This document shows, one piece after another, positions 1 through 64,000 of a DNA stretch of 64,000 bases. The position numbers and the translations under genes were made by a program. Origin of the DNA: an uncultured eubacterium 1-6 (GTDB lineage Bacteria; Bacillota; Clostridia; Lachnospirales; Lachnospiraceae); assembly GCA_903789595.1 (NCBI GenBank), contig CAIFEZ010000001.1, forward strand, positions 259,300-323,299, written 5' to 3'. Position 1 is the stretch's first letter. Each line of letters starts with the position of its first letter. The notes beneath the pieces were generated by a model that worked only from the letters and a program-made list of their open reading frames with translations, ran no database searches and was not told the origin of the DNA.

Positions 1-55
1 CGTCATGACCCGCGTCGCACGGAGTGCGAAAGCGGGGCAATGACTTATTGACACG
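1..55. repeat. 55-bp direct repeat copy 1 (hairpin-forming intergenic element)
   Basis: cgtcatgacccgcgtcgcacggagtgcgaaagcggggcaatgacttattgacacg is identical to 190-244; contains the inverted repeat TCGCAC-GGA-GTGCGA. Confidence 0.9.
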
Positions 56-180
56 CCCCTCCATGAGCATGAAGCGGTGCGAGAGCACTGCGAGAATGCG
101 AATGGAGGGTGGAGGATCGTGAGAGCGCGAAGCGCGGAACGATCCGTAATCATACAAAATAACTTGCAAAAAATAATACA

Positions 181-244
181 GTGTCAATACGTCATGACCC
201 GCGTCGCACGGAGTGCGAAAGCGGGGCAATGACTTATTGACACG
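181..244. repeat. 55-bp direct repeat copy 2, embedded in a palindrome with GTGTCAATA/TATTGACAC ends
   Basis: 190-244 repeats 1-55; gtgtcaata (181-189) is the reverse complement of tattgacac (235-243). Confidence 0.85.
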
Positions 245-548
245 TTTCGCGCCGCTATTATTCAAATGTACTGTATCAGGCAAAGATTTCACTGCACCTT
301 TGCCTGAGCATTACTGGCTGTTAAAAGTTTTGTCCGCAAATCTTCATTGTATAGAAAGCGAGGACTGTTTGACGAAGGCGCTTGCGCCTGAGGAGTTCCG
401 CAGCTTCAATAAATAAGGGCAAAACTTTGTTACAGCCAGTTTGCGAACAGCAACAGGGCTGTGAAATCCTTGCCTTTAAATATGCAGTGAACAGCGGCCC
501 CGCGCCGCACCACGTGCGAAAACGGAATAAAAACTTATTGAAAGGGGT

Positions 549-1361
549 GTGCATATGTATATTGACAAGTACGAGAAAAGATCTGACCGGGTTCGCTATC
601 TTGCGGAACTCGGAGAAGAACAGAAGTATGACGCGCTGAACGAGATGATCCGCGCAAGCCGCCACATCGTGTTCTTCGGAGGAGCAGGCGTATCGACCGA
701 GAGCGGAATCCCTGACTTCCGGAGCAAGGACGGACTGTACAATCAGCACGATGTAAAGTTCGACAGCTATACGCCGGAATATCTTCTGAGCTGCGACTGT
801 CTGTACCAGCACCCGGAGGTTTTCTACGAGTTTTACAGACAGAAGATGAATGTCGAGGGGATCGAGCCGAACGCGGCGCACCGGAAGCTGGCGGAGATGG
901 AACGAAACGGGAAGCTGGACTGTGTCATTACGCAGAACATTGACGGGCTTCATCAGAAGGCGGGAAGCAGGAAGGTGTATGAAATTCACGGATCTACGCT
1001 TCGCAATTACTGTGACCGCTGTCACAAGAGGTATCCTTCAGATTATATTTTCAGGAGTACGGAGCCGGTGCCGAAGTGCACGGAGCCGGGATGCACGGGA
1101 ATTGTGCGTCCGGATGTAACACTGTACGGAGAGATGCTTCCGGAGGATGCGTGGAGAAATGCAGAGCGTGCGTGCCGGGAAGCGGATCTGCTGATCGTGG
1201 GAGGCACGTCGCTGAGTGTTTATCCTGCGGCTACGCTTCTGGATTATTTTACGGGGAAGTATCTCGTCCTGATCAACCGGGACAGAACGGTGCGCGACGG
1301 CGATGCGGATCTGGTGTTCCATGACAGTATAGGGAAGGTTCTCAGCCACTGCAAGAATTGA
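549..1361 (+). CDS. NAD-dependent protein deacylase, Sir2 family
   Basis: GAGVSTESGIPDFRS, TQNIDGLHQKAG and CxxC zinc motifs. Confidence 0.95.
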   Translation: MHMYIDKYEKRSDRVRYLAELGEEQKYDALNEMIRASRHIVFFGGAGVSTESGIPDFRSKDGLYNQHDVKFDSYTPEYLLSCDCLYQHPEVFYEFYRQKMNVEGIEPNAAHRKLAEMERNGKLDCVITQNIDGLHQKAGSRKVYEIHGSTLRNYCDRCHKRYPSDYIFRSTEPVPKCTEPGCTGIVRPDVTLYGEMLPEDAWRNAERACREADLLIVGGTSLSVYPAATLLDYFTGKYLVLINRDRTVRDGDADLVFHDSIGKVLSHCKN

Positions 1362-1588
1362 TCTTATTGTCTGTTTATAGCGGATTTTATAATGAACATA
1401 AGAAATATCGGATAAAAACATCTGATTTTTGTGGCTTTTTCCAAAATATTCTATATAATAATAGCAGAGGCAGTGAAACCGGGCGGGGTGAAGTGAAAAG
1501 CGATAATCCCTGCACGGGGAATGAAATGGCGGTAAATATCAGACTCATCGGAACATGAAAACGCAATCAGAAAGAACAGGTACAGGAC

Positions 1589-2704
1589 ATGGCAGACATA
1601 ACGTATTCTTCAGACGGACAGCAGGGAAATGCCGGTATGGGAAGCGAGAAGGATGAGACAGTGATAAAGAAGCCCGTGACGATCCGGGATATTGCGAAGA
1701 AATGCGGAGTATCCGTCGCGACGGTCAGCAAGGCACTGAACGGTTACAAGGATGTTTCCATGGAGACGTCCCGCAGAATCCGGAGAATTGCGGAGGAGAT
1801 GGACTATCATCCGGATCCGTCTGCCATCCTGCTTCGGACGAATATTTCGCACAATATCGGAGTCGTCTTTGAGGATGACACATCGTCCGGACTGATGCAT
1901 CCGTTTTTTTCCGTGATTCTGAACAGCGCAAAGAAGGAGCTGGAACGTCTGGGGTATGACATCACCTTTATCAGCCAGAAGATGGTCGGCGATTCTTTCC
2001 TTCAGCATGTGCGCTACCGGAAGTGTGACGGAATTCTCATCGCGAACGTGAATTTTCACGCGCCGGGCATCATTCAGCTGGTCAGAAGTGAGATTCCGTT
2101 TATCACGATCGATTATCAGGTGAAGAACCACAGCTGCGTGATGTCGGATAATGAAGAGGGCGGTTATGAGCTCACAAAATATCTCATTGATCACGGACAC
2201 AGGAAGATTGCTTTTATCCACGGAGAGGATACGCTTGTCACTCAGAAGCGGCTTGCGGGTTTTTACCGGGCACTGAAGGAAGCCGGGATCGGTGAGGACG
2301 AAGTTTCCGTGCATGATGGAAAGTATAACGATCCGAAGTACAACAATGAGATTCTGAAGAGCATCATGAGCAGCAGAGAGAAACCGACAGCCATCATGTT
2401 TTCGGATGACTTTTCCTATATCGGAGGACGGCGGATGCTCCGTGAACTCGGATACCGGATTCCGCTGGATGTGAGCGCCGTGGGATACGACGGGATTGAC
2501 GTCGGGCAGATCATGGAGCCGGCTCTTACTACTTACCGGCAGGATGCGGAGGGCATCGGAAGGCTTGCCGCGCAGAAGCTGATCGAAATGGTGGTAAACC
2601 GTAAATCAAGCATCATCGAGGAAATCGGAGTTGAGGGACGGCTTATCGTCGGAGAGACGGTTCGGGATATTCGCGGAAAAAGATGGGAGAGAGGAAGCAG
2701 ATAA
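1589..2704 (+). CDS. LacI family transcriptional regulator
   Basis: VTIRDIAKKCGVSVATVSKALNGYKDVS helix-turn-helix plus periplasmic-binding-like domain. Confidence 0.95.
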   Translation: MADITYSSDGQQGNAGMGSEKDETVIKKPVTIRDIAKKCGVSVATVSKALNGYKDVSMETSRRIRRIAEEMDYHPDPSAILLRTNISHNIGVVFEDDTSSGLMHPFFSVILNSAKKELERLGYDITFISQKMVGDSFLQHVRYRKCDGILIANVNFHAPGIIQLVRSEIPFITIDYQVKNHSCVMSDNEEGGYELTKYLIDHGHRKIAFIHGEDTLVTQKRLAGFYRALKEAGIGEDEVSVHDGKYNDPKYNNEILKSIMSSREKPTAIMFSDDFSYIGGRRMLRELGYRIPLDVSAVGYDGIDVGQIMEPALTTYRQDAEGIGRLAAQKLIEMVVNRKSSIIEEIGVEGRLIVGETVRDIRGKRWERGSR

Positions 2705-2746
2705 CCGATCCTTCGGGATTCGGTTCAAAATCAGATATTCAATGAC

Positions 2747-2805
2747 GCGGGAAGGGGCTGCGCCGCTCATATGTCAGAGCGGCACAGCCCCTTCCCGCAA
2801 TTTTT
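2747..2805 (+). terminator. Rho-independent terminator downstream of lacI-type gene
   Basis: Long inverted repeat gcgggaaggggctgcgccgctc/gagcggcacagccccttcccgc followed by aattttt. Confidence 0.85.
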
Positions 2806-3145
2806 CCGGGTTCCGCCTGTTGGGGCGCTGCTCTGTCTGTAAGCATCGTGATGTAAGATCGCCGGAAGAGCTTGTGACAACCGCATCAGAGGCATTTCGC
2901 ACAAAATCAGGAAACTATTTTTGTTAATATAGTTTCTTATTTTTTATAATGGAAAGTAGTAAAATGAAGCTGCGGAAACGAAATAGCGAAATTCCGTTTC
3001 CAGTGTGATACATGCTGCGGATCTATGTGCGGCATGGACGGTAAAAAGGAACCGCTTACGCGCTTCTGGCAGCAGGATCGCAAGATCCCCGGCTTTCAGA
3101 CAGGGCGCAGACGTCGGCTGAAGAAAGGACAGAGAGGATCCGGAC

Positions 3146-3793
3146 ATGGGAAGCTTGGAGACGGAAGAGAAGAAAACAGAGACTGTATCCTCAGGGGCTG
3201 TTTCGTCGGATGACAGATGCACTGAGCAGGATATCCGGGAGGATATTCTGGAGGCGACAGTTCGTCTGTTTAACCGGAAGGGCATGAAGTTTACAATGGA
3301 TGATCTTGCGGCGGAGCTTCACCGCAGCAAGAAAACGATTTATGTTTACTTTCCGGATAAGAAACATCTGCTGTATGACATGGTGGATTACATCTTTGAT
3401 TCGATCAAAGAGGATGAGCAGAAGGTATATGAGAACCGGAAGATGGACATCGTTGAGAGAATCAGGCGGATCCTCGGCGTCATGCCGGACCGGTATCAGA
3501 ATGTGGATTTCCGCCAGCTGTACAATCTTCGTGAAAAGTATCCGGCTGTTTACCGGCATCTGAAGGAACGTCTGGAAAGCGGATGGGAATCGACTGTAGA
3601 GCTTCTGAAGGAAGGAATGCGGCAGGGAAGGATCCGGAGATTTTCCATACCTGTTTTTCAGACGATGATGGAGGCAACGCTGGAGCAGTTTTTTCAGAGA
3701 GATATTTTGTTTGAGAGCGGGCTGACATATCATGCGGCGCTGCAGGAGGTCGTGGATATTCTGGTGAAAGGAATCGTGATCTGCGATCCGTGA
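3146..3793 (+). CDS. TetR/AcrR family transcriptional regulator
   Basis: N-terminal FTMDDLAAELHRSKKTIYVYFPDKKHLLYDMVD helix-turn-helix. Confidence 0.9.
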   Translation: MGSLETEEKKTETVSSGAVSSDDRCTEQDIREDILEATVRLFNRKGMKFTMDDLAAELHRSKKTIYVYFPDKKHLLYDMVDYIFDSIKEDEQKVYENRKMDIVERIRRILGVMPDRYQNVDFRQLYNLREKYPAVYRHLKERLESGWESTVELLKEGMRQGRIRRFSIPVFQTMMEATLEQFFQRDILFESGLTYHAALQEVVDILVKGIVICDP

Positions 3794-5289
3794 AGGGAGG
3801 AGCTGTTATGGAAGATAAATCAAGAGAAATTTTCGGGAACAGAATTCGGGAAAGGGATTACCGGAAAGCGGTGGCCTCCGGGAAGAGGTACGGAAGGAAG
3901 TACGGCGATGACGCGGACGCGTCTTACCGAACGATTATCCGGCGAAATCCCTACATTGGGGAACTGCTCGGCGTAAGCGACATCCGTCTGCCTGAGGATG
4001 ATGAGCCGGGGGAGGAGGAATTTGACGAAGAGAAAGGAATTATCGTCGGCAATATCCGGATGGGATTCGGCCATTACCGGATCTCGATGGCGATGGCCTC
4101 GTGCGCGCATGCGATGGGATACAAGCCGTACTGGATGGATTTGAATTCGTATCCGCAGACGGCGTGCACCAAGGTGATCCGGGCTCAGAACGATCTGTAT
4201 TCCATGGGTTCGAGGCTCTCACAGAAGAGCAGACTCTTCAACAAGGCGGTGTGGGAACCGCTGAACTATGAGGGCTTCCGGAAGCTCTCCTACAATGCTT
4301 CCGACCAGAAAAACGCCGAGATCATGGCGGCGGTGTTCCGGAATGTTCCGAAGGACATCCCGGTGATTGGAACGCATGTCTGGCCGGCGCAGGCGGCGGT
4401 TCACGCGGGCATGAAATATGTGGTGAACGCGATTCCGGACAACTGGCCCATGGCGCTGCATCTGGCTGAGGGTAGCGTCCACACGGTACAGACGCATCAG
4501 GCTTATCAGGGCTACCGGATCCTGAACGGAATGGACGGGAACCGGGTGCTTCATCCCATGCCGGCGGAATCGCTGATCTGCACCGGCCACTATGTGGACG
4601 ATGAGTTTGTGCGGAACATCGAGGAGGACTGCGCCGCAAGGATCCGCAGAAAGGCCAGCGGCAGGCCGATGCGCTTCCTTTTGACGATCGGAGGCGCCGG
4701 CGCACAGAAAGAGATTTTTGCCGGCATCATCCGTCATCTGCTCCCGGCGATCCGCAAGAAGAAGGCCGTGCTCTATATCAACGTCGGAGACTATCGGAAT
4801 GTATGGGATGAGCTGACCGCGGAGGTGAGCGGTCTCGCGCAGGTCTCGGAAGAGCATTTCAACAGCTGGAAGGACACGGAGGAATTTGCCTCGAGAGCGC
4901 TGACAGATGATTCCATTGAGGGCGTCCATGCTTTCTGGCATGAAAATATCTTTGAGGCGGTGTACTGCACCAATCTCCTGATGAGAAGCTGTGATGTTCT
5001 TGTGACGAAGCCGAGCGAGCTTTCCTTCTATCCGGTGCCGAAGCTGTTTATCCGGAGGATTGGCGGACACGAAAAATGGGGCGCCATTCATTCTGCTGAG
5101 ATCGGAGACGGAACGCTGGAATGCCGGGATCTTCCGCATATTATCCAGATGGCGGATCTCTTCCTTGAGGATGATGTGCTTCTGAAGGATATGTGCACCA
5201 ATATCATCGGAAACAAGAAGGCAGGGATCTATGACGGCGCCTATCAGGCGGTCAGAACGGCCGTGAATCTGAAGCGGGAGGCAAAATGA
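3790..5289 (+). CDS. Conserved protein of uncertain function; possible GT-B/MGDG-synthase-like fold
   Basis: 499 aa ORF overlapping the tetR stop; GNIRMGFGHYRISMAMASCA resembles the GxGHxR loop of GT28-like glycosyltransferases. Function not assignable by reading. Confidence 0.6.
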   Translation: MKGGAVMEDKSREIFGNRIRERDYRKAVASGKRYGRKYGDDADASYRTIIRRNPYIGELLGVSDIRLPEDDEPGEEEFDEEKGIIVGNIRMGFGHYRISMAMASCAHAMGYKPYWMDLNSYPQTACTKVIRAQNDLYSMGSRLSQKSRLFNKAVWEPLNYEGFRKLSYNASDQKNAEIMAAVFRNVPKDIPVIGTHVWPAQAAVHAGMKYVVNAIPDNWPMALHLAEGSVHTVQTHQAYQGYRILNGMDGNRVLHPMPAESLICTGHYVDDEFVRNIEEDCAARIRRKASGRPMRFLLTIGGAGAQKEIFAGIIRHLLPAIRKKKAVLYINVGDYRNVWDELTAEVSGLAQVSEEHFNSWKDTEEFASRALTDDSIEGVHAFWHENIFEAVYCTNLLMRSCDVLVTKPSELSFYPVPKLFIRRIGGHEKWGAIHSAEIGDGTLECRDLPHIIQMADLFLEDDVLLKDMCTNIIGNKKAGIYDGAYQAVRTAVNLKREAK

Positions 5290-5479
5290 ATCGGAAGTAT
5301 CTGCTGCTTACAGTACGCTGAAATGGCTGAGACTTTACTGCACTTCTGCCCTGGCACTGCAGGAGATCCGGTTTGTGAATGGCTGCAGAAATGTGAGTCC
5401 CCTGTCTGTAAGACAGTCCGCGATTGATAAAAATTGAACTGATAGTACATATAAAAGAACGAAAAAATGGAGGGTTGAG

Positions 5480-6862
5480 ATGAAACTGACGGCACGCAGC
5501 AAGGCGGCGTTCTGCTTCGGCGCCTTTGGCAAGGATATTGTTTACATGCTGGTGAACAGCTATCTTCTTTATTACTACAATGTGGTGCTCGGAATCAGCA
5601 GCGCGTTCATAGGAGCGGTGCTGATGGGAGCCAGAATCTTTGATGCGCTGAATGATCCGATCATGGGAATCGTGGTGGCAAAGACGAGAACGAGATGGGG
5701 CCGTTTCCGGCCCTGGATCCTGTCCGGCACGGTGCTGAATGCTCTGACTGTCTATGCGCTGTTCGCCGTGCCGGGAAGTATGTCGGCCGGCTCCATGAAA
5801 GTATGGTTGACCTTGATCTATCTCGCATGGGGCGTCACCTACACGCTGATGGACATTCCGTTCTGGTCCATGATTCCCGCGATTACGGAGCCGGGAAAAG
5901 ACAGGGAGCAGCTTTCCTCTCTTGCAAGATCCAGCGCCGGTATCGGCGACGCGGTTCCCACCGTTCTGACAATGATTGTGGTGCCGGTATTGTCCGGAAC
6001 GACGGCGCTTGCCGGATACCGGATCGGGTTCCGTTACTGGGCGCTGATCATCGCTGTGGTATTCCTGGTATCGGAGATCGTATTCGTGAAGAATGTTCCG
6101 GAGAAAAAGCCGGAGGAGATGAAATCCGCGTCGATCGGTGAGATGTTCGGCTCCCTTTTCCGGAACGATCAGGCACTCTGCGTTGTGGCAGCGGTCATTC
6201 TGGTCTATCTCGCGCTCGATATCGTGGGAAACCTGATCCTGTATTTCTTCCAGTTTGATCTCGGCAATACCGATGTATACAGCATCTTTACCGCGGTTTG
6301 CTTCCTCGCGCAGGTGATTTTCATGATGCTGGTTCCGGTTTTCAGAAAAAAAGTGGAGAAGCTCCGGCTCTTCGCTGTCACAATTGTGCTTCAGATCGCC
6401 GGCTTCCTGATTCTTCTGGCGTTTGCATTCAGCGGCATATACAGGGGGTCCTGGATCGTTCTGATGCTCCCGGGTATTCTGGTCTATGCGGCGTACGGTG
6501 TGCTGAACGTCATGCTGACCATCTTCCTGTCTGACGCCGTCGACTACGGCGAGGTCAAAAACGGAAAAAGAGAGGAATCTGTGATTTTCTCCATGCAGAC
6601 CTTTACCGTAAAGCTGGCGTCCGGCATCGCGGCGTTCATTTCGGGTCTGGCGATCGAATGGATCGGGCTGGACACGGAGGCGGCCGCCCAGAGTGCCGCG
6701 ACCCTCAGCGGACTGCGGCTCTGGATGACGGTTCCGTCTGCGCTGCTGCTAGTCGTTGCCTTTATCGTATTCCGCAGCTTCTACCGTCTGAGCGATAAGA
6801 AGATGGCGGAGGTGATGAGCACGCTTCGCGAGAAGAAGAAGGAAGAGAGCTTGCAGGAATAA
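5480..6862 (+). CDS. MFS transporter, glycoside-pentoside-hexuronide:cation symporter (MelB-like)
   Basis: 12-TM protein with NDPIMGIVVAKTRTRWGRFRPWIL motif typical of GPH symporters. Confidence 0.9.
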   Translation: MKLTARSKAAFCFGAFGKDIVYMLVNSYLLYYYNVVLGISSAFIGAVLMGARIFDALNDPIMGIVVAKTRTRWGRFRPWILSGTVLNALTVYALFAVPGSMSAGSMKVWLTLIYLAWGVTYTLMDIPFWSMIPAITEPGKDREQLSSLARSSAGIGDAVPTVLTMIVVPVLSGTTALAGYRIGFRYWALIIAVVFLVSEIVFVKNVPEKKPEEMKSASIGEMFGSLFRNDQALCVVAAVILVYLALDIVGNLILYFFQFDLGNTDVYSIFTAVCFLAQVIFMMLVPVFRKKVEKLRLFAVTIVLQIAGFLILLAFAFSGIYRGSWIVLMLPGILVYAAYGVLNVMLTIFLSDAVDYGEVKNGKREESVIFSMQTFTVKLASGIAAFISGLAIEWIGLDTEAAAQSAATLSGLRLWMTVPSALLLVVAFIVFRSFYRLSDKKMAEVMSTLREKKKEESLQE

Positions 6863-7046
6863 AAAATTCGATTCCGGAAAGCAGCGGACATAAAGGGCTG
6901 CCGCCGGCACAGATGAGGAGGTGCGGCGGTGGTCTTTTTTTACATTGATTTGCAACATAATTACATTGAAGGACGGGCTGCGATCATAGATAATGATAGA
7001 AGTGAAAACGCTGCAGCTTTCTGCACATTTATGAGAGGAAACGTTA

Positions 7047-9464
7047 ATGATCAGAAAAATCAAAAATGTATTTATGCTCGGAACACCAAAGACAACCTAT
7101 ATATTTCAGGCTCTGCCAAGCGGTCATCTGGAGCATCTGTATTACGGCGTCTCATTGGGCGATTTTTCGGAAAAGACAGAGGAGGAGCTGTTGCAGGATG
7201 CAAAATGCCTGGAGGAGAAACGGGCATTTCCGGCGGGAAACATGATTTCCTATGATCAGGAGCACATCGGGCTTACGCTGGAGGATCTCCGCCTGGAGAT
7301 GTCATCACTCGGAAAGGGGGATATCCGCGAGCCCTTTGTTGAGGTGACCCATGCGGACGGAAGCGTGACCTCGGACTTCCTGTTCGAAGAGGCGCGGATC
7401 ACCGATGAGAAGCCGGAATTCCGCACACTTCCGGGGTCTCTGTTCGGAAACGGCGGGGTGCGGGAACAGAAGCGCACGGAGGATTTCTGCGGGGAGCGTT
7501 TCTCTCATCTGATTGTTACTCTGAAGGATGCCTCGTATGACCTTCGACTGGAGCTTCACTATTATGTGTTTGAGGACTGCGATGTCATTACGAGATCGAG
7601 CCGCATCGTCAATGACAGCGATGAGGCGGTGGTGCTGAACCGTCTGATGAGCACGCAGCTTGATTTCGAGGACAGCGGTTATATCATGAGCACCTTCCAC
7701 GGCGCCTGGGCGAGGGAAATGTACCGCTCGGACACACCGGCCGTCTCCGGCAAAATTGTAAACGCATCCAATGTGGGCTCTTCCTCCAATCGCAGCAACC
7801 CATTTGTGATGCTGCACAGAGAGGACACAACGGAATCCTCCGGGCTGTGCTTTGGACTGAACCTGATCTACAGCGGGAACCATTACGAAGCCGCTGAGGT
7901 GAATTCCTTCGGCAAGACCCGATTTGTATCCGGAATCAATCCGCAGTATTTCTCGTTTACGCTGCTGCCGGGAGAGGACTTCGAGGCTCCTGAGGCTGTG
8001 ATGACCTGCTCGGACGAGGGATACACGGGAATGAGTCTTTCCATGCATCATTTTGTCCGCGAACACATCAGCCGCGGCGTGTGGCAGCATAAAGCAAGAC
8101 CGGTCCTTCTGAACAGCTGGGAAGCCTCCTATTTCAAGATCAACGAGAGCCGTCTTCTCCGTCTGGCAAAGGCGGGGAAGGATGTCGGGATCGAGCTCTT
8201 CGTCATGGACGACGGCTGGTTCGGCGAGCGGAACGGCGATGACTGCTCTCTGGGAGACTGGGAAGTGAACAAATCAAAGCTTCCGGGAGGCCTCTCGCAG
8301 ATCTCGGAAAAGATGGAGGCGCTCGGTCTGATGTTCGGAATCTGGGTAGAGCCTGAGATGATCAGCCGGAAGAGCCGCCTCTATGAAGCACATCCGGACT
8401 GGGCGATGCATATCCCAGGGAAGCCCCACTCGGAGGGCAGGAACCAGATGGTTCTCGATCTGGCGAATCCGGAAGTGGTCGATTACATGATCGCAAAAAT
8501 GAGCGAGGTATTTTCCTCCGGAAAAATATCCTATGTAAAATGGGATATGAACCGCATCATGTCAGACATCTATTCGCCCTTCCTTCCGCCGGAACGTCAG
8601 GGAGAGACCGCGCACCGGTATATCTGCGGCTTCTATCGTCTGGCAAAGACACTCACCGAAAAGTTCCCGGAGATTCTCTTCGAGGGCTGCGCCGGGGGAG
8701 GATGCAGGTTCGATCTCGGAGCCCTCTGCTATTTTCCGCAGATCTGGGCGAGCGACGATACGGATCCCGTTATGCGCGCGAGAATCCAGCAGGGCTACAG
8801 CTACGGATATCCGGCTTCCGTGATGACCGCTCACGTATCCGCGAGTCCGAACCACCAGACGCTGCGGGAGACGCCGCTGGATACCAGATTCAACATCGCC
8901 TCCTTCGGCACACTCGGATATGAGCTGAACCTGAACGACCTCGGCAAGAAGGAAATGGATGAAATCCGAAAGCAGATCGCACTTTACAAGGAATGGCGCG
9001 ACGTCTTTCAGTTCGGTGATTTTTACCGCGGTCGGTTTGACAACATCGTCGAGTGGACGGTCGTGTCCGAGGACCGCAAACGTGCCGTCGGTATGATCTT
9101 CCAAAATCTGACGGAGGCAAATCATCCGTTCGAGATGTACCGGGCGAGAGGCCTCAGGGAAAAGAGCCGCTACCATTTCTATAATATCGCAAAGCGCCAT
9201 GATATCCGAGACTTCGGAGATCTGATCAACACCGCGGCTCCGGTACATGTGCGCCAGGGTTCTGTCCTTCAGAATATGATCGCCTGTTTCGTCACGATGC
9301 CGGGAGAGCAGGAGGAAATTGAAACGAACGGCGCGGTTCTGATGAAGGCAGGCGTGAAACTGCAGGGTGCGTACTGCGGAACCGGTTACAATGAGAATAC
9401 AAGATATTTTGCCGACTTCAATTCCAGAATGTATTTTATGGAAGAAGAGCAGCCGGAGAGATAA
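7047..9464 (+). CDS. Alpha-galactosidase, GH36
   Basis: ELFVMDDGWFGERNGDDCSLGDWEVNKSKLP, YVKWDMNR and LFEGCAGGGCRFDLGAL motifs. Confidence 0.96.
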   Translation: MIRKIKNVFMLGTPKTTYIFQALPSGHLEHLYYGVSLGDFSEKTEEELLQDAKCLEEKRAFPAGNMISYDQEHIGLTLEDLRLEMSSLGKGDIREPFVEVTHADGSVTSDFLFEEARITDEKPEFRTLPGSLFGNGGVREQKRTEDFCGERFSHLIVTLKDASYDLRLELHYYVFEDCDVITRSSRIVNDSDEAVVLNRLMSTQLDFEDSGYIMSTFHGAWAREMYRSDTPAVSGKIVNASNVGSSSNRSNPFVMLHREDTTESSGLCFGLNLIYSGNHYEAAEVNSFGKTRFVSGINPQYFSFTLLPGEDFEAPEAVMTCSDEGYTGMSLSMHHFVREHISRGVWQHKARPVLLNSWEASYFKINESRLLRLAKAGKDVGIELFVMDDGWFGERNGDDCSLGDWEVNKSKLPGGLSQISEKMEALGLMFGIWVEPEMISRKSRLYEAHPDWAMHIPGKPHSEGRNQMVLDLANPEVVDYMIAKMSEVFSSGKISYVKWDMNRIMSDIYSPFLPPERQGETAHRYICGFYRLAKTLTEKFPEILFEGCAGGGCRFDLGALCYFPQIWASDDTDPVMRARIQQGYSYGYPASVMTAHVSASPNHQTLRETPLDTRFNIASFGTLGYELNLNDLGKKEMDEIRKQIALYKEWRDVFQFGDFYRGRFDNIVEWTVVSEDRKRAVGMIFQNLTEANHPFEMYRARGLREKSRYHFYNIAKRHDIRDFGDLINTAAPVHVRQGSVLQNMIACFVTMPGEQEEIETNGAVLMKAGVKLQGAYCGTGYNENTRYFADFNSRMYFMEEEQPER

Positions 9465-9489
9465 GATAGATGCAGAATGGAGAAAAATT

Positions 9490-11028
9490 ATGAGTGATAC
9501 AGACAACGCAATAACCAGGCTCGCCGGATACGGGCTTTACACGGGACTTATTGAGACAGAGGATATCATCTATACGGTCAACCAGCTTCTGATGACGCTC
9601 GGAAAGGACAGCTATGAGGGCAGTCGGGAAGAAGTAATGGCATACGCGTCAACGCTGAACGATGAGCGGATCGCATCGGGAACGGAGCTTGAAGAGACAC
9701 TGAAGGAGCTGACCGACGACGCGGTCTCGAGGGGGCTGACCGGCGGAGACAGCACCGTCTACCGAGATCTTTTTGACACCCGCCTGATGGGATGTCTGAC
9801 GCCGAGACCCTTTGAAGTGATCCGTAAATTCCGGAAGCTGTACGAGGAATCTCCGGTGAAGGCGACCGACTGGTATTATGATTTTTCCAGAAATACGGAT
9901 TACATCCGCAGATATCGGATCGCGAAGGATATGAAGTGGAAGGTTCCGACAGAGTACGGAGACTTGGACATCACCATCAATCTGTCAAAGCCGGAAAAGG
10001 ACCCGAAGGCTATCGCGGCGGCGAGAAATGCGAAGCAGTCGGGATATCCGAAATGTCAGCTCTGCAGGGAGAATGAGGGCTATGCCGGGAGAGTCGATCA
10101 TCCGGCGCGGGAAAACCACAGGGTAATACCGGTGACCATTCAGAATTCCGAATGGTGCTTCCAGTATTCTCCGTATGTGTATTATAACGAGCACTGTATT
10201 GTCTTCAACTCGCGGCATATCCCGATGAAGATCGAGCACGCGACCTTCTGCAAGCTTTTCGATTTTGTAAAGATGTTTCCGCATTACTTTGTCGGATCGA
10301 ATGCGGATCTTCCGATTGTAGGAGGATCCATACTCAGCCACGATCATTTCCAGGGCGGCCACTACGAGTTTGCAATGGCAAAGGCGCCGGTGGAGCGAAG
10401 CTTCCTCGTACCCGGATTCGAGGATGTGAATTCCGGAATCGTGAAATGGCCGATGTCCTGCATCCGTCTCTCCGGTCCGGATACCGGCCGTATCATTGCG
10501 CTCGCGGACAGAATCCTCGGCGCCTGGAGAGGGTATACAGACGAAGACGCATTCATCTATGCCGAGACAGACGGAACCCCGCACAACACGATCACACCGA
10601 TCGCGCGGAAACGCGGAGACAATTACGAGCTGGATCTCGTGCTCCGGAACAATATCACAACAGAAGAGCACCCGCTCGGCGTCTTCCATCCGCACGCGGA
10701 GCTGCACCATATCAAAAAAGAAAACATCGGACTGATTGAGGTGATGGGGCTTGCGGTACTTCCGGCCAGACTCAAGAAGGAGATGGCGGATCTCAGAGAA
10801 GCCATGCTCGCAGGGCGTGATCTGCGTTCGGACGAGGAACTGGCGAAGCATGCGGACTGGGCAGATCAGATTGTGAAGCATCACGGCGCGCTCGACAGGA
10901 CGAATATCGATGAGATTCTGAAAGAAGAAATCGGAAAGGTGTTCATGCTTGTGCTGGAGGATGCCGGCGTATTCAAACGCACGCCGGAAGGACAGGAAGC
11001 CTTCGGCCGCTTCATTCGTTCTCTGTGA
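9490..11028 (+). CDS. galT: UDP-glucose--hexose-1-phosphate uridylyltransferase (Firmicute type)
   Basis: NTDYIRRYRI, NEHCIVFNSRHIPM and GGSILSHDHFQGGHYEF; start chosen at MSDTDNAITRL. Confidence 0.95.
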   Translation: MSDTDNAITRLAGYGLYTGLIETEDIIYTVNQLLMTLGKDSYEGSREEVMAYASTLNDERIASGTELEETLKELTDDAVSRGLTGGDSTVYRDLFDTRLMGCLTPRPFEVIRKFRKLYEESPVKATDWYYDFSRNTDYIRRYRIAKDMKWKVPTEYGDLDITINLSKPEKDPKAIAAARNAKQSGYPKCQLCRENEGYAGRVDHPARENHRVIPVTIQNSEWCFQYSPYVYYNEHCIVFNSRHIPMKIEHATFCKLFDFVKMFPHYFVGSNADLPIVGGSILSHDHFQGGHYEFAMAKAPVERSFLVPGFEDVNSGIVKWPMSCIRLSGPDTGRIIALADRILGAWRGYTDEDAFIYAETDGTPHNTITPIARKRGDNYELDLVLRNNITTEEHPLGVFHPHAELHHIKKENIGLIEVMGLAVLPARLKKEMADLREAMLAGRDLRSDEELAKHADWADQIVKHHGALDRTNIDEILKEEIGKVFMLVLEDAGVFKRTPEGQEAFGRFIRSL

Positions 11029-11038
11029 GGAAGGTTTT

Positions 11039-11716
11039 ATGAGCGAAAAGATCGTATTTGAAAAGCCGGGCAATTTCCTGTATCCCGTTCCGGCGGTCAT
11101 GGTCAGCATGGCTGGAGAGGCGCCCGGACAGACAAATCGGAGCGATCGGGAGAAGCCGGACATCGCGGCATACGATGCGGCGGGCATTCCGAACATCATC
11201 ACGGTCGCATGGGCGGGCACGGTCTGTTCCGATCCGCCGATGCTGTCGATCTCCGTCCGCCGAAGCCGGTATTCCTGGCATCTGCTGAAGGAACACGGGG
11301 AGTTTGTTGTAAACCTGACCACAGACCGGCTGGTGCGCGCGGCGGACTTCTGCGGCGTGAGATCCGGTAGGGATCTGAATAAATTTGAAGCCTGCCATCT
11401 GACACCCGGAAAGGGCATCCGGGTTCAGGCCCCGGTCATTGAGGAATCACCGGTGAATATCGAGTGCAGAGTAAAGCAGGTCCTGGAGCTCGGAAGTCAT
11501 GACATGTTCCTCGCCGAGGTCGTCTGCATTCAGGCAGACGGCCGGTATATGGATGAGAAGGGCGGCTTCCGGCTTGAGAAAGCAGGGCTGACCGCTTATT
11601 CCCACGGAAGGTATTACGAGCTCGGAAGAGAACTGGGCAGTTTCGGGTACTCGGTCAGGAAGAAGAGCGGAAAAACAAAAAAGCGCGGGCAGGTTTCCGG
11701 AAGCAGAAGAAAATAA
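11039..11716 (+). CDS. Flavin reductase family protein
   Basis: NIITVAWAGTVCSDPPMLSISVRRSRYSWHLLKEHGEFVVNL; start at MSEKIVFEKPG. Confidence 0.9.
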   Translation: MSEKIVFEKPGNFLYPVPAVMVSMAGEAPGQTNRSDREKPDIAAYDAAGIPNIITVAWAGTVCSDPPMLSISVRRSRYSWHLLKEHGEFVVNLTTDRLVRAADFCGVRSGRDLNKFEACHLTPGKGIRVQAPVIEESPVNIECRVKQVLELGSHDMFLAEVVCIQADGRYMDEKGGFRLEKAGLTAYSHGRYYELGRELGSFGYSVRKKSGKTKKRGQVSGSRRK

Positions 11717-11763
11717 GCAGTCTTCAAAACCGGATCCGTTCACGCTTAACCGGTACTGATCAG

Positions 11764-11810
11764 GCAGGGCTGTGAAATCCCTGTCTTGTCAGTTGTGCGT
11801 GAACAGTAAC
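11764..11810 (+). repeat. CTGTRAAA-loop hairpin element, copy B
   Basis: GGCAGGG-ctgtgaaat-CCCTGTC, with an outer GTTCACGC/GCGTGAAC pairing (11738-11745 with 11803-11810). Confidence 0.6.
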
Positions 11811-11842
11811 GACCACCCTGAAAAAAGACCACCCTGAAAAAA
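11811..11842. repeat. 16-bp tandem repeat x2
   Basis: gaccaccctgaaaaaa repeated exactly. Confidence 0.9.
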
Positions 11843-11865
11843 GTTTTGAAAAATTAAAAATACAG

Positions 11866-11894
11866 TTGACAATCCCGAAAAGGTCTGTTAAGAT
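11866..11894 (+). promoter_or_regulatory. Sigma70-type promoter for tRNA-Leu
   Basis: TTGACA, 17-nt spacer, TAAGAT. Confidence 0.75.
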
Positions 11895-11946
11895 AATCAT
11901 CGTTGTGAGCGACAGAAAACGCACACGACATTCAATATCAGTAAAT

Positions 11947-12030
11947 GCAGGAATGGCGGAATTGGCAGACGCGCAGGCTTCAGGTGCCTGTGGTAGCAAT
12001 ACTGTGCGGGTTCAAGTCCCGCTTCCTGCA
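11947..12030 (+). tRNA. tRNA-Leu (anticodon CAG)
   Basis: Acceptor GCAGGAA/TTCCTGC, anticodon arm CAGGC-TTCAGGT-GCCTG, T arm GTTCAAGTC, variable arm present. Confidence 0.95.
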
Positions 12031-12120
12031 CTTTCTTTTTGCCCGAAAACAGGAAACGGAAAGAAGAGGCCGGTAAGCATTGATGCCAGTTACTTTGATC
12101 ACAGAAGAATGAACAGGAGA

Positions 12121-12158
12121 GCCACAGGAGCACGTATTCGTGTTCCCGTGGCTTTTCT
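12121..12158 (+). terminator. Rho-independent terminator after tRNA-Leu
   Basis: gccacaggagcac-gtattc-gtgttcccgtggc followed by T-rich tract. Confidence 0.8.
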
Positions 12159-12347
12159 TTTTATTTTTCAATTTCGTAATTTTAAGAGGAAAGATTCACG
12201 AACCTGTGCTATAATCGGGCAGAAGAAACATGCAACGAAATCATATGCGCTTCGCGGGCTGTAAATAAAAGCATCCATAAAAGCTTTTATCCTGCAGACG
12301 GAGCGCTGCTTGCTGTAGAGGCTACGGATTGTACAAGGAGCACGCAA

Positions 12348-13505
12348 ATGAAAGCTTATTTGATTCTGGAAGACGGGCATGTATTTACGGGAAAAAGTAT
12401 AGGATCCAGAAAGACTGTCATAAGCGAGATCGTCTTCAATACATCGATGACCGGTTATGAGGAAGTTCTGACGGATCCGTCCTACTCGGGACAAGCTGTC
12501 TGCATGACATATCCTTTGATCGGCAACTACGGGATCTGCTATAAAGATCAGGAGTCTCTGAGACCCTATATGGATGGCTTCATTGTTCATGAGCTGTCAA
12601 GGGTTCCCAGCAATTTCCGCGAAGAGGACACCATTCAGGCATTCCTGAAGCGCTATGATGTTCCAGGCATCGAGGGAATTGACACGCGTGCGCTGACGAA
12701 GATCCTTCGCGAGTCCGGCACGATGAACGGCATGATCACGACAAGTCCCGATGTTGTGCCGGAGGAAGTGCTTCCGCAGATCCGGGCGTACCGAACCGGG
12801 AATGAGGTGGAAGAGGTCACCTGCACGGAGAAGGAATTCTGGCCGGCGACAGATACCGTTGTCGGAGGCATTACGAGCCCGGCCTACAAGGACGCGGATC
12901 CCGAGGCTCCGGTATCCGGAAAGCGGACCGGACGGAAGTACAGAGTAGCTCTGATGGATTTCGGCGTGAAATACAACATCATTCGCTCTCTGAATCAGAG
13001 AGGCTGTGACGTCACGGTGTATCCGGCCTGGACGAAGGCGGAAGAGGTTCTCGCCGGTCATCCGGACGGAATCATGCTGACAAACGGTCCCGGCGACCCG
13101 AAGGACTGTCCGGGCGAGATCCGTGAGGTTCGGAAGCTTTACGAGTCGGACGTGCCGATCTACGCGATCTGCATGGGCCATCAGCTTATGGCGCTTGCCG
13201 CCGGATTCAACACAAAGAAGATGAAATACGGCCACAGAGGAGGAAACCACCCGGTAAAGGATCTGGAAACCGGACGGGTCTATATCACCTCGCAGAATCA
13301 CGGATATGTGGTCGATACGGACACGGTAGACCCGGAGATCGCCGAGCCTGCCTACGTGAATGTAAATGACAGGACGAACGAAGGACTCCGCTATAAAGGA
13401 AAGAATATTTTTACAACGCAGTTTCATCCTGAGGCGTGCCCCGGTCCGCAGGATTCCGCATATCTGTTTGACAAATTTATCCGAATGATGGGAGGTGACC
13501 AGTAA
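12348..13505 (+). CDS. carA: Carbamoyl-phosphate synthase small subunit
   Basis: LTNGPGDPKDC, YAICMGHQLMALAAG and TQFHPEACPGP glutaminase motifs. Confidence 0.97.
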   Translation: MKAYLILEDGHVFTGKSIGSRKTVISEIVFNTSMTGYEEVLTDPSYSGQAVCMTYPLIGNYGICYKDQESLRPYMDGFIVHELSRVPSNFREEDTIQAFLKRYDVPGIEGIDTRALTKILRESGTMNGMITTSPDVVPEEVLPQIRAYRTGNEVEEVTCTEKEFWPATDTVVGGITSPAYKDADPEAPVSGKRTGRKYRVALMDFGVKYNIIRSLNQRGCDVTVYPAWTKAEEVLAGHPDGIMLTNGPGDPKDCPGEIREVRKLYESDVPIYAICMGHQLMALAAGFNTKKMKYGHRGGNHPVKDLETGRVYITSQNHGYVVDTDTVDPEIAEPAYVNVNDRTNEGLRYKGKNIFTTQFHPEACPGPQDSAYLFDKFIRMMGGDQ

Positions 13506-16500
13506 TGTCCAGAGATATGAGTATAAAGAAGGTTCTGGTAATCGGTTCCGGTCCTATCGTCATCGGACAGGCGGCGGAGTTTGACTATGCTGGTACACAG
13601 TGCTGCCGTTCCCTGAAGGAAGAGGGTGTCGAGGTTGTGCTTCTGAATTCCAACCCGGCCACCATCATGACGGATGGAGATATTGCGGACAAGGTCTATA
13701 TCGAGCCGCTGACCGTTGAGGTTGTGGAACAGCTGATTCTGAAGGAAAAGCCTGACAGCGTGCTTCCGACCATGGGAGGACAGGCGGGGCTGAATCTCGC
13801 CATGGAGCTGGAGGACCGCGGATTTCTCAAGGAGAATAATGTACGGCTGATCGGTACCACCTCTCTTACGATCAAGAAGGCAGAAGACCGTCAGATGTTC
13901 AAGGACACCATGGAGAAAATCGGAGAGCCGGTAGCGGCTTCCGAGGTCGTTCACAGCCTGGAGCACGGCATACGGTTTGCGGAGAAAATCGGCTATCCGG
14001 TGGTGCTTCGTCCTGCTTATACGCTCGGAGGCTCGGGCGGCGGAATCGCTCACGATGAGAACGAGCTGCGCGAGATCCTGGCCAACGGACTCCGGCTTTC
14101 CCGCGTGCATGAGGTGCTGGTCGAGCGTTACATCGGCGGCTGGAAGGAAATCGAGTACGAGGTAATGCGCGATTCCGCGGGAAATGTCATCACCGTCTGC
14201 AACATGGAGAACATAGATCCGGTCGGCGTTCACACCGGCGATTCCATCGTCGTCGCCCCGTCTCAGACGCTCGGAGACAAGGAGTATCAGATGCTCCGGA
14301 CATCTGCCCTGAACATCATCACCGAGCTGGGCATCACGGGCGGCTGCAATGTGCAGTATGCTCTGAATCCGGACAGCTTCGAGTATTGTGTCATCGAGGT
14401 CAATCCGCGTGTGAGCCGTTCCTCAGCGCTTGCCTCCAAGGCCACCGGTTATCCGATCGCGAAGGTCGCGGCGAAGATCGCTCTCGGCTATACGCTGGAT
14501 GAGATTCCGAATGCTATCACGAAGAAGACCTTCGCCAGTTTCGAGCCGATGCTGGACTACTGTGTCGTCAAGATCCCAAGGCTTCCGTTTGATAAGTTCA
14601 TTACAGCGAAGCGAACGTTGACGACGCAGATGAAGGCTACCGGCGAGGTCATGAGCATCTGCACGAATTTCGAGGGAGCTCTGATGAAGGCGATCCGCTC
14701 CCTCGAGCAGCATGTGGATTCTCTGATGAGCTATGATTTCTCAGATCTCTCCGAGGAGCAGCTGATTCACGATCTGTCCATCATCGATGATATGCGGATC
14801 TGGAGAATCGCGGAGGCGGTGAGAAGAGGAATCCCGTATGACCGGATTCATTCCATCACGAAGATTGACATCTGGTTCATCGACAAGATCGCCAGACTCG
14901 TGGAGATGGAGAATACGCTGAAGAGCGGGAAGCTCGACGTGGAGACCCTGTGCGAGGCAAAGCGCATGGAATTCCCGGATTATCTGATCGCAAAGCTGAA
15001 TGGCTCTCTTTCTGAGGAAGAGGTCAAGAAGATGCGGAAGCAGGCGGGAATCACCGCCGCGTACAAGATGGTTGACACCTGTGCCGCAGAGTTCTCCGCG
15101 GAGACACCATACTTCTACTCGGTTTACGGGGGCGAGAACGAGGCGGTTTCCACCGGAGACCGGAAGAAGGTTCTCGTGCTCGGATCCGGCCCGATCCGGA
15201 TCGGCCAGGGAATTGAGTTCGATTTCTGCTCGGTTCACGCGACCTGGGCGTTTGAAAAGGAAGGTTACGAAACCATTATCATCAACAACAACCCGGAGAC
15301 AGTCTCCACGGACTTCGACATCGCGGATAAGCTCTATTTTGAGCCGCTGACGCCGGAGGACGTGGAAAACGTAGTGAATGTCGAGCATCCGGACGGAGCT
15401 GTCGTGCAGTTCGGCGGGCAGACGGCGATCAAGCTGACCGAGGCACTGATGAAGATGGGCGTTCCGATCCTCGGCACCTCCGCGTCAGACGTGGATGCGG
15501 CCGAAGACAGGGAGAGATTTGACCAGATCCTCCGTCAGACCGGAATTCCGAGGGCTTCGGGCGGCACCGTATTCACGGCGGAAGAGGGCGTAAAGGTTGC
15601 CAATGAGCTCGGCTACCCGGTTCTGGTGCGTCCGTCCTACGTTCTCGGCGGACAGGGCATGCAGATCGCGATCAGCGATGACGACATCCGTGAATATATC
15701 GGTGTCATCAACCGATACACGCAGGAGCACCCGATTCTCGTCGACAAATATCTGGCGGGAACCGAGATTGAGGTCGATGCGGTCTGTGACGGCGAGGACA
15801 TCCTGATCCCCGGTATCATGCAGCATATCGAGCGGGCAGGCATTCACTCCGGAGACAGCATTTCCGTGTATCCGGCGAAGGATCTTTCGGATGAAATCAA
15901 GAAGAAGATCGAGACCGACACCCGGAAGCTCGCAAACGCGCTACACGTTCTCGGAATGATCAACATTCAGTTTATCGTATACAAGAACGAGGTGTATGTC
16001 ATCGAGGTGAACCCGAGATCCTCGCGAACCGTTCCTTATATCAGCAAGGTCACCGGAATTCCGATCGTTCCGCTCGCGGCGCAGGTGATTCTCGGCCATA
16101 AGATCCGTGAGCTCGGATACGAGCCCGGCCTTCAGCCGGAGGCAGACTACATGGCGATCAAGATGCCCGTCTTCTCGTTTGAGAAGATCCGTGACGCGGA
16201 CATCAGCCTCGGACCGGAGATGAAATCCACCGGGGAATGTCTCGGAATCGCGAAGTCCTTCAATGAGGCACTTTACAAGGCCTTCATCGGTGCCGGCGTG
16301 CGCCTTCCGAAATACAAGAATATGATCGTTACCGTCCGCGACAGCGAGAAGGAGGAGATCACACCGATCATTAAGAGATTTGAAAATCTCGGATATAAGA
16401 TTTTCTCAACCCGCGGAACCGCGAAGTATCTGACGGAACACGGCGTTCACGCCGTTCCGGTCAATAAAATCGAGCAGCCGAGCCCGAATCTTATGGATCT

Positions 16501-16729
16501 GATTCTCGGCCATAAGATTGATCTGGTTATCGATATACCGGAGCAGGGCGCCGAGCACTCCAGAGATGGATTTGTGATCCGAAGAAATGCCATCGAAACC
16601 GGCGTAAATGTCATCACGGCGGTGGATACGGCAAGAGCGCTGGCCACTTCCCTGGAGAACACAGATATCAAGACGCTGGATCTGATCGATATTGCCAGGA
16701 TTCTGAAACGAGGAAACAGAAACGAATAG
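13505..16729 (+). CDS. carB: Carbamoyl-phosphate synthase large subunit
   Basis: 1074 aa duplicated ATP-grasp protein, SGPIVIGQAAEFDYAGTQ and GSGPIRIGQGIEFDF. Confidence 0.97.
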   Translation: MSRDMSIKKVLVIGSGPIVIGQAAEFDYAGTQCCRSLKEEGVEVVLLNSNPATIMTDGDIADKVYIEPLTVEVVEQLILKEKPDSVLPTMGGQAGLNLAMELEDRGFLKENNVRLIGTTSLTIKKAEDRQMFKDTMEKIGEPVAASEVVHSLEHGIRFAEKIGYPVVLRPAYTLGGSGGGIAHDENELREILANGLRLSRVHEVLVERYIGGWKEIEYEVMRDSAGNVITVCNMENIDPVGVHTGDSIVVAPSQTLGDKEYQMLRTSALNIITELGITGGCNVQYALNPDSFEYCVIEVNPRVSRSSALASKATGYPIAKVAAKIALGYTLDEIPNAITKKTFASFEPMLDYCVVKIPRLPFDKFITAKRTLTTQMKATGEVMSICTNFEGALMKAIRSLEQHVDSLMSYDFSDLSEEQLIHDLSIIDDMRIWRIAEAVRRGIPYDRIHSITKIDIWFIDKIARLVEMENTLKSGKLDVETLCEAKRMEFPDYLIAKLNGSLSEEEVKKMRKQAGITAAYKMVDTCAAEFSAETPYFYSVYGGENEAVSTGDRKKVLVLGSGPIRIGQGIEFDFCSVHATWAFEKEGYETIIINNNPETVSTDFDIADKLYFEPLTPEDVENVVNVEHPDGAVVQFGGQTAIKLTEALMKMGVPILGTSASDVDAAEDRERFDQILRQTGIPRASGGTVFTAEEGVKVANELGYPVLVRPSYVLGGQGMQIAISDDDIREYIGVINRYTQEHPILVDKYLAGTEIEVDAVCDGEDILIPGIMQHIERAGIHSGDSISVYPAKDLSDEIKKKIETDTRKLANALHVLGMINIQFIVYKNEVYVIEVNPRSSRTVPYISKVTGIPIVPLAAQVILGHKIRELGYEPGLQPEADYMAIKMPVFSFEKIRDADISLGPEMKSTGECLGIAKSFNEALYKAFIGAGVRLPKYKNMIVTVRDSEKEEITPIIKRFENLGYKIFSTRGTAKYLTEHGVHAVPVNKIEQPSPNLMDLILGHKIDLVIDIPEQGAEHSRDGFVIRRNAIETGVNVITAVDTARALATSLENTDIKTLDLIDIARILKRGNRNE

Positions 16730-16741
16730 AAGTCAGAGGAA

Positions 16742-16785
16742 AATCCGGTTTTTACCAAAGCTGTAAAGACCGGATTCCTTTGTCT
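16742..16785 (+). terminator. Probable Rho-independent terminator after carB
   Basis: AATCCGGT...ACCGGATT followed by cctttgtctt. Confidence 0.6.
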
Positions 16786-16868
16786 TACCGCAGCCGCTCC
16801 TGTTCACGGCATGCGATTTTTGTTTTTATGTGAACCGCAGCCTGTAACCAGAATAAGGAAAAGGAAAA

Positions 16869-17765
16869 ATGTTTATTACATTGTTAAAAACGATTATACT
16901 GGGTATTGTAGAGGGAATTACCGAGTGGCTTCCGATCAGCAGTACCGGCCACCTGATTATCTTCCAGAAGATTCTGAATCTCGGAATGAGCGATGCCTTC
17001 GTCAGCATGTTCGATGTCGTCATCCAGTTCGGCGCGATCATGGCTGTCGTGGTGATCTATTTCAAAAAGCTGTGGCCCTTCCACACATCAAAGAACGCGC
17101 CGGCAAGGACGCAGTTTTCCAAGCCGCAGACCGAAGGCGCCGCCGGAGGCTTTCAGAGATTCGCCGACCGGTATATCTATATGGACAAAATCGTTCTCTG
17201 GCTGAAGATCATTGTCTCAGTCATTCCGGCAATCATCATCGGATTTCCGCTTAACGACTGGATGGATGCGCACCTGTATAATCCGCAGGTGGTATCCGCG
17301 ATGCTTATCATCTACGGTATTCTGTTCATTGTTATTGAAAACCGCAACAAGGACAGAGAACCCAGAGTATCGAAAATCAGCCGGATTTCCTTCAGGGACG
17401 CTCTGATCATCGGAATCTTCCAGTGTCTGGCGATGGTTCCGGGCACCTCCCGTTCCGGTGCCACAATCATCGGCGGCATTCTGATCGGCTTGTCCAGGAC
17501 GACGGCTGCGGAATACACCTTCTATCTCGCGATCCCGACGATGCTGGGCGCTTCCGTGCTGAAGCTCGCAAAGTTCGGTCTTGCCTTCACGGCGATGGAG
17601 ACGGCGGTGCTTCTGCTCGGCTGTGTCGTTTCTTTTGTGGTATCGATCTTTGTCATCAAGTTCCTGATGAGTTATATCCGCAGACATGATTTCAAGGTAT
17701 TCGGCTGGTATCGGATTGTTCTGGGCGCTGTCGTGATCATCCTTGGAATCGCCGGGGTCATCTGA
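16869..17765 (+). CDS. uppP: Undecaprenyl-diphosphate phosphatase
   Basis: GIVEGITEWLPISSTGHLI and MVPGTSRSGATI motifs. Confidence 0.96.
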   Translation: MFITLLKTIILGIVEGITEWLPISSTGHLIIFQKILNLGMSDAFVSMFDVVIQFGAIMAVVVIYFKKLWPFHTSKNAPARTQFSKPQTEGAAGGFQRFADRYIYMDKIVLWLKIIVSVIPAIIIGFPLNDWMDAHLYNPQVVSAMLIIYGILFIVIENRNKDREPRVSKISRISFRDALIIGIFQCLAMVPGTSRSGATIIGGILIGLSRTTAAEYTFYLAIPTMLGASVLKLAKFGLAFTAMETAVLLLGCVVSFVVSIFVIKFLMSYIRRHDFKVFGWYRIVLGAVVIILGIAGVI

Positions 17766-17897
17766 TCCGCAAAAAACAGCGGGATGTATCCGCCCGCCAG
17801 GCGGCAGAGACCGGATTCGTCACACTGACGGGACAGATCCGCAAAGAACGGTTTTTCTCGTTTCCGGAAAGATAAATCAAACATACAGGAGAATGCA

Positions 17898-18377
17898 ATG
17901 TTTCGAAAATATCTCATTACTTTTATCATATCCATGGTTCCGATCGTCGAACTCAGGGGAGCAATTCCCGTCGCGGCAAAGATGGGTGTTCCGCTCCTTC
18001 ACGCGTATATCATCGCGGTAATCGGAAATATGGTGCCGGTGCCCTTTATCTATTTTTTTGCGAGAAAGATTCTGGAATGGGGAGCTGATAAGAAATTCAT
18101 CGGAAGATTTTTTACCTTCTGTCTGGAAAAAGGAAAGAAGGGCGGAGAAAAGCTGAAGGAGAAGGCCGGCAGAGGACTTTTTGCTGCACTGATGATATTC
18201 GTCGGCATCCCGCTTCCGGGTACCGGCGCGTGGACCGGCACACTGGCTGCGAGCCTTTTGGATATGGGCTTTAAGGAGAGCGTCGTGGCAGTCATGCTCG
18301 GCGTTCTGATGGCCGGAGTCATCATGGGACTTGCATCGGCAGGCGTGATCGGAGCGGCGGGGCTCATTGCGGGATGA
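17898..18377 (+). CDS. Small multidrug-export-like membrane protein (COG2426 type)
   Basis: SMVPIVELRGAIPVAAKMGVP and GIPLPGTGAWTGTLAA. Confidence 0.85.
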   Translation: MFRKYLITFIISMVPIVELRGAIPVAAKMGVPLLHAYIIAVIGNMVPVPFIYFFARKILEWGADKKFIGRFFTFCLEKGKKGGEKLKEKAGRGLFAALMIFVGIPLPGTGAWTGTLAASLLDMGFKESVVAVMLGVLMAGVIMGLASAGVIGAAGLIAG

Positions 18378-18586
18378 TTCAACGCGGAATTCACACGGTT
18401 TTTTACACGCGCTTCGCGTGAGACGATCGTATTCAACTGTATATTTCTTGCGGAGAATTCGTGTCACGTGCGTGAGATAATTCATGTTTGTCTGGATTTT
18501 TTCGCAGAGAATCCGTATCATATGCGCGCGCTCTGAATGCGACGATACGGTATGTGTTATGGTATAGCGATGGGGGATAAAAACAG

Positions 18587-19036
18587 ATGAAATGTCCATA
18601 TTGCAATCAGGAAAATACACGAGTGGTGGATTCCAGACCGGTGGAGGAGGATAACTCTATCCGCCGCCGAAGAGTCTGCGACAAATGCGGCAAGCGGTTT
18701 ACCACCTATGAAAAAATCGAGAATATTCCGGTCATGGTAATCAAGAAGGATATGACGAGGGAACCGTATGACCGGAACAAGCTGTATAAAGGCATCATGC
18801 TCGCCTGCAGGAAACGGGCTGTGTCCGTCAAGCAGATGAATGATATCGTCGATCAGGTGGAAAATGAGATCTACAGCCGTGAGGACAAGGAGATTTCGAG
18901 CCATGAGATCGGTACGATGGTCATGGACAGACTGAAGGACCTGGACCCGGTAGCCTACGTACGATTTGCGTCCGTATACCGTGAATTCAAGGATGTAAAT
19001 ACCTTCATGGAAGAACTCAAGAAACTGCTGAAGTAA
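18587..19036 (+). CDS. nrdR: Transcriptional regulator NrdR
   Basis: MKCPYCNQENTRVVDSRPVEEDNSIRRRRVC zinc ribbon plus ATP-cone. Confidence 0.97.
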   Translation: MKCPYCNQENTRVVDSRPVEEDNSIRRRRVCDKCGKRFTTYEKIENIPVMVIKKDMTREPYDRNKLYKGIMLACRKRAVSVKQMNDIVDQVENEIYSREDKEISSHEIGTMVMDRLKDLDPVAYVRFASVYREFKDVNTFMEELKKLLK

Positions 19037-19070
19037 GGCGGGTGAAGTGCAGAAGTGAAAGGCGGAAGAG

Positions 19071-19580
19071 ATGGCATTTGTACAGAATACATATCAGCAG
19101 CTCTCGTTTGTCGACTCTTTGAATCATCTCAGCGAGCGGGAGAAGAAGCTGCTGGAGCGTTCCTGGGCGAAACCGTTCGGGGACGATATTTTTCCGAAAA
19201 TTGATGAGAGAAGGTTCGCCGGTTTTTACAGCAACAGGAGTCCCAGACCGAATACGCCGGTGAATATCGTGATCGGCGGCATGCTGCTGGAAGAGCTTCT
19301 GGACATGACCGACGAGGAAATGATCGAGACGCTGAATTTTGACGTTCGCTTTCAGTATGCCCTTCACACGACCGTATATGACAGCCAGCCCTTCAGCACC
19401 AATACCTTCCGGCGATTCCGCGCCAGAAATGATGCCAATACCGAAAAAACAGGGGAGGACCTGCTTCGTTCGTATATGAAGGAGCTGATCGATCTCGTGA
19501 TGAACAGCGCGGATCCGAGGCTCAATCCGCTTCTTAGACGCATCCGGGAAAAACAGAAGGCGGCTGTGAGCACGAAGTGA
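19071..19580 (+). pseudogene. Truncated IS1182-like transposase (N-terminal domain only)
   Basis: TPVNIVIGGMLLEELLDMTDEEMIETLNFDVRFQYALHTTVYDSQPFSTNTFRRFRAR is transposase N-terminal-like; no DDE catalytic part follows. Confidence 0.75.
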
Positions 19581-19712
19581 GGAGTCATACGCATCGCACA
19601 AACTGTACAAGCTACGCATTGCAAGAATTGAGCGCAAATGATACAATATCTTCTAATCGAATCTGAGAATAACAGCATCTTTTGCTGATATTACACCTGG
19701 GGAGGTACAGTA

Positions 19713-20927
19713 ATGAGACAGTTTCGAAAATCATCAAAGCTGGATAATGTGTTATATGACGTCCGCGGACCGGTTGTAGCAGAGGCTGCGCGCATGGAAG
19801 AGGACGGAAAGAAGATCCTGAAGCTGAATATCGGCAATCCTGCCACCTTTGGTTTCACGGCTCCGGACGAGGTGATCCACGACATGATGAGCAACCTTGC
19901 GGACTGTGAGGGCTATTCCGATTCCAGAGGCCTTTTTTCCGCCAGAAAAGCAATTATGCAGTACTGTCAGCTGAAGAAGATTCCGAATCTGGATATCAAG
20001 AACATCTATACCGGAAACGGCGTCAGCGAGCTGATCAACCTGGCTCTTCAGGCGCTGCTGGAAGATGGGGATGAGATTCTGATTCCCGCTCCGGACTATC
20101 CGCTGTGGACAGCCTGTGCGACACTGGCGGGAGGAAAGGTCGTTCATTACATCTGCGACGAGCAGGCGGACTGGTATCCGGATATCGAGGACATCGAGAA
20201 GAAAGTCACGGATAAGACGAAGGCGATTGTCGTCATAAACCCGAACAATCCGACAGGAGCCGTTTACCCGAAAGAGGTGCTGGAGGAAATTGTCAGGGTG
20301 GCGAGAGAGCATCAGCTCATCATTTTCTGTGACGAGATTTATGACCGTCTTGTCATGGACGGCATCAGCCACACTTCCATCGCTTCTCTGGCTCCGGATC
20401 TGTTCTGCGTCACCTTCTCCGGCCTTTCCAAATCTCACATGATCGCGGGCTTCCGTGTCGGATGGATGGTCTTCTCGGGCAATCTTGAGATGGGAAGAGA
20501 TTATCTGGAGGGCATCAACATGCTGTCCAATATGCGTCTCTGTTCCAATGTTCCGGCACAGTCAATCGTACAGACCGCTCTCGGAGGATACCAGAGTGTC
20601 GAGGAGTATCTGGTGCCTGGAGGAAGAATCTACGAGCAGAGAGAGTGCGTGTACAACCTTCTGAAGGATATTCCGGGCATCAGCGTCGTAAAACCGAAGG
20701 CGGCGTTCTACATTTTCCCGAAGATTGACACAGAGAAATTCAACATTACCGATGACATGAAGTTCGCCTATGATTTCCTGTACCAGAAACAGGTGCTGAT
20801 TGTTCAGGGCACCGGCTTCAACTGGATCGCGCCGGATCATTTCCGGATCGTCTATCTGCCGCACAGAAGGACGCTTCGTTCCGCGTGTGCGAAGCTGGGA
20901 GAATTCCTTCAGTATTACCGTCAGTAA
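19713..20927 (+). CDS. alaA: Pyridoxal-phosphate-dependent aminotransferase, AlaA-like
   Basis: Closely follows E. coli AlaA: KLNIGNPATFGF, GYSDSRGLFSARKAIMQYCQ, IVVINPNNPTGAVY. Confidence 0.88.
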   Translation: MRQFRKSSKLDNVLYDVRGPVVAEAARMEEDGKKILKLNIGNPATFGFTAPDEVIHDMMSNLADCEGYSDSRGLFSARKAIMQYCQLKKIPNLDIKNIYTGNGVSELINLALQALLEDGDEILIPAPDYPLWTACATLAGGKVVHYICDEQADWYPDIEDIEKKVTDKTKAIVVINPNNPTGAVYPKEVLEEIVRVAREHQLIIFCDEIYDRLVMDGISHTSIASLAPDLFCVTFSGLSKSHMIAGFRVGWMVFSGNLEMGRDYLEGINMLSNMRLCSNVPAQSIVQTALGGYQSVEEYLVPGGRIYEQRECVYNLLKDIPGISVVKPKAAFYIFPKIDTEKFNITDDMKFAYDFLYQKQVLIVQGTGFNWIAPDHFRIVYLPHRRTLRSACAKLGEFLQYYRQ

Positions 20928-21026
20928 CAGATTTTACCGCGGCGGATGCCTTTCGTCAGGCTTTGTGTAATCGGAGATTGAGAAAGGCCGGGGTATCCGC
21001 TGCCGGAGCAACGACAGAGAACAGGA

Positions 21027-22397
21027 GTGATGAGGATGAGTTTCCAGACGAAGGTTACACCGGAAATAGAAGAGCTGGCAGAGGAGTGCAAAGAGAATAC
21101 GGGAATCGCCAAAGAGCTCTATGCGGAATATGATGTAAAGAAAGGTCTGCGTGACGTTAACGGACAGGGCGTCCGCGCAGGACTGACCAATATTTCAAAT
21201 ATTGTCTCCTTTAAGAATGTCGACGGGAACCGGGTTCCCTGCCCCGGAGAATTGTATTATCGCGGAATCAACATTCATGATCTGACAGAGGGATTTCTTC
21301 GTGAAAACCGATTCGGGTTTGAGGAAGCGGCGTATCTGCTGCTTTTCGGAAGACTTCCGAAAAAGGAAGAACTGGATGAGTTCTGTGTTCTGTTGGCGAA
21401 TCAGCGTTCTCTTCCGAAGAATTTCGTACGGGATGTCATCATGAAGGCGCCGGCAAAGGATATGATGAACACACTTTCGAGAAGTGTTCTGACGCTTTAT
21501 TATTACGACAGGAACGCAGATGACATTTCACTTCCGAATGTGCTCCGTCAGTGTCTGAATCTGATTGCTGTCTTTCCGATGCTGTCGGTGTACGGTTATC
21601 ATGCCTACAACCACTACATCAAAGGCAAGAGCTTCTATATCCACAATCCGTCTCCGAAGCTGTCCACTGCGGAGAATGTTCTCCTGATGCTCCGCCCGGA
21701 CAAGAAATATTCCGAGCTTGAGGCGAAGGTTCTCGATCTCGCGCTTGTTCTTCACATGGAGCACGGCGGCGGAAACAACTCCACCTTTACAACTCATGTG
21801 GTGACCTCCTCAGGAACAGACACCTATTCGACCATTGCGGCTGCGCTCGGATCCCTGAAGGGCCCGAAGCACGGCGGCGCAAATATCAAGGCTGTCAAAA
21901 TGTTCGCGGATCTGAAGAAGAACGTCAGGGACGTAACCGATGAGGACCAGATCAGAGATTACCTGAAAAAGCTTCTTCACAAGGAAGCTTTTGACAGAAA
22001 GGGCCTGATCTATGGAATGGGGCACGCGGTTTATTCGATCTCCGATCCCCGTGCACAGATTCTGAAATCGTTCGTAGAAAAACTGGCGGATCAGAAGGGC
22101 AGACACAAGGACTATATGATGTACTCGATGGTGGAAAAGCTCGCGCCCGAGGTGATCGCAGAGGAAAGACATATCTACAAGGGCGTCAGCGCGAATGTCG
22201 ATTTTTACAGCGGCTTCGTGTACAGTATGCTGGATCTTCCGCTTGAGCTGTATACACCGATTTTCGCCTGCGCCAGAATCGTCGGATGGAGCGCTCACCG
22301 GCTGGAGGAGCTGATCAACGTAGACAAGATCATTCGTCCTGCCTATATGAACATTTGTCCGACCGGGCAGTATATTCCTCTCGATGAGAGAGAATAA
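21027..22397 (+). CDS. Citrate/2-methylcitrate synthase
   Basis: LVLHMEHGGGNNSTFTTHVVTSSGTDTYS, GPKHGGAN and GMGHAVYSISDPRA. Confidence 0.95.
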   Translation: MMRMSFQTKVTPEIEELAEECKENTGIAKELYAEYDVKKGLRDVNGQGVRAGLTNISNIVSFKNVDGNRVPCPGELYYRGINIHDLTEGFLRENRFGFEEAAYLLLFGRLPKKEELDEFCVLLANQRSLPKNFVRDVIMKAPAKDMMNTLSRSVLTLYYYDRNADDISLPNVLRQCLNLIAVFPMLSVYGYHAYNHYIKGKSFYIHNPSPKLSTAENVLLMLRPDKKYSELEAKVLDLALVLHMEHGGGNNSTFTTHVVTSSGTDTYSTIAAALGSLKGPKHGGANIKAVKMFADLKKNVRDVTDEDQIRDYLKKLLHKEAFDRKGLIYGMGHAVYSISDPRAQILKSFVEKLADQKGRHKDYMMYSMVEKLAPEVIAEERHIYKGVSANVDFYSGFVYSMLDLPLELYTPIFACARIVGWSAHRLEELINVDKIIRPAYMNICPTGQYIPLDERE

Positions 22398-22435
22398 CAG
22401 CAATACATCACAAACGCAGGGGAAACACAGACAGA

Positions 22436-22981
22436 ATGAAGAACCACGGATTTTTGAAGAAATTTTATCCGGACGAATGGCTGGATTCCGCGTATCAGAT
22501 TGATTTCGGCTCCTGGTACGAAAAAGGGTACCGGGGAGTGACCTTCGATATCGATAATACACTGGTGCCTCACGGCGCCCCTGCGGACGGTCGGGCAATT
22601 GATCTGTTTCATCGGCTTCATGAGATGGGATTCCGGACCTGTCTGATTTCCAACAACCGGAAATCCAGAGTCGCTCCCTTTGCAGCGGATGTCGGATCGG
22701 ATTATCTGTGCATGGCGAACAAGCCTTCTGTGAAGGGCTATTTCAGAGCCTGCGAGATCATTCAGGTACCGGCGGACCGGACCCTCTTCATCGGAGACCA
22801 GCTGTTCACGGATGTCTGGGGAGCCAGACGTGCGGGCATGTACTGCATCCTGGTCAATCCGATCGATCCGAAGGAGGAGATTCAAATTGTGCTGAAGCGT
22901 TTTCTGGAAAAACCGGTTCTGAAGGCATTTGCCCGAGAAAATGGTGAAGAAAAAAATTCCGGTGCCGCTGCCCGCCGGTGA
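22436..22981 (+). CDS. YqeG family HAD-IIIA phosphatase
   Basis: GVTFDIDNTLVPH, LISNNRKSRV and FIGDQLFTDVWGARRAGMYCILVNPI. Confidence 0.92.
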   Translation: MKNHGFLKKFYPDEWLDSAYQIDFGSWYEKGYRGVTFDIDNTLVPHGAPADGRAIDLFHRLHEMGFRTCLISNNRKSRVAPFAADVGSDYLCMANKPSVKGYFRACEIIQVPADRTLFIGDQLFTDVWGARRAGMYCILVNPIDPKEEIQIVLKRFLEKPVLKAFARENGEEKNSGAAARR

Positions 22982-23132
22982 ATTGTGCAAATGGAATGAG
23001 AGTGTCAAATTGCAAATTGCGTGGCAGATTTCACAGGTAAAAAGTTGTTGAAAACCGGGTAGAAATTATATATAATAAATCACGGTCTATTGCAAAAAAA
23101 TGACACGCAGGTGAATAAGGAGGTAACATCAC

Positions 23133-23696
23133 ATGGCAGATGTAGCAGCTGGTGAGTTTAGAAATGGCATGACCCTTGAAATTGAAGGAAAGGTTTGCCA
23201 GGTAATTGAGTTTCAGCATGTAAAACCGGGTAAGGGAGCAGCTTTCGTCAGAACAAAGCTGAAAGACGTAATCAACGGCGGCGTAGTAGAGAAGACATTC
23301 CGTCCAACCGAGAAATTCCCGGCAGCGAGAATTGACCGTCACGACATGCAGTATCTTTACAATGACGGAGATCTGTATTACTTCATGGATCCTGAGACCT
23401 TTGATCAGGTTGCCGTGAACAACGAGACAGTCGGCGATTCTCTGAAATTCGTAAAGGAGAACGAGGTTGTCAAGCTGAATTCCTACAACGGCAACGTATT
23501 TGCAGTGGAAGCTCCGCTCTTTGTTGAGCTCGAGATCACGGAGACAGAGCCGGGATTTGCAGGCAACACCGCTCAGGGCGCTACAAAGCCGGCCACCGTT
23601 GAGACCGGAGCACAGATCAACGTACCGCTGTTTGTAAACCAGGGCGACAAAGTCCAGATCGATACCAGAACCGGCGAATACCTCAAACGTGTCTGA
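23133..23696 (+). CDS. efp: Elongation factor P
   Basis: [46 protein letters not shown]. Confidence 0.98.
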
Positions 23697-23746
23697 ATTA
23701 AGATAAATAGATTCCGAAAGCCGCCCCAGCGGCAGCCGGAATCCTG

Positions 23747-23790
23747 TCCGCGCGGGCAGATACGCTGCCTGTGCGGAGCTTATCTTTTCT
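23747..23790 (+). terminator. Rho-independent terminator after efp
   Basis: 13-bp stem TCCGCGCGGGCAG/CTGCCTGTGCGGA (with GU pairs) followed by T-rich sequence. Confidence 0.8.
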
Positions 23791-23940
23791 TCTTTTCTTT
23801 CTCTTTGCTTTTCTTCTGTCTTCTCAGTTTTTTCTGTTTTCTGTTTTTAAAATTTCATTTGGCTTCTTTTCATTTCTTATCATCATTTTCATTTTCTTTG
23901 TATTTTCTTTTTCTTTTTTTCTTTCTTTTTTCTTTCGGTC
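23780..23940. repeat. Low-complexity polypyrimidine (T/C) tract
   Basis: About 160 bp almost exclusively T and C on the + strand. Confidence 0.85.
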
Positions 23941-24075
23941 CTGCTTATTCGGAAACTCGGAAACCTTCCGAGATCTTTTTCATACAGATACCCGATATAT
24001 TACAGAGTTCGGCAGAGAGTATTCGAAAATCTGCTGAAGCTGTCATTGATATTCAGTTATTATTTATATTTCCAT

Positions 24076-24147
24076 GTCAGGAAATCCCACTATATCAAGA
24101 AATCCCACTATGTCAAGAAATTCCACCACGTCATGAAATCCCACTAT
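24076..24147. repeat. 18-bp tandem repeat x4
   Basis: gtcaggaaatcccactat / atcaagaaatcccactat / gtcaagaaattccaccac / gtcatgaaatcccactat. Confidence 0.9.
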
Positions 24148-24268
24148 GCCATTTATTAAGTTTCATATCAAAAAAATAAGTGATTATTCAGCTTATCCAT
24201 CTAGAGCACCTGCGGTCCTCTCGATGTGCTGAACAGTTACAAAAATAATATATTAAGGAGGAAATTTT

Positions 24269-25153
24269 ATGAGCTACAATGAGTTTGAGCAGCTTCTGGT
24301 GCAGGAAATGAAGGAGGAATCCGAAAATCGTATGGATGTCCGCATCTGCGAAATCCGGAAAAATAACGGAGTCAGGCGAAGAGCGATTGTCCTGGCGGAC
24401 AGCACGGACCGGCCGCAGCCGATGCAGTATCTGGAGGACTATTACAAAATGTGGGAAACCGGAGTTTCTATCCGCCATATTGTGAACCTGATCCTGAAGG
24501 AACGTGAGAAGATGAGCGGTGTATATCAGAAACTGCCCGGCGGTTTTTTCCAGAATTACGAAGAGGTCAGGAAGAATCTTCGCTGTCATCTTGTCAGTGA
24601 GAAGAAAAACAGGGATCTGCTTTGTCAGGTTCCGCATCGAAGATGGATGGATCTGGCAATTACCTGTGTCTACGACATGAGTGAGCCGGATTACCCGGAC
24701 TGCATGATTCAGATTCGGAATGAGCATCTGCAGATCTGGGGCGTCAGCGCAGACCAGATCATGCGGGATGCAATGGAGGCGACCGCGGAAAACAGTGAGA
24801 TTCTGTTTCAGCCGCTGGTCAGCATTCTGGAAGATGATTTGAACTGCAGCGAGGGAGAGATTCCGGAGACGCCGTTGTATCTTCTTACGAATCAGTCCCG
24901 GGTGTACGGGGCTGTGTGTATCGCGCTTCCGGACGTGACAGAACACATCGCGCAAAGCCTGAACAGCGATTACTTCATCATCCCAAGCAGCATTCATGAA
25001 TGCCTGATTCTTCCGGACGACGGGGTCTACCGGACATCAGAGCTGAACCAGATGGTCTGTGATATCAACCGCACAAATGTGGAAGAGCAGGAAGTACTGT
25101 CAGATCATGTGTACCTGTATAAACGGCCCGAGGCGAGAACATATCAGGCATGA
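24269..25153 (+). CDS. DUF5688 family protein
   Basis: KNNGVRRRAIVLADSTDRPQPMQYLEDYYKMWETG style N-terminus recalled for DUF5688. Confidence 0.75.
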   Translation: MSYNEFEQLLVQEMKEESENRMDVRICEIRKNNGVRRRAIVLADSTDRPQPMQYLEDYYKMWETGVSIRHIVNLILKEREKMSGVYQKLPGGFFQNYEEVRKNLRCHLVSEKKNRDLLCQVPHRRWMDLAITCVYDMSEPDYPDCMIQIRNEHLQIWGVSADQIMRDAMEATAENSEILFQPLVSILEDDLNCSEGEIPETPLYLLTNQSRVYGAVCIALPDVTEHIAQSLNSDYFIIPSSIHECLILPDDGVYRTSELNQMVCDINRTNVEEQEVLSDHVYLYKRPEARTYQA

Positions 25154-25220
25154 CGGGAAGTAAAATATCCCGGGCTTTTGCTGAATGAGTTTAAGAATGA
25201 TAAGCGATACGGCGGGGTTA

Positions 25221-25274
25221 ATATCCCCGTCGAACTGCTTTCGCGATATATCCCCGCCGAACTGATTTCGTGAT
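25221..25274. repeat. 27-bp tandem duplication abutting tRNA-Arg promoter
   Basis: atatccccgtcgaactgctttcgcgat / atatccccgccgaactgatttcgtgat. Confidence 0.9.
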
Positions 25275-25303
25275 TTGACAATCATCAGCCTGTGTGTTAA
25301 AAT
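25275..25303 (+). promoter_or_regulatory. Sigma70-type promoter for tRNA-Arg
   Basis: TTGACA, 17-nt spacer, TAAAAT. Confidence 0.8.
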
Positions 25304-25327
25304 TCTTTTGTTGCGGAAATATGAAAT

Positions 25328-25400
25328 GCGTTTGTAGCTCAGGGGATAGAGCAACGGTTTCCGGTACCGTGTGGCGGGGGTTCGAATCCCTCCAGACGCG
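25328..25400 (+). tRNA. tRNA-Arg (anticodon CCG)
   Basis: Acceptor GCGTTTG/CAGACGC, anticodon arm ACGGT-TTCCGGT-ACCGT, GGTTCGAATCC T arm. Confidence 0.95.
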
Positions 25401-25410
25401 CGAAGGAACT

Positions 25411-25447
25411 GCCGGATAGATGTCTTGACATTTACCCGGCTTTTCTT
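25411..25447 (+). terminator. Rho-independent terminator after tRNA-Arg
   Basis: gccggatagatgtc-tt-gacatttacccggc followed by ttttctta. Confidence 0.75.
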
Positions 25448-25503
25448 ATACCTGTTAGCGAGATCATGGATACGCGTGCAATCTCACAGGAGGACACTGT
25501 ACT

Positions 25504-26349
25504 ATGGCAGAAGACAACAGAAATAGAAAACCAAAACGTAAATATAATCCTGTACTGGAGTGGATATCCGACCGGCTGAGATACATCGAGCTGATTGCGG
25601 CAATTATCGTCGTTATTCTTGTGCTTGTCTTTCTTGTCCGCGGAATCCTGAAGAGAAATGCGCAGCCGCAGAATGCTGCGGGTCAGGCGGTACAGTCTGT
25701 TTCTGCATCCGCATCTTCCGCTGCTGCGGGAGCAGAGAACAACAGTGTGACACCGGCTGTCAGCTCCGGCTCCGAGTCAGTCAGCTCATCTTCAGCTGCG
25801 GATACGCTGAAGAAGGATACCGGAGATGTAAACGCTGCGGTTCAGACTTATTTCGGCAATCTGATCTCCAGCGGCAGCAGCGGTTCCATCGAGTCGTATT
25901 CTGATCTTACCACTTATACGTATCCCGGACCCACCGACGGCACCTATATTGCGTTTGTGGAATATACCTACAAGTACACGGATTACACGGAGAGCATTCC
26001 CGGTCTTTCCGAGTTCTATGTTGCTCCGGATGACAGCGGAAAGCTCGTAATCTCAGATGATTCCTCGGAGGAGATTCAGAAGGCGATGAGTGACGCTGCG
26101 TCGACCGAGTCGGCGAAAGCGCTGATTGCGGATGTTCAGAGCAAGTACGATGCGGTCGTCAACGCGAATGAGGATCTCAAGAATTATATCTCGACGCTGG
26201 GATCCGGTACATCTGACACCAGTTCCGGTGCGGATTCCTCTTCTTCATCTGCGGGAGACACTTCAGGAAGCGGCAGTACAGATTCCGGAAACAACACCAC
26301 AGATGCAGGAAACACCACTACAGATGCAGGAAACACCAGTACACAATGA
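25504..26349 (+). CDS. Membrane-anchored Ser/Gly/Thr-rich hypothetical protein with possible NTF2-like region
   Basis: One TM near the N-terminus, Ser-rich linker, globular VNAAVQTYFGNL...IAFVEYTYKYTDY, C-terminal TTDAGN repeats. Confidence 0.65.
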   Translation: MAEDNRNRKPKRKYNPVLEWISDRLRYIELIAAIIVVILVLVFLVRGILKRNAQPQNAAGQAVQSVSASASSAAAGAENNSVTPAVSSGSESVSSSSAADTLKKDTGDVNAAVQTYFGNLISSGSSGSIESYSDLTTYTYPGPTDGTYIAFVEYTYKYTDYTESIPGLSEFYVAPDDSGKLVISDDSSEEIQKAMSDAASTESAKALIADVQSKYDAVVNANEDLKNYISTLGSGTSDTSSGADSSSSSAGDTSGSGSTDSGNNTTDAGNTTTDAGNTSTQ

Positions 26350-27040
26350 GAATTAATAAATATCTGAGTGAGTGCGGCATATGCTCGCGCCGCGAAGCTG
26401 ACCGGCTTGTAGAAGCCGGTCATGTTTCTATTAATGGGAAAAACGCCGCACCGGGGTCTCAGGTTACAGACGGGGACGAGGTGCTTGTAGACGGGAAGAG
26501 GGCAGTCCTCCCGTCGGACAAGATCTATCTGAAGTTCTACAAACCGGTGGGGATTGTCTGCACCTTTGAGACCAGAGAGAAGAACAACCTGGGAGATTAT
26601 CTGAAGTATCCGCGGCGCGTTACCTATGCCGGCAGGCTGGACAGGAATTCTGAGGGACTTCTGATCCTGACCGATGACGGAGATCTGATTCAGGAGATGA
26701 TGACGGCGCGCAATTTTCATGAAAAGGAATATGAGGTCTCGGTGAGCAGAGATCTCACGGATGACTTTCTGAACCGCATGCGCGGAGGGGTGTTTCTGCC
26801 GGAGCTTGGCGTAACCACGAGACCGTGCCGGGTGGAACAGACCGGCAGGCGCAGTTTCCGGATCGTTCTGACGCAGGGGCTGAACCGGCAGATCAGGCGT
26901 ATGTGCAAGGTATGCGGCTGTCAGGTTCAAAAGCTGAAGCGCATACGGGTCGTCAATATACAGATTGGAGATATGAAGCCCGGAGATCTTAAAGAACTGA
27001 CGCCGGATGAAATCGGAAAACTGAAGCGGATAATGGCGGG

Positions 27041-29159
<2,119 letters not shown>

Positions 29160-29298
29160 ATTCCGTCTGCGGCGCTGCCTTGATACGGATATGAGGAAAG
29201 CGTATAATAAACACATATGTGACTGTCAGCTAAGATACATATTCCGGCGCCGCGGAAGCGGGCAGCCAGGGATTATATGAACGGAAAGAGGAATTTTT

Positions 29299-30225
29299 AT
29301 GCCTATTAAGATTCAGAATGATATTCCCGTCAAGGAGGTTCTTGAAAAAGAAAATATATTCGTGATGGATGAGGACCGTGCGGTACATCAGGACATTCGT
29401 CCGCTGCAGATTCTGATTCTGAATCTGATGCCGCTGAAGGAGGACACGGAGCTTCAGCTTCTCCGCTGTCTGTCCAATTCGCCGCTTCAGATTGATATCA
29501 CTTTCATGGTTCCGGCTTCTCATCATGTAAAGAATACTTCGATCAGCCATATTCAGAAGTTTTATGTAACCTTTGAAGACATCCGCAGAGAGTACTATGA
29601 CGGCATGATCGTAACCGGAGCACCTGTCGAGCTGATGGAGTTTGAAGAGGTGGACTACTGGGATGAGCTGTGCGAGATCATGGACTGGTCCGAGAAGCAT
29701 GTGACCTCTACGATGTATCAGTGCTGGGGCGCGCAGGCGGCGATGTATCATTTCTACGGCATTCAGAAACGGCTTCTTGATCACAAGATGTTCGGCCTTT
29801 TTCAGCATCAGATTCATAAAAGAAAGATACCGCTTGTGAGAGGATTTGACGATGTGTTCCTCTGTCCGCATTCCCGTCACACCGAGATTCCGATGGATGA
29901 GCTTGCAAAACATCCGGAGATCACCGTCCTCACGGACTCCGACGAGGCCGGCTTTTTCCTCGGAATGGCAGACGACGGGAGAAAGGTCTTCGTACAGGGG
30001 CATCCGGAATATGACCGTCTGACACTCGACAAGGAGTATAAACGGGATCTGGCAAAGGGGATGGAGATCGCTTTGCCGGAGAACTATTACCCGGACAACG
30101 ACCCGGATCAGAAGCCGCTGCTGACCTGGAGGGCGACTTCTGCGGCTCTTTACGCAAACTGGATCAATTATTATGTATATCAGGTGACGCCGTATGACAT
30201 GTACGGCACGCCGGATTTCAGGTAA
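29299..30225 (+). CDS. metA: Homoserine O-acyltransferase
   Basis: MPIKIQNDIPVKEVLEKENIFVM, MYQCWGAQAAMYHFYGI, VQGHPEYD. Confidence 0.96.
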   Translation: MPIKIQNDIPVKEVLEKENIFVMDEDRAVHQDIRPLQILILNLMPLKEDTELQLLRCLSNSPLQIDITFMVPASHHVKNTSISHIQKFYVTFEDIRREYYDGMIVTGAPVELMEFEEVDYWDELCEIMDWSEKHVTSTMYQCWGAQAAMYHFYGIQKRLLDHKMFGLFQHQIHKRKIPLVRGFDDVFLCPHSRHTEIPMDELAKHPEITVLTDSDEAGFFLGMADDGRKVFVQGHPEYDRLTLDKEYKRDLAKGMEIALPENYYPDNDPDQKPLLTWRATSAALYANWINYYVYQVTPYDMYGTPDFR

Positions 30226-30231
30226 CAACGA

Positions 30232-30280
30232 AGCACGGGAATGCAGAGAGATATGGCTGCATCTATTCCCGTGCTTTTTT
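30232..30280 (+). terminator. Rho-independent terminator after metA
   Basis: AGCACGGGAAT...ATTCCCGTGCT followed by TTTTT. Confidence 0.85.
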
Positions 30281-30290
30281 ACGCGGACTG

Positions 30291-30410
30291 TGAGAGGCAG
30301 CGGACCGGGACAGACAGCGGACTGTGAGAGGCGGTGACCGTGAGAGGCAGCGGACCGGGACAGACAGCGGACTGTGAGAGGCGGTGACCGTGAGAGGCAG
30401 CGGACCGGGA
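30291..30410. repeat. 50-bp tandem repeat, 2.4 exact copies
   Basis: tgagaggcagcggaccgggacagacagcggactgtgagaggcggtgaccg repeats at 30291, 30341 and partially 30391. Confidence 0.95.
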
Positions 30411-30483
30411 GAAGCATCTGACCGGGACGAGGCCGGCTGCGAATTCGCAGGACATATAAACTTCTTAGATAGGAGGTAAGCAT

Positions 30484-31152
30484 ATGAATATCTTTGATAT
30501 TACGGGACCCGTAATGGTCGGGCCATCCAGCTCTCATACTGCGGGGGCCGTGAAGATAGGCAATGTCTGCCGAAAGCTGATCGGTGAGAAAATCACAGAT
30601 GCGGACATTCTGCTTCACGGATCTTTTCTGGCGACGGGAAAGGGACACGGAACAGACAGGGCTTTGGTCGCGGGTCTGATGGGATTCGCGGTGGATGACA
30701 GCCGGATCCCGGACAGCTTTCGAATTGCGGAGGAAGAGGGACTGAGGTACCGGTTCGGGGCGATTGATCTGGGAGAGGACGCGCATCCGAATTCTGTACG
30801 GCTTGATCTGACATCGGAATCCGGACGGAAGCTGGAGGTTCAGGCGTCCTCGATCGGAGGCGGGCGGATCATGATCAACCGGATCGACGGACTGGAGGCA
30901 AACTTCAGCGGCGATCTCCCTACGCTCATCGTGCACAATCTGGATCAGCCGGGACACGTGGCCGAGGTGACCAGCATGCTGGAGCACAAATCGGTGAACA
31001 TCGCGACAATGCAGCTGTACCGGTCCGGCAGGGGCGGCCATGCAGTTATGGTCATCGAATGCGACCAGGAAATTCCGCGCCAGTCACTGAAATGGCTGGA
31101 GCATCTGGAGGGAATCGAAAAGGTGACCTATTACAGCCTGCAGAAAGGCTGA
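30484..31152 (+). CDS. sdaAB: L-serine ammonia-lyase, Fe-S dependent, beta subunit
   Basis: DITGPVMVGPSSSHTAGAVKIG and C-terminal ACT-like domain. Confidence 0.95.
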   Translation: MNIFDITGPVMVGPSSSHTAGAVKIGNVCRKLIGEKITDADILLHGSFLATGKGHGTDRALVAGLMGFAVDDSRIPDSFRIAEEEGLRYRFGAIDLGEDAHPNSVRLDLTSESGRKLEVQASSIGGGRIMINRIDGLEANFSGDLPTLIVHNLDQPGHVAEVTSMLEHKSVNIATMQLYRSGRGGHAVMVIECDQEIPRQSLKWLEHLEGIEKVTYYSLQKG

Positions 31153-31242
31153 ATCATACCCGGACCTGACGCAGCAGGATCATCTGTGCGGGAATTAATA
31201 TAAATAGCGGTATCATTCGCCGGAAAATTCAGGAGGAAAAAA

Positions 31243-32115
31243 TTGTATCATTCATTAAAAGAAATTACGGAGGTCTGTGAGAATCAGAAGATCCCGTTCT
31301 GGAGGGCGGTTCTTCTGGAGGACTGCAGAGAAGAGGGAATCACGGAAGAGGAATCGATGCGGAAGATGCGGGAGATCTATGATGCCATGCGGGATTCGGA
31401 CAGGAACTATGATCCGAATCTGTATTCTGCGAGCGGGCTTGTCGGCACAGATGCGCAGAAACTTCATCTGCACCACGAAGCCGGGAAGAGCATGATGGGG
31501 GAGTTCTGCGGAAAGGTCATGGAGCGGGCTCTCAGGGTGGCAGAGTCCAATGCCTGCATGAAGCGGATTGTGGCGGCACCCACGGCCGGCTCATGCGGTG
31601 TCATGCCGGCGGTCCTGCTGTCTATGCAGGAGAAATATCACTTTACGGACAGGAAAATGGCGGAATCTCTGTATGTCGCCTCGGGAATCGGCGGAGTCAT
31701 CGCCATGCGGGCCTGCCTCGCGGGCGCGGAGGGAGGATGTCAGGCAGAGATCGGATCGGCCTCTGCGATGGCCTCCGGAGCCGCCGTCTATCTGCTTGAG
31801 GGCTCCCCTGAGGCAATCATCCATGGCAGCGCAATGGCGCTGAGCTCGCTTCTGGGGCTCGTCTGCGATCCGGTTGCGGGACTGGTTGAAGTGCCCTGCG
31901 TGAAGCGAAATGTGATCGGGGCGCTGAACGCCGTCTCCTCGGCGGATCTGGCTCTGGCGGGAATCCGAAGCCGGATCCCGCCGGACGAGGTGGCAGATGC
32001 CATGAAGAGCATTGGCAGAAGTCTTCCGTCGGAGCTCAAGGAGACCGGAAGAGGCGGCCTTGCCGCAACTTTGGAGGGCCAGAAAATCAGAGACCGGTTG
32101 CAGGGAATTCATTGA
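31243..32115 (+). CDS. sdaAA: L-serine ammonia-lyase, Fe-S dependent, alpha subunit
   Basis: APTAGSCGVMPAVLLSM and CEAEIGSA-like region; TTG start. Confidence 0.95.
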   Translation: MYHSLKEITEVCENQKIPFWRAVLLEDCREEGITEEESMRKMREIYDAMRDSDRNYDPNLYSASGLVGTDAQKLHLHHEAGKSMMGEFCGKVMERALRVAESNACMKRIVAAPTAGSCGVMPAVLLSMQEKYHFTDRKMAESLYVASGIGGVIAMRACLAGAEGGCQAEIGSASAMASGAAVYLLEGSPEAIIHGSAMALSSLLGLVCDPVAGLVEVPCVKRNVIGALNAVSSADLALAGIRSRIPPDEVADAMKSIGRSLPSELKETGRGGLAATLEGQKIRDRLQGIH

Positions 32116-32199
32116 ATACCTGCCTGTTTTCATCACCGGTGTTTCAATCGCTGCTGCTTAATACCGGCAATGCTCCTGCAAAGGCACTGTAAAGGAATC

Positions 32200-33699
32200 T
32201 CACGGAAACAGATTAAGCATCATGGCGGCGCGGTCTGCCGTAACCGCTTCGGTGTTGTTGAGGAAGATAACATCCTGTATCTGATGATCCGATACGAACT
32301 GCGTCAGATTGCCGGTGTAGTAGCGGTAGTCGACTACATAGAGATTTTGATAATGGTCGACCAGCCAGGGCACGAGGCAGTTTCCGAAGGACTCCTTCAG
32401 GATGAGACAGGAGGATCCGTCTGTTAGTGCCGGATTGTGAATCTCCTCATAGGGCTGGTCGCCCGCGATAAAGGCCAGGTATTTATTTTCTGATGAGAAG
32501 GTGCTGGCGTCGACGACGATCGGGTAAGTATAGGAATTCCCGTTCTGATCGGTGTAGGTCATCTCGTTCGTTCCGTTCGGAATCCAGGCCTGCACGGTGT
32601 CCGGGTTGTTTCCGAGAGCGGAGGACTGATTGCTCAGAGAATAGTAGGTGCCGATGAAGCCGGGAAAATCCTTCTCCTGGAGCTCATCGGTGGTGTGAGC
32701 GGTGATGCCCTTCGTTTTGCAGAATTCCCGGTATGCATAGTACGCACCGAGGGAAGTCCAGTGGTGGTCGGTCCGGAAATACAGATACTCGGAGTTATGG
32801 CTGACAAGGGTGTCAAATACAGAGACCTTCTTCACCGAAGGATCCATCCTGCCGTAGGCATAGCTGATCGCGTCCTTCTGGCTGGAGCCTCCGAGAGATT
32901 TCTGAACATCCTCGCTCAGATCTACGCCGAAACCGGTCGGAATAATCATATCATAAAGGTTTACCTGCTGACCGATGCGGGATTTTACCGTGTTGATCAT
33001 GGAGGCATACGTATCTGCGTTTTCCTGATTAAAATAGTAAATATCGAATCCCCGGTCGCCCGTGATGTAGACCTGTCCGACCACGTCGGGAATCTCGTGA
33101 ATCGTTCCGTCCTTTTGCGCGGCCTGTGTCGTCTCGGGGGTCAGATCGGAGCTTTGTGAGGATCCCGTGTTTCCCTGGCCTGCGGAAGATGTCCGGCTTT
33201 CCGAGGACGAAAGCGAAGAGGAGGAGACCGCTGAATTTTCTGTGACTTTTTCGTCTTCCGGTCTCTTCTCGATGATCGGAGCCACGCTGACCGAAGAGGT
33301 GTCGGGGATCGCGTCGGCGGCCGGCTCGGAAGCAGTGCCGTACAGAGCTGTGCCGCGGATCCCGTACCAGTTTTCCATTTCCGAGTCAACGGTCAGCATG
33401 GCATCGCGTGTCGGATAGGTATCGGAATACCAGGTCACGAGATCATCGAAAAAATCACCGTTCCAGATACCGGTGAAGGAAACCTCCGGAAGCTTTGCGA
33501 GGGTTCTTTTCTCCAGAAGAGAGATTTTCGGGCGAAGATCCATGTTGAGCCCGAGGATGCCAAACACGCCGAATCCGACGCAGAAGGCCGCACAGTAGAG
33601 CTTCTGCCAGCGTCTCAAGCAGCGGATGTTCTTCTTGAGATAGTGGTGAATGTCATTTTCCTTATGTGTATCTTTTTCTTTGTTCTTGTCTTTTTTCAT
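32200..33699 (-). CDS. DHHW / AlgX-AlgJ-like membrane-anchored acyltransferase-associated protein
   Basis: RTDHHWTSLGAYYAYREFCK motif; N-terminal TM; adjacent MBOAT gene. Confidence 0.88.
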   Translation of the reverse strand: MKKDKNKEKDTHKENDIHHYLKKNIRCLRRWQKLYCAAFCVGFGVFGILGLNMDLRPKISLLEKRTLAKLPEVSFTGIWNGDFFDDLVTWYSDTYPTRDAMLTVDSEMENWYGIRGTALYGTASEPAADAIPDTSSVSVAPIIEKRPEDEKVTENSAVSSSSLSSSESRTSSAGQGNTGSSQSSDLTPETTQAAQKDGTIHEIPDVVGQVYITGDRGFDIYYFNQENADTYASMINTVKSRIGQQVNLYDMIIPTGFGVDLSEDVQKSLGGSSQKDAISYAYGRMDPSVKKVSVFDTLVSHNSEYLYFRTDHHWTSLGAYYAYREFCKTKGITAHTTDELQEKDFPGFIGTYYSLSNQSSALGNNPDTVQAWIPNGTNEMTYTDQNGNSYTYPIVVDASTFSSENKYLAFIAGDQPYEEIHNPALTDGSSCLILKESFGNCLVPWLVDHYQNLYVVDYRYYTGNLTQFVSDHQIQDVIFLNNTEAVTADRAAMMLNLFP

Positions 33700-33720
33700 G
33701 AGTATGCCTTCCAGAACGGA

Positions 33721-33880
33721 TTGTACAGGAGTGTTCCCGCAAGTACCGGTTTATACGAGGGTGCTCCCGTAAGTTCCGGTTTATACGGGATTGCTTCCGT
33801 CAGTACCGGTTTATACGGGATTGCTCACGTAAGTTCCGGTTTATACGGGGATGGTCTCGTCAGTACCGGATATTCGGGAT
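33721..33880. repeat. 30-bp tandem repeat, about 5 units, between MBOAT and DHHW genes
   Basis: (c/a)agt(a/t)ccggtttatacggg(a)ttgct..cgt units at 33741, 33771, 33801, 33831. Confidence 0.9.
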
Positions 33881-33886
33881 TTTTTC

Positions 33887-35359
33887 TCAGAACTGGTTGT
33901 ACAGGAACGGATGATAGGTCGCTCCCGCCAGTGCGCAGAGCGCCAGCACAAAACAGATGCCTGCAAAGGCGAGCCGTACCGCATAGTAGCCGTTTTTCGG
34001 GATCCGTTTTTCCTGCATCCGGATCTCCGCCCGGTGGGAAAGGGCGGGGAACAGAGGGGTGGATGCCAGTACACAGAGAATCAGAATAAACAGGTTGTTC
34101 TTCACAGTCAGAAGAATCGAGGCATCCTGCCAGCCGGAGGACCAGTTCAGAAACAGAGAGAGCGCGGTTTTCAGCTGACCGAAATCGGTGAACCGGAAAA
34201 TGATCCATCCGAAATTGAACACCAGAATCGTGTAGAGATGTCCGAGGATTCGGGAGGGGACGGAGGCAGCGGAGGACTTTCCGCTTTCACGCCTTGCGCT
34301 TCGAGTTTTCCGGAGATACCCGACGAGATTCTCAAGAAATATAAATACAAAATAGTAGAGGCCCCAGAGAATGAAGTTCCAGTCCGCCCCGTGCCAAAGT
34401 CCCGTGAGGAGCCAGACGATCAGAAGATTGAGAGTCTGTCTGGCAAATCCCTTCCGGTTTCCCCCGAGCGGGATATAGACGTAGTCCCGGAAAAAGGAGG
34501 AGAGCGAGATATGCCAGCGGCGCCAGAAATCCTTCACCGATGAGGCAATGTAGGGATAATTGAAGTTTTCCCGGTAATGAAATCCGACGGCCATGCCGAG
34601 ACCGATCGCCATGTCGGAATACGCGGAGAAGTCCAGATACATCTGAAGCGTAAAGCACAAAGAGCCGAGAAGCGCCGATGCGGGAGAAACCGCTGAGATT
34701 CCCGGGGAGGCCGGCAGAAGCTGATCGGCGAGCGTTCCCATATGATCGGCGAGAATGGTCTTCTTGGCGAGACCGAGCGAGAAACGGTACATGCCCTCGG
34801 AAAAGGTCCGGCGGTCCATGATACGGTTCTCGAGCTCCTTTTTCATATCCCCGTAACGGACGATCGGGCCCTGCTGGATCGTGTGAAAACAGATCACATA
34901 GGTCAGGAAGAGGGGAAAGCTTTTCTGGGCGGACACCCGTTCATGATAAACGTCCGCGGTGTAGGAGATCAGTTTGAAGGTATAGAATGAGATACCAAGC
35001 GGGAGCGCGGCAGAGGGTACGGTCAGCTTCATGCCGAACGCCTGATTCAGATTCGAGAAGACAAATCCGGTGTATTTGAAGACGCCGAGTACCGCAAGAA
35101 AAATCAGGATCGAAACCGCCATTAGGCCATGCTGCAGTTTCTTTCTGCCTGCGGATTTTTCCATGGAGAGTCCGGCAAGCCAGCCGATAAACGCTTCCGC
35201 AGCCAGAAGAATCAGGAAGCGAAGTCCTCCGAACAGGTAGAAAAGCAAAGAAAAAAGAAGCAGTATGACGTTTCTGCTTGACTGCTTCGGAAATATCTTA
35301 TAAATTAGAAAAAATGCCGGCAGAAAGCCGAGTATAAAAAACATACTGGAAAATGTCAT
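33887..35359 (-). CDS. MBOAT family O-acyltransferase (AlgI/DltB-like)
   Basis: DFWRRWHISLSSFFRDYVYIPLGGNRKG and LTGLWHGADWNFILWG. Confidence 0.95.
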   Translation of the reverse strand: MTFSSMFFILGFLPAFFLIYKIFPKQSSRNVILLLFSLLFYLFGGLRFLILLAAEAFIGWLAGLSMEKSAGRKKLQHGLMAVSILIFLAVLGVFKYTGFVFSNLNQAFGMKLTVPSAALPLGISFYTFKLISYTADVYHERVSAQKSFPLFLTYVICFHTIQQGPIVRYGDMKKELENRIMDRRTFSEGMYRFSLGLAKKTILADHMGTLADQLLPASPGISAVSPASALLGSLCFTLQMYLDFSAYSDMAIGLGMAVGFHYRENFNYPYIASSVKDFWRRWHISLSSFFRDYVYIPLGGNRKGFARQTLNLLIVWLLTGLWHGADWNFILWGLYYFVFIFLENLVGYLRKTRSARRESGKSSAASVPSRILGHLYTILVFNFGWIIFRFTDFGQLKTALSLFLNWSSGWQDASILLTVKNNLFILILCVLASTPLFPALSHRAEIRMQEKRIPKNGYYAVRLAFAGICFVLALCALAGATYHPFLYNQF

Positions 35360-35516
35360 AGGTCACCTTTAAATAGAAGTTTTCATCTGCGGTTTTTCCG
35401 CGCTGCTGGCACAACGATCATCAAATAACCGACAGAATGCGGTCTGTTATTTGCCGTTCGGACTACTAGTTTATGATGGAAACAGAACTGTGTCAAGTAG
35501 ACAGCGGAGGATATCA

Positions 35517-36383
35517 ATGCTACTGGATGTACTGAAAGATACACTGACGGATACACTGAAACTGATCCCGTTTCTGTATATCACTTATCTCCTGATGGAA
35601 TGGCTGGAGGAAAAAGCGCAGGGCAAAACCGTCGCCATGCTCCGGCGCGCGCGCAGCCTCGGACCGGTCGCCGGCGCAGTGACCGGAATTATTCCGCAGT
35701 GCGGTTTTTCAGCCGCCGCGGCAAGTATGTATTCCGGCGGAGTGATCACCGTCGGCACACTGCTTGCCGTTTTTCTCTCAACCTCGGATGAAATGCTGCC
35801 GATCTTCATCTCGGAGCAGGTGAGCATCGTTACGATTGTGTCGGTTGTCGGAACCAAGATTCTTCTGGGAGCTGTTTCCGGGCTGATTGTGGACGCCTTC
35901 CTCCGGGTATACAGGAAAAAGCATCCCCGGTCGGACCGCCATATTCACGACCTCTGTGAACAGGACAACTGCCACTGCGAGGAAGGCAACATCTTCCTGT
36001 CCGCACTTCGGCATACCGTCGAGATCACGATTTTCATTCTGATCATTACCTTCCTTGCCGGACTCGCGATTGAGGGCATCGGAGAGGAAAAAATCGGCGC
36101 CTTCCTTTCGGGACAGCCTCTGCTCGGCGTTGCCCTTGCCGGTCTCATCGGCCTGATTCCGAACTGCGGAGCATCCGTCACGATTACGGAGCTGTATCTG
36201 AAGGGAATCCTGAGCTCCGGTCAGATGATGACCGGGCTTCTGATCGGAGCCGGCGTCGGACTTCTGATTCTGTTCCGCTCGGACCGCAGACATATGAAGG
36301 ACAATGTAGAGATCACAATCGCCCTCTACCTGATCGGCGTGTTCTGGGGCCTTGTCATCGACTGGATCGGGATCGTCTTCTGA
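35517..36383 (+). CDS. Putative manganese/arsenic-type efflux membrane permease
   Basis: Duplicated GIIPQCGFSAAAASMYSGGVITVGTLLAVFLSTSDEMLPI and GLIPNCGASVTITELY halves. Confidence 0.8.
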   Translation: MLLDVLKDTLTDTLKLIPFLYITYLLMEWLEEKAQGKTVAMLRRARSLGPVAGAVTGIIPQCGFSAAAASMYSGGVITVGTLLAVFLSTSDEMLPIFISEQVSIVTIVSVVGTKILLGAVSGLIVDAFLRVYRKKHPRSDRHIHDLCEQDNCHCEEGNIFLSALRHTVEITIFILIITFLAGLAIEGIGEEKIGAFLSGQPLLGVALAGLIGLIPNCGASVTITELYLKGILSSGQMMTGLLIGAGVGLLILFRSDRRHMKDNVEITIALYLIGVFWGLVIDWIGIVF

Positions 36384-36542
36384 TCTGTGAAACCTTTGCA
36401 GGTGAATAAAATATGAGCCGGGACGTAAACAAGTGTATCATCACCTGTCAGAAGAGTATGCACGGAGACATAAGAAAGGACTTCAGAACTTCCGCGCTGT
36501 GGCGGGATACTTATCGCTGCTCATGTAAAGAAAGGCAGAAAC

Positions 36543-37784
36543 ATGGAGAAGGAAAGCATTAAAAATATCAACAGGAAGAATCAGAATAAAAAAAAGAGAG
36601 CGGCGGAAGATCATGCGGAGGAGACTGATTTTCTGAAATGCCCGGTATACAGGAAATGCGGCGGCTGCGAATTCCGAAACGTCACCTATCAGGAACAGCT
36701 GGAGATTAAGGAAAGCCGGGTACGGAGAGAGCTTGAGGGACTTGCGCGGACAGAGAAGATCGCCGGCATGTCTTACCCTTATTTTTACAGAAACAAGGTC
36801 AACGCCGCTTTCCAGAGAAGAAGAGACGGAAGCATTGTGTCCGGTGTCTATGAGGCGGGCACACATCGTGTGGTTCCGGTCGGGAGATGTCTGATCGAAG
36901 ACCAGCGGGCGGACCGGATCATCGGAACGATCCGGAGACTCGTTCCTTCCTTCCGGATTTCAATCTACAATGAAGATTCCGGGTATGGGCTTCTTCGCCA
37001 TGTGATGATCCGGGTCGGACACAAGACTGGACAGATTCTGGCAGTTCTGGTTGTGACATCACCTGTTTTTCCTTCAAAAAACAATTTTGTAAAAGCACTG
37101 CGCAGGGAGCATCCGGAAATCACCTCGATCGTGCTGAATGTCAATGACAGGAATACCAGCATGGTTCTGGGCGACCGGAACATTGTTCTGTACGGGAAGG
37201 GATACATCGAGGATATTCTCTGCGGGAAGAAATTCCGGATCTCACCGTCCTCGTTCTATCAGATCAACTCGGTTCAGACGGAGGTTCTTTACAGAAAGGC
37301 AATTTCGCTTGCCGCCCTGACCGGGAAGGAAAAGGTGCTCGACGCCTATTCCGGGATCGGGACGATCGGCATCGCGGCCTCGGACAGCGCCGGAGAGGTG
37401 ACATGTGTGGAGCTGAACGCAGATGCCGTGCGCGACGCCAGATATAATGCCCGGATCAACGGGGTGCGGAATATCCGCTTCTGCCAGGACGATGCGGGGA
37501 GATTTCTCGAACGGATGGCAGCGGAGGGAGAAAAGGCGGATGTTCTGTTCATGGATCCTCCCAGGTCAGGCAGTACCGAGGCATTCATCAACGCCGCGTC
37601 GTCCATGAAGCCGGATCGGATCGTCTATATTTCCTGCAATCCGGAGACTCTCGCAAGAGACCTTCGGTATTTCAGAAAACGCGGCTACCGCGCGGAAAAG
37701 GCTTATCCGGTAGATATGTTTGCCTGGAGCGGTTCGATCGAAACCGTGGTGGCGCTGCATCGGGAATCGTTATCCCTGCCGTAA
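36543..37784 (+). CDS. rlmD: 23S rRNA (uracil-C5) methyltransferase RlmD/RumA family (paralog 1)
   Basis: CPVYRKCGGCEFRNVTYQEQL, DAYSGIGTIGIA, MDPPRSG, YISCNPETLARDL. Confidence 0.92.
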   Translation: MEKESIKNINRKNQNKKKRAAEDHAEETDFLKCPVYRKCGGCEFRNVTYQEQLEIKESRVRRELEGLARTEKIAGMSYPYFYRNKVNAAFQRRRDGSIVSGVYEAGTHRVVPVGRCLIEDQRADRIIGTIRRLVPSFRISIYNEDSGYGLLRHVMIRVGHKTGQILAVLVVTSPVFPSKNNFVKALRREHPEITSIVLNVNDRNTSMVLGDRNIVLYGKGYIEDILCGKKFRISPSSFYQINSVQTEVLYRKAISLAALTGKEKVLDAYSGIGTIGIAASDSAGEVTCVELNADAVRDARYNARINGVRNIRFCQDDAGRFLERMAAEGEKADVLFMDPPRSGSTEAFINAASSMKPDRIVYISCNPETLARDLRYFRKRGYRAEKAYPVDMFAWSGSIETVVALHRESLSLP

Positions 37785-37795
37785 AGAGACGGGCT

Positions 37796-37857
37796 GCGAA
37801 CGGCAACAGGACTGTAAAATCCTTGCAGTGTAGAGTTGAGTGAGAACAATAACCCCG
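37796..37857 (+). repeat. CTGTRAAA-loop hairpin element, copy C
   Basis: GCAAcaGGActgtaaaaTCCTTGC followed by gtgagaacaataacccc. Confidence 0.6.
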
Positions 37858-37961
37858 TGAATCCTTTCGAAAATAATCAGGTCTGCCCTTGCATTTATCA
37901 TTTGATATGTTACAATTATGTTACAGATGATATTTTGTATTCTTTGTCAGGGTGATGGGGC

Positions 37962-38732
37962 ATGAATCTATACGAAGCAATCTTTGTAAGGAAATCCGTT
38001 CAAAAGTATCTGTTTGAGCCGCTTGAGGAGGAACTGCTGAATGAGATCCGTTCGCACTATGTGGAGCTGCCGAACCTGTTCGGAGATTTTGAGACGGATT
38101 TCTCAATTATAGACAACACAAGAAAATCTTTCCATATCCGTCAGCTCCATGCGGTGAAGGCACCCTACTATATTCTCTTTTATTCCAGGGAAGCAACGCG
38201 CTGTCAGATGAATATGGGATATCTGATGGAACAGATGAACCTTTTTCTGTGCTGCAAGGGGCTTGGCGCCTGTTTCGTCGGAAGCACCGCTGTTCCCGCG
38301 AACCTGCAGCAGAAGGGGAGAATGAAGCTGATCGGAATTCTCGCTTTCGGAAAAAGCAAGGAGTCTCCCGTCAGGAGCAGAGGAGAAGCGAAGATGTTGT
38401 CAATGGACGAACTGTGCGTGTTCAAGGAGATTCCCAGATCCTGGATGAAGCAGCTGCTGGAGGCGGCGAGATATGCACCTTCCTCGATGAATATACAGCC
38501 CTGGAGATTCGTGGTATTTGATGACAGAATTCATGTCTTTACGAAGAAGCACAAGGCCGACCATATGGATAAGTATCGGTGGGAAGAGGTGAATTTCGGA
38601 ATCATGTTCGCAAACATTATGATCGCGGCGGAAGAGCTCTGGCTTGATGTGGATCTGATCCGGCTGGAGAACATATCTCAGAAAAGCTTTCCGAACAATC
38701 AATATGTCCTTAGCGCCATCATGAGATCATAA
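37962..38732 (+). CDS. Nitroreductase family protein
   Basis: LLEAARYAPSSMNIQPWRFVVF and internal NAD(P)H:FMN nitroreductase layout. Confidence 0.88.
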   Translation: MNLYEAIFVRKSVQKYLFEPLEEELLNEIRSHYVELPNLFGDFETDFSIIDNTRKSFHIRQLHAVKAPYYILFYSREATRCQMNMGYLMEQMNLFLCCKGLGACFVGSTAVPANLQQKGRMKLIGILAFGKSKESPVRSRGEAKMLSMDELCVFKEIPRSWMKQLLEAARYAPSSMNIQPWRFVVFDDRIHVFTKKHKADHMDKYRWEEVNFGIMFANIMIAAEELWLDVDLIRLENISQKSFPNNQYVLSAIMRS

Positions 38733-38823
38733 AAATAAAAGATTTTATGAGAGGTCTATGAGATCATAAAAAAATCAATGATTCTGTGAGAGGTCTATGA
38801 GATCAAAAAAAATCAAAGAATCT
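38721..38823. repeat. 37-39 bp A-rich tandem repeat, about 2.7 units
   Basis: atgagatcataaaaa...gattntntgagaggtct repeated at 38721, 38758, 38797. Confidence 0.85.
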
Positions 38824-38824
38824 A

Positions 38825-38853
38825 TTGACAAATGAGTGGAGTTATTGTATCCT
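38825..38853 (+). promoter_or_regulatory. Sigma70-type promoter for tRNA-Gly
   Basis: TTGACA, 17-nt spacer, TATCCT. Confidence 0.7.
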
Positions 38854-38903
38854 CAATATCGTCAGTTTTGAGCACGTAAACAGATGTTTACGAACAATGA
38901 AAT

Positions 38904-38975
38904 GCGCGAGTGGCTCAGGGGTGGAGTACAACCTTGCCAAGGTTGGGGTCGCGGGTTCGAATCCCGTCTCGCGCT
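38904..38975 (+). tRNA. tRNA-Gly (anticodon GCC)
   Basis: Acceptor GCGCGAG/CTCGCGC, anticodon arm CAACC-TTGCCAA-GGTTG, GGTTCGAATCC. Confidence 0.96.
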
Positions 38976-38985
38976 TAGGATATTA

Positions 38986-39026
38986 AGACCGGAAATCCAG
39001 TAAAATCAAGGGTTTCCGGTCTTTTC
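38986..39026 (+). terminator. Rho-independent terminator after tRNA-Gly
   Basis: AGACCGGAAA...TTTCCGGTCT followed by tttct. Confidence 0.8.
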
Positions 39027-39201
39027 TCTGCCTTTTTCCGTGGCTCGGGCGACAAATATGGGACAATATTTTCTGTTCGTGCCCATTTCTTTCATCATCC
39101 CCGGTCCCCGGAATTTTTGCGGATGACAGACACAAATCGTCTTTGCCAGGCTTCGTTTTTATGATATTATGTAACAAAACAGCACGTCATAATTTCAAAC
39201 G

Positions 39202-39359
39202 TATAAAGTCCACTTGTTGGCTCTTCCCCGGCTTAAATTATGAGAAGTTCTGGAGCGGAGGCTTCCGGACTCCTTATGTCGAGAGAACCGCAGGTCCTCA
39301 AGACTGGGGTGCTTTATAGTTATGATATTATTTTATAAAGAATCACGGCTGCTTTATAA
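39202..39359 (+). ncRNA. Candidate structured leader RNA / riboswitch upstream of fructokinase (class unknown)
   Basis: Nested pairings: TATAAAG/CTTTATA, CCCCGGCTT/AAGACTGGGG, GTTCT/AGAAC, GGAG/CTCC, CGGA/TCCG. A competing hairpin TTATAAAG/CTTTATAA lies at 39333-39359. A promoter-like TTGCCA-16-TATTAT is at 39143-39170. Confidence 0.55.
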
Positions 39360-39385
39360 TCCGGATCTCAGGAGGAGAGAAAATT

Positions 39386-40351
39386 ATGTATGATATTACA
39401 GCGATGGGTGAATTACTGATTGACTTTACGCCTTGCGGAACAAGTGAGGCCGGAAGAACGCTGTTCGAGCAGAACCCCGGCGGTGCACCGGCAAACGTTC
39501 TGGTTGCAGCATCCAGACTCGGTATGAAGACAGCCTTCATCGGCAAGGTTGGAGACGATATGCACGGCAGGCTTCTCAGGGACACCCTGAACGAGAATCA
39601 TGTCAATACGGAAGGCCTGCTGGTAGATCCGGATTATTTCACGACGCTCGCGTTCGTGACGCTCCATGACGGCGATCGGGAGTTTTCTTTTGCCAGAAAG
39701 CCCGGAGCGGACACAATGATCCGCTCGGGCGAGGTCAATATGGATATTATCAATCAGACGAGGATCTTCCATTTCGGCTCGCTGTCACTGACCGATGAGC
39801 CGGCGAGAAGTGCCACGATTTTTGCCGTAGAGCAGGCAAAGAAATCAGGAGCGATTATCTCCTACGATCCGAATTACCGCGCGCCTCTCTGGAAGAGTGA
39901 GGAGGAAGCCAAGGCGCAGATGCGCTCCGTCGTGAAGTATGTGGATATTATGAAGCTTTCCGACGAGGAGACAAAGCTTCTCACAGATATTGAGGATCCC
40001 TACGAGGCTGCGGGAGTGCTTCTCAAAGAAGGCGTGAAGTGTGTTGTTGTTACGCTCGGAAGAGACGGCGCGATGCTCCGCACGAAGAATTTTGTTGTGA
40101 AGGCCCCCTCCCAGACTAGAAAGGTCGTGGATACGACCGGAGCGGGAGATTCCTTCTGGGGAGGGCTCCTCTCGAGATTTGCCGAATTCAAGACCAAGCC
40201 GGAGGATCTCGATCAGGATCAAGCCGCGGAGTTTATCAGATTCGCGAATATCGTGGCCGGTCTCTGCGTGGAAAAGCGCGGCGCGATTCCGGCAATGCCG
40301 AAAAAGGAAGACGTGCTGCAGATCTTTAACCTGAAGCTCGACAGATTCTGA
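39386..40351 (+). CDS. scrK: Fructokinase, PfkB family carbohydrate kinase
   Basis: GGAPANVLVAASRLG and VVDTTGAGDSFWGGLLS. Confidence 0.92.
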   Translation: MYDITAMGELLIDFTPCGTSEAGRTLFEQNPGGAPANVLVAASRLGMKTAFIGKVGDDMHGRLLRDTLNENHVNTEGLLVDPDYFTTLAFVTLHDGDREFSFARKPGADTMIRSGEVNMDIINQTRIFHFGSLSLTDEPARSATIFAVEQAKKSGAIISYDPNYRAPLWKSEEEAKAQMRSVVKYVDIMKLSDEETKLLTDIEDPYEAAGVLLKEGVKCVVVTLGRDGAMLRTKNFVVKAPSQTRKVVDTTGAGDSFWGGLLSRFAEFKTKPEDLDQDQAAEFIRFANIVAGLCVEKRGAIPAMPKKEDVLQIFNLKLDRF

Positions 40352-40380
40352 TGCTGTAATTAAATATTGATCAGATTGGA

Positions 40381-40514
40381 TATTCGAAGCTCAGGCACTC
40401 GAAGCTCAGGCATTCGAAATTTAGGTATTAGAAGTTCAGGTATTCGAAGTTCAGATATACAAAGCTCAGATACTGGAAATTCAGATACTTTAAGTTCAGA
40501 TATTCGAGATATAC
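40381..40514. repeat. 15-bp tandem repeat, about 9 units
   Basis: tattcgaagctcagg-like units in perfect 15-bp register from 40381. Confidence 0.9.
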
Positions 40515-40580
40515 AGGAAGTTACCGTGCGGCAGACAAGTGCCCAGGATGGAGATTTTTTACAGAAGACTGCGTGTGTGA

Positions 40581-42239
40581 ATGAGTAGAAGAAACAATCA
40601 GAAGAAAACGGACAGAAGAGAAAAGATGGAGCGGAAACGCAGGCTGATTGCCGGCGTAATTGCGATTATTCTGGCACTGCTAATGATTATCACGCTTGTT
40701 CTCCCGGCAATGGCAGCGGAGAACACGGACAGCGCCGGGCAGGCAGGAGCGGACACCTTGAATGCGGTGGCCGTTTCTTCATCTTCGGCAGAAAATTCGG
40801 CTCAGACGGAAGCGGTAAGCTCGTCATCGTCCGCTTCGGAAAGTCTGATGGTTTCATCCGGAAGCGGCAGCCAGAAGAAGTACGGAATCTACATCGACAA
40901 TATCAATGTGACGGATATGACGCGTAGCCAGATGAAAAAGGCTGTCGAGGCCAGAATGAAGGAACTCTCGGACGATGTCATTGTTCTCTATGCGGGTGAT
41001 AATGAGGTACGGACCACAGCGGGGGCGCTGGGGCTGACCTATACGAATCAGGAAGTCATCGAAGAAGCGCTTTCCATCGGTAAAAAGGGAAATATCTTTA
41101 AGCGTTTCCTGGCAGACCGACAGCTTGAGAATAACGGGCCGATCGTCCTTGATCTGAACTTCGCGGTATCCCGTTCTGATGTCAGTGCGGTGCTCGCGAA
41201 AAACGCAGACGCCCTGAACTGCAGCCCGCAGTCCAACGGCGTTGTATTAAACGCGGATAATACGTTCACGCTCACTCCGGGTAAGACAGGAGTGGCTTTG
41301 AACAATAAGGCGTCTGTTCAGAAGATCATGGATTATTTTACGAATGACTGGCACGGTGGAGAGGGCGGTATCACGCTTTCGTACAGCACAACCGAGTATG
41401 CCGACCAGTCCGCAGAGCTCTCGAAGATCACCGATCTTTTGGGAAGCGCGACGACCGGTTATCAGACAGGCGATACGAATCACGATACGAATGTGAGACT
41501 TGCGGCGGAGCACATCAACGGAACGGTACTGTATCCGGGAGAAGAATTCTCCGCGGAGAAGGTCATCGGTCCGACGACAAAGGAGTACGGATTCCTGCCG
41601 GGAGACACCTATGAAAACGGCAAGGTTGTGGAGTCCTACGGCGGCGGGGTGTGTCAGACGACAACAACGCTGTACGATGCGGTTCTGGCGGCAGAACTCA
41701 AGGTGACGGAGCGCCACAACCATTCGTATCTGGTATCGTATGTTGAACCCGGATTTGACGCGTCGATTTCCGAGGGACTCATGGATTTCTGTTTTGAGAA
41801 CAATACATCGGCGCCGATCTATATTCAGGCGGTGACAAAAAACGGATATCTTACCTTCAATATTTACGGTGAAGAGACGAGAGATTCTGATCGCACTGTC
41901 TCCTTTGAGAGCAGGACGCTCAGTACCACGGACGTAGAGACCACATACGAGACGGACAGCTCCATGCCGTACGGAAGCATCACGGTGTCCGGAGGCATTC
42001 AGGGAGTCGAAGCCGAGCTCTACAAGGAAATATACATCGGCGGACAGTTGAATTCGGAGGAGCTGGTCAATCGCAGCAGCTATGCGATGATGCCGCTTAC
42101 CTATACAATCGGCACAGAGAACGCAGACAGCGAGACGCTGCAGGCAATTCAGGCGGCCATTGCGACCGGCGATCTGGCCACGATCCAGACAGCGGTCGGC
42201 AACGGATCTGTCGTTGAGTCAGACGTGATTGAGAACTGA
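40581..42239 (+). CDS. VanW family protein with putative peptidoglycan-binding domain
   Basis: N-terminal TM; NVRLAAEHINGTVLYPGEEFS...YGGGVCQTTTTLYDAVLAAELKVTERHNHS VanW signature. Confidence 0.93.
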   Translation: MSRRNNQKKTDRREKMERKRRLIAGVIAIILALLMIITLVLPAMAAENTDSAGQAGADTLNAVAVSSSSAENSAQTEAVSSSSSASESLMVSSGSGSQKKYGIYIDNINVTDMTRSQMKKAVEARMKELSDDVIVLYAGDNEVRTTAGALGLTYTNQEVIEEALSIGKKGNIFKRFLADRQLENNGPIVLDLNFAVSRSDVSAVLAKNADALNCSPQSNGVVLNADNTFTLTPGKTGVALNNKASVQKIMDYFTNDWHGGEGGITLSYSTTEYADQSAELSKITDLLGSATTGYQTGDTNHDTNVRLAAEHINGTVLYPGEEFSAEKVIGPTTKEYGFLPGDTYENGKVVESYGGGVCQTTTTLYDAVLAAELKVTERHNHSYLVSYVEPGFDASISEGLMDFCFENNTSAPIYIQAVTKNGYLTFNIYGEETRDSDRTVSFESRTLSTTDVETTYETDSSMPYGSITVSGGIQGVEAELYKEIYIGGQLNSEELVNRSSYAMMPLTYTIGTENADSETLQAIQAAIATGDLATIQTAVGNGSVVESDVIEN

Positions 42240-42398
42240 ACGCGAAAACAGTGTCATTGGACAGCGCAGTGTGACCGGAACAGCATGGATAACCGGTCAG
42301 GCTGGCGGGTATGACCGGTCAGCCCCGGCATGACTGCGGGAGTGCTTAGAGGGGACATCAGTACCACTGGGCAGCAGTGGAACCCGATCGTGAGGCGT

Positions 42399-43631
42399 AT
42401 GATGAGGATTGGAAAAATATCAGAGGCGGTTCTCAACCGCTCTGTTTTGAAGGAGATCCGCTGCAGTGGATCTGATTTGATCAGCGGGCCGGCTGTTGGA
42501 GCAGATGCCTCTGTCCTGAGAGCGGAAGGAAATATCGTGGTTTCGTCTGCGGTTTCGCCTGACATTGACGCGGCCCCGGCAATCCGGACGATACTGGCGG
42601 TTCATTCGGCGGTGAATAACATTGCCGCTTCCGGCGGAGAGGGCCGTGCCATTGTCCTGAATCTTGTCCTTCCGGAAGATGATGAGGAAGCTGTCCTCAA
42701 GACCATTCTGCGTGCGGCGGAGAAAATTGCGGAAAGCCTCGGACTGAGCATTGCGGGAGGGCACACTACGGTAAGCTGCTCTGTGAGAAGTGAGATGATT
42801 TCCGTGACAGGAATCGGGGTCGCACGGGATCTCCGAAGGAAATCTGCCGGTGCATCACATACAGACGATAAAATATGTGAAGATCAGGGGACGGCAGGGC
42901 ATGCACTATCCCGGGACCTCCGAAATGATCGCTCTGTCCGGAATTGTTCGGAAAACGCGGATACGGCGGAGGTTCGGGCTTTGTCTGCTTCAGAGAGTGA
43001 ACATCCGGCGGAATCCGGGAAATCGTTCCGCAGCAGAGAGATCGTCATGACAAAATCGGCGGGAGCTGCAACAGCTATGCTGCTCGCCGCAGAGCGGGGG
43101 GAGATGCTCTCCCGCAGATTTACCCGCGATATCATCGGGGCGGCAAAGAAATTCAGAGACAGTCTTTCAATTGTACCGGAGGCTGAAATCGCGGGGGCAG
43201 ACCCGGGGACAACGCGGATGCATGATGTATCGGAGGGAGGCGTGTTCGGTGCGCTCTGGGAGATGGCAGAGGCGGAAGGCGCGGGACTGGAGATCAGTCT
43301 CCGGGAGATACCGATCCGTCAGGAAACCGTGGAAATCTGCGAGTTTTTTGATCTGAATCCGTATCAGAGCTACTCGGAGGGATCGCTTCTTATTCTCACC
43401 GAAAATGGAAGGGCATTGACAGAGAAGCTGGAAAACGCCGGGATCCCGGCGAGAATCATCGGAAGAACCACGCCCGCAAGAGACAGAATCCTGCACAATC
43501 AGGGTGAGATCCGTTACCTAGACAAACCACAGCAAGATGTACTGTATAAGCTCTACGAAAACGCAGGCAGGAACGACGCACGCGAAGCGCGCGAGAGAGA
43601 CTGCATGCGATTTCGAAGGCAACAGGTATGA
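42399..43631 (+). CDS. AIR synthase-related protein (HypE/PurM-like), C-terminus altered by repeat
   Basis: ATP-binding AIRS fold: VSSAVSPDIDAAPAIRTILAVHSAVNNIAASGG, GGHTTVSCSVRSEMISVTGIG, MHDVSEGGVFGALWEMAEA. Confidence 0.75.
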   Translation: MMRIGKISEAVLNRSVLKEIRCSGSDLISGPAVGADASVLRAEGNIVVSSAVSPDIDAAPAIRTILAVHSAVNNIAASGGEGRAIVLNLVLPEDDEEAVLKTILRAAEKIAESLGLSIAGGHTTVSCSVRSEMISVTGIGVARDLRRKSAGASHTDDKICEDQGTAGHALSRDLRNDRSVRNCSENADTAEVRALSASESEHPAESGKSFRSREIVMTKSAGAATAMLLAAERGEMLSRRFTRDIIGAAKKFRDSLSIVPEAEIAGADPGTTRMHDVSEGGVFGALWEMAEAEGAGLEISLREIPIRQETVEICEFFDLNPYQSYSEGSLLILTENGRALTEKLENAGIPARIIGRTTPARDRILHNQGEIRYLDKPQQDVLYKLYENAGRNDAREARERDCMRFRRQQV

Positions 43632-43640
43632 GCGTGAAGC
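43549..43640. repeat. 92-bp direct repeat copy 1 (overlaps end of AIRS-like CDS)
   Basis: agctctacgaaaacgcaggcaggaacgacgcacgcgaagcgcgcgag... identical to 43731-43822. Confidence 0.95.
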
Positions 43641-43730
43641 GGTGAGAAGCACCGCGAGAACGCTCATACCTGTAGCGGCGCGAGAGCACGGAGTGCGGAG
43701 CGGCGCGCAGCTTATACAGGACAAAAAGAG

Positions 43731-43822
43731 AGCTCTACGAAAACGCAGGCAGGAACGACGCACGCGAAGCGCGCGAGAGAGACTGCATGCGATTTCGAAG
43801 GCAACAGGTATGAGCGTGAAGC
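43731..43822. repeat. 92-bp direct repeat copy 2
   Basis: See 43549-43640. Confidence 0.95.
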
Positions 43823-43855
43823 TATTTTTATAATTCGGAAAGAAGAGAGAAGACC

Positions 43856-44359
43856 ATGGCGCATTTTAATATCGTTCTTCATGAACCGGAGATACCGTCG
43901 AATACCGGGAACATCGGCCGCACCTGTGTGGCTGCGGGTGCGAGCCTGCATCTGATTGAGCCGCTCGGTTTTCATCTGTCGGAAAAAACAGTCAGAAGAG
44001 CGGGCATGGATTACTGGAACAGCCTTGATGTCACCAGATATATCGACTATGAGGATTTCGTGGAGCAGCATCCCGGCGCAAAGATCTATTACGCCTCGAC
44101 CAAGGGACCCCGCTGTTATACAGATGTGGAATATGAGGACGATTGTTACATTATGTTCGGAAAGGAAAGCGCGGGTATTCCGGAGAAGATTCTGTACGAT
44201 AATCAGGCAGCCGTGATTCGGATTCCGATGCTGGACACTATCCGGTCCTTAAATCTGGCAAACTCGGTGGCCATTGTTCTCTACGAGGCGCTTCGCCAGC
44301 ACAATTTTGAAGGAATGCTGGAAGAAGGGCAGCTTCGAAATTATACCTGGAGAACATGA
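43856..44359 (+). CDS. trmL: tRNA (cytidine(34)-2'-O)-methyltransferase
   Basis: NIVLHEPEIPSNTGNIGRTC, FGKESAGIPE, RIPMLDTIRSLNLANSVAIVLYEALRQ. Confidence 0.96.
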   Translation: MAHFNIVLHEPEIPSNTGNIGRTCVAAGASLHLIEPLGFHLSEKTVRRAGMDYWNSLDVTRYIDYEDFVEQHPGAKIYYASTKGPRCYTDVEYEDDCYIMFGKESAGIPEKILYDNQAAVIRIPMLDTIRSLNLANSVAIVLYEALRQHNFEGMLEEGQLRNYTWRT

Positions 44360-44382
44360 AACCTGGCGGGCGGATGAACGGT

Positions 44383-45885
44383 TCAGGTTTCACTGTCCTG
44401 CTGAGACGCCTGCGCGATGGTAGACGTCTCCGCCATGTCTTCTGGAGCCGGCTTCAGGGAGAAAATGAATTCCGTGCCGACGCCCTCCGTGCTTACCACG
44501 GTTATCGTCTGCTTGTGCTGATTGATGATTTCCTTCACAATAGACAGACCAAGTCCGTTTCCCTTTCTTTCGCGTCCTCTCGATGCGTCGCTTTTGTAAA
44601 AACGATCCCATATTTTGTTCAGAGATGTTCTCGGTATGCCGGCGCCGTGGTCACGGACCGTGCAGAACACCTTGTCATGCCGGATATCACTTTCCAGCTC
44701 GATGACAGAACCGTCCCGGCTGAACTTTATCGCGTTGTCGATCAGATTATAGAGAACCTGCTGAATCTTCCCCTGGTCCGCAAGAACGGGAAGCGTTTCT
44801 CCCGTCAGAGTGATCTGAAAGGAAATCTGTCTGGGCTTGCAGATCCCTTCAAAGGAAGCGGCAGTGTTCCGGATCACCTCATTGATATCAAAGACGCTGA
44901 TGTGAAGGAGATTTTTTTTCTGGTCCATGCTGTTGAGAGTCAGAATGCCGTTGGTGAGCTTGGTCAGACGTTCGGTTTCACTCAGGACGATGCGCAGATA
45001 TCGCTCCTGCATCTCGGCCGGGATGGTGCCGTCGAGGATCGCCTCGACAAATCCCTTGATAGAGGTCAGAGGAGAGCGAAAATCATGGGAGACATTTGCG
45101 ATAAATTGTTTTTCATACTCATCGCTTTTGCTGATCTCATCAGACATCACATTCAGAGACGCCGCGAGATGCCCCATCTCGTCCTGTGATTTTACCCGGA
45201 TGTTGTATTTCATATCACCTTCCGCAAATTTCTCCGTTCCGGCGGTGATCTTCTTAAGAGGACGCAGTACGGAAAAATAGAGCAGTACAAATACGGAGAG
45301 AAAGGCGCAGTAGACGACAGCAGTCATGACATGGACCTTCGCAAGGATCCCTTCTTTCAGAGAGATAATCTTCTTCATTTCCATGTGGATGGCGACATAT
45401 CCCCTGATATTCAGATTGGAAGTGATCGGGATCATGACGCTCAGGTGATCGGTGTCGAAATAGTGGAAGAAGCTTCCGATGCTGTAGTAGTCGGACCCGA
45501 GCGCGACCGGATCAAAGCCGTCCAGCGTCACCGGAACGTATGTATTCAGGGGTTCGCCTGTATTCATGTAGACCTTGCCCTTCGGGCTGATCAGCCAGAT
45601 CTGGCATTCCTGATAAAGCGCGAGACGGGAGAGACTGTCGTAGAGCGCCTGGGCTTCCGTGCCGGCCGAAGATTCGGAAGCGCTTTCCGTGGTGGAGCGC
45701 GAATATGTGAGAATCGAACGGTCCGAGGCGATGTTGGATGCTTCTTCGTACAGGTTCAGGCTTTCGTAGTTCAGCACCTTCTTCTGAATCATCGAGGATC
45801 CCGCCGTCGAGAGAAAGATGAAGACCGCGAGTCCGATAATAATGTAAATGATGATGAATTTGTGGATGATTTTATGGCTGCGCAT
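44383..45885 (-). CDS. HAMP-containing sensor histidine kinase
   Basis: ANVSHDFRSPLTSIKGFVEAILDG H-box, HAMP, HATPase motifs. Confidence 0.95.
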   Translation of the reverse strand: MRSHKIIHKFIIIYIIIGLAVFIFLSTAGSSMIQKKVLNYESLNLYEEASNIASDRSILTYSRSTTESASESSAGTEAQALYDSLSRLALYQECQIWLISPKGKVYMNTGEPLNTYVPVTLDGFDPVALGSDYYSIGSFFHYFDTDHLSVMIPITSNLNIRGYVAIHMEMKKIISLKEGILAKVHVMTAVVYCAFLSVFVLLYFSVLRPLKKITAGTEKFAEGDMKYNIRVKSQDEMGHLAASLNVMSDEISKSDEYEKQFIANVSHDFRSPLTSIKGFVEAILDGTIPAEMQERYLRIVLSETERLTKLTNGILTLNSMDQKKNLLHISVFDINEVIRNTAASFEGICKPRQISFQITLTGETLPVLADQGKIQQVLYNLIDNAIKFSRDGSVIELESDIRHDKVFCTVRDHGAGIPRTSLNKIWDRFYKSDASRGRERKGNGLGLSIVKEIINQHKQTITVVSTEGVGTEFIFSLKPAPEDMAETSTIAQASQQDSET

Positions 45886-45909
45886 GATTCTGTTTCATTT
45901 CTTTCGCTT

Positions 45910-46632
45910 TTACTTCTTCAGCAATTCAAACTTGTATCCGATTCCCCAGACGGTTGAGATCGACCAGTTGGGATTTCCGTTGATTTTTTCACGAAGCCTC
46001 TTGATATGTACGTCTACCGTCCGTGTGTCGCCGATGTATTCATAGCCCCAGATATTGTCGAGAAGCTGCTCTCTTGTGAAGACCTGATTCGGTGAGGAAG
46101 CAAGAAAATACAGAAGCTCCAGCTCCTTCGGCGGCATCTCGATGTTCTCTCCGTGATACGTCACGGAATAGTTTGTCAGATTGATAATGAGATCCGGATA
46201 CTCCACAACCTTCGCCGGCTGCGCGATGGTTTCCGGCTCCTCCTGAGGGAGCGCGGCGGTGTTCTGAAATCGGCGGAGCACGGCCTTTACACGGGCGACC
46301 AGCTCCTTGGAGTCAAAGGGCTTGATGATATAATCATCCGCACCGAGCTCAAGTCCCAGAACCTTATCAAATACCTCTCCCTTTGCGGAGAGCATGATGA
46401 TCGGGACCTTCGATTTGTGGCGGATCTCCCGGCAGACCTCATAGCCGTCCATTCCGGGAAGCATCAGATCCAGAAGAATCAGATCCGGACGGAATCTCGG
46501 AAAGGCCTTCAGAGCGGCCTCTCCGTCATTCACGATTTTACACTCGAAGCACTCCTTCGTCAGGTAAAGGGAAATCAATTCCGCGATATTGTTGTCATCA
46601 TCAACGATGAGTATTTTCTGTTTTGCCGCCAT
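45910..46632 (-). CDS. OmpR/PhoB-type response regulator
   Basis: KILIVDDDNNIAELI receiver and winged-helix DNA-binding domain. Confidence 0.96.
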   Translation of the reverse strand: MAAKQKILIVDDDNNIAELISLYLTKECFECKIVNDGEAALKAFPRFRPDLILLDLMLPGMDGYEVCREIRHKSKVPIIMLSAKGEVFDKVLGLELGADDYIIKPFDSKELVARVKAVLRRFQNTAALPQEEPETIAQPAKVVEYPDLIINLTNYSVTYHGENIEMPPKELELLYFLASSPNQVFTREQLLDNIWGYEYIGDTRTVDVHIKRLREKINGNPNWSISTVWGIGYKFELLKK

Positions 46633-46782
46633 GCCCGGCCTCCTTCCTTATTCGCTGTCATTCCAGGGCCTTTAGCATACGTTCAGGACTGCGGGAGTGT
46701 GCAGCACAGGACCATCCGCAGTTCACAAGGCTTGTGGAACAGGATATGGTATGAACGTGTTTCTACAATCGTTTATACCTGT

Positions 46783-49161
46783 TTATTTTTTGAAATGGAC
46801 AATCGTGACGCCGGCATCCCCTTCTCCGTATTCGGCAAGGTGAAAGCTCTCCACATGCTTCTGCCTGCGGAGATAATCGTGAATGCCCTTTCTGAGCTTG
46901 CCGGTTCCCTTTCCGTGGATGATACGGACACTGTTCAGATGCGCGATGTAGGCGTCGTCCAGGTACTTGTCAAGCTCTGCCACCGCCTCGTCAACAGTCT
47001 TTCCGAGAACATTGATCTCCGAAGAGACGGTCATGGCCTTCGACATCCGTACCTTTCCCGTGCTGGTGCGGGAGAGCTGCTTCGAGGTGATGACCGGCTC
47101 GTCCACGAGCTCCAGATCGCTGATATGCACCTTTGTGCGGATGATGCCACATCGGACAAAGAGGTATCCCTTGCTGTCGGGGTGAGAGCTGACGGTCCCG
47201 TTCAGATTCAGGCTGAGAACGTGAACAGAGTCCCCGAGCTGCAGATCCGACGGCTTCAGCTCTTTCTTCGGCTTCTCCGCGGGTTTCATCGCAAGACTGC
47301 TTTCTGTCTTGTTCATCTTCTTGCGAAGTTCATTCCGTTTCCGTTCCATTTCTCCGGAATTGATGGCGTTCTTGCCGAATCTGCGGAAATCCTTCATCGT
47401 CTGGTCGGCATAGTCCTTCGCCTCCTGCAGAATGCTGTGCGCATCCTCATTCGCCTTCCGGATGATTTTCTCCTTCTGCTGCTCAAGAGTCCGGACGCGG
47501 TTCTCGAGCTCTTTTTCTTTTTTGTCGAGCTGCTCCTTCTCGTACTGTATCGCGCGCCGGTCGTTTTCCATCTGAATGCGGTTCTGTTCCAGAGAAGTAA
47601 GGACATCCTCAAAGGATTCATCCTGCTCGCTGATCTGCTGCTTTGCGCTGTCAATGATATAGTCCGGAAGTCCGAGCTTCTGGGAAATCGCAAACGCGTT
47701 TGATTTTCCCGGAACGCCGATCAGGAGCCGGTAAGTCGGACGGAGCGTCTCCACATTGAACTCACAGGATGCATTTTCCACACCAGGCGTACTCAGCGCA
47801 AAAATCTTCAGCTCGCTGTAATGCGTCGTCGCCATGGTGCGGATTCCCTGTCCGTGAAGATAGGAGAGAATCGCAATGGCGAGAGCAGCGCCCTCGGTCG
47901 GATCCGTGCCCGCGCCGAGCTCGTCGAACAGCACGAGAGAATTCCGGTCCGCCTTGTCGAGAAAGCTTACGATATTGGTCATGTGAGAACTGAAGGTCGA
48001 CAGAGACTGCTCAATGCTCTGCTCGTCGCCGATGTCCGCATAGACCTCGGAAAAAACAGCAAGCTCGGAACGGTCCAGCGCCGGTATGTGCAGACCGGAT
48101 TGTCCCATCAGCGTGAGAAGTCCGACCGTTTTGAGAGACACAGTCTTTCCTCCCGTATTCGGGCCGGTTACGATCAACAGGTCAAAATCAATACCGAGAC
48201 TGATATCGATCGGGACGACCCGATGCTTTTCGATCAGAGGATGTCTCGCCTTGCGAAGAGAGATCCTGCCCTCCGTATTCAGGAGAGGCTGCGAGGCGTT
48301 CATTTCCAGAGACAGTGCGCCCCTGGCAAAAATGAAATCGAGCTCGGTCATGTTCTTCATGTCATATTCCAGGTCCTCGATATGCTCTGCTGCCTCATTG
48401 CTCAGATTCGCCAGGATGATCTCGATTTCCTTTTTTTCCTTGATCTCGAGCTCCCGGATGTCATTGTTGAGCTTCACGACAGCCATCGGCTCGATAAAGA
48501 GCGTTGCTCCCGTAGAAGACTGATCATGAACCATTCCCGGAACATTACCGCGGTTCTCGGCCTTGACGGGGAGACAGTATCTTCCGTCACGCATCGTGAT
48601 CACGGCGTCCTGCAGTGAGGTCCTGAGGGGGCCGTTCATCATTTGATTCAGCGTAGTGTGAATTTTCTCGCCGCAGACCTGAATCTGACGGCGGATATTT
48701 TTCAGCGCAGGACTGGCATCGTCCGCGACTTCGTCCTCGGAAAGAATACATCGGCGGATCTCTGCAGAGAGCGGCGTCAGAGGTTCGAGAAGCTCAAAGA
48801 TCGCGTCCAGAGAATCTTCCTCAGTCTCGTTGTTTTCATGTCGGCCGTAGGCCTTCACCCGGGCCGCGTTCTCCAGAAGGCCCGCTATATTCAGAAGCTC
48901 CGTCATCGAGAGCGCGCTTCCGACCTCCAGCCGCTTCAGAGAAGGGCCGATATTCCTGGTATTGCCGAAAGAAATGCTTCCCTTGCGAAACAGACGGCTC
49001 ACCGCATCTGTGGTTTCCTGCTGCAGTCTTCTGATTTCACCAGGATCCGCAGATGGCTCCAGTTCCATGCATTTCTGACGCCCGGGTCCGCTCGTTGCGT
49101 GAGAGGCCAGTTTCTTTCTGATTTTATCGTATTCCAATACTCGCAGTGCTCGTTCATTCAT
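46783..49161 (-). CDS. mutS2: Endonuclease MutS2
   Basis: VTGPNTGGKTVSLKTVGLLTLM, DELGAGTDPTEGAALAIAIL, C-terminal Smr domain VRIIHGKGTGKLRKGIHDYL. Confidence 0.97.
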   Translation of the reverse strand: MNERALRVLEYDKIRKKLASHATSGPGRQKCMELEPSADPGEIRRLQQETTDAVSRLFRKGSISFGNTRNIGPSLKRLEVGSALSMTELLNIAGLLENAARVKAYGRHENNETEEDSLDAIFELLEPLTPLSAEIRRCILSEDEVADDASPALKNIRRQIQVCGEKIHTTLNQMMNGPLRTSLQDAVITMRDGRYCLPVKAENRGNVPGMVHDQSSTGATLFIEPMAVVKLNNDIRELEIKEKKEIEIILANLSNEAAEHIEDLEYDMKNMTELDFIFARGALSLEMNASQPLLNTEGRISLRKARHPLIEKHRVVPIDISLGIDFDLLIVTGPNTGGKTVSLKTVGLLTLMGQSGLHIPALDRSELAVFSEVYADIGDEQSIEQSLSTFSSHMTNIVSFLDKADRNSLVLFDELGAGTDPTEGAALAIAILSYLHGQGIRTMATTHYSELKIFALSTPGVENASCEFNVETLRPTYRLLIGVPGKSNAFAISQKLGLPDYIIDSAKQQISEQDESFEDVLTSLEQNRIQMENDRRAIQYEKEQLDKKEKELENRVRTLEQQKEKIIRKANEDAHSILQEAKDYADQTMKDFRRFGKNAINSGEMERKRNELRKKMNKTESSLAMKPAEKPKKELKPSDLQLGDSVHVLSLNLNGTVSSHPDSKGYLFVRCGIIRTKVHISDLELVDEPVITSKQLSRTSTGKVRMSKAMTVSSEINVLGKTVDEAVAELDKYLDDAYIAHLNSVRIIHGKGTGKLRKGIHDYLRRQKHVESFHLAEYGEGDAGVTIVHFKK

Positions 49162-49463
49162 ATATAATATATCCTTGTACCTTTATTGTCATGCCCGGTC
49201 ATGCGGATGCACATACCGGCGCTGATCTTACTCTGTTTATCATACTCTAAAAAGCAGATTTTCGAAACCGTCTGACGTAAAAATAAAGGAAGAAACTCTG
49301 GGGTATTCATAAAATGTTCATATGTCTTTGATATAGTTACATCGTTAATTTGAGAATTTCATATCCGCTGTTCTCCGGGGAAGATGATGCCCGTGCGGCG
49401 GAAATGTATTTTTCTAACGAGCGCCGGACAGACCAGAGTCCGTGCACCCTCTGGAGAAATCTT

Positions 49464-51005
49464 ATGAAGGACGATACAGACGATATATTCAAGACAAATC
49501 CGGGATCGGACGAAGAAAAAGGAAAATCCGGTTCTGAAGAATTCCGGAATCCGTCATCTGTAGAAATTTCATCGGAAGAAGGCACAGATGCAGAGGATTC
49601 GTACCAGTTTATCCATCAGGTGATCCGCAAAAAGCCGAGAAATTACAAGGCTCAGATTCTGCGGATCCTTTCCATAATCGGAATCGGCGCGGCAATCGGC
49701 GCGGTCTCTGCTTTTGTTCACGCAGGGCTTTACCCGGCCGCAAAGAAAGTTCTCGGGGCCGATAATGAGAAAATCACCATTCCGGAGGATTCCGATCCGG
49801 AAGCCGTCGGAGCCGTTTCCGCTTCCTCGGGGAATGCGGTACTGTCCGCCTCATCCGCCGCCGTTTCCTCAGAATCCGGCGGAGAGATGCCGGATCCGTC
49901 GCCGACAGAATCTGCTTCGTCAGAATCCGCCGGAGGTTCTGCGTCCGGAAGCGGGACGCTTCCGGAATCGGCGCCCGGCGAAACGTCTTCAGAAAGCACG
50001 GAGGAGAACGGAACAGCGGAAAGCCCGGGTTCGAGCGGGATTACGCTGGAGGATTATCAGCAGCTCTACCAGGATATGCTGAAAACAGCCGATGAGGCGA
50101 AGCGTTCTCTTGTCGAGGTCATCGGTATAACGAGCCAGCTGGATTATTTTAATGAGGATTACCAGACCCAGCAGCAGGTGGCAGGAATCCTGATCGCCGA
50201 AACGGATGACAATGACTATATTCTGACCGAGAGCAGCGTGGTAGAGGGCTCCGAGAATATCATGGTTAAATTCGACGACAACTCCATGGTCCAGGCGACG
50301 CTGCGAAAGTCGGATTCGAACACGGGGCTGGCTGTGCTGACCATCGCTCCCTCCGACATCAGCGAGAGAGCAAAGAGCGAGCTTGCAGTTGCTCCGCTCG
50401 GCAACTCCTATTCCGTCCGTCAGGGCGATCCGGTACTTGCACTCGGAAACCTGATGGGATATAGTGATATCGTTGCGAACGGAACGGTAACTTCAGTATC
50501 CAATAAGATATCCGCGTTAGATGCCGAATACAGCATTCTCACGACAGATATTGAAGGCAGCAGTACATCCAGCGGCATTTTGGTGAATATGAAGGGCGAG
50601 ATTATCGGACTGATCCCTCAGAATATCAGTGACGGAGGGACTACGATCACCGCCTATGCCATTTCCGGCGTCAAAGCTCTGATCCAGAAGTTGTCGAACA
50701 ACGAGACGACAGCGTATCTCGGCATCAAGGGAAGAGAGGTCACCGAAAGCCTGTCGCAGACGACGGGCATTCCGGTCGGGCTTCTGGTTACCGAGGTGGC
50801 ACAGGATTCTCCCGCGATGCTCGCAGGATTCAAGGAATATGACGTGATCACGGAAATCTCCGGAAAGCAGATCCGAACGGTTCAGGACCTGGAGAATATT
50901 CTGTCGAACTTCAAGGCAAATAATGTCATCACGGTTACGGCCATGCGGCAGGGAGCCGACGGATATGCGCAGGTTACGTTCAGTGCGGCACTCGGAGAAA
51001 AATAA
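49464..51005 (+). CDS. HtrA/DegP-like trypsin-fold protein with PDZ domain; apparently degenerate catalytic triad
   Basis: Trypsin-like fold pattern and PDZ; expected His and Asp positions read TESSVV and SNTGLAVL. Start at MKDDTDDIF with GGAG upstream. Confidence 0.85.
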   Translation: MKDDTDDIFKTNPGSDEEKGKSGSEEFRNPSSVEISSEEGTDAEDSYQFIHQVIRKKPRNYKAQILRILSIIGIGAAIGAVSAFVHAGLYPAAKKVLGADNEKITIPEDSDPEAVGAVSASSGNAVLSASSAAVSSESGGEMPDPSPTESASSESAGGSASGSGTLPESAPGETSSESTEENGTAESPGSSGITLEDYQQLYQDMLKTADEAKRSLVEVIGITSQLDYFNEDYQTQQQVAGILIAETDDNDYILTESSVVEGSENIMVKFDDNSMVQATLRKSDSNTGLAVLTIAPSDISERAKSELAVAPLGNSYSVRQGDPVLALGNLMGYSDIVANGTVTSVSNKISALDAEYSILTTDIEGSSTSSGILVNMKGEIIGLIPQNISDGGTTITAYAISGVKALIQKLSNNETTAYLGIKGREVTESLSQTTGIPVGLLVTEVAQDSPAMLAGFKEYDVITEISGKQIRTVQDLENILSNFKANNVITVTAMRQGADGYAQVTFSAALGEK

Positions 51006-51023
51006 CGGGAAGGACAGGCTTGC

Positions 51024-51989
51024 ATGTTATATATTCAGGAACTCAGTGAAGGAATGAAAATCAGCGGAATCTATCTGGTAAAATCCAAGTCCTCCGCGAC
51101 AACAAAGAATGGCAAGAATTATGATAATGTAATATTGATGGACAAAACGGGAACGGTCGACTGCAAAATCTGGGACCCGGATTCACCGGGCATCGACGAT
51201 TTTGACGCGCTCGACTACGTGGATATCATCGGCGATGTGTCGAGATACAACGGATCCCTTCAGGTCGCTCTGAAGAGAGTGCGCGTCGCGAAGGAAGGAG
51301 AGTACAAGCCCTCCGATTATCTGCCGACGAGCGACAAGAATATCGATGAGATGTTCGGCGCGCTGCTGAATTTCATCAACAAGGTCAAAAATCCCTACCT
51401 GCATCAGCTGCTGACCCATTACTTTGTCGACGATCCGGAATTCATCAAACGATTCAAGAGCGCTTCTGCTGCGAAGACGATCCATCACGCATTTGTCGGA
51501 GGACTCCTGCAGCACACCCTCTATGTCACGAATATGTGCTATTTCTTCACCAAGTATTATCCGATCCTGAATTCCGATCTGCTGCTCACGGCGGCAATCT
51601 GTCATGACATCGGCAAAACGGCGGAGATTTCTTCCTTCCCGCAGAATGACTACACCGACGACGGCCAGCTTCTCGGCCATATCATGATCGGGGCCGAGAT
51701 GATCCACGACACGGCGAGATCAATTCCGGGATTCCCGGCAAAGCTGGAGTCAGACCTGAAGCACTGCATTCTGGCCCATCACGGTGAATATGAGTACGGC
51801 TCTCCGAAGAAACCGGCACTCGCGGAAGCGCTCGCCCTGAATCTGGCGGATAACGCGGACGCCCGTCTGGAGACCATGACGGAGCTGTTCAAGTCCAATG
51901 CCCAGAAACCGTTGGACGAGTGGCTCGGTTACAACCGGGTATTCGAATCAAACATCCGGAGAACCGGAGATCTGGACGATCTGAAATAA
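51024..51989 (+). CDS. yhaM: 3'-5' exoribonuclease YhaM family (OB fold plus HD domain)
   Basis: GTVDCKIWDPD OB region; HHAFVGGLLQHTLYVTNMC, AAICHDIGKTAEI. Confidence 0.9.
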   Translation: MLYIQELSEGMKISGIYLVKSKSSATTKNGKNYDNVILMDKTGTVDCKIWDPDSPGIDDFDALDYVDIIGDVSRYNGSLQVALKRVRVAKEGEYKPSDYLPTSDKNIDEMFGALLNFINKVKNPYLHQLLTHYFVDDPEFIKRFKSASAAKTIHHAFVGGLLQHTLYVTNMCYFFTKYYPILNSDLLLTAAICHDIGKTAEISSFPQNDYTDDGQLLGHIMIGAEMIHDTARSIPGFPAKLESDLKHCILAHHGEYEYGSPKKPALAEALALNLADNADARLETMTELFKSNAQKPLDEWLGYNRVFESNIRRTGDLDDLK

Positions 51990-52059
51990 GCTATCGGAAA
52001 AGCAGGATCCGGTGACCGAAATTAGTAATCCGGAAACTGGGAAACGGTTGATTTGAGAC

Positions 52060-52149
52060 AACGAGATCAAACGCGCTTCGCGGGTTTGATCTCGTTATCG
52101 CGACGCTCGCCCCGCACGAATACTTCGCATTCGGCTTAGGCTCGCTGTT
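52060..52149. repeat. Palindrome-containing direct repeat copy 1 (about 90 bp)
   Basis: aacgagatcaaac-gcgcttcgcgg-gtttgatctcgtt 13-bp perfect stem; copy 2 at 52155-52243. Confidence 0.92.
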
Positions 52150-52154
52150 AGTGT

Positions 52155-52243
52155 AACGAGATAAAACGCGCTTCGCGGGTTTGATCTCGTTATCGCAACG
52201 CTCGCCCGCACGAATACTTCGCATTCGGCTGTGGCTCGCTGTT
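52155..52243. repeat. Palindrome-containing direct repeat copy 2 (about 89 bp)
   Basis: Near-identical to 52060-52149. Confidence 0.92.
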
Positions 52244-52308
52244 CGCGTAAATAAACGGGCGTCAATCTGAATGATCAGATCGTCGTCCGTTTTTTCAGGA
52301 GAAAAGAC

Positions 52309-53691
52309 ATGGAATACAGGAAAAATGATACGGCGACGGCGGAGATCATTGACATCGGACAGGACGGTGCAGGAATCGGACGAACAGAAGATGGCTACAC
52401 TTTATTTGTCAAGGACACCGTACCGGGGGACAGGGCAGAAGTCCGGATCATCAAGGTCAAAAAGTCTTACGGGTACGGCAGACTTGAGAGAGTCCTGAAG
52501 GCTTCACCCGACAGAACCGAACCTCCGTGTCCTGTCTCGCGGCAATGCGGGGGCTGCCAGCTGCAGATGATGTCCTATCCGGCACAGCTGGCGATGAAAG
52601 AGGAGAAGGTCCGGAACGATCTGAAAAGAATCGGCGGTTTCGAAAATCTCGAAATCCGGAAAATTGTTCCGATGGAATCTCCGTTCCGTTATCGGAACAA
52701 GGCACAGTTCCCGGTCGGCACAGACAGGGACGGAAATCCTATCGCGGGATTTTACGCGGGCAGAACGCACACGATTATTCCCAATCCGGACTGCCTTCTC
52801 GGATGCCCGGAGAACCGGGAGATTCTGGAAGAAATACTTGGCTGGATGAGGGATAACCGGATTCCGGCATACAGCGAGGAAACCGGAAAGGGGCTGGTTC
52901 GTCATGTTCTGATCCGAAAGGGATTTGCAACCGGTGAAATCATCGTATGCCTGATTATCAACGGCGGCAGAATTCCCGCATCGGATGACCTCATCCATCG
53001 TCTGGAAAAAATCCCGGGAATGACCGGTATCACCTTCAGCAGCAATACGAGAAGGACAAATGTCATCATGAACGGGCCGGTGAAGCCGGTATGGGGACAA
53101 GAATACATCACGGACATTCTGAAATCCGCAGCGTTCGGTGTCAGCGTCCGTTATCAGATTTCGCCGGCTTCCTTCTACCAGATAAATCCGGTTCAGACAC
53201 AGCGCATCTATGAGAAGGTGCTGGAGCTGGCCTGCCTTCATGGGAATGAAACGGTCATGGACCTTTACTGCGGCATCGGAACCATTTCACTTTTTCTCGC
53301 CCGCAAGGCACGCAAAGTCATCGGAGTGGAAATTGTTCCGAGAGCAATTGAGGACGCGAGAAAAAATGCACAGATAAACGGGATAGAAAACGCGGAATTC
53401 TATGTCGGAAAGGCAGAGGAGGTTGTGCCAGGCCTTGAAAAAGAAGGAATCCGCGCCGATGTAGCGGTAGTAGACCCTCCGAGAAAGGGATGCGATGAAA
53501 AACTTCTGCAGACGCTGGTCCGCATGAAGCCGGAGCGAATCGTCTATGTAAGCTGCGATCCCGCGACACTGGCAAGGGATCTGAAGTATCTGTCCGGGAA
53601 CGGGTTTCATGCAGAGTATGTGCAGCCCTATGACCAGTTCAGCGAGACGGTTCACGTCGAGACGGTCGCTCTGCTAATGAGGACAAATTGA
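52309..53691 (+). CDS. rlmD: 23S rRNA (uracil-C5) methyltransferase RlmD/RumA family (paralog 2); its 3' end serves as att-like site
   Basis: CPVSRQCGGCQLQMMSYPAQLAMK, DLYCGIGTISLFLARKA, VDPPRKGCDE, YVSCDPATLARDL. Confidence 0.95.
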   Translation: MEYRKNDTATAEIIDIGQDGAGIGRTEDGYTLFVKDTVPGDRAEVRIIKVKKSYGYGRLERVLKASPDRTEPPCPVSRQCGGCQLQMMSYPAQLAMKEEKVRNDLKRIGGFENLEIRKIVPMESPFRYRNKAQFPVGTDRDGNPIAGFYAGRTHTIIPNPDCLLGCPENREILEEILGWMRDNRIPAYSEETGKGLVRHVLIRKGFATGEIIVCLIINGGRIPASDDLIHRLEKIPGMTGITFSSNTRRTNVIMNGPVKPVWGQEYITDILKSAAFGVSVRYQISPASFYQINPVQTQRIYEKVLELACLHGNETVMDLYCGIGTISLFLARKARKVIGVEIVPRAIEDARKNAQINGIENAEFYVGKAEEVVPGLEKEGIRADVAVVDPPRKGCDEKLLQTLVRMKPERIVYVSCDPATLARDLKYLSGNGFHAEYVQPYDQFSETVHVETVALLMRTN

Positions 53692-53930
53692 AAATGTGGC
53701 TATAAAGCCCGTGTTTAAGCCATTTCTGCGGCATCCGTCTTTCTGAAAAGAGAGGCGGGTGCCGCTTTTTCTGTCTGGGAAAATGTGAAAGTCGCTCTGG
53801 CGTGAATGTGGGAAGGCTATTTTGATGAATTTTTGCCGGGCGAGACTGTGGCTTTGCTATTTTGGGTAGGTTGTGACTGTGGAAAGGCTATTTTTCGGAA
53901 GTCGAGACTGTGGAAACGCTATTTGAGCCT
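53656..53930 (+). repeat. Island boundary repeat, copy 1: rlmD 3' end, terminator, four-site array
   Basis: Shares the same order of blocks with 58114-58318 and 63175-63449. Confidence 0.85.
53728..53772 (+). terminator. Rho-independent terminator downstream of rlmD (copy 1)
   Basis: gcggcatccgtctttc-tgaa-aagagaggcgggtgccgc-ttttt. Confidence 0.8.
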
Positions 53931-53954
53931 GCGGCAGATCGGTACCTTCATTCT

Positions 53955-54662
53955 TAGGAGAATCAATTTCAGCAGGGCAAAGTAAATGTGAACTACAATC
54001 GTTTCCTTGGTTATACAAGGGCGAGGATGGAAAGCTGGAGATCGTACCTGAAGAAGCGGAAGTAGTGAAAAGAATTTATCGTGAGTATCTGGAGGGCGGA
54101 AGCACCATCAGCATCGCGAACGCACTGGATCCTGAAAGGGGAGAAAGTACTTGTGTGGAGATGCAGATCACGTCTGCAGAATGGTAAAAAAAGTGGCTGC
54201 CTTTCCAGAACAATAAGAGAAGCGGATCTTCAGAAGGCTGTCGTCAAAGCGGTACAGGATCTGATCCTTGATGAGAACAGAATATACAACGACATATGCT
54301 CAGATGTGCAGGAATTGACCACAGGAAACACGGATATTGAACTTGCCGACATCAATTCCAAACTGGCTGAGCTTCAGCAGCACGTCCTTTCCCTGGTCAA
54401 AGCCGGAAAGAATACAACTGAGCTTGCTGAACAGATCCAGCAGCTCAGAGAAAGAAAAAACGAGATTGAGGCCACAAAGTCGGAACGGAAGCGTGACGAA
54501 GAACGGGTTGTTGCTTTGCGGGAATCCGTTGAGAAAGCAAAGGATAAGGTGCTCGCCTATGATGAGCAGCTGGTACGGAACTTTATCGAGGAGATCAGAG
54601 TATTTCCAGACAAGCTCACCATCACGGTAAAGGGCGGAGCTCATGAGGACATTACAATTTAA
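53955..54662 (+). pseudogene. Decayed large serine recombinase (N-terminal catalytic domain missing, frameshifted)
   Basis: Fragments ENQFQQGKVNVNYNRFLGYT, LEIVPEEAEVVKRIYREYLEGGSTISIANALD, RTIREADLQKAVVKAVQDLI plus coiled coil and FIEEIRVFPDKLTITVKGG. Confidence 0.8.
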
Positions 54663-54887
54663 AATGAAAACATTTAATGCCGTCTCGGGATTCCGGGGCG
54701 GCTTTTCTGTTGGCAAGATAATGCTACCATATTAAACTAACATTGGGTCTAAATGAGCCTATAGAAAATATCAGACGGTTATATTTGATAAACTTCCATG
54801 CAAAGAGGTGGGTCGGTAGTGAAAATCGGAATTGACCGTGCCCTTTAGAGCGAGGGATGCTTCTTGTCTGAAGGATAAGAAGATGGA

Positions 54888-55199
54888 GTCGCTAAAGAGT
54901 TTAACAAATCAAAGGTTGCTAAATTTGAAGGGAGCTATCATGGATTTGGCGATGAGATGTCCATTTCCGGACACGTTGATCCGTCATTGCCTCATGGCAC
55001 AAAGGAAAGGCCAAATTCAGTACCTGACTCCGCCGGCATTCCGATCAGTGCCGTCGGCGGCTCGTCAGAAGTAATGGCTGTCCGTGGGTATTATCCGGTT
55101 GTGCGTGGACAGATCGCCCTGACGCTGCCTATGACGGATGATGACATTACAGGTTTTATAGAAACGTCCAAAGAACTGATTGAAAGCATTTATCAGTAA
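54888..55199 (+). pseudogene. Remnant of a class III / glutamate-1-semialdehyde aminotransferase-like gene
   Basis: In-frame KVAKFEGSYHGFGDEMSISGHVDP...RPNSVPDSAGIP followed directly by C-terminal-like ITGFIETSKELIESIY; no full-length ORF. Confidence 0.5.
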
Positions 55200-55236
55200 G
55201 CAGCGGCAAAACGAAATATGATGGACACCATGATTG

Positions 55237-55273
55237 CGGAGCATTGACCTTATGGCTGGTGCTCCGATTTTTT
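55237..55273 (+). terminator. Rho-independent terminator
   Basis: cggagca...tgctccg followed by attttttc. Confidence 0.75.
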
Positions 55274-55300
55274 CTTGTGATGGAACCAAGCTTAGCAATA

Positions 55301-55350
55301 TTTTACAGCAACACACTGCACTCAACCCATAGCAAATTAGCGGTTTCAAT
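55301..55350. repeat. 50-bp direct repeat, left copy, flanking the MarR cassette
   Basis: ttttacagcaacacactgcactcaacccatagcaaattagcggtttcaat; 46/50 match to 57966-58015. Confidence 0.88.
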
Positions 55351-55392
55351 TTAAGATACAGAAACAAGTCGTAGACGTGAACAATAAAACGG

Positions 55393-55404
55393 TTGACAAG
55401 TCAA
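55393..55404. promoter_or_regulatory. Candidate MarR operator TTGACAAGTCAA
   Basis: Inverted repeat TTGAC-AA-GTCAA upstream of marR; identical 12-mer at 56608-56619. Confidence 0.55.
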
Positions 55405-55450
55405 CGCAAACAAAATATGATTGATATATCAACTATATAGGAGGCTTAGT

Positions 55451-55873
55451 ATGAATCAGGCAGGAACATACATATCGGTACTAATGCGCCAGCTGAATCT
55501 GTTTTTCAGCCACGAACTTTCTGAAGTGGAAATAACAGCTTCAGAGCTGATGTATCTTTCCCAGCTTTATACAAGAGACGGACTGACACAGGATGAATTG
55601 TCAACGAAGATTTCTGTTGATAAGGCTGCTACAACACGAACCATCCAGGGGATGGAAAAGAAAGGCCTTGTTGTCAGACGTTCAAATGAGAAAGACCATC
55701 GCTCCAAGTGTGTTTATCTGACGGATAAGGCAAAACAGATGGAAGGACACATACGCGAGCTTCAGAAAAAGTGGTCGGATTATATTACACAGGATATGAC
55801 AGCGTCCGAGGCGGAACTTTTTGCAAAGCAGCTGAAGCAGATGTCAGTCCGGGCAAGAGAAATAAACGCGTAA
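55451..55873 (+). CDS. MarR family transcriptional regulator
   Basis: LTQDELSTKISVDKAATTRTIQGMEKKGLVVRRSNEKDHRSKCVYLT. Confidence 0.93.
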   Translation: MNQAGTYISVLMRQLNLFFSHELSEVEITASELMYLSQLYTRDGLTQDELSTKISVDKAATTRTIQGMEKKGLVVRRSNEKDHRSKCVYLTDKAKQMEGHIRELQKKWSDYITQDMTASEAELFAKQLKQMSVRAREINA

Positions 55874-55887
55874 CGGAGGTGCTCATT

Positions 55888-56541
55888 ATGGACATGAAGC
55901 AGGCGATGAAAAAACGGCACATGGTCCGTAAATATACAGACAAGCCTATCCCTGAGGAAATTGTGGCAAAACTGAATGAACGGGTAAAGAAAAATAATGA
56001 ACAGTACGGGCTTTCCATTCGTCTGATCACGAATGACGGCAGTGCGGTTCCGGGGATAATCAAGCTGATCCTTGCGAAAGGGGTGAATAATTTCTTTATC
56101 ATGGCAGGTCCGGAAGGTTCTGATGAACTGTGCGGTTATTGCGGCGCTGATCTGATGCTTTATGCGCAGACACTCGGACTAAATACATGGTGGGTCGGCG
56201 GCACCTACAACCGTAAAGGCGCTCAGGAGAAATCCGGAAACGCAAAGCCGGTCGGAATCATTGCGGTAGGATACGGTCAGACACAGGGTACTCAGCATAA
56301 GTCAAAAAAGGCATCCGATGTCAGCTCATATGATGGCAAGGAGCCTGAATGGTTTAAGGAAGGCGTGAATGCTGCTCTTCTTGCTCCAACGGCTCTTGAT
56401 AAACAGGCATTCACGATTACCGGAACAGAAAATATAGTATCTATCACCTGCGATAACGGCATTTTTACCGGAGTTGACACCGGGCTTGTTAAGTACCATT
56501 TCGAGCTTGGAGCAGGAAAAGAAAACTTTGAATGGAAATGA
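55888..56541 (+). CDS. Nitroreductase family protein
   Basis: MDMKQAMKKRHMVRKYTDKPIPEEIVAKL; start after taacggaggtg. Confidence 0.88.
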   Translation: MDMKQAMKKRHMVRKYTDKPIPEEIVAKLNERVKKNNEQYGLSIRLITNDGSAVPGIIKLILAKGVNNFFIMAGPEGSDELCGYCGADLMLYAQTLGLNTWWVGGTYNRKGAQEKSGNAKPVGIIAVGYGQTQGTQHKSKKASDVSSYDGKEPEWFKEGVNAALLAPTALDKQAFTITGTENIVSITCDNGIFTGVDTGLVKYHFELGAGKENFEWK

Positions 56542-56607
56542 GATAAGGCCGGCAGATAGATTACGAGATAGTATGGTGCGACTGCCGGATTTTTCATAAC
56601 AATACAG

Positions 56608-56619
56608 TTGACAAGTCAA
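56608..56619. promoter_or_regulatory. Candidate MarR operator TTGACAAGTCAA (second copy)
   Basis: Upstream of the alpha/beta hydrolase start. Confidence 0.55.
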
Positions 56620-56639
56620 GCGAATAAGGAGGAATCATA

Positions 56640-57860
56640 ATGGGTATTTTAAAGAAAAACAACGGTCCAATGTCAAAAGGTCCGAGCATACAGTCTATTT
56701 CAGGAGACCATTGGCCTGCGCTTAAGTTTACGGACGGTATCATGACGGATGCGATCATGAAGCATGTGATGGGACTCTGCTATCTCGGCATGGCTGACGC
56801 GGGAGAAGCCCTGGAAGTGGTAAGTCGTTTGGATGACAAGGAGACCGGAAGTTGGGAGAATACGTGGGCTGAACTTGCATCAAGGCTTAATAAAAGGGCG
56901 CAGAAGTCTGAGGCCAATGATAAGAAGGTGAGCGCAGCTACGGCATATCTTCGTGCATCCACATATTACCGGATGGCAACCATGTATATGGAGAACGTAC
57001 ATTCACCAATGATGGAGAAATATACGAGACAGTGCTTTGACTGCTATGAGAAATCGCTGGAGCTGTCAGGTTATCCCGGAAAATATGTGGAGATTCCTTA
57101 CGAGGGAACTTATCTTCCGGGACATTTCTATACATCTCCTTATGCGAAAAAGGATAAGGCGCCGGTTCTGATACTTACACCTGGCAGGGATACCTGGGCG
57201 GTGGATACAAGGTGGATGTTTGATGCGGCATTGAAGCGGGGAATACACTGCCTTGCCTACGATGGTCCGGGACAAGGATATGCCCTTAGATTTCAGGATA
57301 TGAAGTTCCGCCCGGACTGGGAAAAAGTGATGGGTCCCGTACTTGACTATGCTGAAACGATAGACTGTGTTGATATGAACCATGTGGCATGTGTGGGATT
57401 CTCCTTCGGTGGATTTCTGATGCCGAGAGTTGCAGCATTTGATAAAAGGATTAAGCTGATTATTGCTGATCCCGGAAATATCAGCTGGGGAAAGGGAATT
57501 GGAGAGAGACTCACAATGATACAAAAGATGCCGCCGAAGATGCGCCCGAAGTTTATGAATGTCATGCTGGAGGATTATGCGTGGAAGCATGGTGTGCCGG
57601 AAGAGGCGGTCGTAGATGAATTAAAAAAATATGACAACTCAAATATACTGGATAAGGTGGAGTGTGAGGTTTTAGTCCTTGACGGTACGGCTGAAATGAC
57701 TTTTGGAGCTGCAAAAGAGCTTTATGACGCACTCCCGAATGCAAGGAATAAGGATTACATTCTGTTCGACGATGACAGCACGGCACAGTGCCATACTCAG
57801 ATGGGAGGCTATGCGACCGGTGCGGAAATCATTATGGATTGGCTGGAGGATCATATCTGA
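56640..57860 (+). CDS. Alpha/beta hydrolase (FrsA/dienelactone-hydrolase-like)
   Basis: LAYDGPGQGYALR and VACVGFSFGGFLMPRVAAF nucleophile elbow. Confidence 0.88.
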   Translation: MGILKKNNGPMSKGPSIQSISGDHWPALKFTDGIMTDAIMKHVMGLCYLGMADAGEALEVVSRLDDKETGSWENTWAELASRLNKRAQKSEANDKKVSAATAYLRASTYYRMATMYMENVHSPMMEKYTRQCFDCYEKSLELSGYPGKYVEIPYEGTYLPGHFYTSPYAKKDKAPVLILTPGRDTWAVDTRWMFDAALKRGIHCLAYDGPGQGYALRFQDMKFRPDWEKVMGPVLDYAETIDCVDMNHVACVGFSFGGFLMPRVAAFDKRIKLIIADPGNISWGKGIGERLTMIQKMPPKMRPKFMNVMLEDYAWKHGVPEEAVVDELKKYDNSNILDKVECEVLVLDGTAEMTFGAAKELYDALPNARNKDYILFDDDSTAQCHTQMGGYATGAEIIMDWLEDHI

Positions 57861-57920
57861 CCCCGCTTGCGGAGGCTGTGAAGGAAATAATCAATCAATA
57901 AACAAATATAATGATTTTCG

Positions 57921-57958
57921 CGGAGCATTGACTGATACGCCGATGCTCCGATTTTTTT
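57921..57958 (+). terminator. Rho-independent terminator
   Basis: cggagcattgac...gatgctccg followed by attttttt. Confidence 0.8.
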
Positions 57959-57965
57959 ATTTGTA

Positions 57966-58080
57966 TTTTACAGCAATACACTGCACTCAACCCATAGCAA
58001 ATCAGAGGTTTCAACTGAAATTCACAGCAAACCATAGGTTTCAACTGGATTTTATAGCAATCCAACAGCCTCAACTACCC
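57966..58080. repeat. 50-bp direct repeat (right copy) extending into 30-bp-period repeats
   Basis: 57966-58015 matches 55301-55350; gtttcaact/gtttcaact/gcctcaact at 58008, 58038, 58068. Confidence 0.85.
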
Positions 58081-58113
58081 ACTTGTACAGAGAGATAAAG
58101 AGCTGGCTCAAGG

Positions 58114-58318
58114 CACGTCGAGACAGTGGCTCTGCTAGTTCGCAACAATTAGAAAAGGGCCGGAAAAGCCCGAGCTTAAGCCATTTCTGCGGTGCCGGTC
58201 TTTCTGAAAAGAGAGGCCGGTGCCGCTTTTTCTGTCCGTGAAAATGTGAATATCGCTTTGACGTGACTGTGGAAAGGCTATTTTTCGGAAGTTGAGACTG
58301 TGGGAACGCTATTTGAGC
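58114..58318 (+). repeat. Island boundary repeat, copy 2 (array shortened to two sites)
   Basis: cacgtcgagacagtggctctgcta...tag then terminator then tgactgtggaaaggctattt / gagactgtgggaacgctattt. Confidence 0.85.
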
Positions 58319-58411
58319 CTGCGGCAGATCGGTACCTTCATTCTTAGGAGAATCAATTTCAGCAGGGCAAAGTAAATGTGAACTACAATAGATTCCTCGG
58401 ATATACAAAAG

Positions 58412-58828
58412 GTGAGGATGGAAAGGGTTCGCTTTTATAGGCGCCAGAAGGAAATCATAGTTTCCGGAAAGACACGCAAGATTGATTTGCTGTTCTACCA
58501 TATCAGGCTCCGCTGCTATGTAGTAGTCGAACTGAAAGTAGTATCGTTTGAGCCGGAATTTGCCGGGGAATTGAACTTTTATGTCAATGCGGTTGATGAG
58601 CTCATGAAAGGAGCAGATGATAATCCGACTATTGGACTCCTCATCTGCCGGGATAAAGACAGCACGGAAGTGAAATGGGCGTTCCGTGGTATTAACACGC
58701 CGATGGGAGTAGCGACATTCGATCATATTAGTATCAAGGGCATGGAGGATTATCTTCCTACGAATGAACAGATTCAAAAGCAGATAGAATTAGCAGAACA
58801 AGAGCTTCGTCATAACGAAGCTACGTAA
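58412..58828 (+). pseudogene. DUF1016 (YhcG-type PDDEXK nuclease) C-terminal fragment, fused behind a recombinase fragment
   Basis: IDLLFYHIRLRCYVVVELKVVSFEPEFAGELNFYVNAVDELMKGADDNPTIGLLIC; the N-terminal region expected for YhcG is absent. Confidence 0.8.
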
Positions 58829-58995
58829 TGGCAGGTTCAGTGAAGCTATATATTGGATTTATTTTCTGGCAGACCAAGAGAATGCTCCTGACCTGCCAGT
58901 TTTTTTGAAAAATTTTTAAATGCCGGGAACCCAATGGCCTTTTCAATTGTATTAATAGTAAAAGGACTTTCAGTTAAAAGGAGTGCGCTTCAAAG

Positions 58996-59475
58996 ATGAG
59001 ATTACCAGTTGAAGAGCTGGTGGACAGGTATAAGGATAACGTGTTCCGGGTTGCGCTCAGTGTCAGCCGGAATCCTGAAGATGCCGAGGATGTGGTTCAG
59101 GACACGTTTATTACTTATATGGAGTCTGACCGCCAGTTTGAGAATGAGGAACATATACGGCGCTGGCTGCTGCGTATTGCCATCAATAAATCAAAGAATA
59201 TAGTGATGGGGTTCTGGTACAGGAACAGGATGTCGCTTGAAGATTATCTGGCAGAAACGCAGTTTCAGGATCCAGAAGACAGGAGTGTTATAGAATCCAT
59301 TCTCTCATTGCCGAAAGCAAACCGGATTGTGATTTATCTCTATTACTATGAAGGGTATCAGGTAAGAGAGATGGCAGAGATTTTGCGGGTCTCTGAGGGA
59401 ACGGTAAAAAGCAGGTTGTTCCGTGGAAGAAAAATGCTGAAGAATATACTTCAGGAGGAAGAGGATCATGACTGA
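58996..59475 (+). CDS. ECF-type RNA polymerase sigma factor
   Basis: NPEDAEDVVQDTFITYM region 2 and YQVREMAEILRVSEGTVKSRLFRGRKML region 4. Confidence 0.95.
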   Translation: MRLPVEELVDRYKDNVFRVALSVSRNPEDAEDVVQDTFITYMESDRQFENEEHIRRWLLRIAINKSKNIVMGFWYRNRMSLEDYLAETQFQDPEDRSVIESILSLPKANRIVIYLYYYEGYQVREMAEILRVSEGTVKSRLFRGRKMLKNILQEEEDHD

Positions 59476-60073
59476 CAAAGAAAAAATCAGAAGAGCGTTC
59501 TCATCTGTGCGCCTTCCGGACGATTTTGAAATTGATCTTGAAAGCAGGGGCAGAAAAAGGATAGCTCATTTTCGCAATGCGGCAGCGGCTGCATGTATTG
59601 CCCTCGCACTGGTTGTCAGTGGGGTGACTGCCTATGCGGCGGATTTTGGAGGAATCCAGAGAACCGTCCAGATTTGGCTCCATGGTGATCAGACAACAGC
59701 AGTCATCTCGATTGATGAAGACAAAAATATTACACATTACAGCGTTGCAGATGATGAAGGCAATGAGATTCATGGAGGCGGTGTTGCCATAGAGAATGAC
59801 GGGTTTGAAAGAGCACTGACAGAATCTGAAGTGCAGCAGGATCTGAATTATCCGCAGAAGGAAACCATTGATGGACGCATCTATCTTTTTTACAAAGACA
59901 GGAAAATTGATATTACGGATATGTTCGATGACGAGGGGCTCTGTTACATCACTTTAGATAATGGAGACGAAACGTTCTATGTGACAGTTACGAAAGATGC
60001 CGGCCTTTCGACAAGTACAAAACGGTATATCCAAAAGAATGAATTGCCGGAAGAATGGTTTAAGAACAAATAA
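59468..60073 (+). CDS. Putative anti-sigma-like single-TM protein
   Basis: Overlaps sigma gene; short cytoplasmic N-terminus, one TM (AAAAACIALALVVSGVTAYAA), extracytoplasmic domain. Confidence 0.65.
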   Translation: MTDKEKIRRAFSSVRLPDDFEIDLESRGRKRIAHFRNAAAAACIALALVVSGVTAYAADFGGIQRTVQIWLHGDQTTAVISIDEDKNITHYSVADDEGNEIHGGGVAIENDGFERALTESEVQQDLNYPQKETIDGRIYLFYKDRKIDITDMFDDEGLCYITLDNGDETFYVTVTKDAGLSTSTKRYIQKNELPEEWFKNK

Positions 60074-60090
60074 GTGGGGAGGCGGTTACT

Positions 60091-62316
60091 TTGAAGAAGG
60101 CAATTGCGGCCAGCCTCTGTGCACTTATTCTTTCAATGATCTTTGTGCGGGCCGTCCAAATATCAAATGATTCTATAAAAAAATATGGAAATCTGGAAAA
60201 TACCCATATGGTTACCTTTTCCATTCCTGACAATGACATGGTCTGTGAACCGGATGCTCTTTTTTCGGCACTGAGCGAAACTTCCGAAAAAACAGAAAGT
60301 AATATCGTCCGGGTGTCCATTACGGAAGGAGCGGAGAGGAACACTTATGTTTTCAACAAGTATGTTCTTCTAAGCCACCCGGACTCTGACTACTGCAAAG
60401 CATTTGATATCGAAGCCGGAAGATTTCTTTCTGCTGAGGAGACTTTTGACCGGGATTCCGAAGCTTTTATTTCATCTGAAAAAACAAAAGAATCCGGGCA
60501 GGTTGGTGTAATCGGCGCCCACATGCTGGGCACTGAGGTCAATGTATATCCTTACGGAAGGGTCTTTAACTCGCTCAAAGCGGACGGACTCTATTATGCG
60601 GAACTTAAGGACGGAGTATCTTTGGAAGATTTTCTGGCTGTTCTTCAGTCAAATATAGAGGAGAATAGCGGAGTTCATCTGGAAATATCCGAGCTCGAAG
60701 GTGGTACAAGTAATATCGGCATCCCCGCGAGAGATGCAACTGCGTATGTTCTTGTATTCCTCATCATTCTTCTGCTGTTTATTCTGCTCGTGTTTTACTA
60801 TCTGCTGAAACATAAGAGAAATGCTGCAATTATGCGGCTGATGGGCATCGGAACAAAAACAATCCTGTGGAGAACCTGTGGGATCTTTGTCTTTGTGTAT
60901 CCTGCGGAGATGCTTGCAGCGGTATTTGTGATCGGAATAATCGCGAAGGATATCAGGTATCTTGCGGAAATCTCTGTTCCCGCCTGGCTTTTGTACCCTG
61001 TGGTGCTTCTATTCTTTGCCGGAGCATTTATGATTGTTAACGGTAAGGGAAATTATGTGCAGGCGCTAAAGGGCCGTTCATTTACCAGAGGGATTCTGGT
61101 CATCCAGATGACAGCAGAGTTCATCACGCTTGCAGTCATTCTGTATGCAGGTTCGAGTGTCTGGAATTATTCAGCGGAACTTCGAAACAGTCTGCGTGAA
61201 TATAGCGGCTGGTCAGCTGCTGATGATTACGGCGTTTTCTATCCGCTGTATCACGGAGATGAGCAGACAGATGAAGAAGAACTGCAGAGGGAAGTTGTTT
61301 TCGGAACGGATCTTTATCAATATCTGAATGAGAGAGGTGCCGTTTTTGCCGATGCCAGAGCTTTTGAGGATCCTTCTGAATTGGCCGGGTCAGCTGTGTA
61401 TGAGGCACAGATGAGTAAAGTTTCTCATGGGTATCAGAAGTCCTTCGCAATTAATCCGAACTATCTGAAAAAGTTCCCAGTTTATGATACGCAAGGAAGT
61501 CAGATCACTGTAAACAAGGATGAGACATCGCTGGTTCTTATCGTTCCGGAATCTTCCCGGGATGATGAAGATGAAATCAGAAGCTATTATTGCGAGTATC
61601 AGGCCGATAACCGTGAGAACGATGAAGAGTACTACGGCCTCAGTCCTTCAATTCCGGAGCAGCAGGATATTAAAATCATATGGGCGGAATCAGGCCAGCA
61701 GGTATTTACATTCGATCCTGACATCAATGATACGGGAATGATCGAAATTCCTGTTCTTGAGGTAATCACAGAAAATAATTCCTATGTTACCCAGAGACAG
61801 GGAATCCTGGGAGGCGGCAACAGGGATCCTCTTAAGATCAGGCTGGATCAGGATTCGGCGTGTACTTATGCAGAGATTCTTCCGGAACTTGAAAACCTCG
61901 GTCTGGATGACAATTTAAAAGCACTTGTTTCAGTGAATGAGAAAGCTGCCGCAGAGCGGGCAATTACGAGAAGCAATCTTCGTCTTTCCATCGGCACAAT
62001 GCTGATATTTCTTGTAATAGCGGTTTTCCTGATTTACCAGTCTACGGTTCTTGTGTTTGATGAAAATAAAATCAAATACACGGTAAAAGCAGTATTCGGT
62101 ATCCGATGGCGGCATATCTATAAGAACTATCTGACATTAAAAACGGCGGCAATGGCTCTGCTGTGCGCAGGCCTGGGATTCATTGACAGCTACAGTGATA
62201 AACAATATCTGATGCTGGCGTGCGTATTCCTTATTGTCGTGCAGTTTCTGATCATTTACGGATGCACCGACAGACTACAGAAGAGGAGCACCGTTGCTGT
62301 GCTGAAGGGAGAATGA
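60091..62316 (+). CDS. Bacteriocin-associated integral membrane protein / ABC permease (DUF1430-like)
   Basis: 741 aa; N-terminal TM, large extracytoplasmic region, several TM helices, C-terminal VFDENKIKYTVKAVFGIRWRHIYKNYL. Confidence 0.8.
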   Translation: MKKAIAASLCALILSMIFVRAVQISNDSIKKYGNLENTHMVTFSIPDNDMVCEPDALFSALSETSEKTESNIVRVSITEGAERNTYVFNKYVLLSHPDSDYCKAFDIEAGRFLSAEETFDRDSEAFISSEKTKESGQVGVIGAHMLGTEVNVYPYGRVFNSLKADGLYYAELKDGVSLEDFLAVLQSNIEENSGVHLEISELEGGTSNIGIPARDATAYVLVFLIILLLFILLVFYYLLKHKRNAAIMRLMGIGTKTILWRTCGIFVFVYPAEMLAAVFVIGIIAKDIRYLAEISVPAWLLYPVVLLFFAGAFMIVNGKGNYVQALKGRSFTRGILVIQMTAEFITLAVILYAGSSVWNYSAELRNSLREYSGWSAADDYGVFYPLYHGDEQTDEEELQREVVFGTDLYQYLNERGAVFADARAFEDPSELAGSAVYEAQMSKVSHGYQKSFAINPNYLKKFPVYDTQGSQITVNKDETSLVLIVPESSRDDEDEIRSYYCEYQADNRENDEEYYGLSPSIPEQQDIKIIWAESGQQVFTFDPDINDTGMIEIPVLEVITENNSYVTQRQGILGGGNRDPLKIRLDQDSACTYAEILPELENLGLDDNLKALVSVNEKAAAERAITRSNLRLSIGTMLIFLVIAVFLIYQSTVLVFDENKIKYTVKAVFGIRWRHIYKNYLTLKTAAMALLCAGLGFIDSYSDKQYLMLACVFLIVVQFLIIYGCTDRLQKRSTVAVLKGE

Positions 62317-62982
62317 GTGATGACGTCTGAAAAAAGAAATAGCCGAGAAATTGTGAAAATAACCGGTTTGAACAAGAAATACGGTGACAGGGTGATATTT
62401 GAGAATTTCGATCTTTCCGTTTATTCCGGGGAAATACTTTGCATCAGCGGTACGAGCGGAAGCGGGAAAAGCACGCTGCTTAATATGATCGGAATGTTTG
62501 AGCAGCCGGACAGCGGTAAGATTGCCCTGTTTGGCAAACAGATACCGAAGATGGAATCCGGGGCAGGAAGAAAGCTCTTGAAGGACAGATTGTTTTATCT
62601 GTTTCAGAACTTCGCGCTCGTCAATGATGAGACCGTGGATTACAACCTTGAGATTCCGATACTCGAGAGCAGAATTCCTAAGAAGGAACGAACGGATATG
62701 AAACTTGACGCGTTGGATAAAGTAGGTCTCGGATATCTGTCTTTGAAAGAAAAGATATACCATCTGTCCGGCGGTGAACAGCAGAGGGTTGCTCTCGCGA
62801 GAGGATATCTGAAGAATTTCGATCTGCTCCTTGCAGACGAGCCGACCGGATCGCTTGATGCTGAGAACAGAGATGATATTCTTGCGATCCTTGACAGCTT
62901 TCATGAGGATGGCAAGACCGTTATCATTGTTTCTCATGATCAGGCTGTCATTGACCATTGCGGGAGAAATGTACGGATATAG
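62317..62982 (+). CDS. ABC transporter ATP-binding protein (bacteriocin-export type)
   Basis: GTSGSGKST Walker A, LSGGEQQRVALARGYL signature, LLLADEPTGSLD Walker B. Confidence 0.95.
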   Translation: MMTSEKRNSREIVKITGLNKKYGDRVIFENFDLSVYSGEILCISGTSGSGKSTLLNMIGMFEQPDSGKIALFGKQIPKMESGAGRKLLKDRLFYLFQNFALVNDETVDYNLEIPILESRIPKKERTDMKLDALDKVGLGYLSLKEKIYHLSGGEQQRVALARGYLKNFDLLLADEPTGSLDAENRDDILAILDSFHEDGKTVIIVSHDQAVIDHCGRNVRI

Positions 62983-63053
62983 AATATGTTCAAAATGAGT
63001 GTGGCACTCAGTTCTGAAACCTGTATAATTTCCAGTTTGTCACCTTGATTCCT

Positions 63054-63138
63054 TTAGATATGTTTCCTCATTTGATACTTGAGTTTTAGATATGTTTCCG
63101 CAAACAGAGGCGAATTTTTGACATGTTCCCGCAAACAG
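63054..63138. repeat. Three direct repeats of TTTAGATATGTTTCCGCAAACAG-like motif, 31-32 bp period
   Basis: ttagatatgtttcctca, tttagatatgtttccgcaaacag, tttgacatgttcccgcaaacag. Confidence 0.8.
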
Positions 63139-63174
63139 TCAGACAGCGTGATTATATTTTCCACTGTCTCGGGG

Positions 63175-63449
63175 CATGTGGAGACCGTGGCTCTGCTAAT
63201 TCGGCAGAACTAGAAAAGGGCCGGAAAAGCCCGTGTTTAAGCCGTTTCTGCGGCATCCGTCTTTCTGAAAAGAGAGGCCGGTGCCGCTTTTTCTTTTAGA
63301 AAAAATGTGAATATTGCTCTGGCGTGACTGTGGGAAGGCTATTTGTCTGAAATTTTGTCCGACGAGACTGTGGGTCTGCTATTTGAGGCAGGTTGTGACT
63401 GTGGAAAGGCTATTTTTCAGAGGTCGAGACTGTGGGAATGCTATTTAAG
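63175..63449 (+). repeat. Island boundary repeat, copy 3: rlmD 3' end-like, terminator, four-site array
   Basis: catgtggagaccgtggctctgctaattcggcagaactag then terminator 63250-63292 then sites at 63321-63449. Confidence 0.85.
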
Positions 63450-63506
63450 GTTTTGGTAAGATCATCATCAAGAAGACATATATATCGGTGTCAGGCACCA
63501 ACGTTG

Positions 63507-64000
63507 AATGCGGATGGAAGCTATGAGACAATTACTGCTGACTTCAGGAAGTATCCCTGCATTGAGGATTCCATTGCTGACCATTCCGCTTATCTGCTTG
63601 GAGCGATGAACGGAAAGAAGCTGAGATATGACTGGCTGAAGGGATGCACGGATTACAAGAAGGCTGTGCATATCATCAAGGATGGAGGATACGCCACAAG
63701 CCTGACTTATGTGGAAAAGCTTTGCTCCATCATTGAGAAGTGGAAGCTGACGGATTATGACGTGAAGGATTCTGGCGGTGAAGTGATCTGGTGGTACCGC
63801 GTCAGGAAGTCCTGGGCGGACAGCAAGACACAGAAGGGCGCTTATAAGATTCTGGATAATGCGAAGAAGTGTGCAGATCAAAATCTGGGGTATAAGGTTT
63901 TTGATGCGGACGGCAAGGTCGTGTATGAGCCGAAGGCGGCGGAGCCTACAGTGAAGGTGCCGTTTCTGGTGAATGTCAGTATCTCTGATTTGAATATCCG
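63507..64000 (+). pseudogene. GH73 glucosaminidase fragment leading into SH3-like domain (phage-like endolysin), N-terminus missing, runs off window
   Basis: Translation NADGSYETITADFRKYPCIEDSIADHSAYLLGAMNGKKLRYDWLKGCTDYKKAVHIIKDGGYATSLTYVEKLCSIIEKW...VKVPFLVNVSISDLNIR; no start or catalytic N-terminal region found upstream. Confidence 0.7.

Follow-up and report, generated by a model that had tools for sequence, protein, structure and literature searches.

A conserved left-arm repeat array of rlmD-inserted elements, probably a row of integrase half-sites

In this report, we describe a tandem repeat array that is real, conserved and located in the left arm of elements inserted at rlmD, as found in a 64,000-nucleotide stretch of an uncultured Lachnospiraceae genome (the window; feature coordinates are collected in Table 1). 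Our analysis indicates that the array is probably a row of integrase half-sites in the left arm of small, mostly non-autonomous insertions of the large serine recombinase (LSR) type, here called family X, which are chained behind rlmD. Binding of the array units by a recombinase is likely; because the serine integrases studied so far require no auxiliary DNA (PMC3783163), the array was unexpected and our confidence in its recombinase-binding role is moderate.

The left boundary common to all array blocks lies in the HVETV codons near the rlmD end, and the mobile left terminus of ~270 bp comprises the core, the last rlmD codons with their stop, a strong intrinsic terminator and then the array. 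In the window, rlmD ends in the element-type tail VETVALLMRTN-stop, and the gene of an element-free congener ends in VETVCLMSRI-stop; therefore, the window rlmD most likely bears a tail from the element inserted first, and this tail is probably an element-supplied replacement, not the native end. Insertion at the rlmD 3' end with replacement of the last codons of the gene is also what characterizes the rumA/rlmD serine-integrase elements. The blocks are separated by segments of 4.5, 5.1 and 11.2 kb, followed by a 7.4-kb decayed element, which carries RepA_N, ParA, ParB and an LSR without most of its catalytic domain, and then by a fourth block outside the window with four units (from C1:341121). 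Block fragments also lie on contigs C56 and C22. The rlmD locus is a tandem accretion of elements at one site. On contig C1, which stops 3.8 kb past the start of the fourth block, no native attR closing the far side of the chain was found, and junctions in Sharpea and Clostridium vitabionis were rejected as native attR sites, both being left ends of further elements with arrays of their own.

Table 1. Coordinates, strands and supporting evidence of features in the window
Feature	Position	Strand	Evidence
rlmD (23S rRNA m5U1939 methyltransferase)	52309..53691	+	TIGR00479, 443 bits
Copy 1 core: putative CA crossover region and P' half-site, GAGAC-N9-GCTAA type	53653..53680	+	Start of homology common to all blocks; half-site alignment, matrix
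Intrinsic terminator brought by the element's left end	53728..53772	+	-32.8 kcal/mol, z -8.2; kept in other taxa
Copy 1 array	53802..53924	+	Units 53802, 53842, 53873, 53904; alignment, half-site matrix, motif search, conservation
Decayed large serine recombinase remnant	53954..54662	+	tblastn, Pfam Zn_ribbon_recom
30-bp direct repeats preceding copy 2 core, right end of first element	57993..58052	+	Repeat and right-end comparison
Copy 2 core and P' half-site, first/second element boundary	58114..58141	+	Half-site alignment and matrix
Copy 2 array	58263..58314	+	Two units 58263, 58294; alignment and motif search
Short recombinase remnant 3' of copy 2 array	58345..58430	+	67% in tblastn (30 aa); 96% identity with copy 1 stretch
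Right-end array, second element; AGATATGTTTCCGCAAACAG-like units 31-32 bp apart	63049..63138	+	Right-end comparison
P half-site, right end of second element (GATTATATTTTCCACTGTCTCGGGGCA)	63150..63176	-	Half-site alignment and matrix
Copy 3 core and P' half-site	63175..63202	+	Half-site alignment and matrix
Copy 3 array	63324..63446	+	Units 63324, 63364, 63395, 63426; alignment, half-site matrix, motif search, conservation

Several other repeats were noted around the locus. Direct repeats at window 55236-55357 and 57920-58052, including a terminator-like hairpin, bracket the MarR/nitroreductase/hydrolase cargo of the first element, as if a nested right end lay there, and TATATCGGTGTCAGGCACCAACGT is found close to either end of the third element (window 63487; L027:10436-10460), as if around a further insertion. 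A tandem duplication of ~94 bp lies immediately upstream of rlmD (window 52060-52250), a 182-bp tandem duplication lies inside a coding region (window 43549-43822), and a run of 15-bp repeats is found at window 40376-40510.

The array motif, GWGACTGTGG-N4-GCTATTT, is present in four units each in copies 1 and 3 and in two units in copy 2. Searching the window for the pattern GWGACTGTGGNNNNGCTATTT with at most two mismatches gave 12 matches (0.02 expected from shuffles), which are the ten array units plus the copy 2 and copy 3 cores (58120, 63181). The unit spacing is 40/31/31 in both full window copies, as had been proposed for copy 3; for copy 1 the first interval is 40 rather than the proposed 39, and the original anchors lay a few bases away from the unit starts given in Table 1. 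Copy 2 is shorter by exactly 71 bp, the interval that separates units 0 and 2, and begins with a hybrid of these two units, which bears out the earlier suggestion of loss by recombination between units; unit loss of this kind is also seen in Sharpea. Across the whole genome, all 18 motif matches on this strand fall within array blocks, and a reversed control pattern gave none. Other identities for the array were rejected: an RNA function, since the array RNA is no more stably folded than shuffled sequence (z -0.5); DnaA boxes or iterons, since four variable bases sit within the would-be box; and promoter repeats, since the would-be -35/-10 spacing is too short as judged by eye.

The element/element junction forms a dyad, GATTATATTTTCCACTGTCTC-GGGG-CA-YGTN-GAGACNGTGG-N4-GCTAA, each half of which consists of GAGAC, nine bases and a distal motif, with GAGAC four bases from the CA in both halves. 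The attP sites of serine integrases consist of half-sites spanning ~25 bp around a 2-bp crossover (PMC3783163, PMC3556126); inverted half-sites around a 2-bp centre are visible here, the dyad around CA has the layout expected for such an attP, and crossover would presumably take place at this CA. A weight matrix built from 15 left-end half-sites, from which the array units were excluded, placed three cores and five array units at the top eight positions of the 64-kb window on both strands. The resemblance between the units and the rlmD end is therefore above chance, as the original prediction of degenerate copies of the rlmD 3' end implied; their origin appears to be a different one, in that the units copy the P' half-site, which overlaps the element-supplied tail. 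They repeat the P' half-site of their own element with an equal inner spacing of 9 bp, and because the CA dinucleotide and the inverted partner are missing, they are not full att sites.

The units are also conserved relative to the DNA between them. Among 37 units from 14 left ends, nucleotide diversity was 0.04-0.08 in the motif versus 0.26-0.40 in the spacers, the spacer value taking in diverged stretches beyond the last unit; in an ungapped comparison of the four complete arrays, it was 0.051 in the motif versus ~0.19 in the spacers (permutation p = 0.0006), and GCTATTT was invariant in 16 of 16 units. Another Lachnospiraceae genome (G350), C. vitabionis and Sharpea share a second left-end type, whose half-site is GAGAC-N9-GATGTC and whose array is made of GNGAC-N9-GATGTC-like units 27-28 bp apart (8 units versus 0.6 expected), with no excess of GCTA-type units. 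Array and own half-site thus switch together while keeping an equal inner spacing, the pattern predicted for recognition of both by a single protein, and this match within the second type is the strongest evidence suggesting that the units are half-site copies. Taken with the half-site motif and its conservation against drifting spacers, this joint switch supports the earlier proposal of a binding array for a recombinase or accessory factor. Against this proposal, the period differs between the element types (31 versus 27-28 bp), so there is no fixed helical phase.

Repeats occur at the right ends as well, where GAYATGTTYCC-like units lie at about -120, -89 and -58 and the att half-site begins near -27. 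Autocorrelation of right ends placed lag 31 at the top in every group (z 9.5, 6.4 and 5.6). The right-array units are alike among themselves but showed no significant match to the att half-site, so that their reading as degenerate P half-sites, which we tested, was unsupported.

The left terminus is followed by remnants of LSR genes in copies 1 and 2, C22, Eubacterium pyruvativorans and a Lachnospiraceae MAG, and by an LSR remnant of a different type in C. vitabionis. The longer remnant in the window has two in-frame stops and comprises only the middle and C-terminal part; for none of these elements was an intact cognate recombinase found, only truncated LSRs. We infer that an LSR moves these elements and suggest a model in which the attP of the element's circular form consists of two half-sites inverted around CA, ACTGTCTC-GGGG-CA-YGTN-GAGACNGTGG-N4-GCTAA. 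Exchange with a matching rlmD site would replace the last codons of the gene, for which the element would supply its own stop codon and terminator. Past the terminator, two to four extra half-sites, oriented as P' and 30-31 bp apart, would be bound by the same recombinase, acting in trans and once encoded directly 3' of the array. The bound array may raise the local recombinase concentration, influence the choice of synapsing sites or control the recombinase's own gene, and recruitment, synapsis control and own-gene control would leave the same trace in the sequence.

A scan of genome contigs with two adjacent units as the query, as the original prediction had called for in related genomes, returned five records, from Bilifractor porci, E. 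pyruvativorans, a Lachnospiraceae MAG, Sharpea azabuensis and C. vitabionis, with block DNA identities of ~78-95% among the carrier taxa. The family is rare: the right-end/core junction was present in 2 of 392 genomes sampled at the order level, related families of two other hosts yielded no further carriers, and plasmids and phages contained no block copy. One element of 5.26 kb, which has neither a left array nor a recombinase, is 97.5% identical in a Bilifractor genome, C. vitabionis and E. pyruvativorans (L052:12429-17691, L110:4562-9813 and L107:10628-15804) and ends exactly at rlmD-type cores; the left array is therefore dispensable for spread. Its cargo comprises TetR, two SIR2-like proteins (by eye), MarR and the radical SAM mobile pair A/B (TIGR04471/TIGR04470), and it may explain the 'mobile' label that NCBI gives to this pair. 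A ~1-kb element with a ParE-type toxin follows a family X left end with a truncated array and is 95% identical between B. porci and the Lachnospiraceae MAG (L053:9415-10210, L106:9133-9930), and an arsenic-resistance cassette with the second left-end type was found in two genomes (L116 in G350:C25; L110:613-3795). We advance only tentatively, and with more doubt than belief, the wider proposal that a class of LSRs employs arm-like tandem half-site arrays in the ends of its elements, against the rule that a minimal att site suffices for serine integrases, and would thereby mobilize tiny recombinase-less cassettes between bacterial orders into rlmD.

The absence of the array from a recombinase-less element that still spread, together with its position between the terminator and the recombinase remnants in several elements, would also agree with an operator array, that is, sites for a regulator (or for the recombinase as repressor only) in the promoter region of the lost recombinase gene, with no role in recombination. 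We regard this explanation as unlikely; a separate regulator would not explain the copying of att half-sites in two types with different half-sites.

Rather improbable, in our judgement, is the idea raised in the original prediction that the units are scars, each the core fragment left by one of repeated same-site insertions. The units do look like cores, they are lost by recombination in copy 2 and Sharpea, and on contig C56 (L029:1918-2130) the sequence switches, exactly where array unit 1 belongs (core +183), to another rlmD-type tail (VETVCLLSKLSETKN). Unit 1 of C56 thus appears to have been a recombination point once; because the CA dinucleotide is missing there, the fusion cannot be claimed as integrase-made. 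Scars are disfavoured because the 40/31/31 spacing and the motif persist in diverged copies and taxa while the spacers change; in addition, the second element type has a regular array of its own, and the units are without the CA crossover bases.

Movement by a DDE transposase of the Tn7/Mu-like kind, whose ends hold several transposase sites, would fit the repeated sites at both ends and the CA that closes the right end of the elements, and we consider it very unlikely: no such transposase was noticed among the element ORFs, the half-sites are symmetrical about a 2-bp centre as in LSRs, the last codons of the gene are replaced by the element, and LSR remnants occur. Similarly, a known IS terminus, named beforehand as an outcome that would overturn the binding reading, was not encountered, in that the array was not found beside a transposase gene with target duplications, no transposase is common to the array flanks, and the IS21-type element adjoining one MAG array is a separate insertion; the array is nonetheless part of a mobile-element terminus. 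That the array is a neutral, hitch-hiking repeat is hardly credible, since the motif is conserved against its spacers and tracks the half-site in two types, even if some left ends, recently mobile ones included, are missing it.

A row of integrase half-sites thus being the reading that we prefer, its interest lies in the use of serine integrases for genome engineering precisely because no auxiliary DNA is needed (PMC3783163). If some natural systems keep extra half-site arrays, the question becomes how these systems find partners, avoid wrong synapsis and control their own level, and the arrays may constitute a novel means of control or docking. In addition, family X ends bound small cassettes common to several genera (the radical SAM mobile pair, arsenic resistance, a toxin and transporters) and therefore offer a concrete route of gene exchange among gut Firmicutes and a means of delimiting such cassettes.

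Streptococcus ICEs and IMEs that use a single serine integrase and target rumA (rlmD) have been published (PMC4701971, PMC5704250), and family X appears to fit this class; the two are alike in the target gene end, the LSR type and the swap of the 3' part of the gene, and the LSR gene of the 7.4-kb decayed element runs into the att site like those of the published rumA ICEs. In contrast to them, family X elements are mostly 1-5 kb, lack recombinase or conjugation genes (the intact LSR of that class is represented by truncated LSRs only), have right ends free of coding sequence and carry a repeat array at each end; end arrays of this kind were not seen described in the consulted portions (PMC4701971, PMC5704250). 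CIMEs (PMC5704250) are likewise without integration genes, att-flanked and chained at one site, but family X has moved between orders in the form of discrete units, at 97.5% identity, and has arrays within its ends. As in CIMEs, integration and transfer genes are absent from the 5.26-kb and 1-kb elements, and att sites are present at both ends. SCC cassettes, which use ccr serine recombinases and target rlmH, similarly form stacks of LSR cassettes behind the gene of a 23S rRNA methyltransferase; family X differs in its target, rlmD and not rlmH, in its arrays and in its LSRs, which score far under the cut-offs of the ccr models (54-148 versus 700-900 bits), so that neither a ccr recombinase nor the rlmH target was found. 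Finally, repeated protein-binding sites offset from the crossover site are shared with the arm-type sites of tyrosine integrases and with multi-site transposon ends. The enzymes are other ones, and arm-type sites of tyrosine integrases usually differ from the core sites, whereas the left-array units of family X copy the core half-site.
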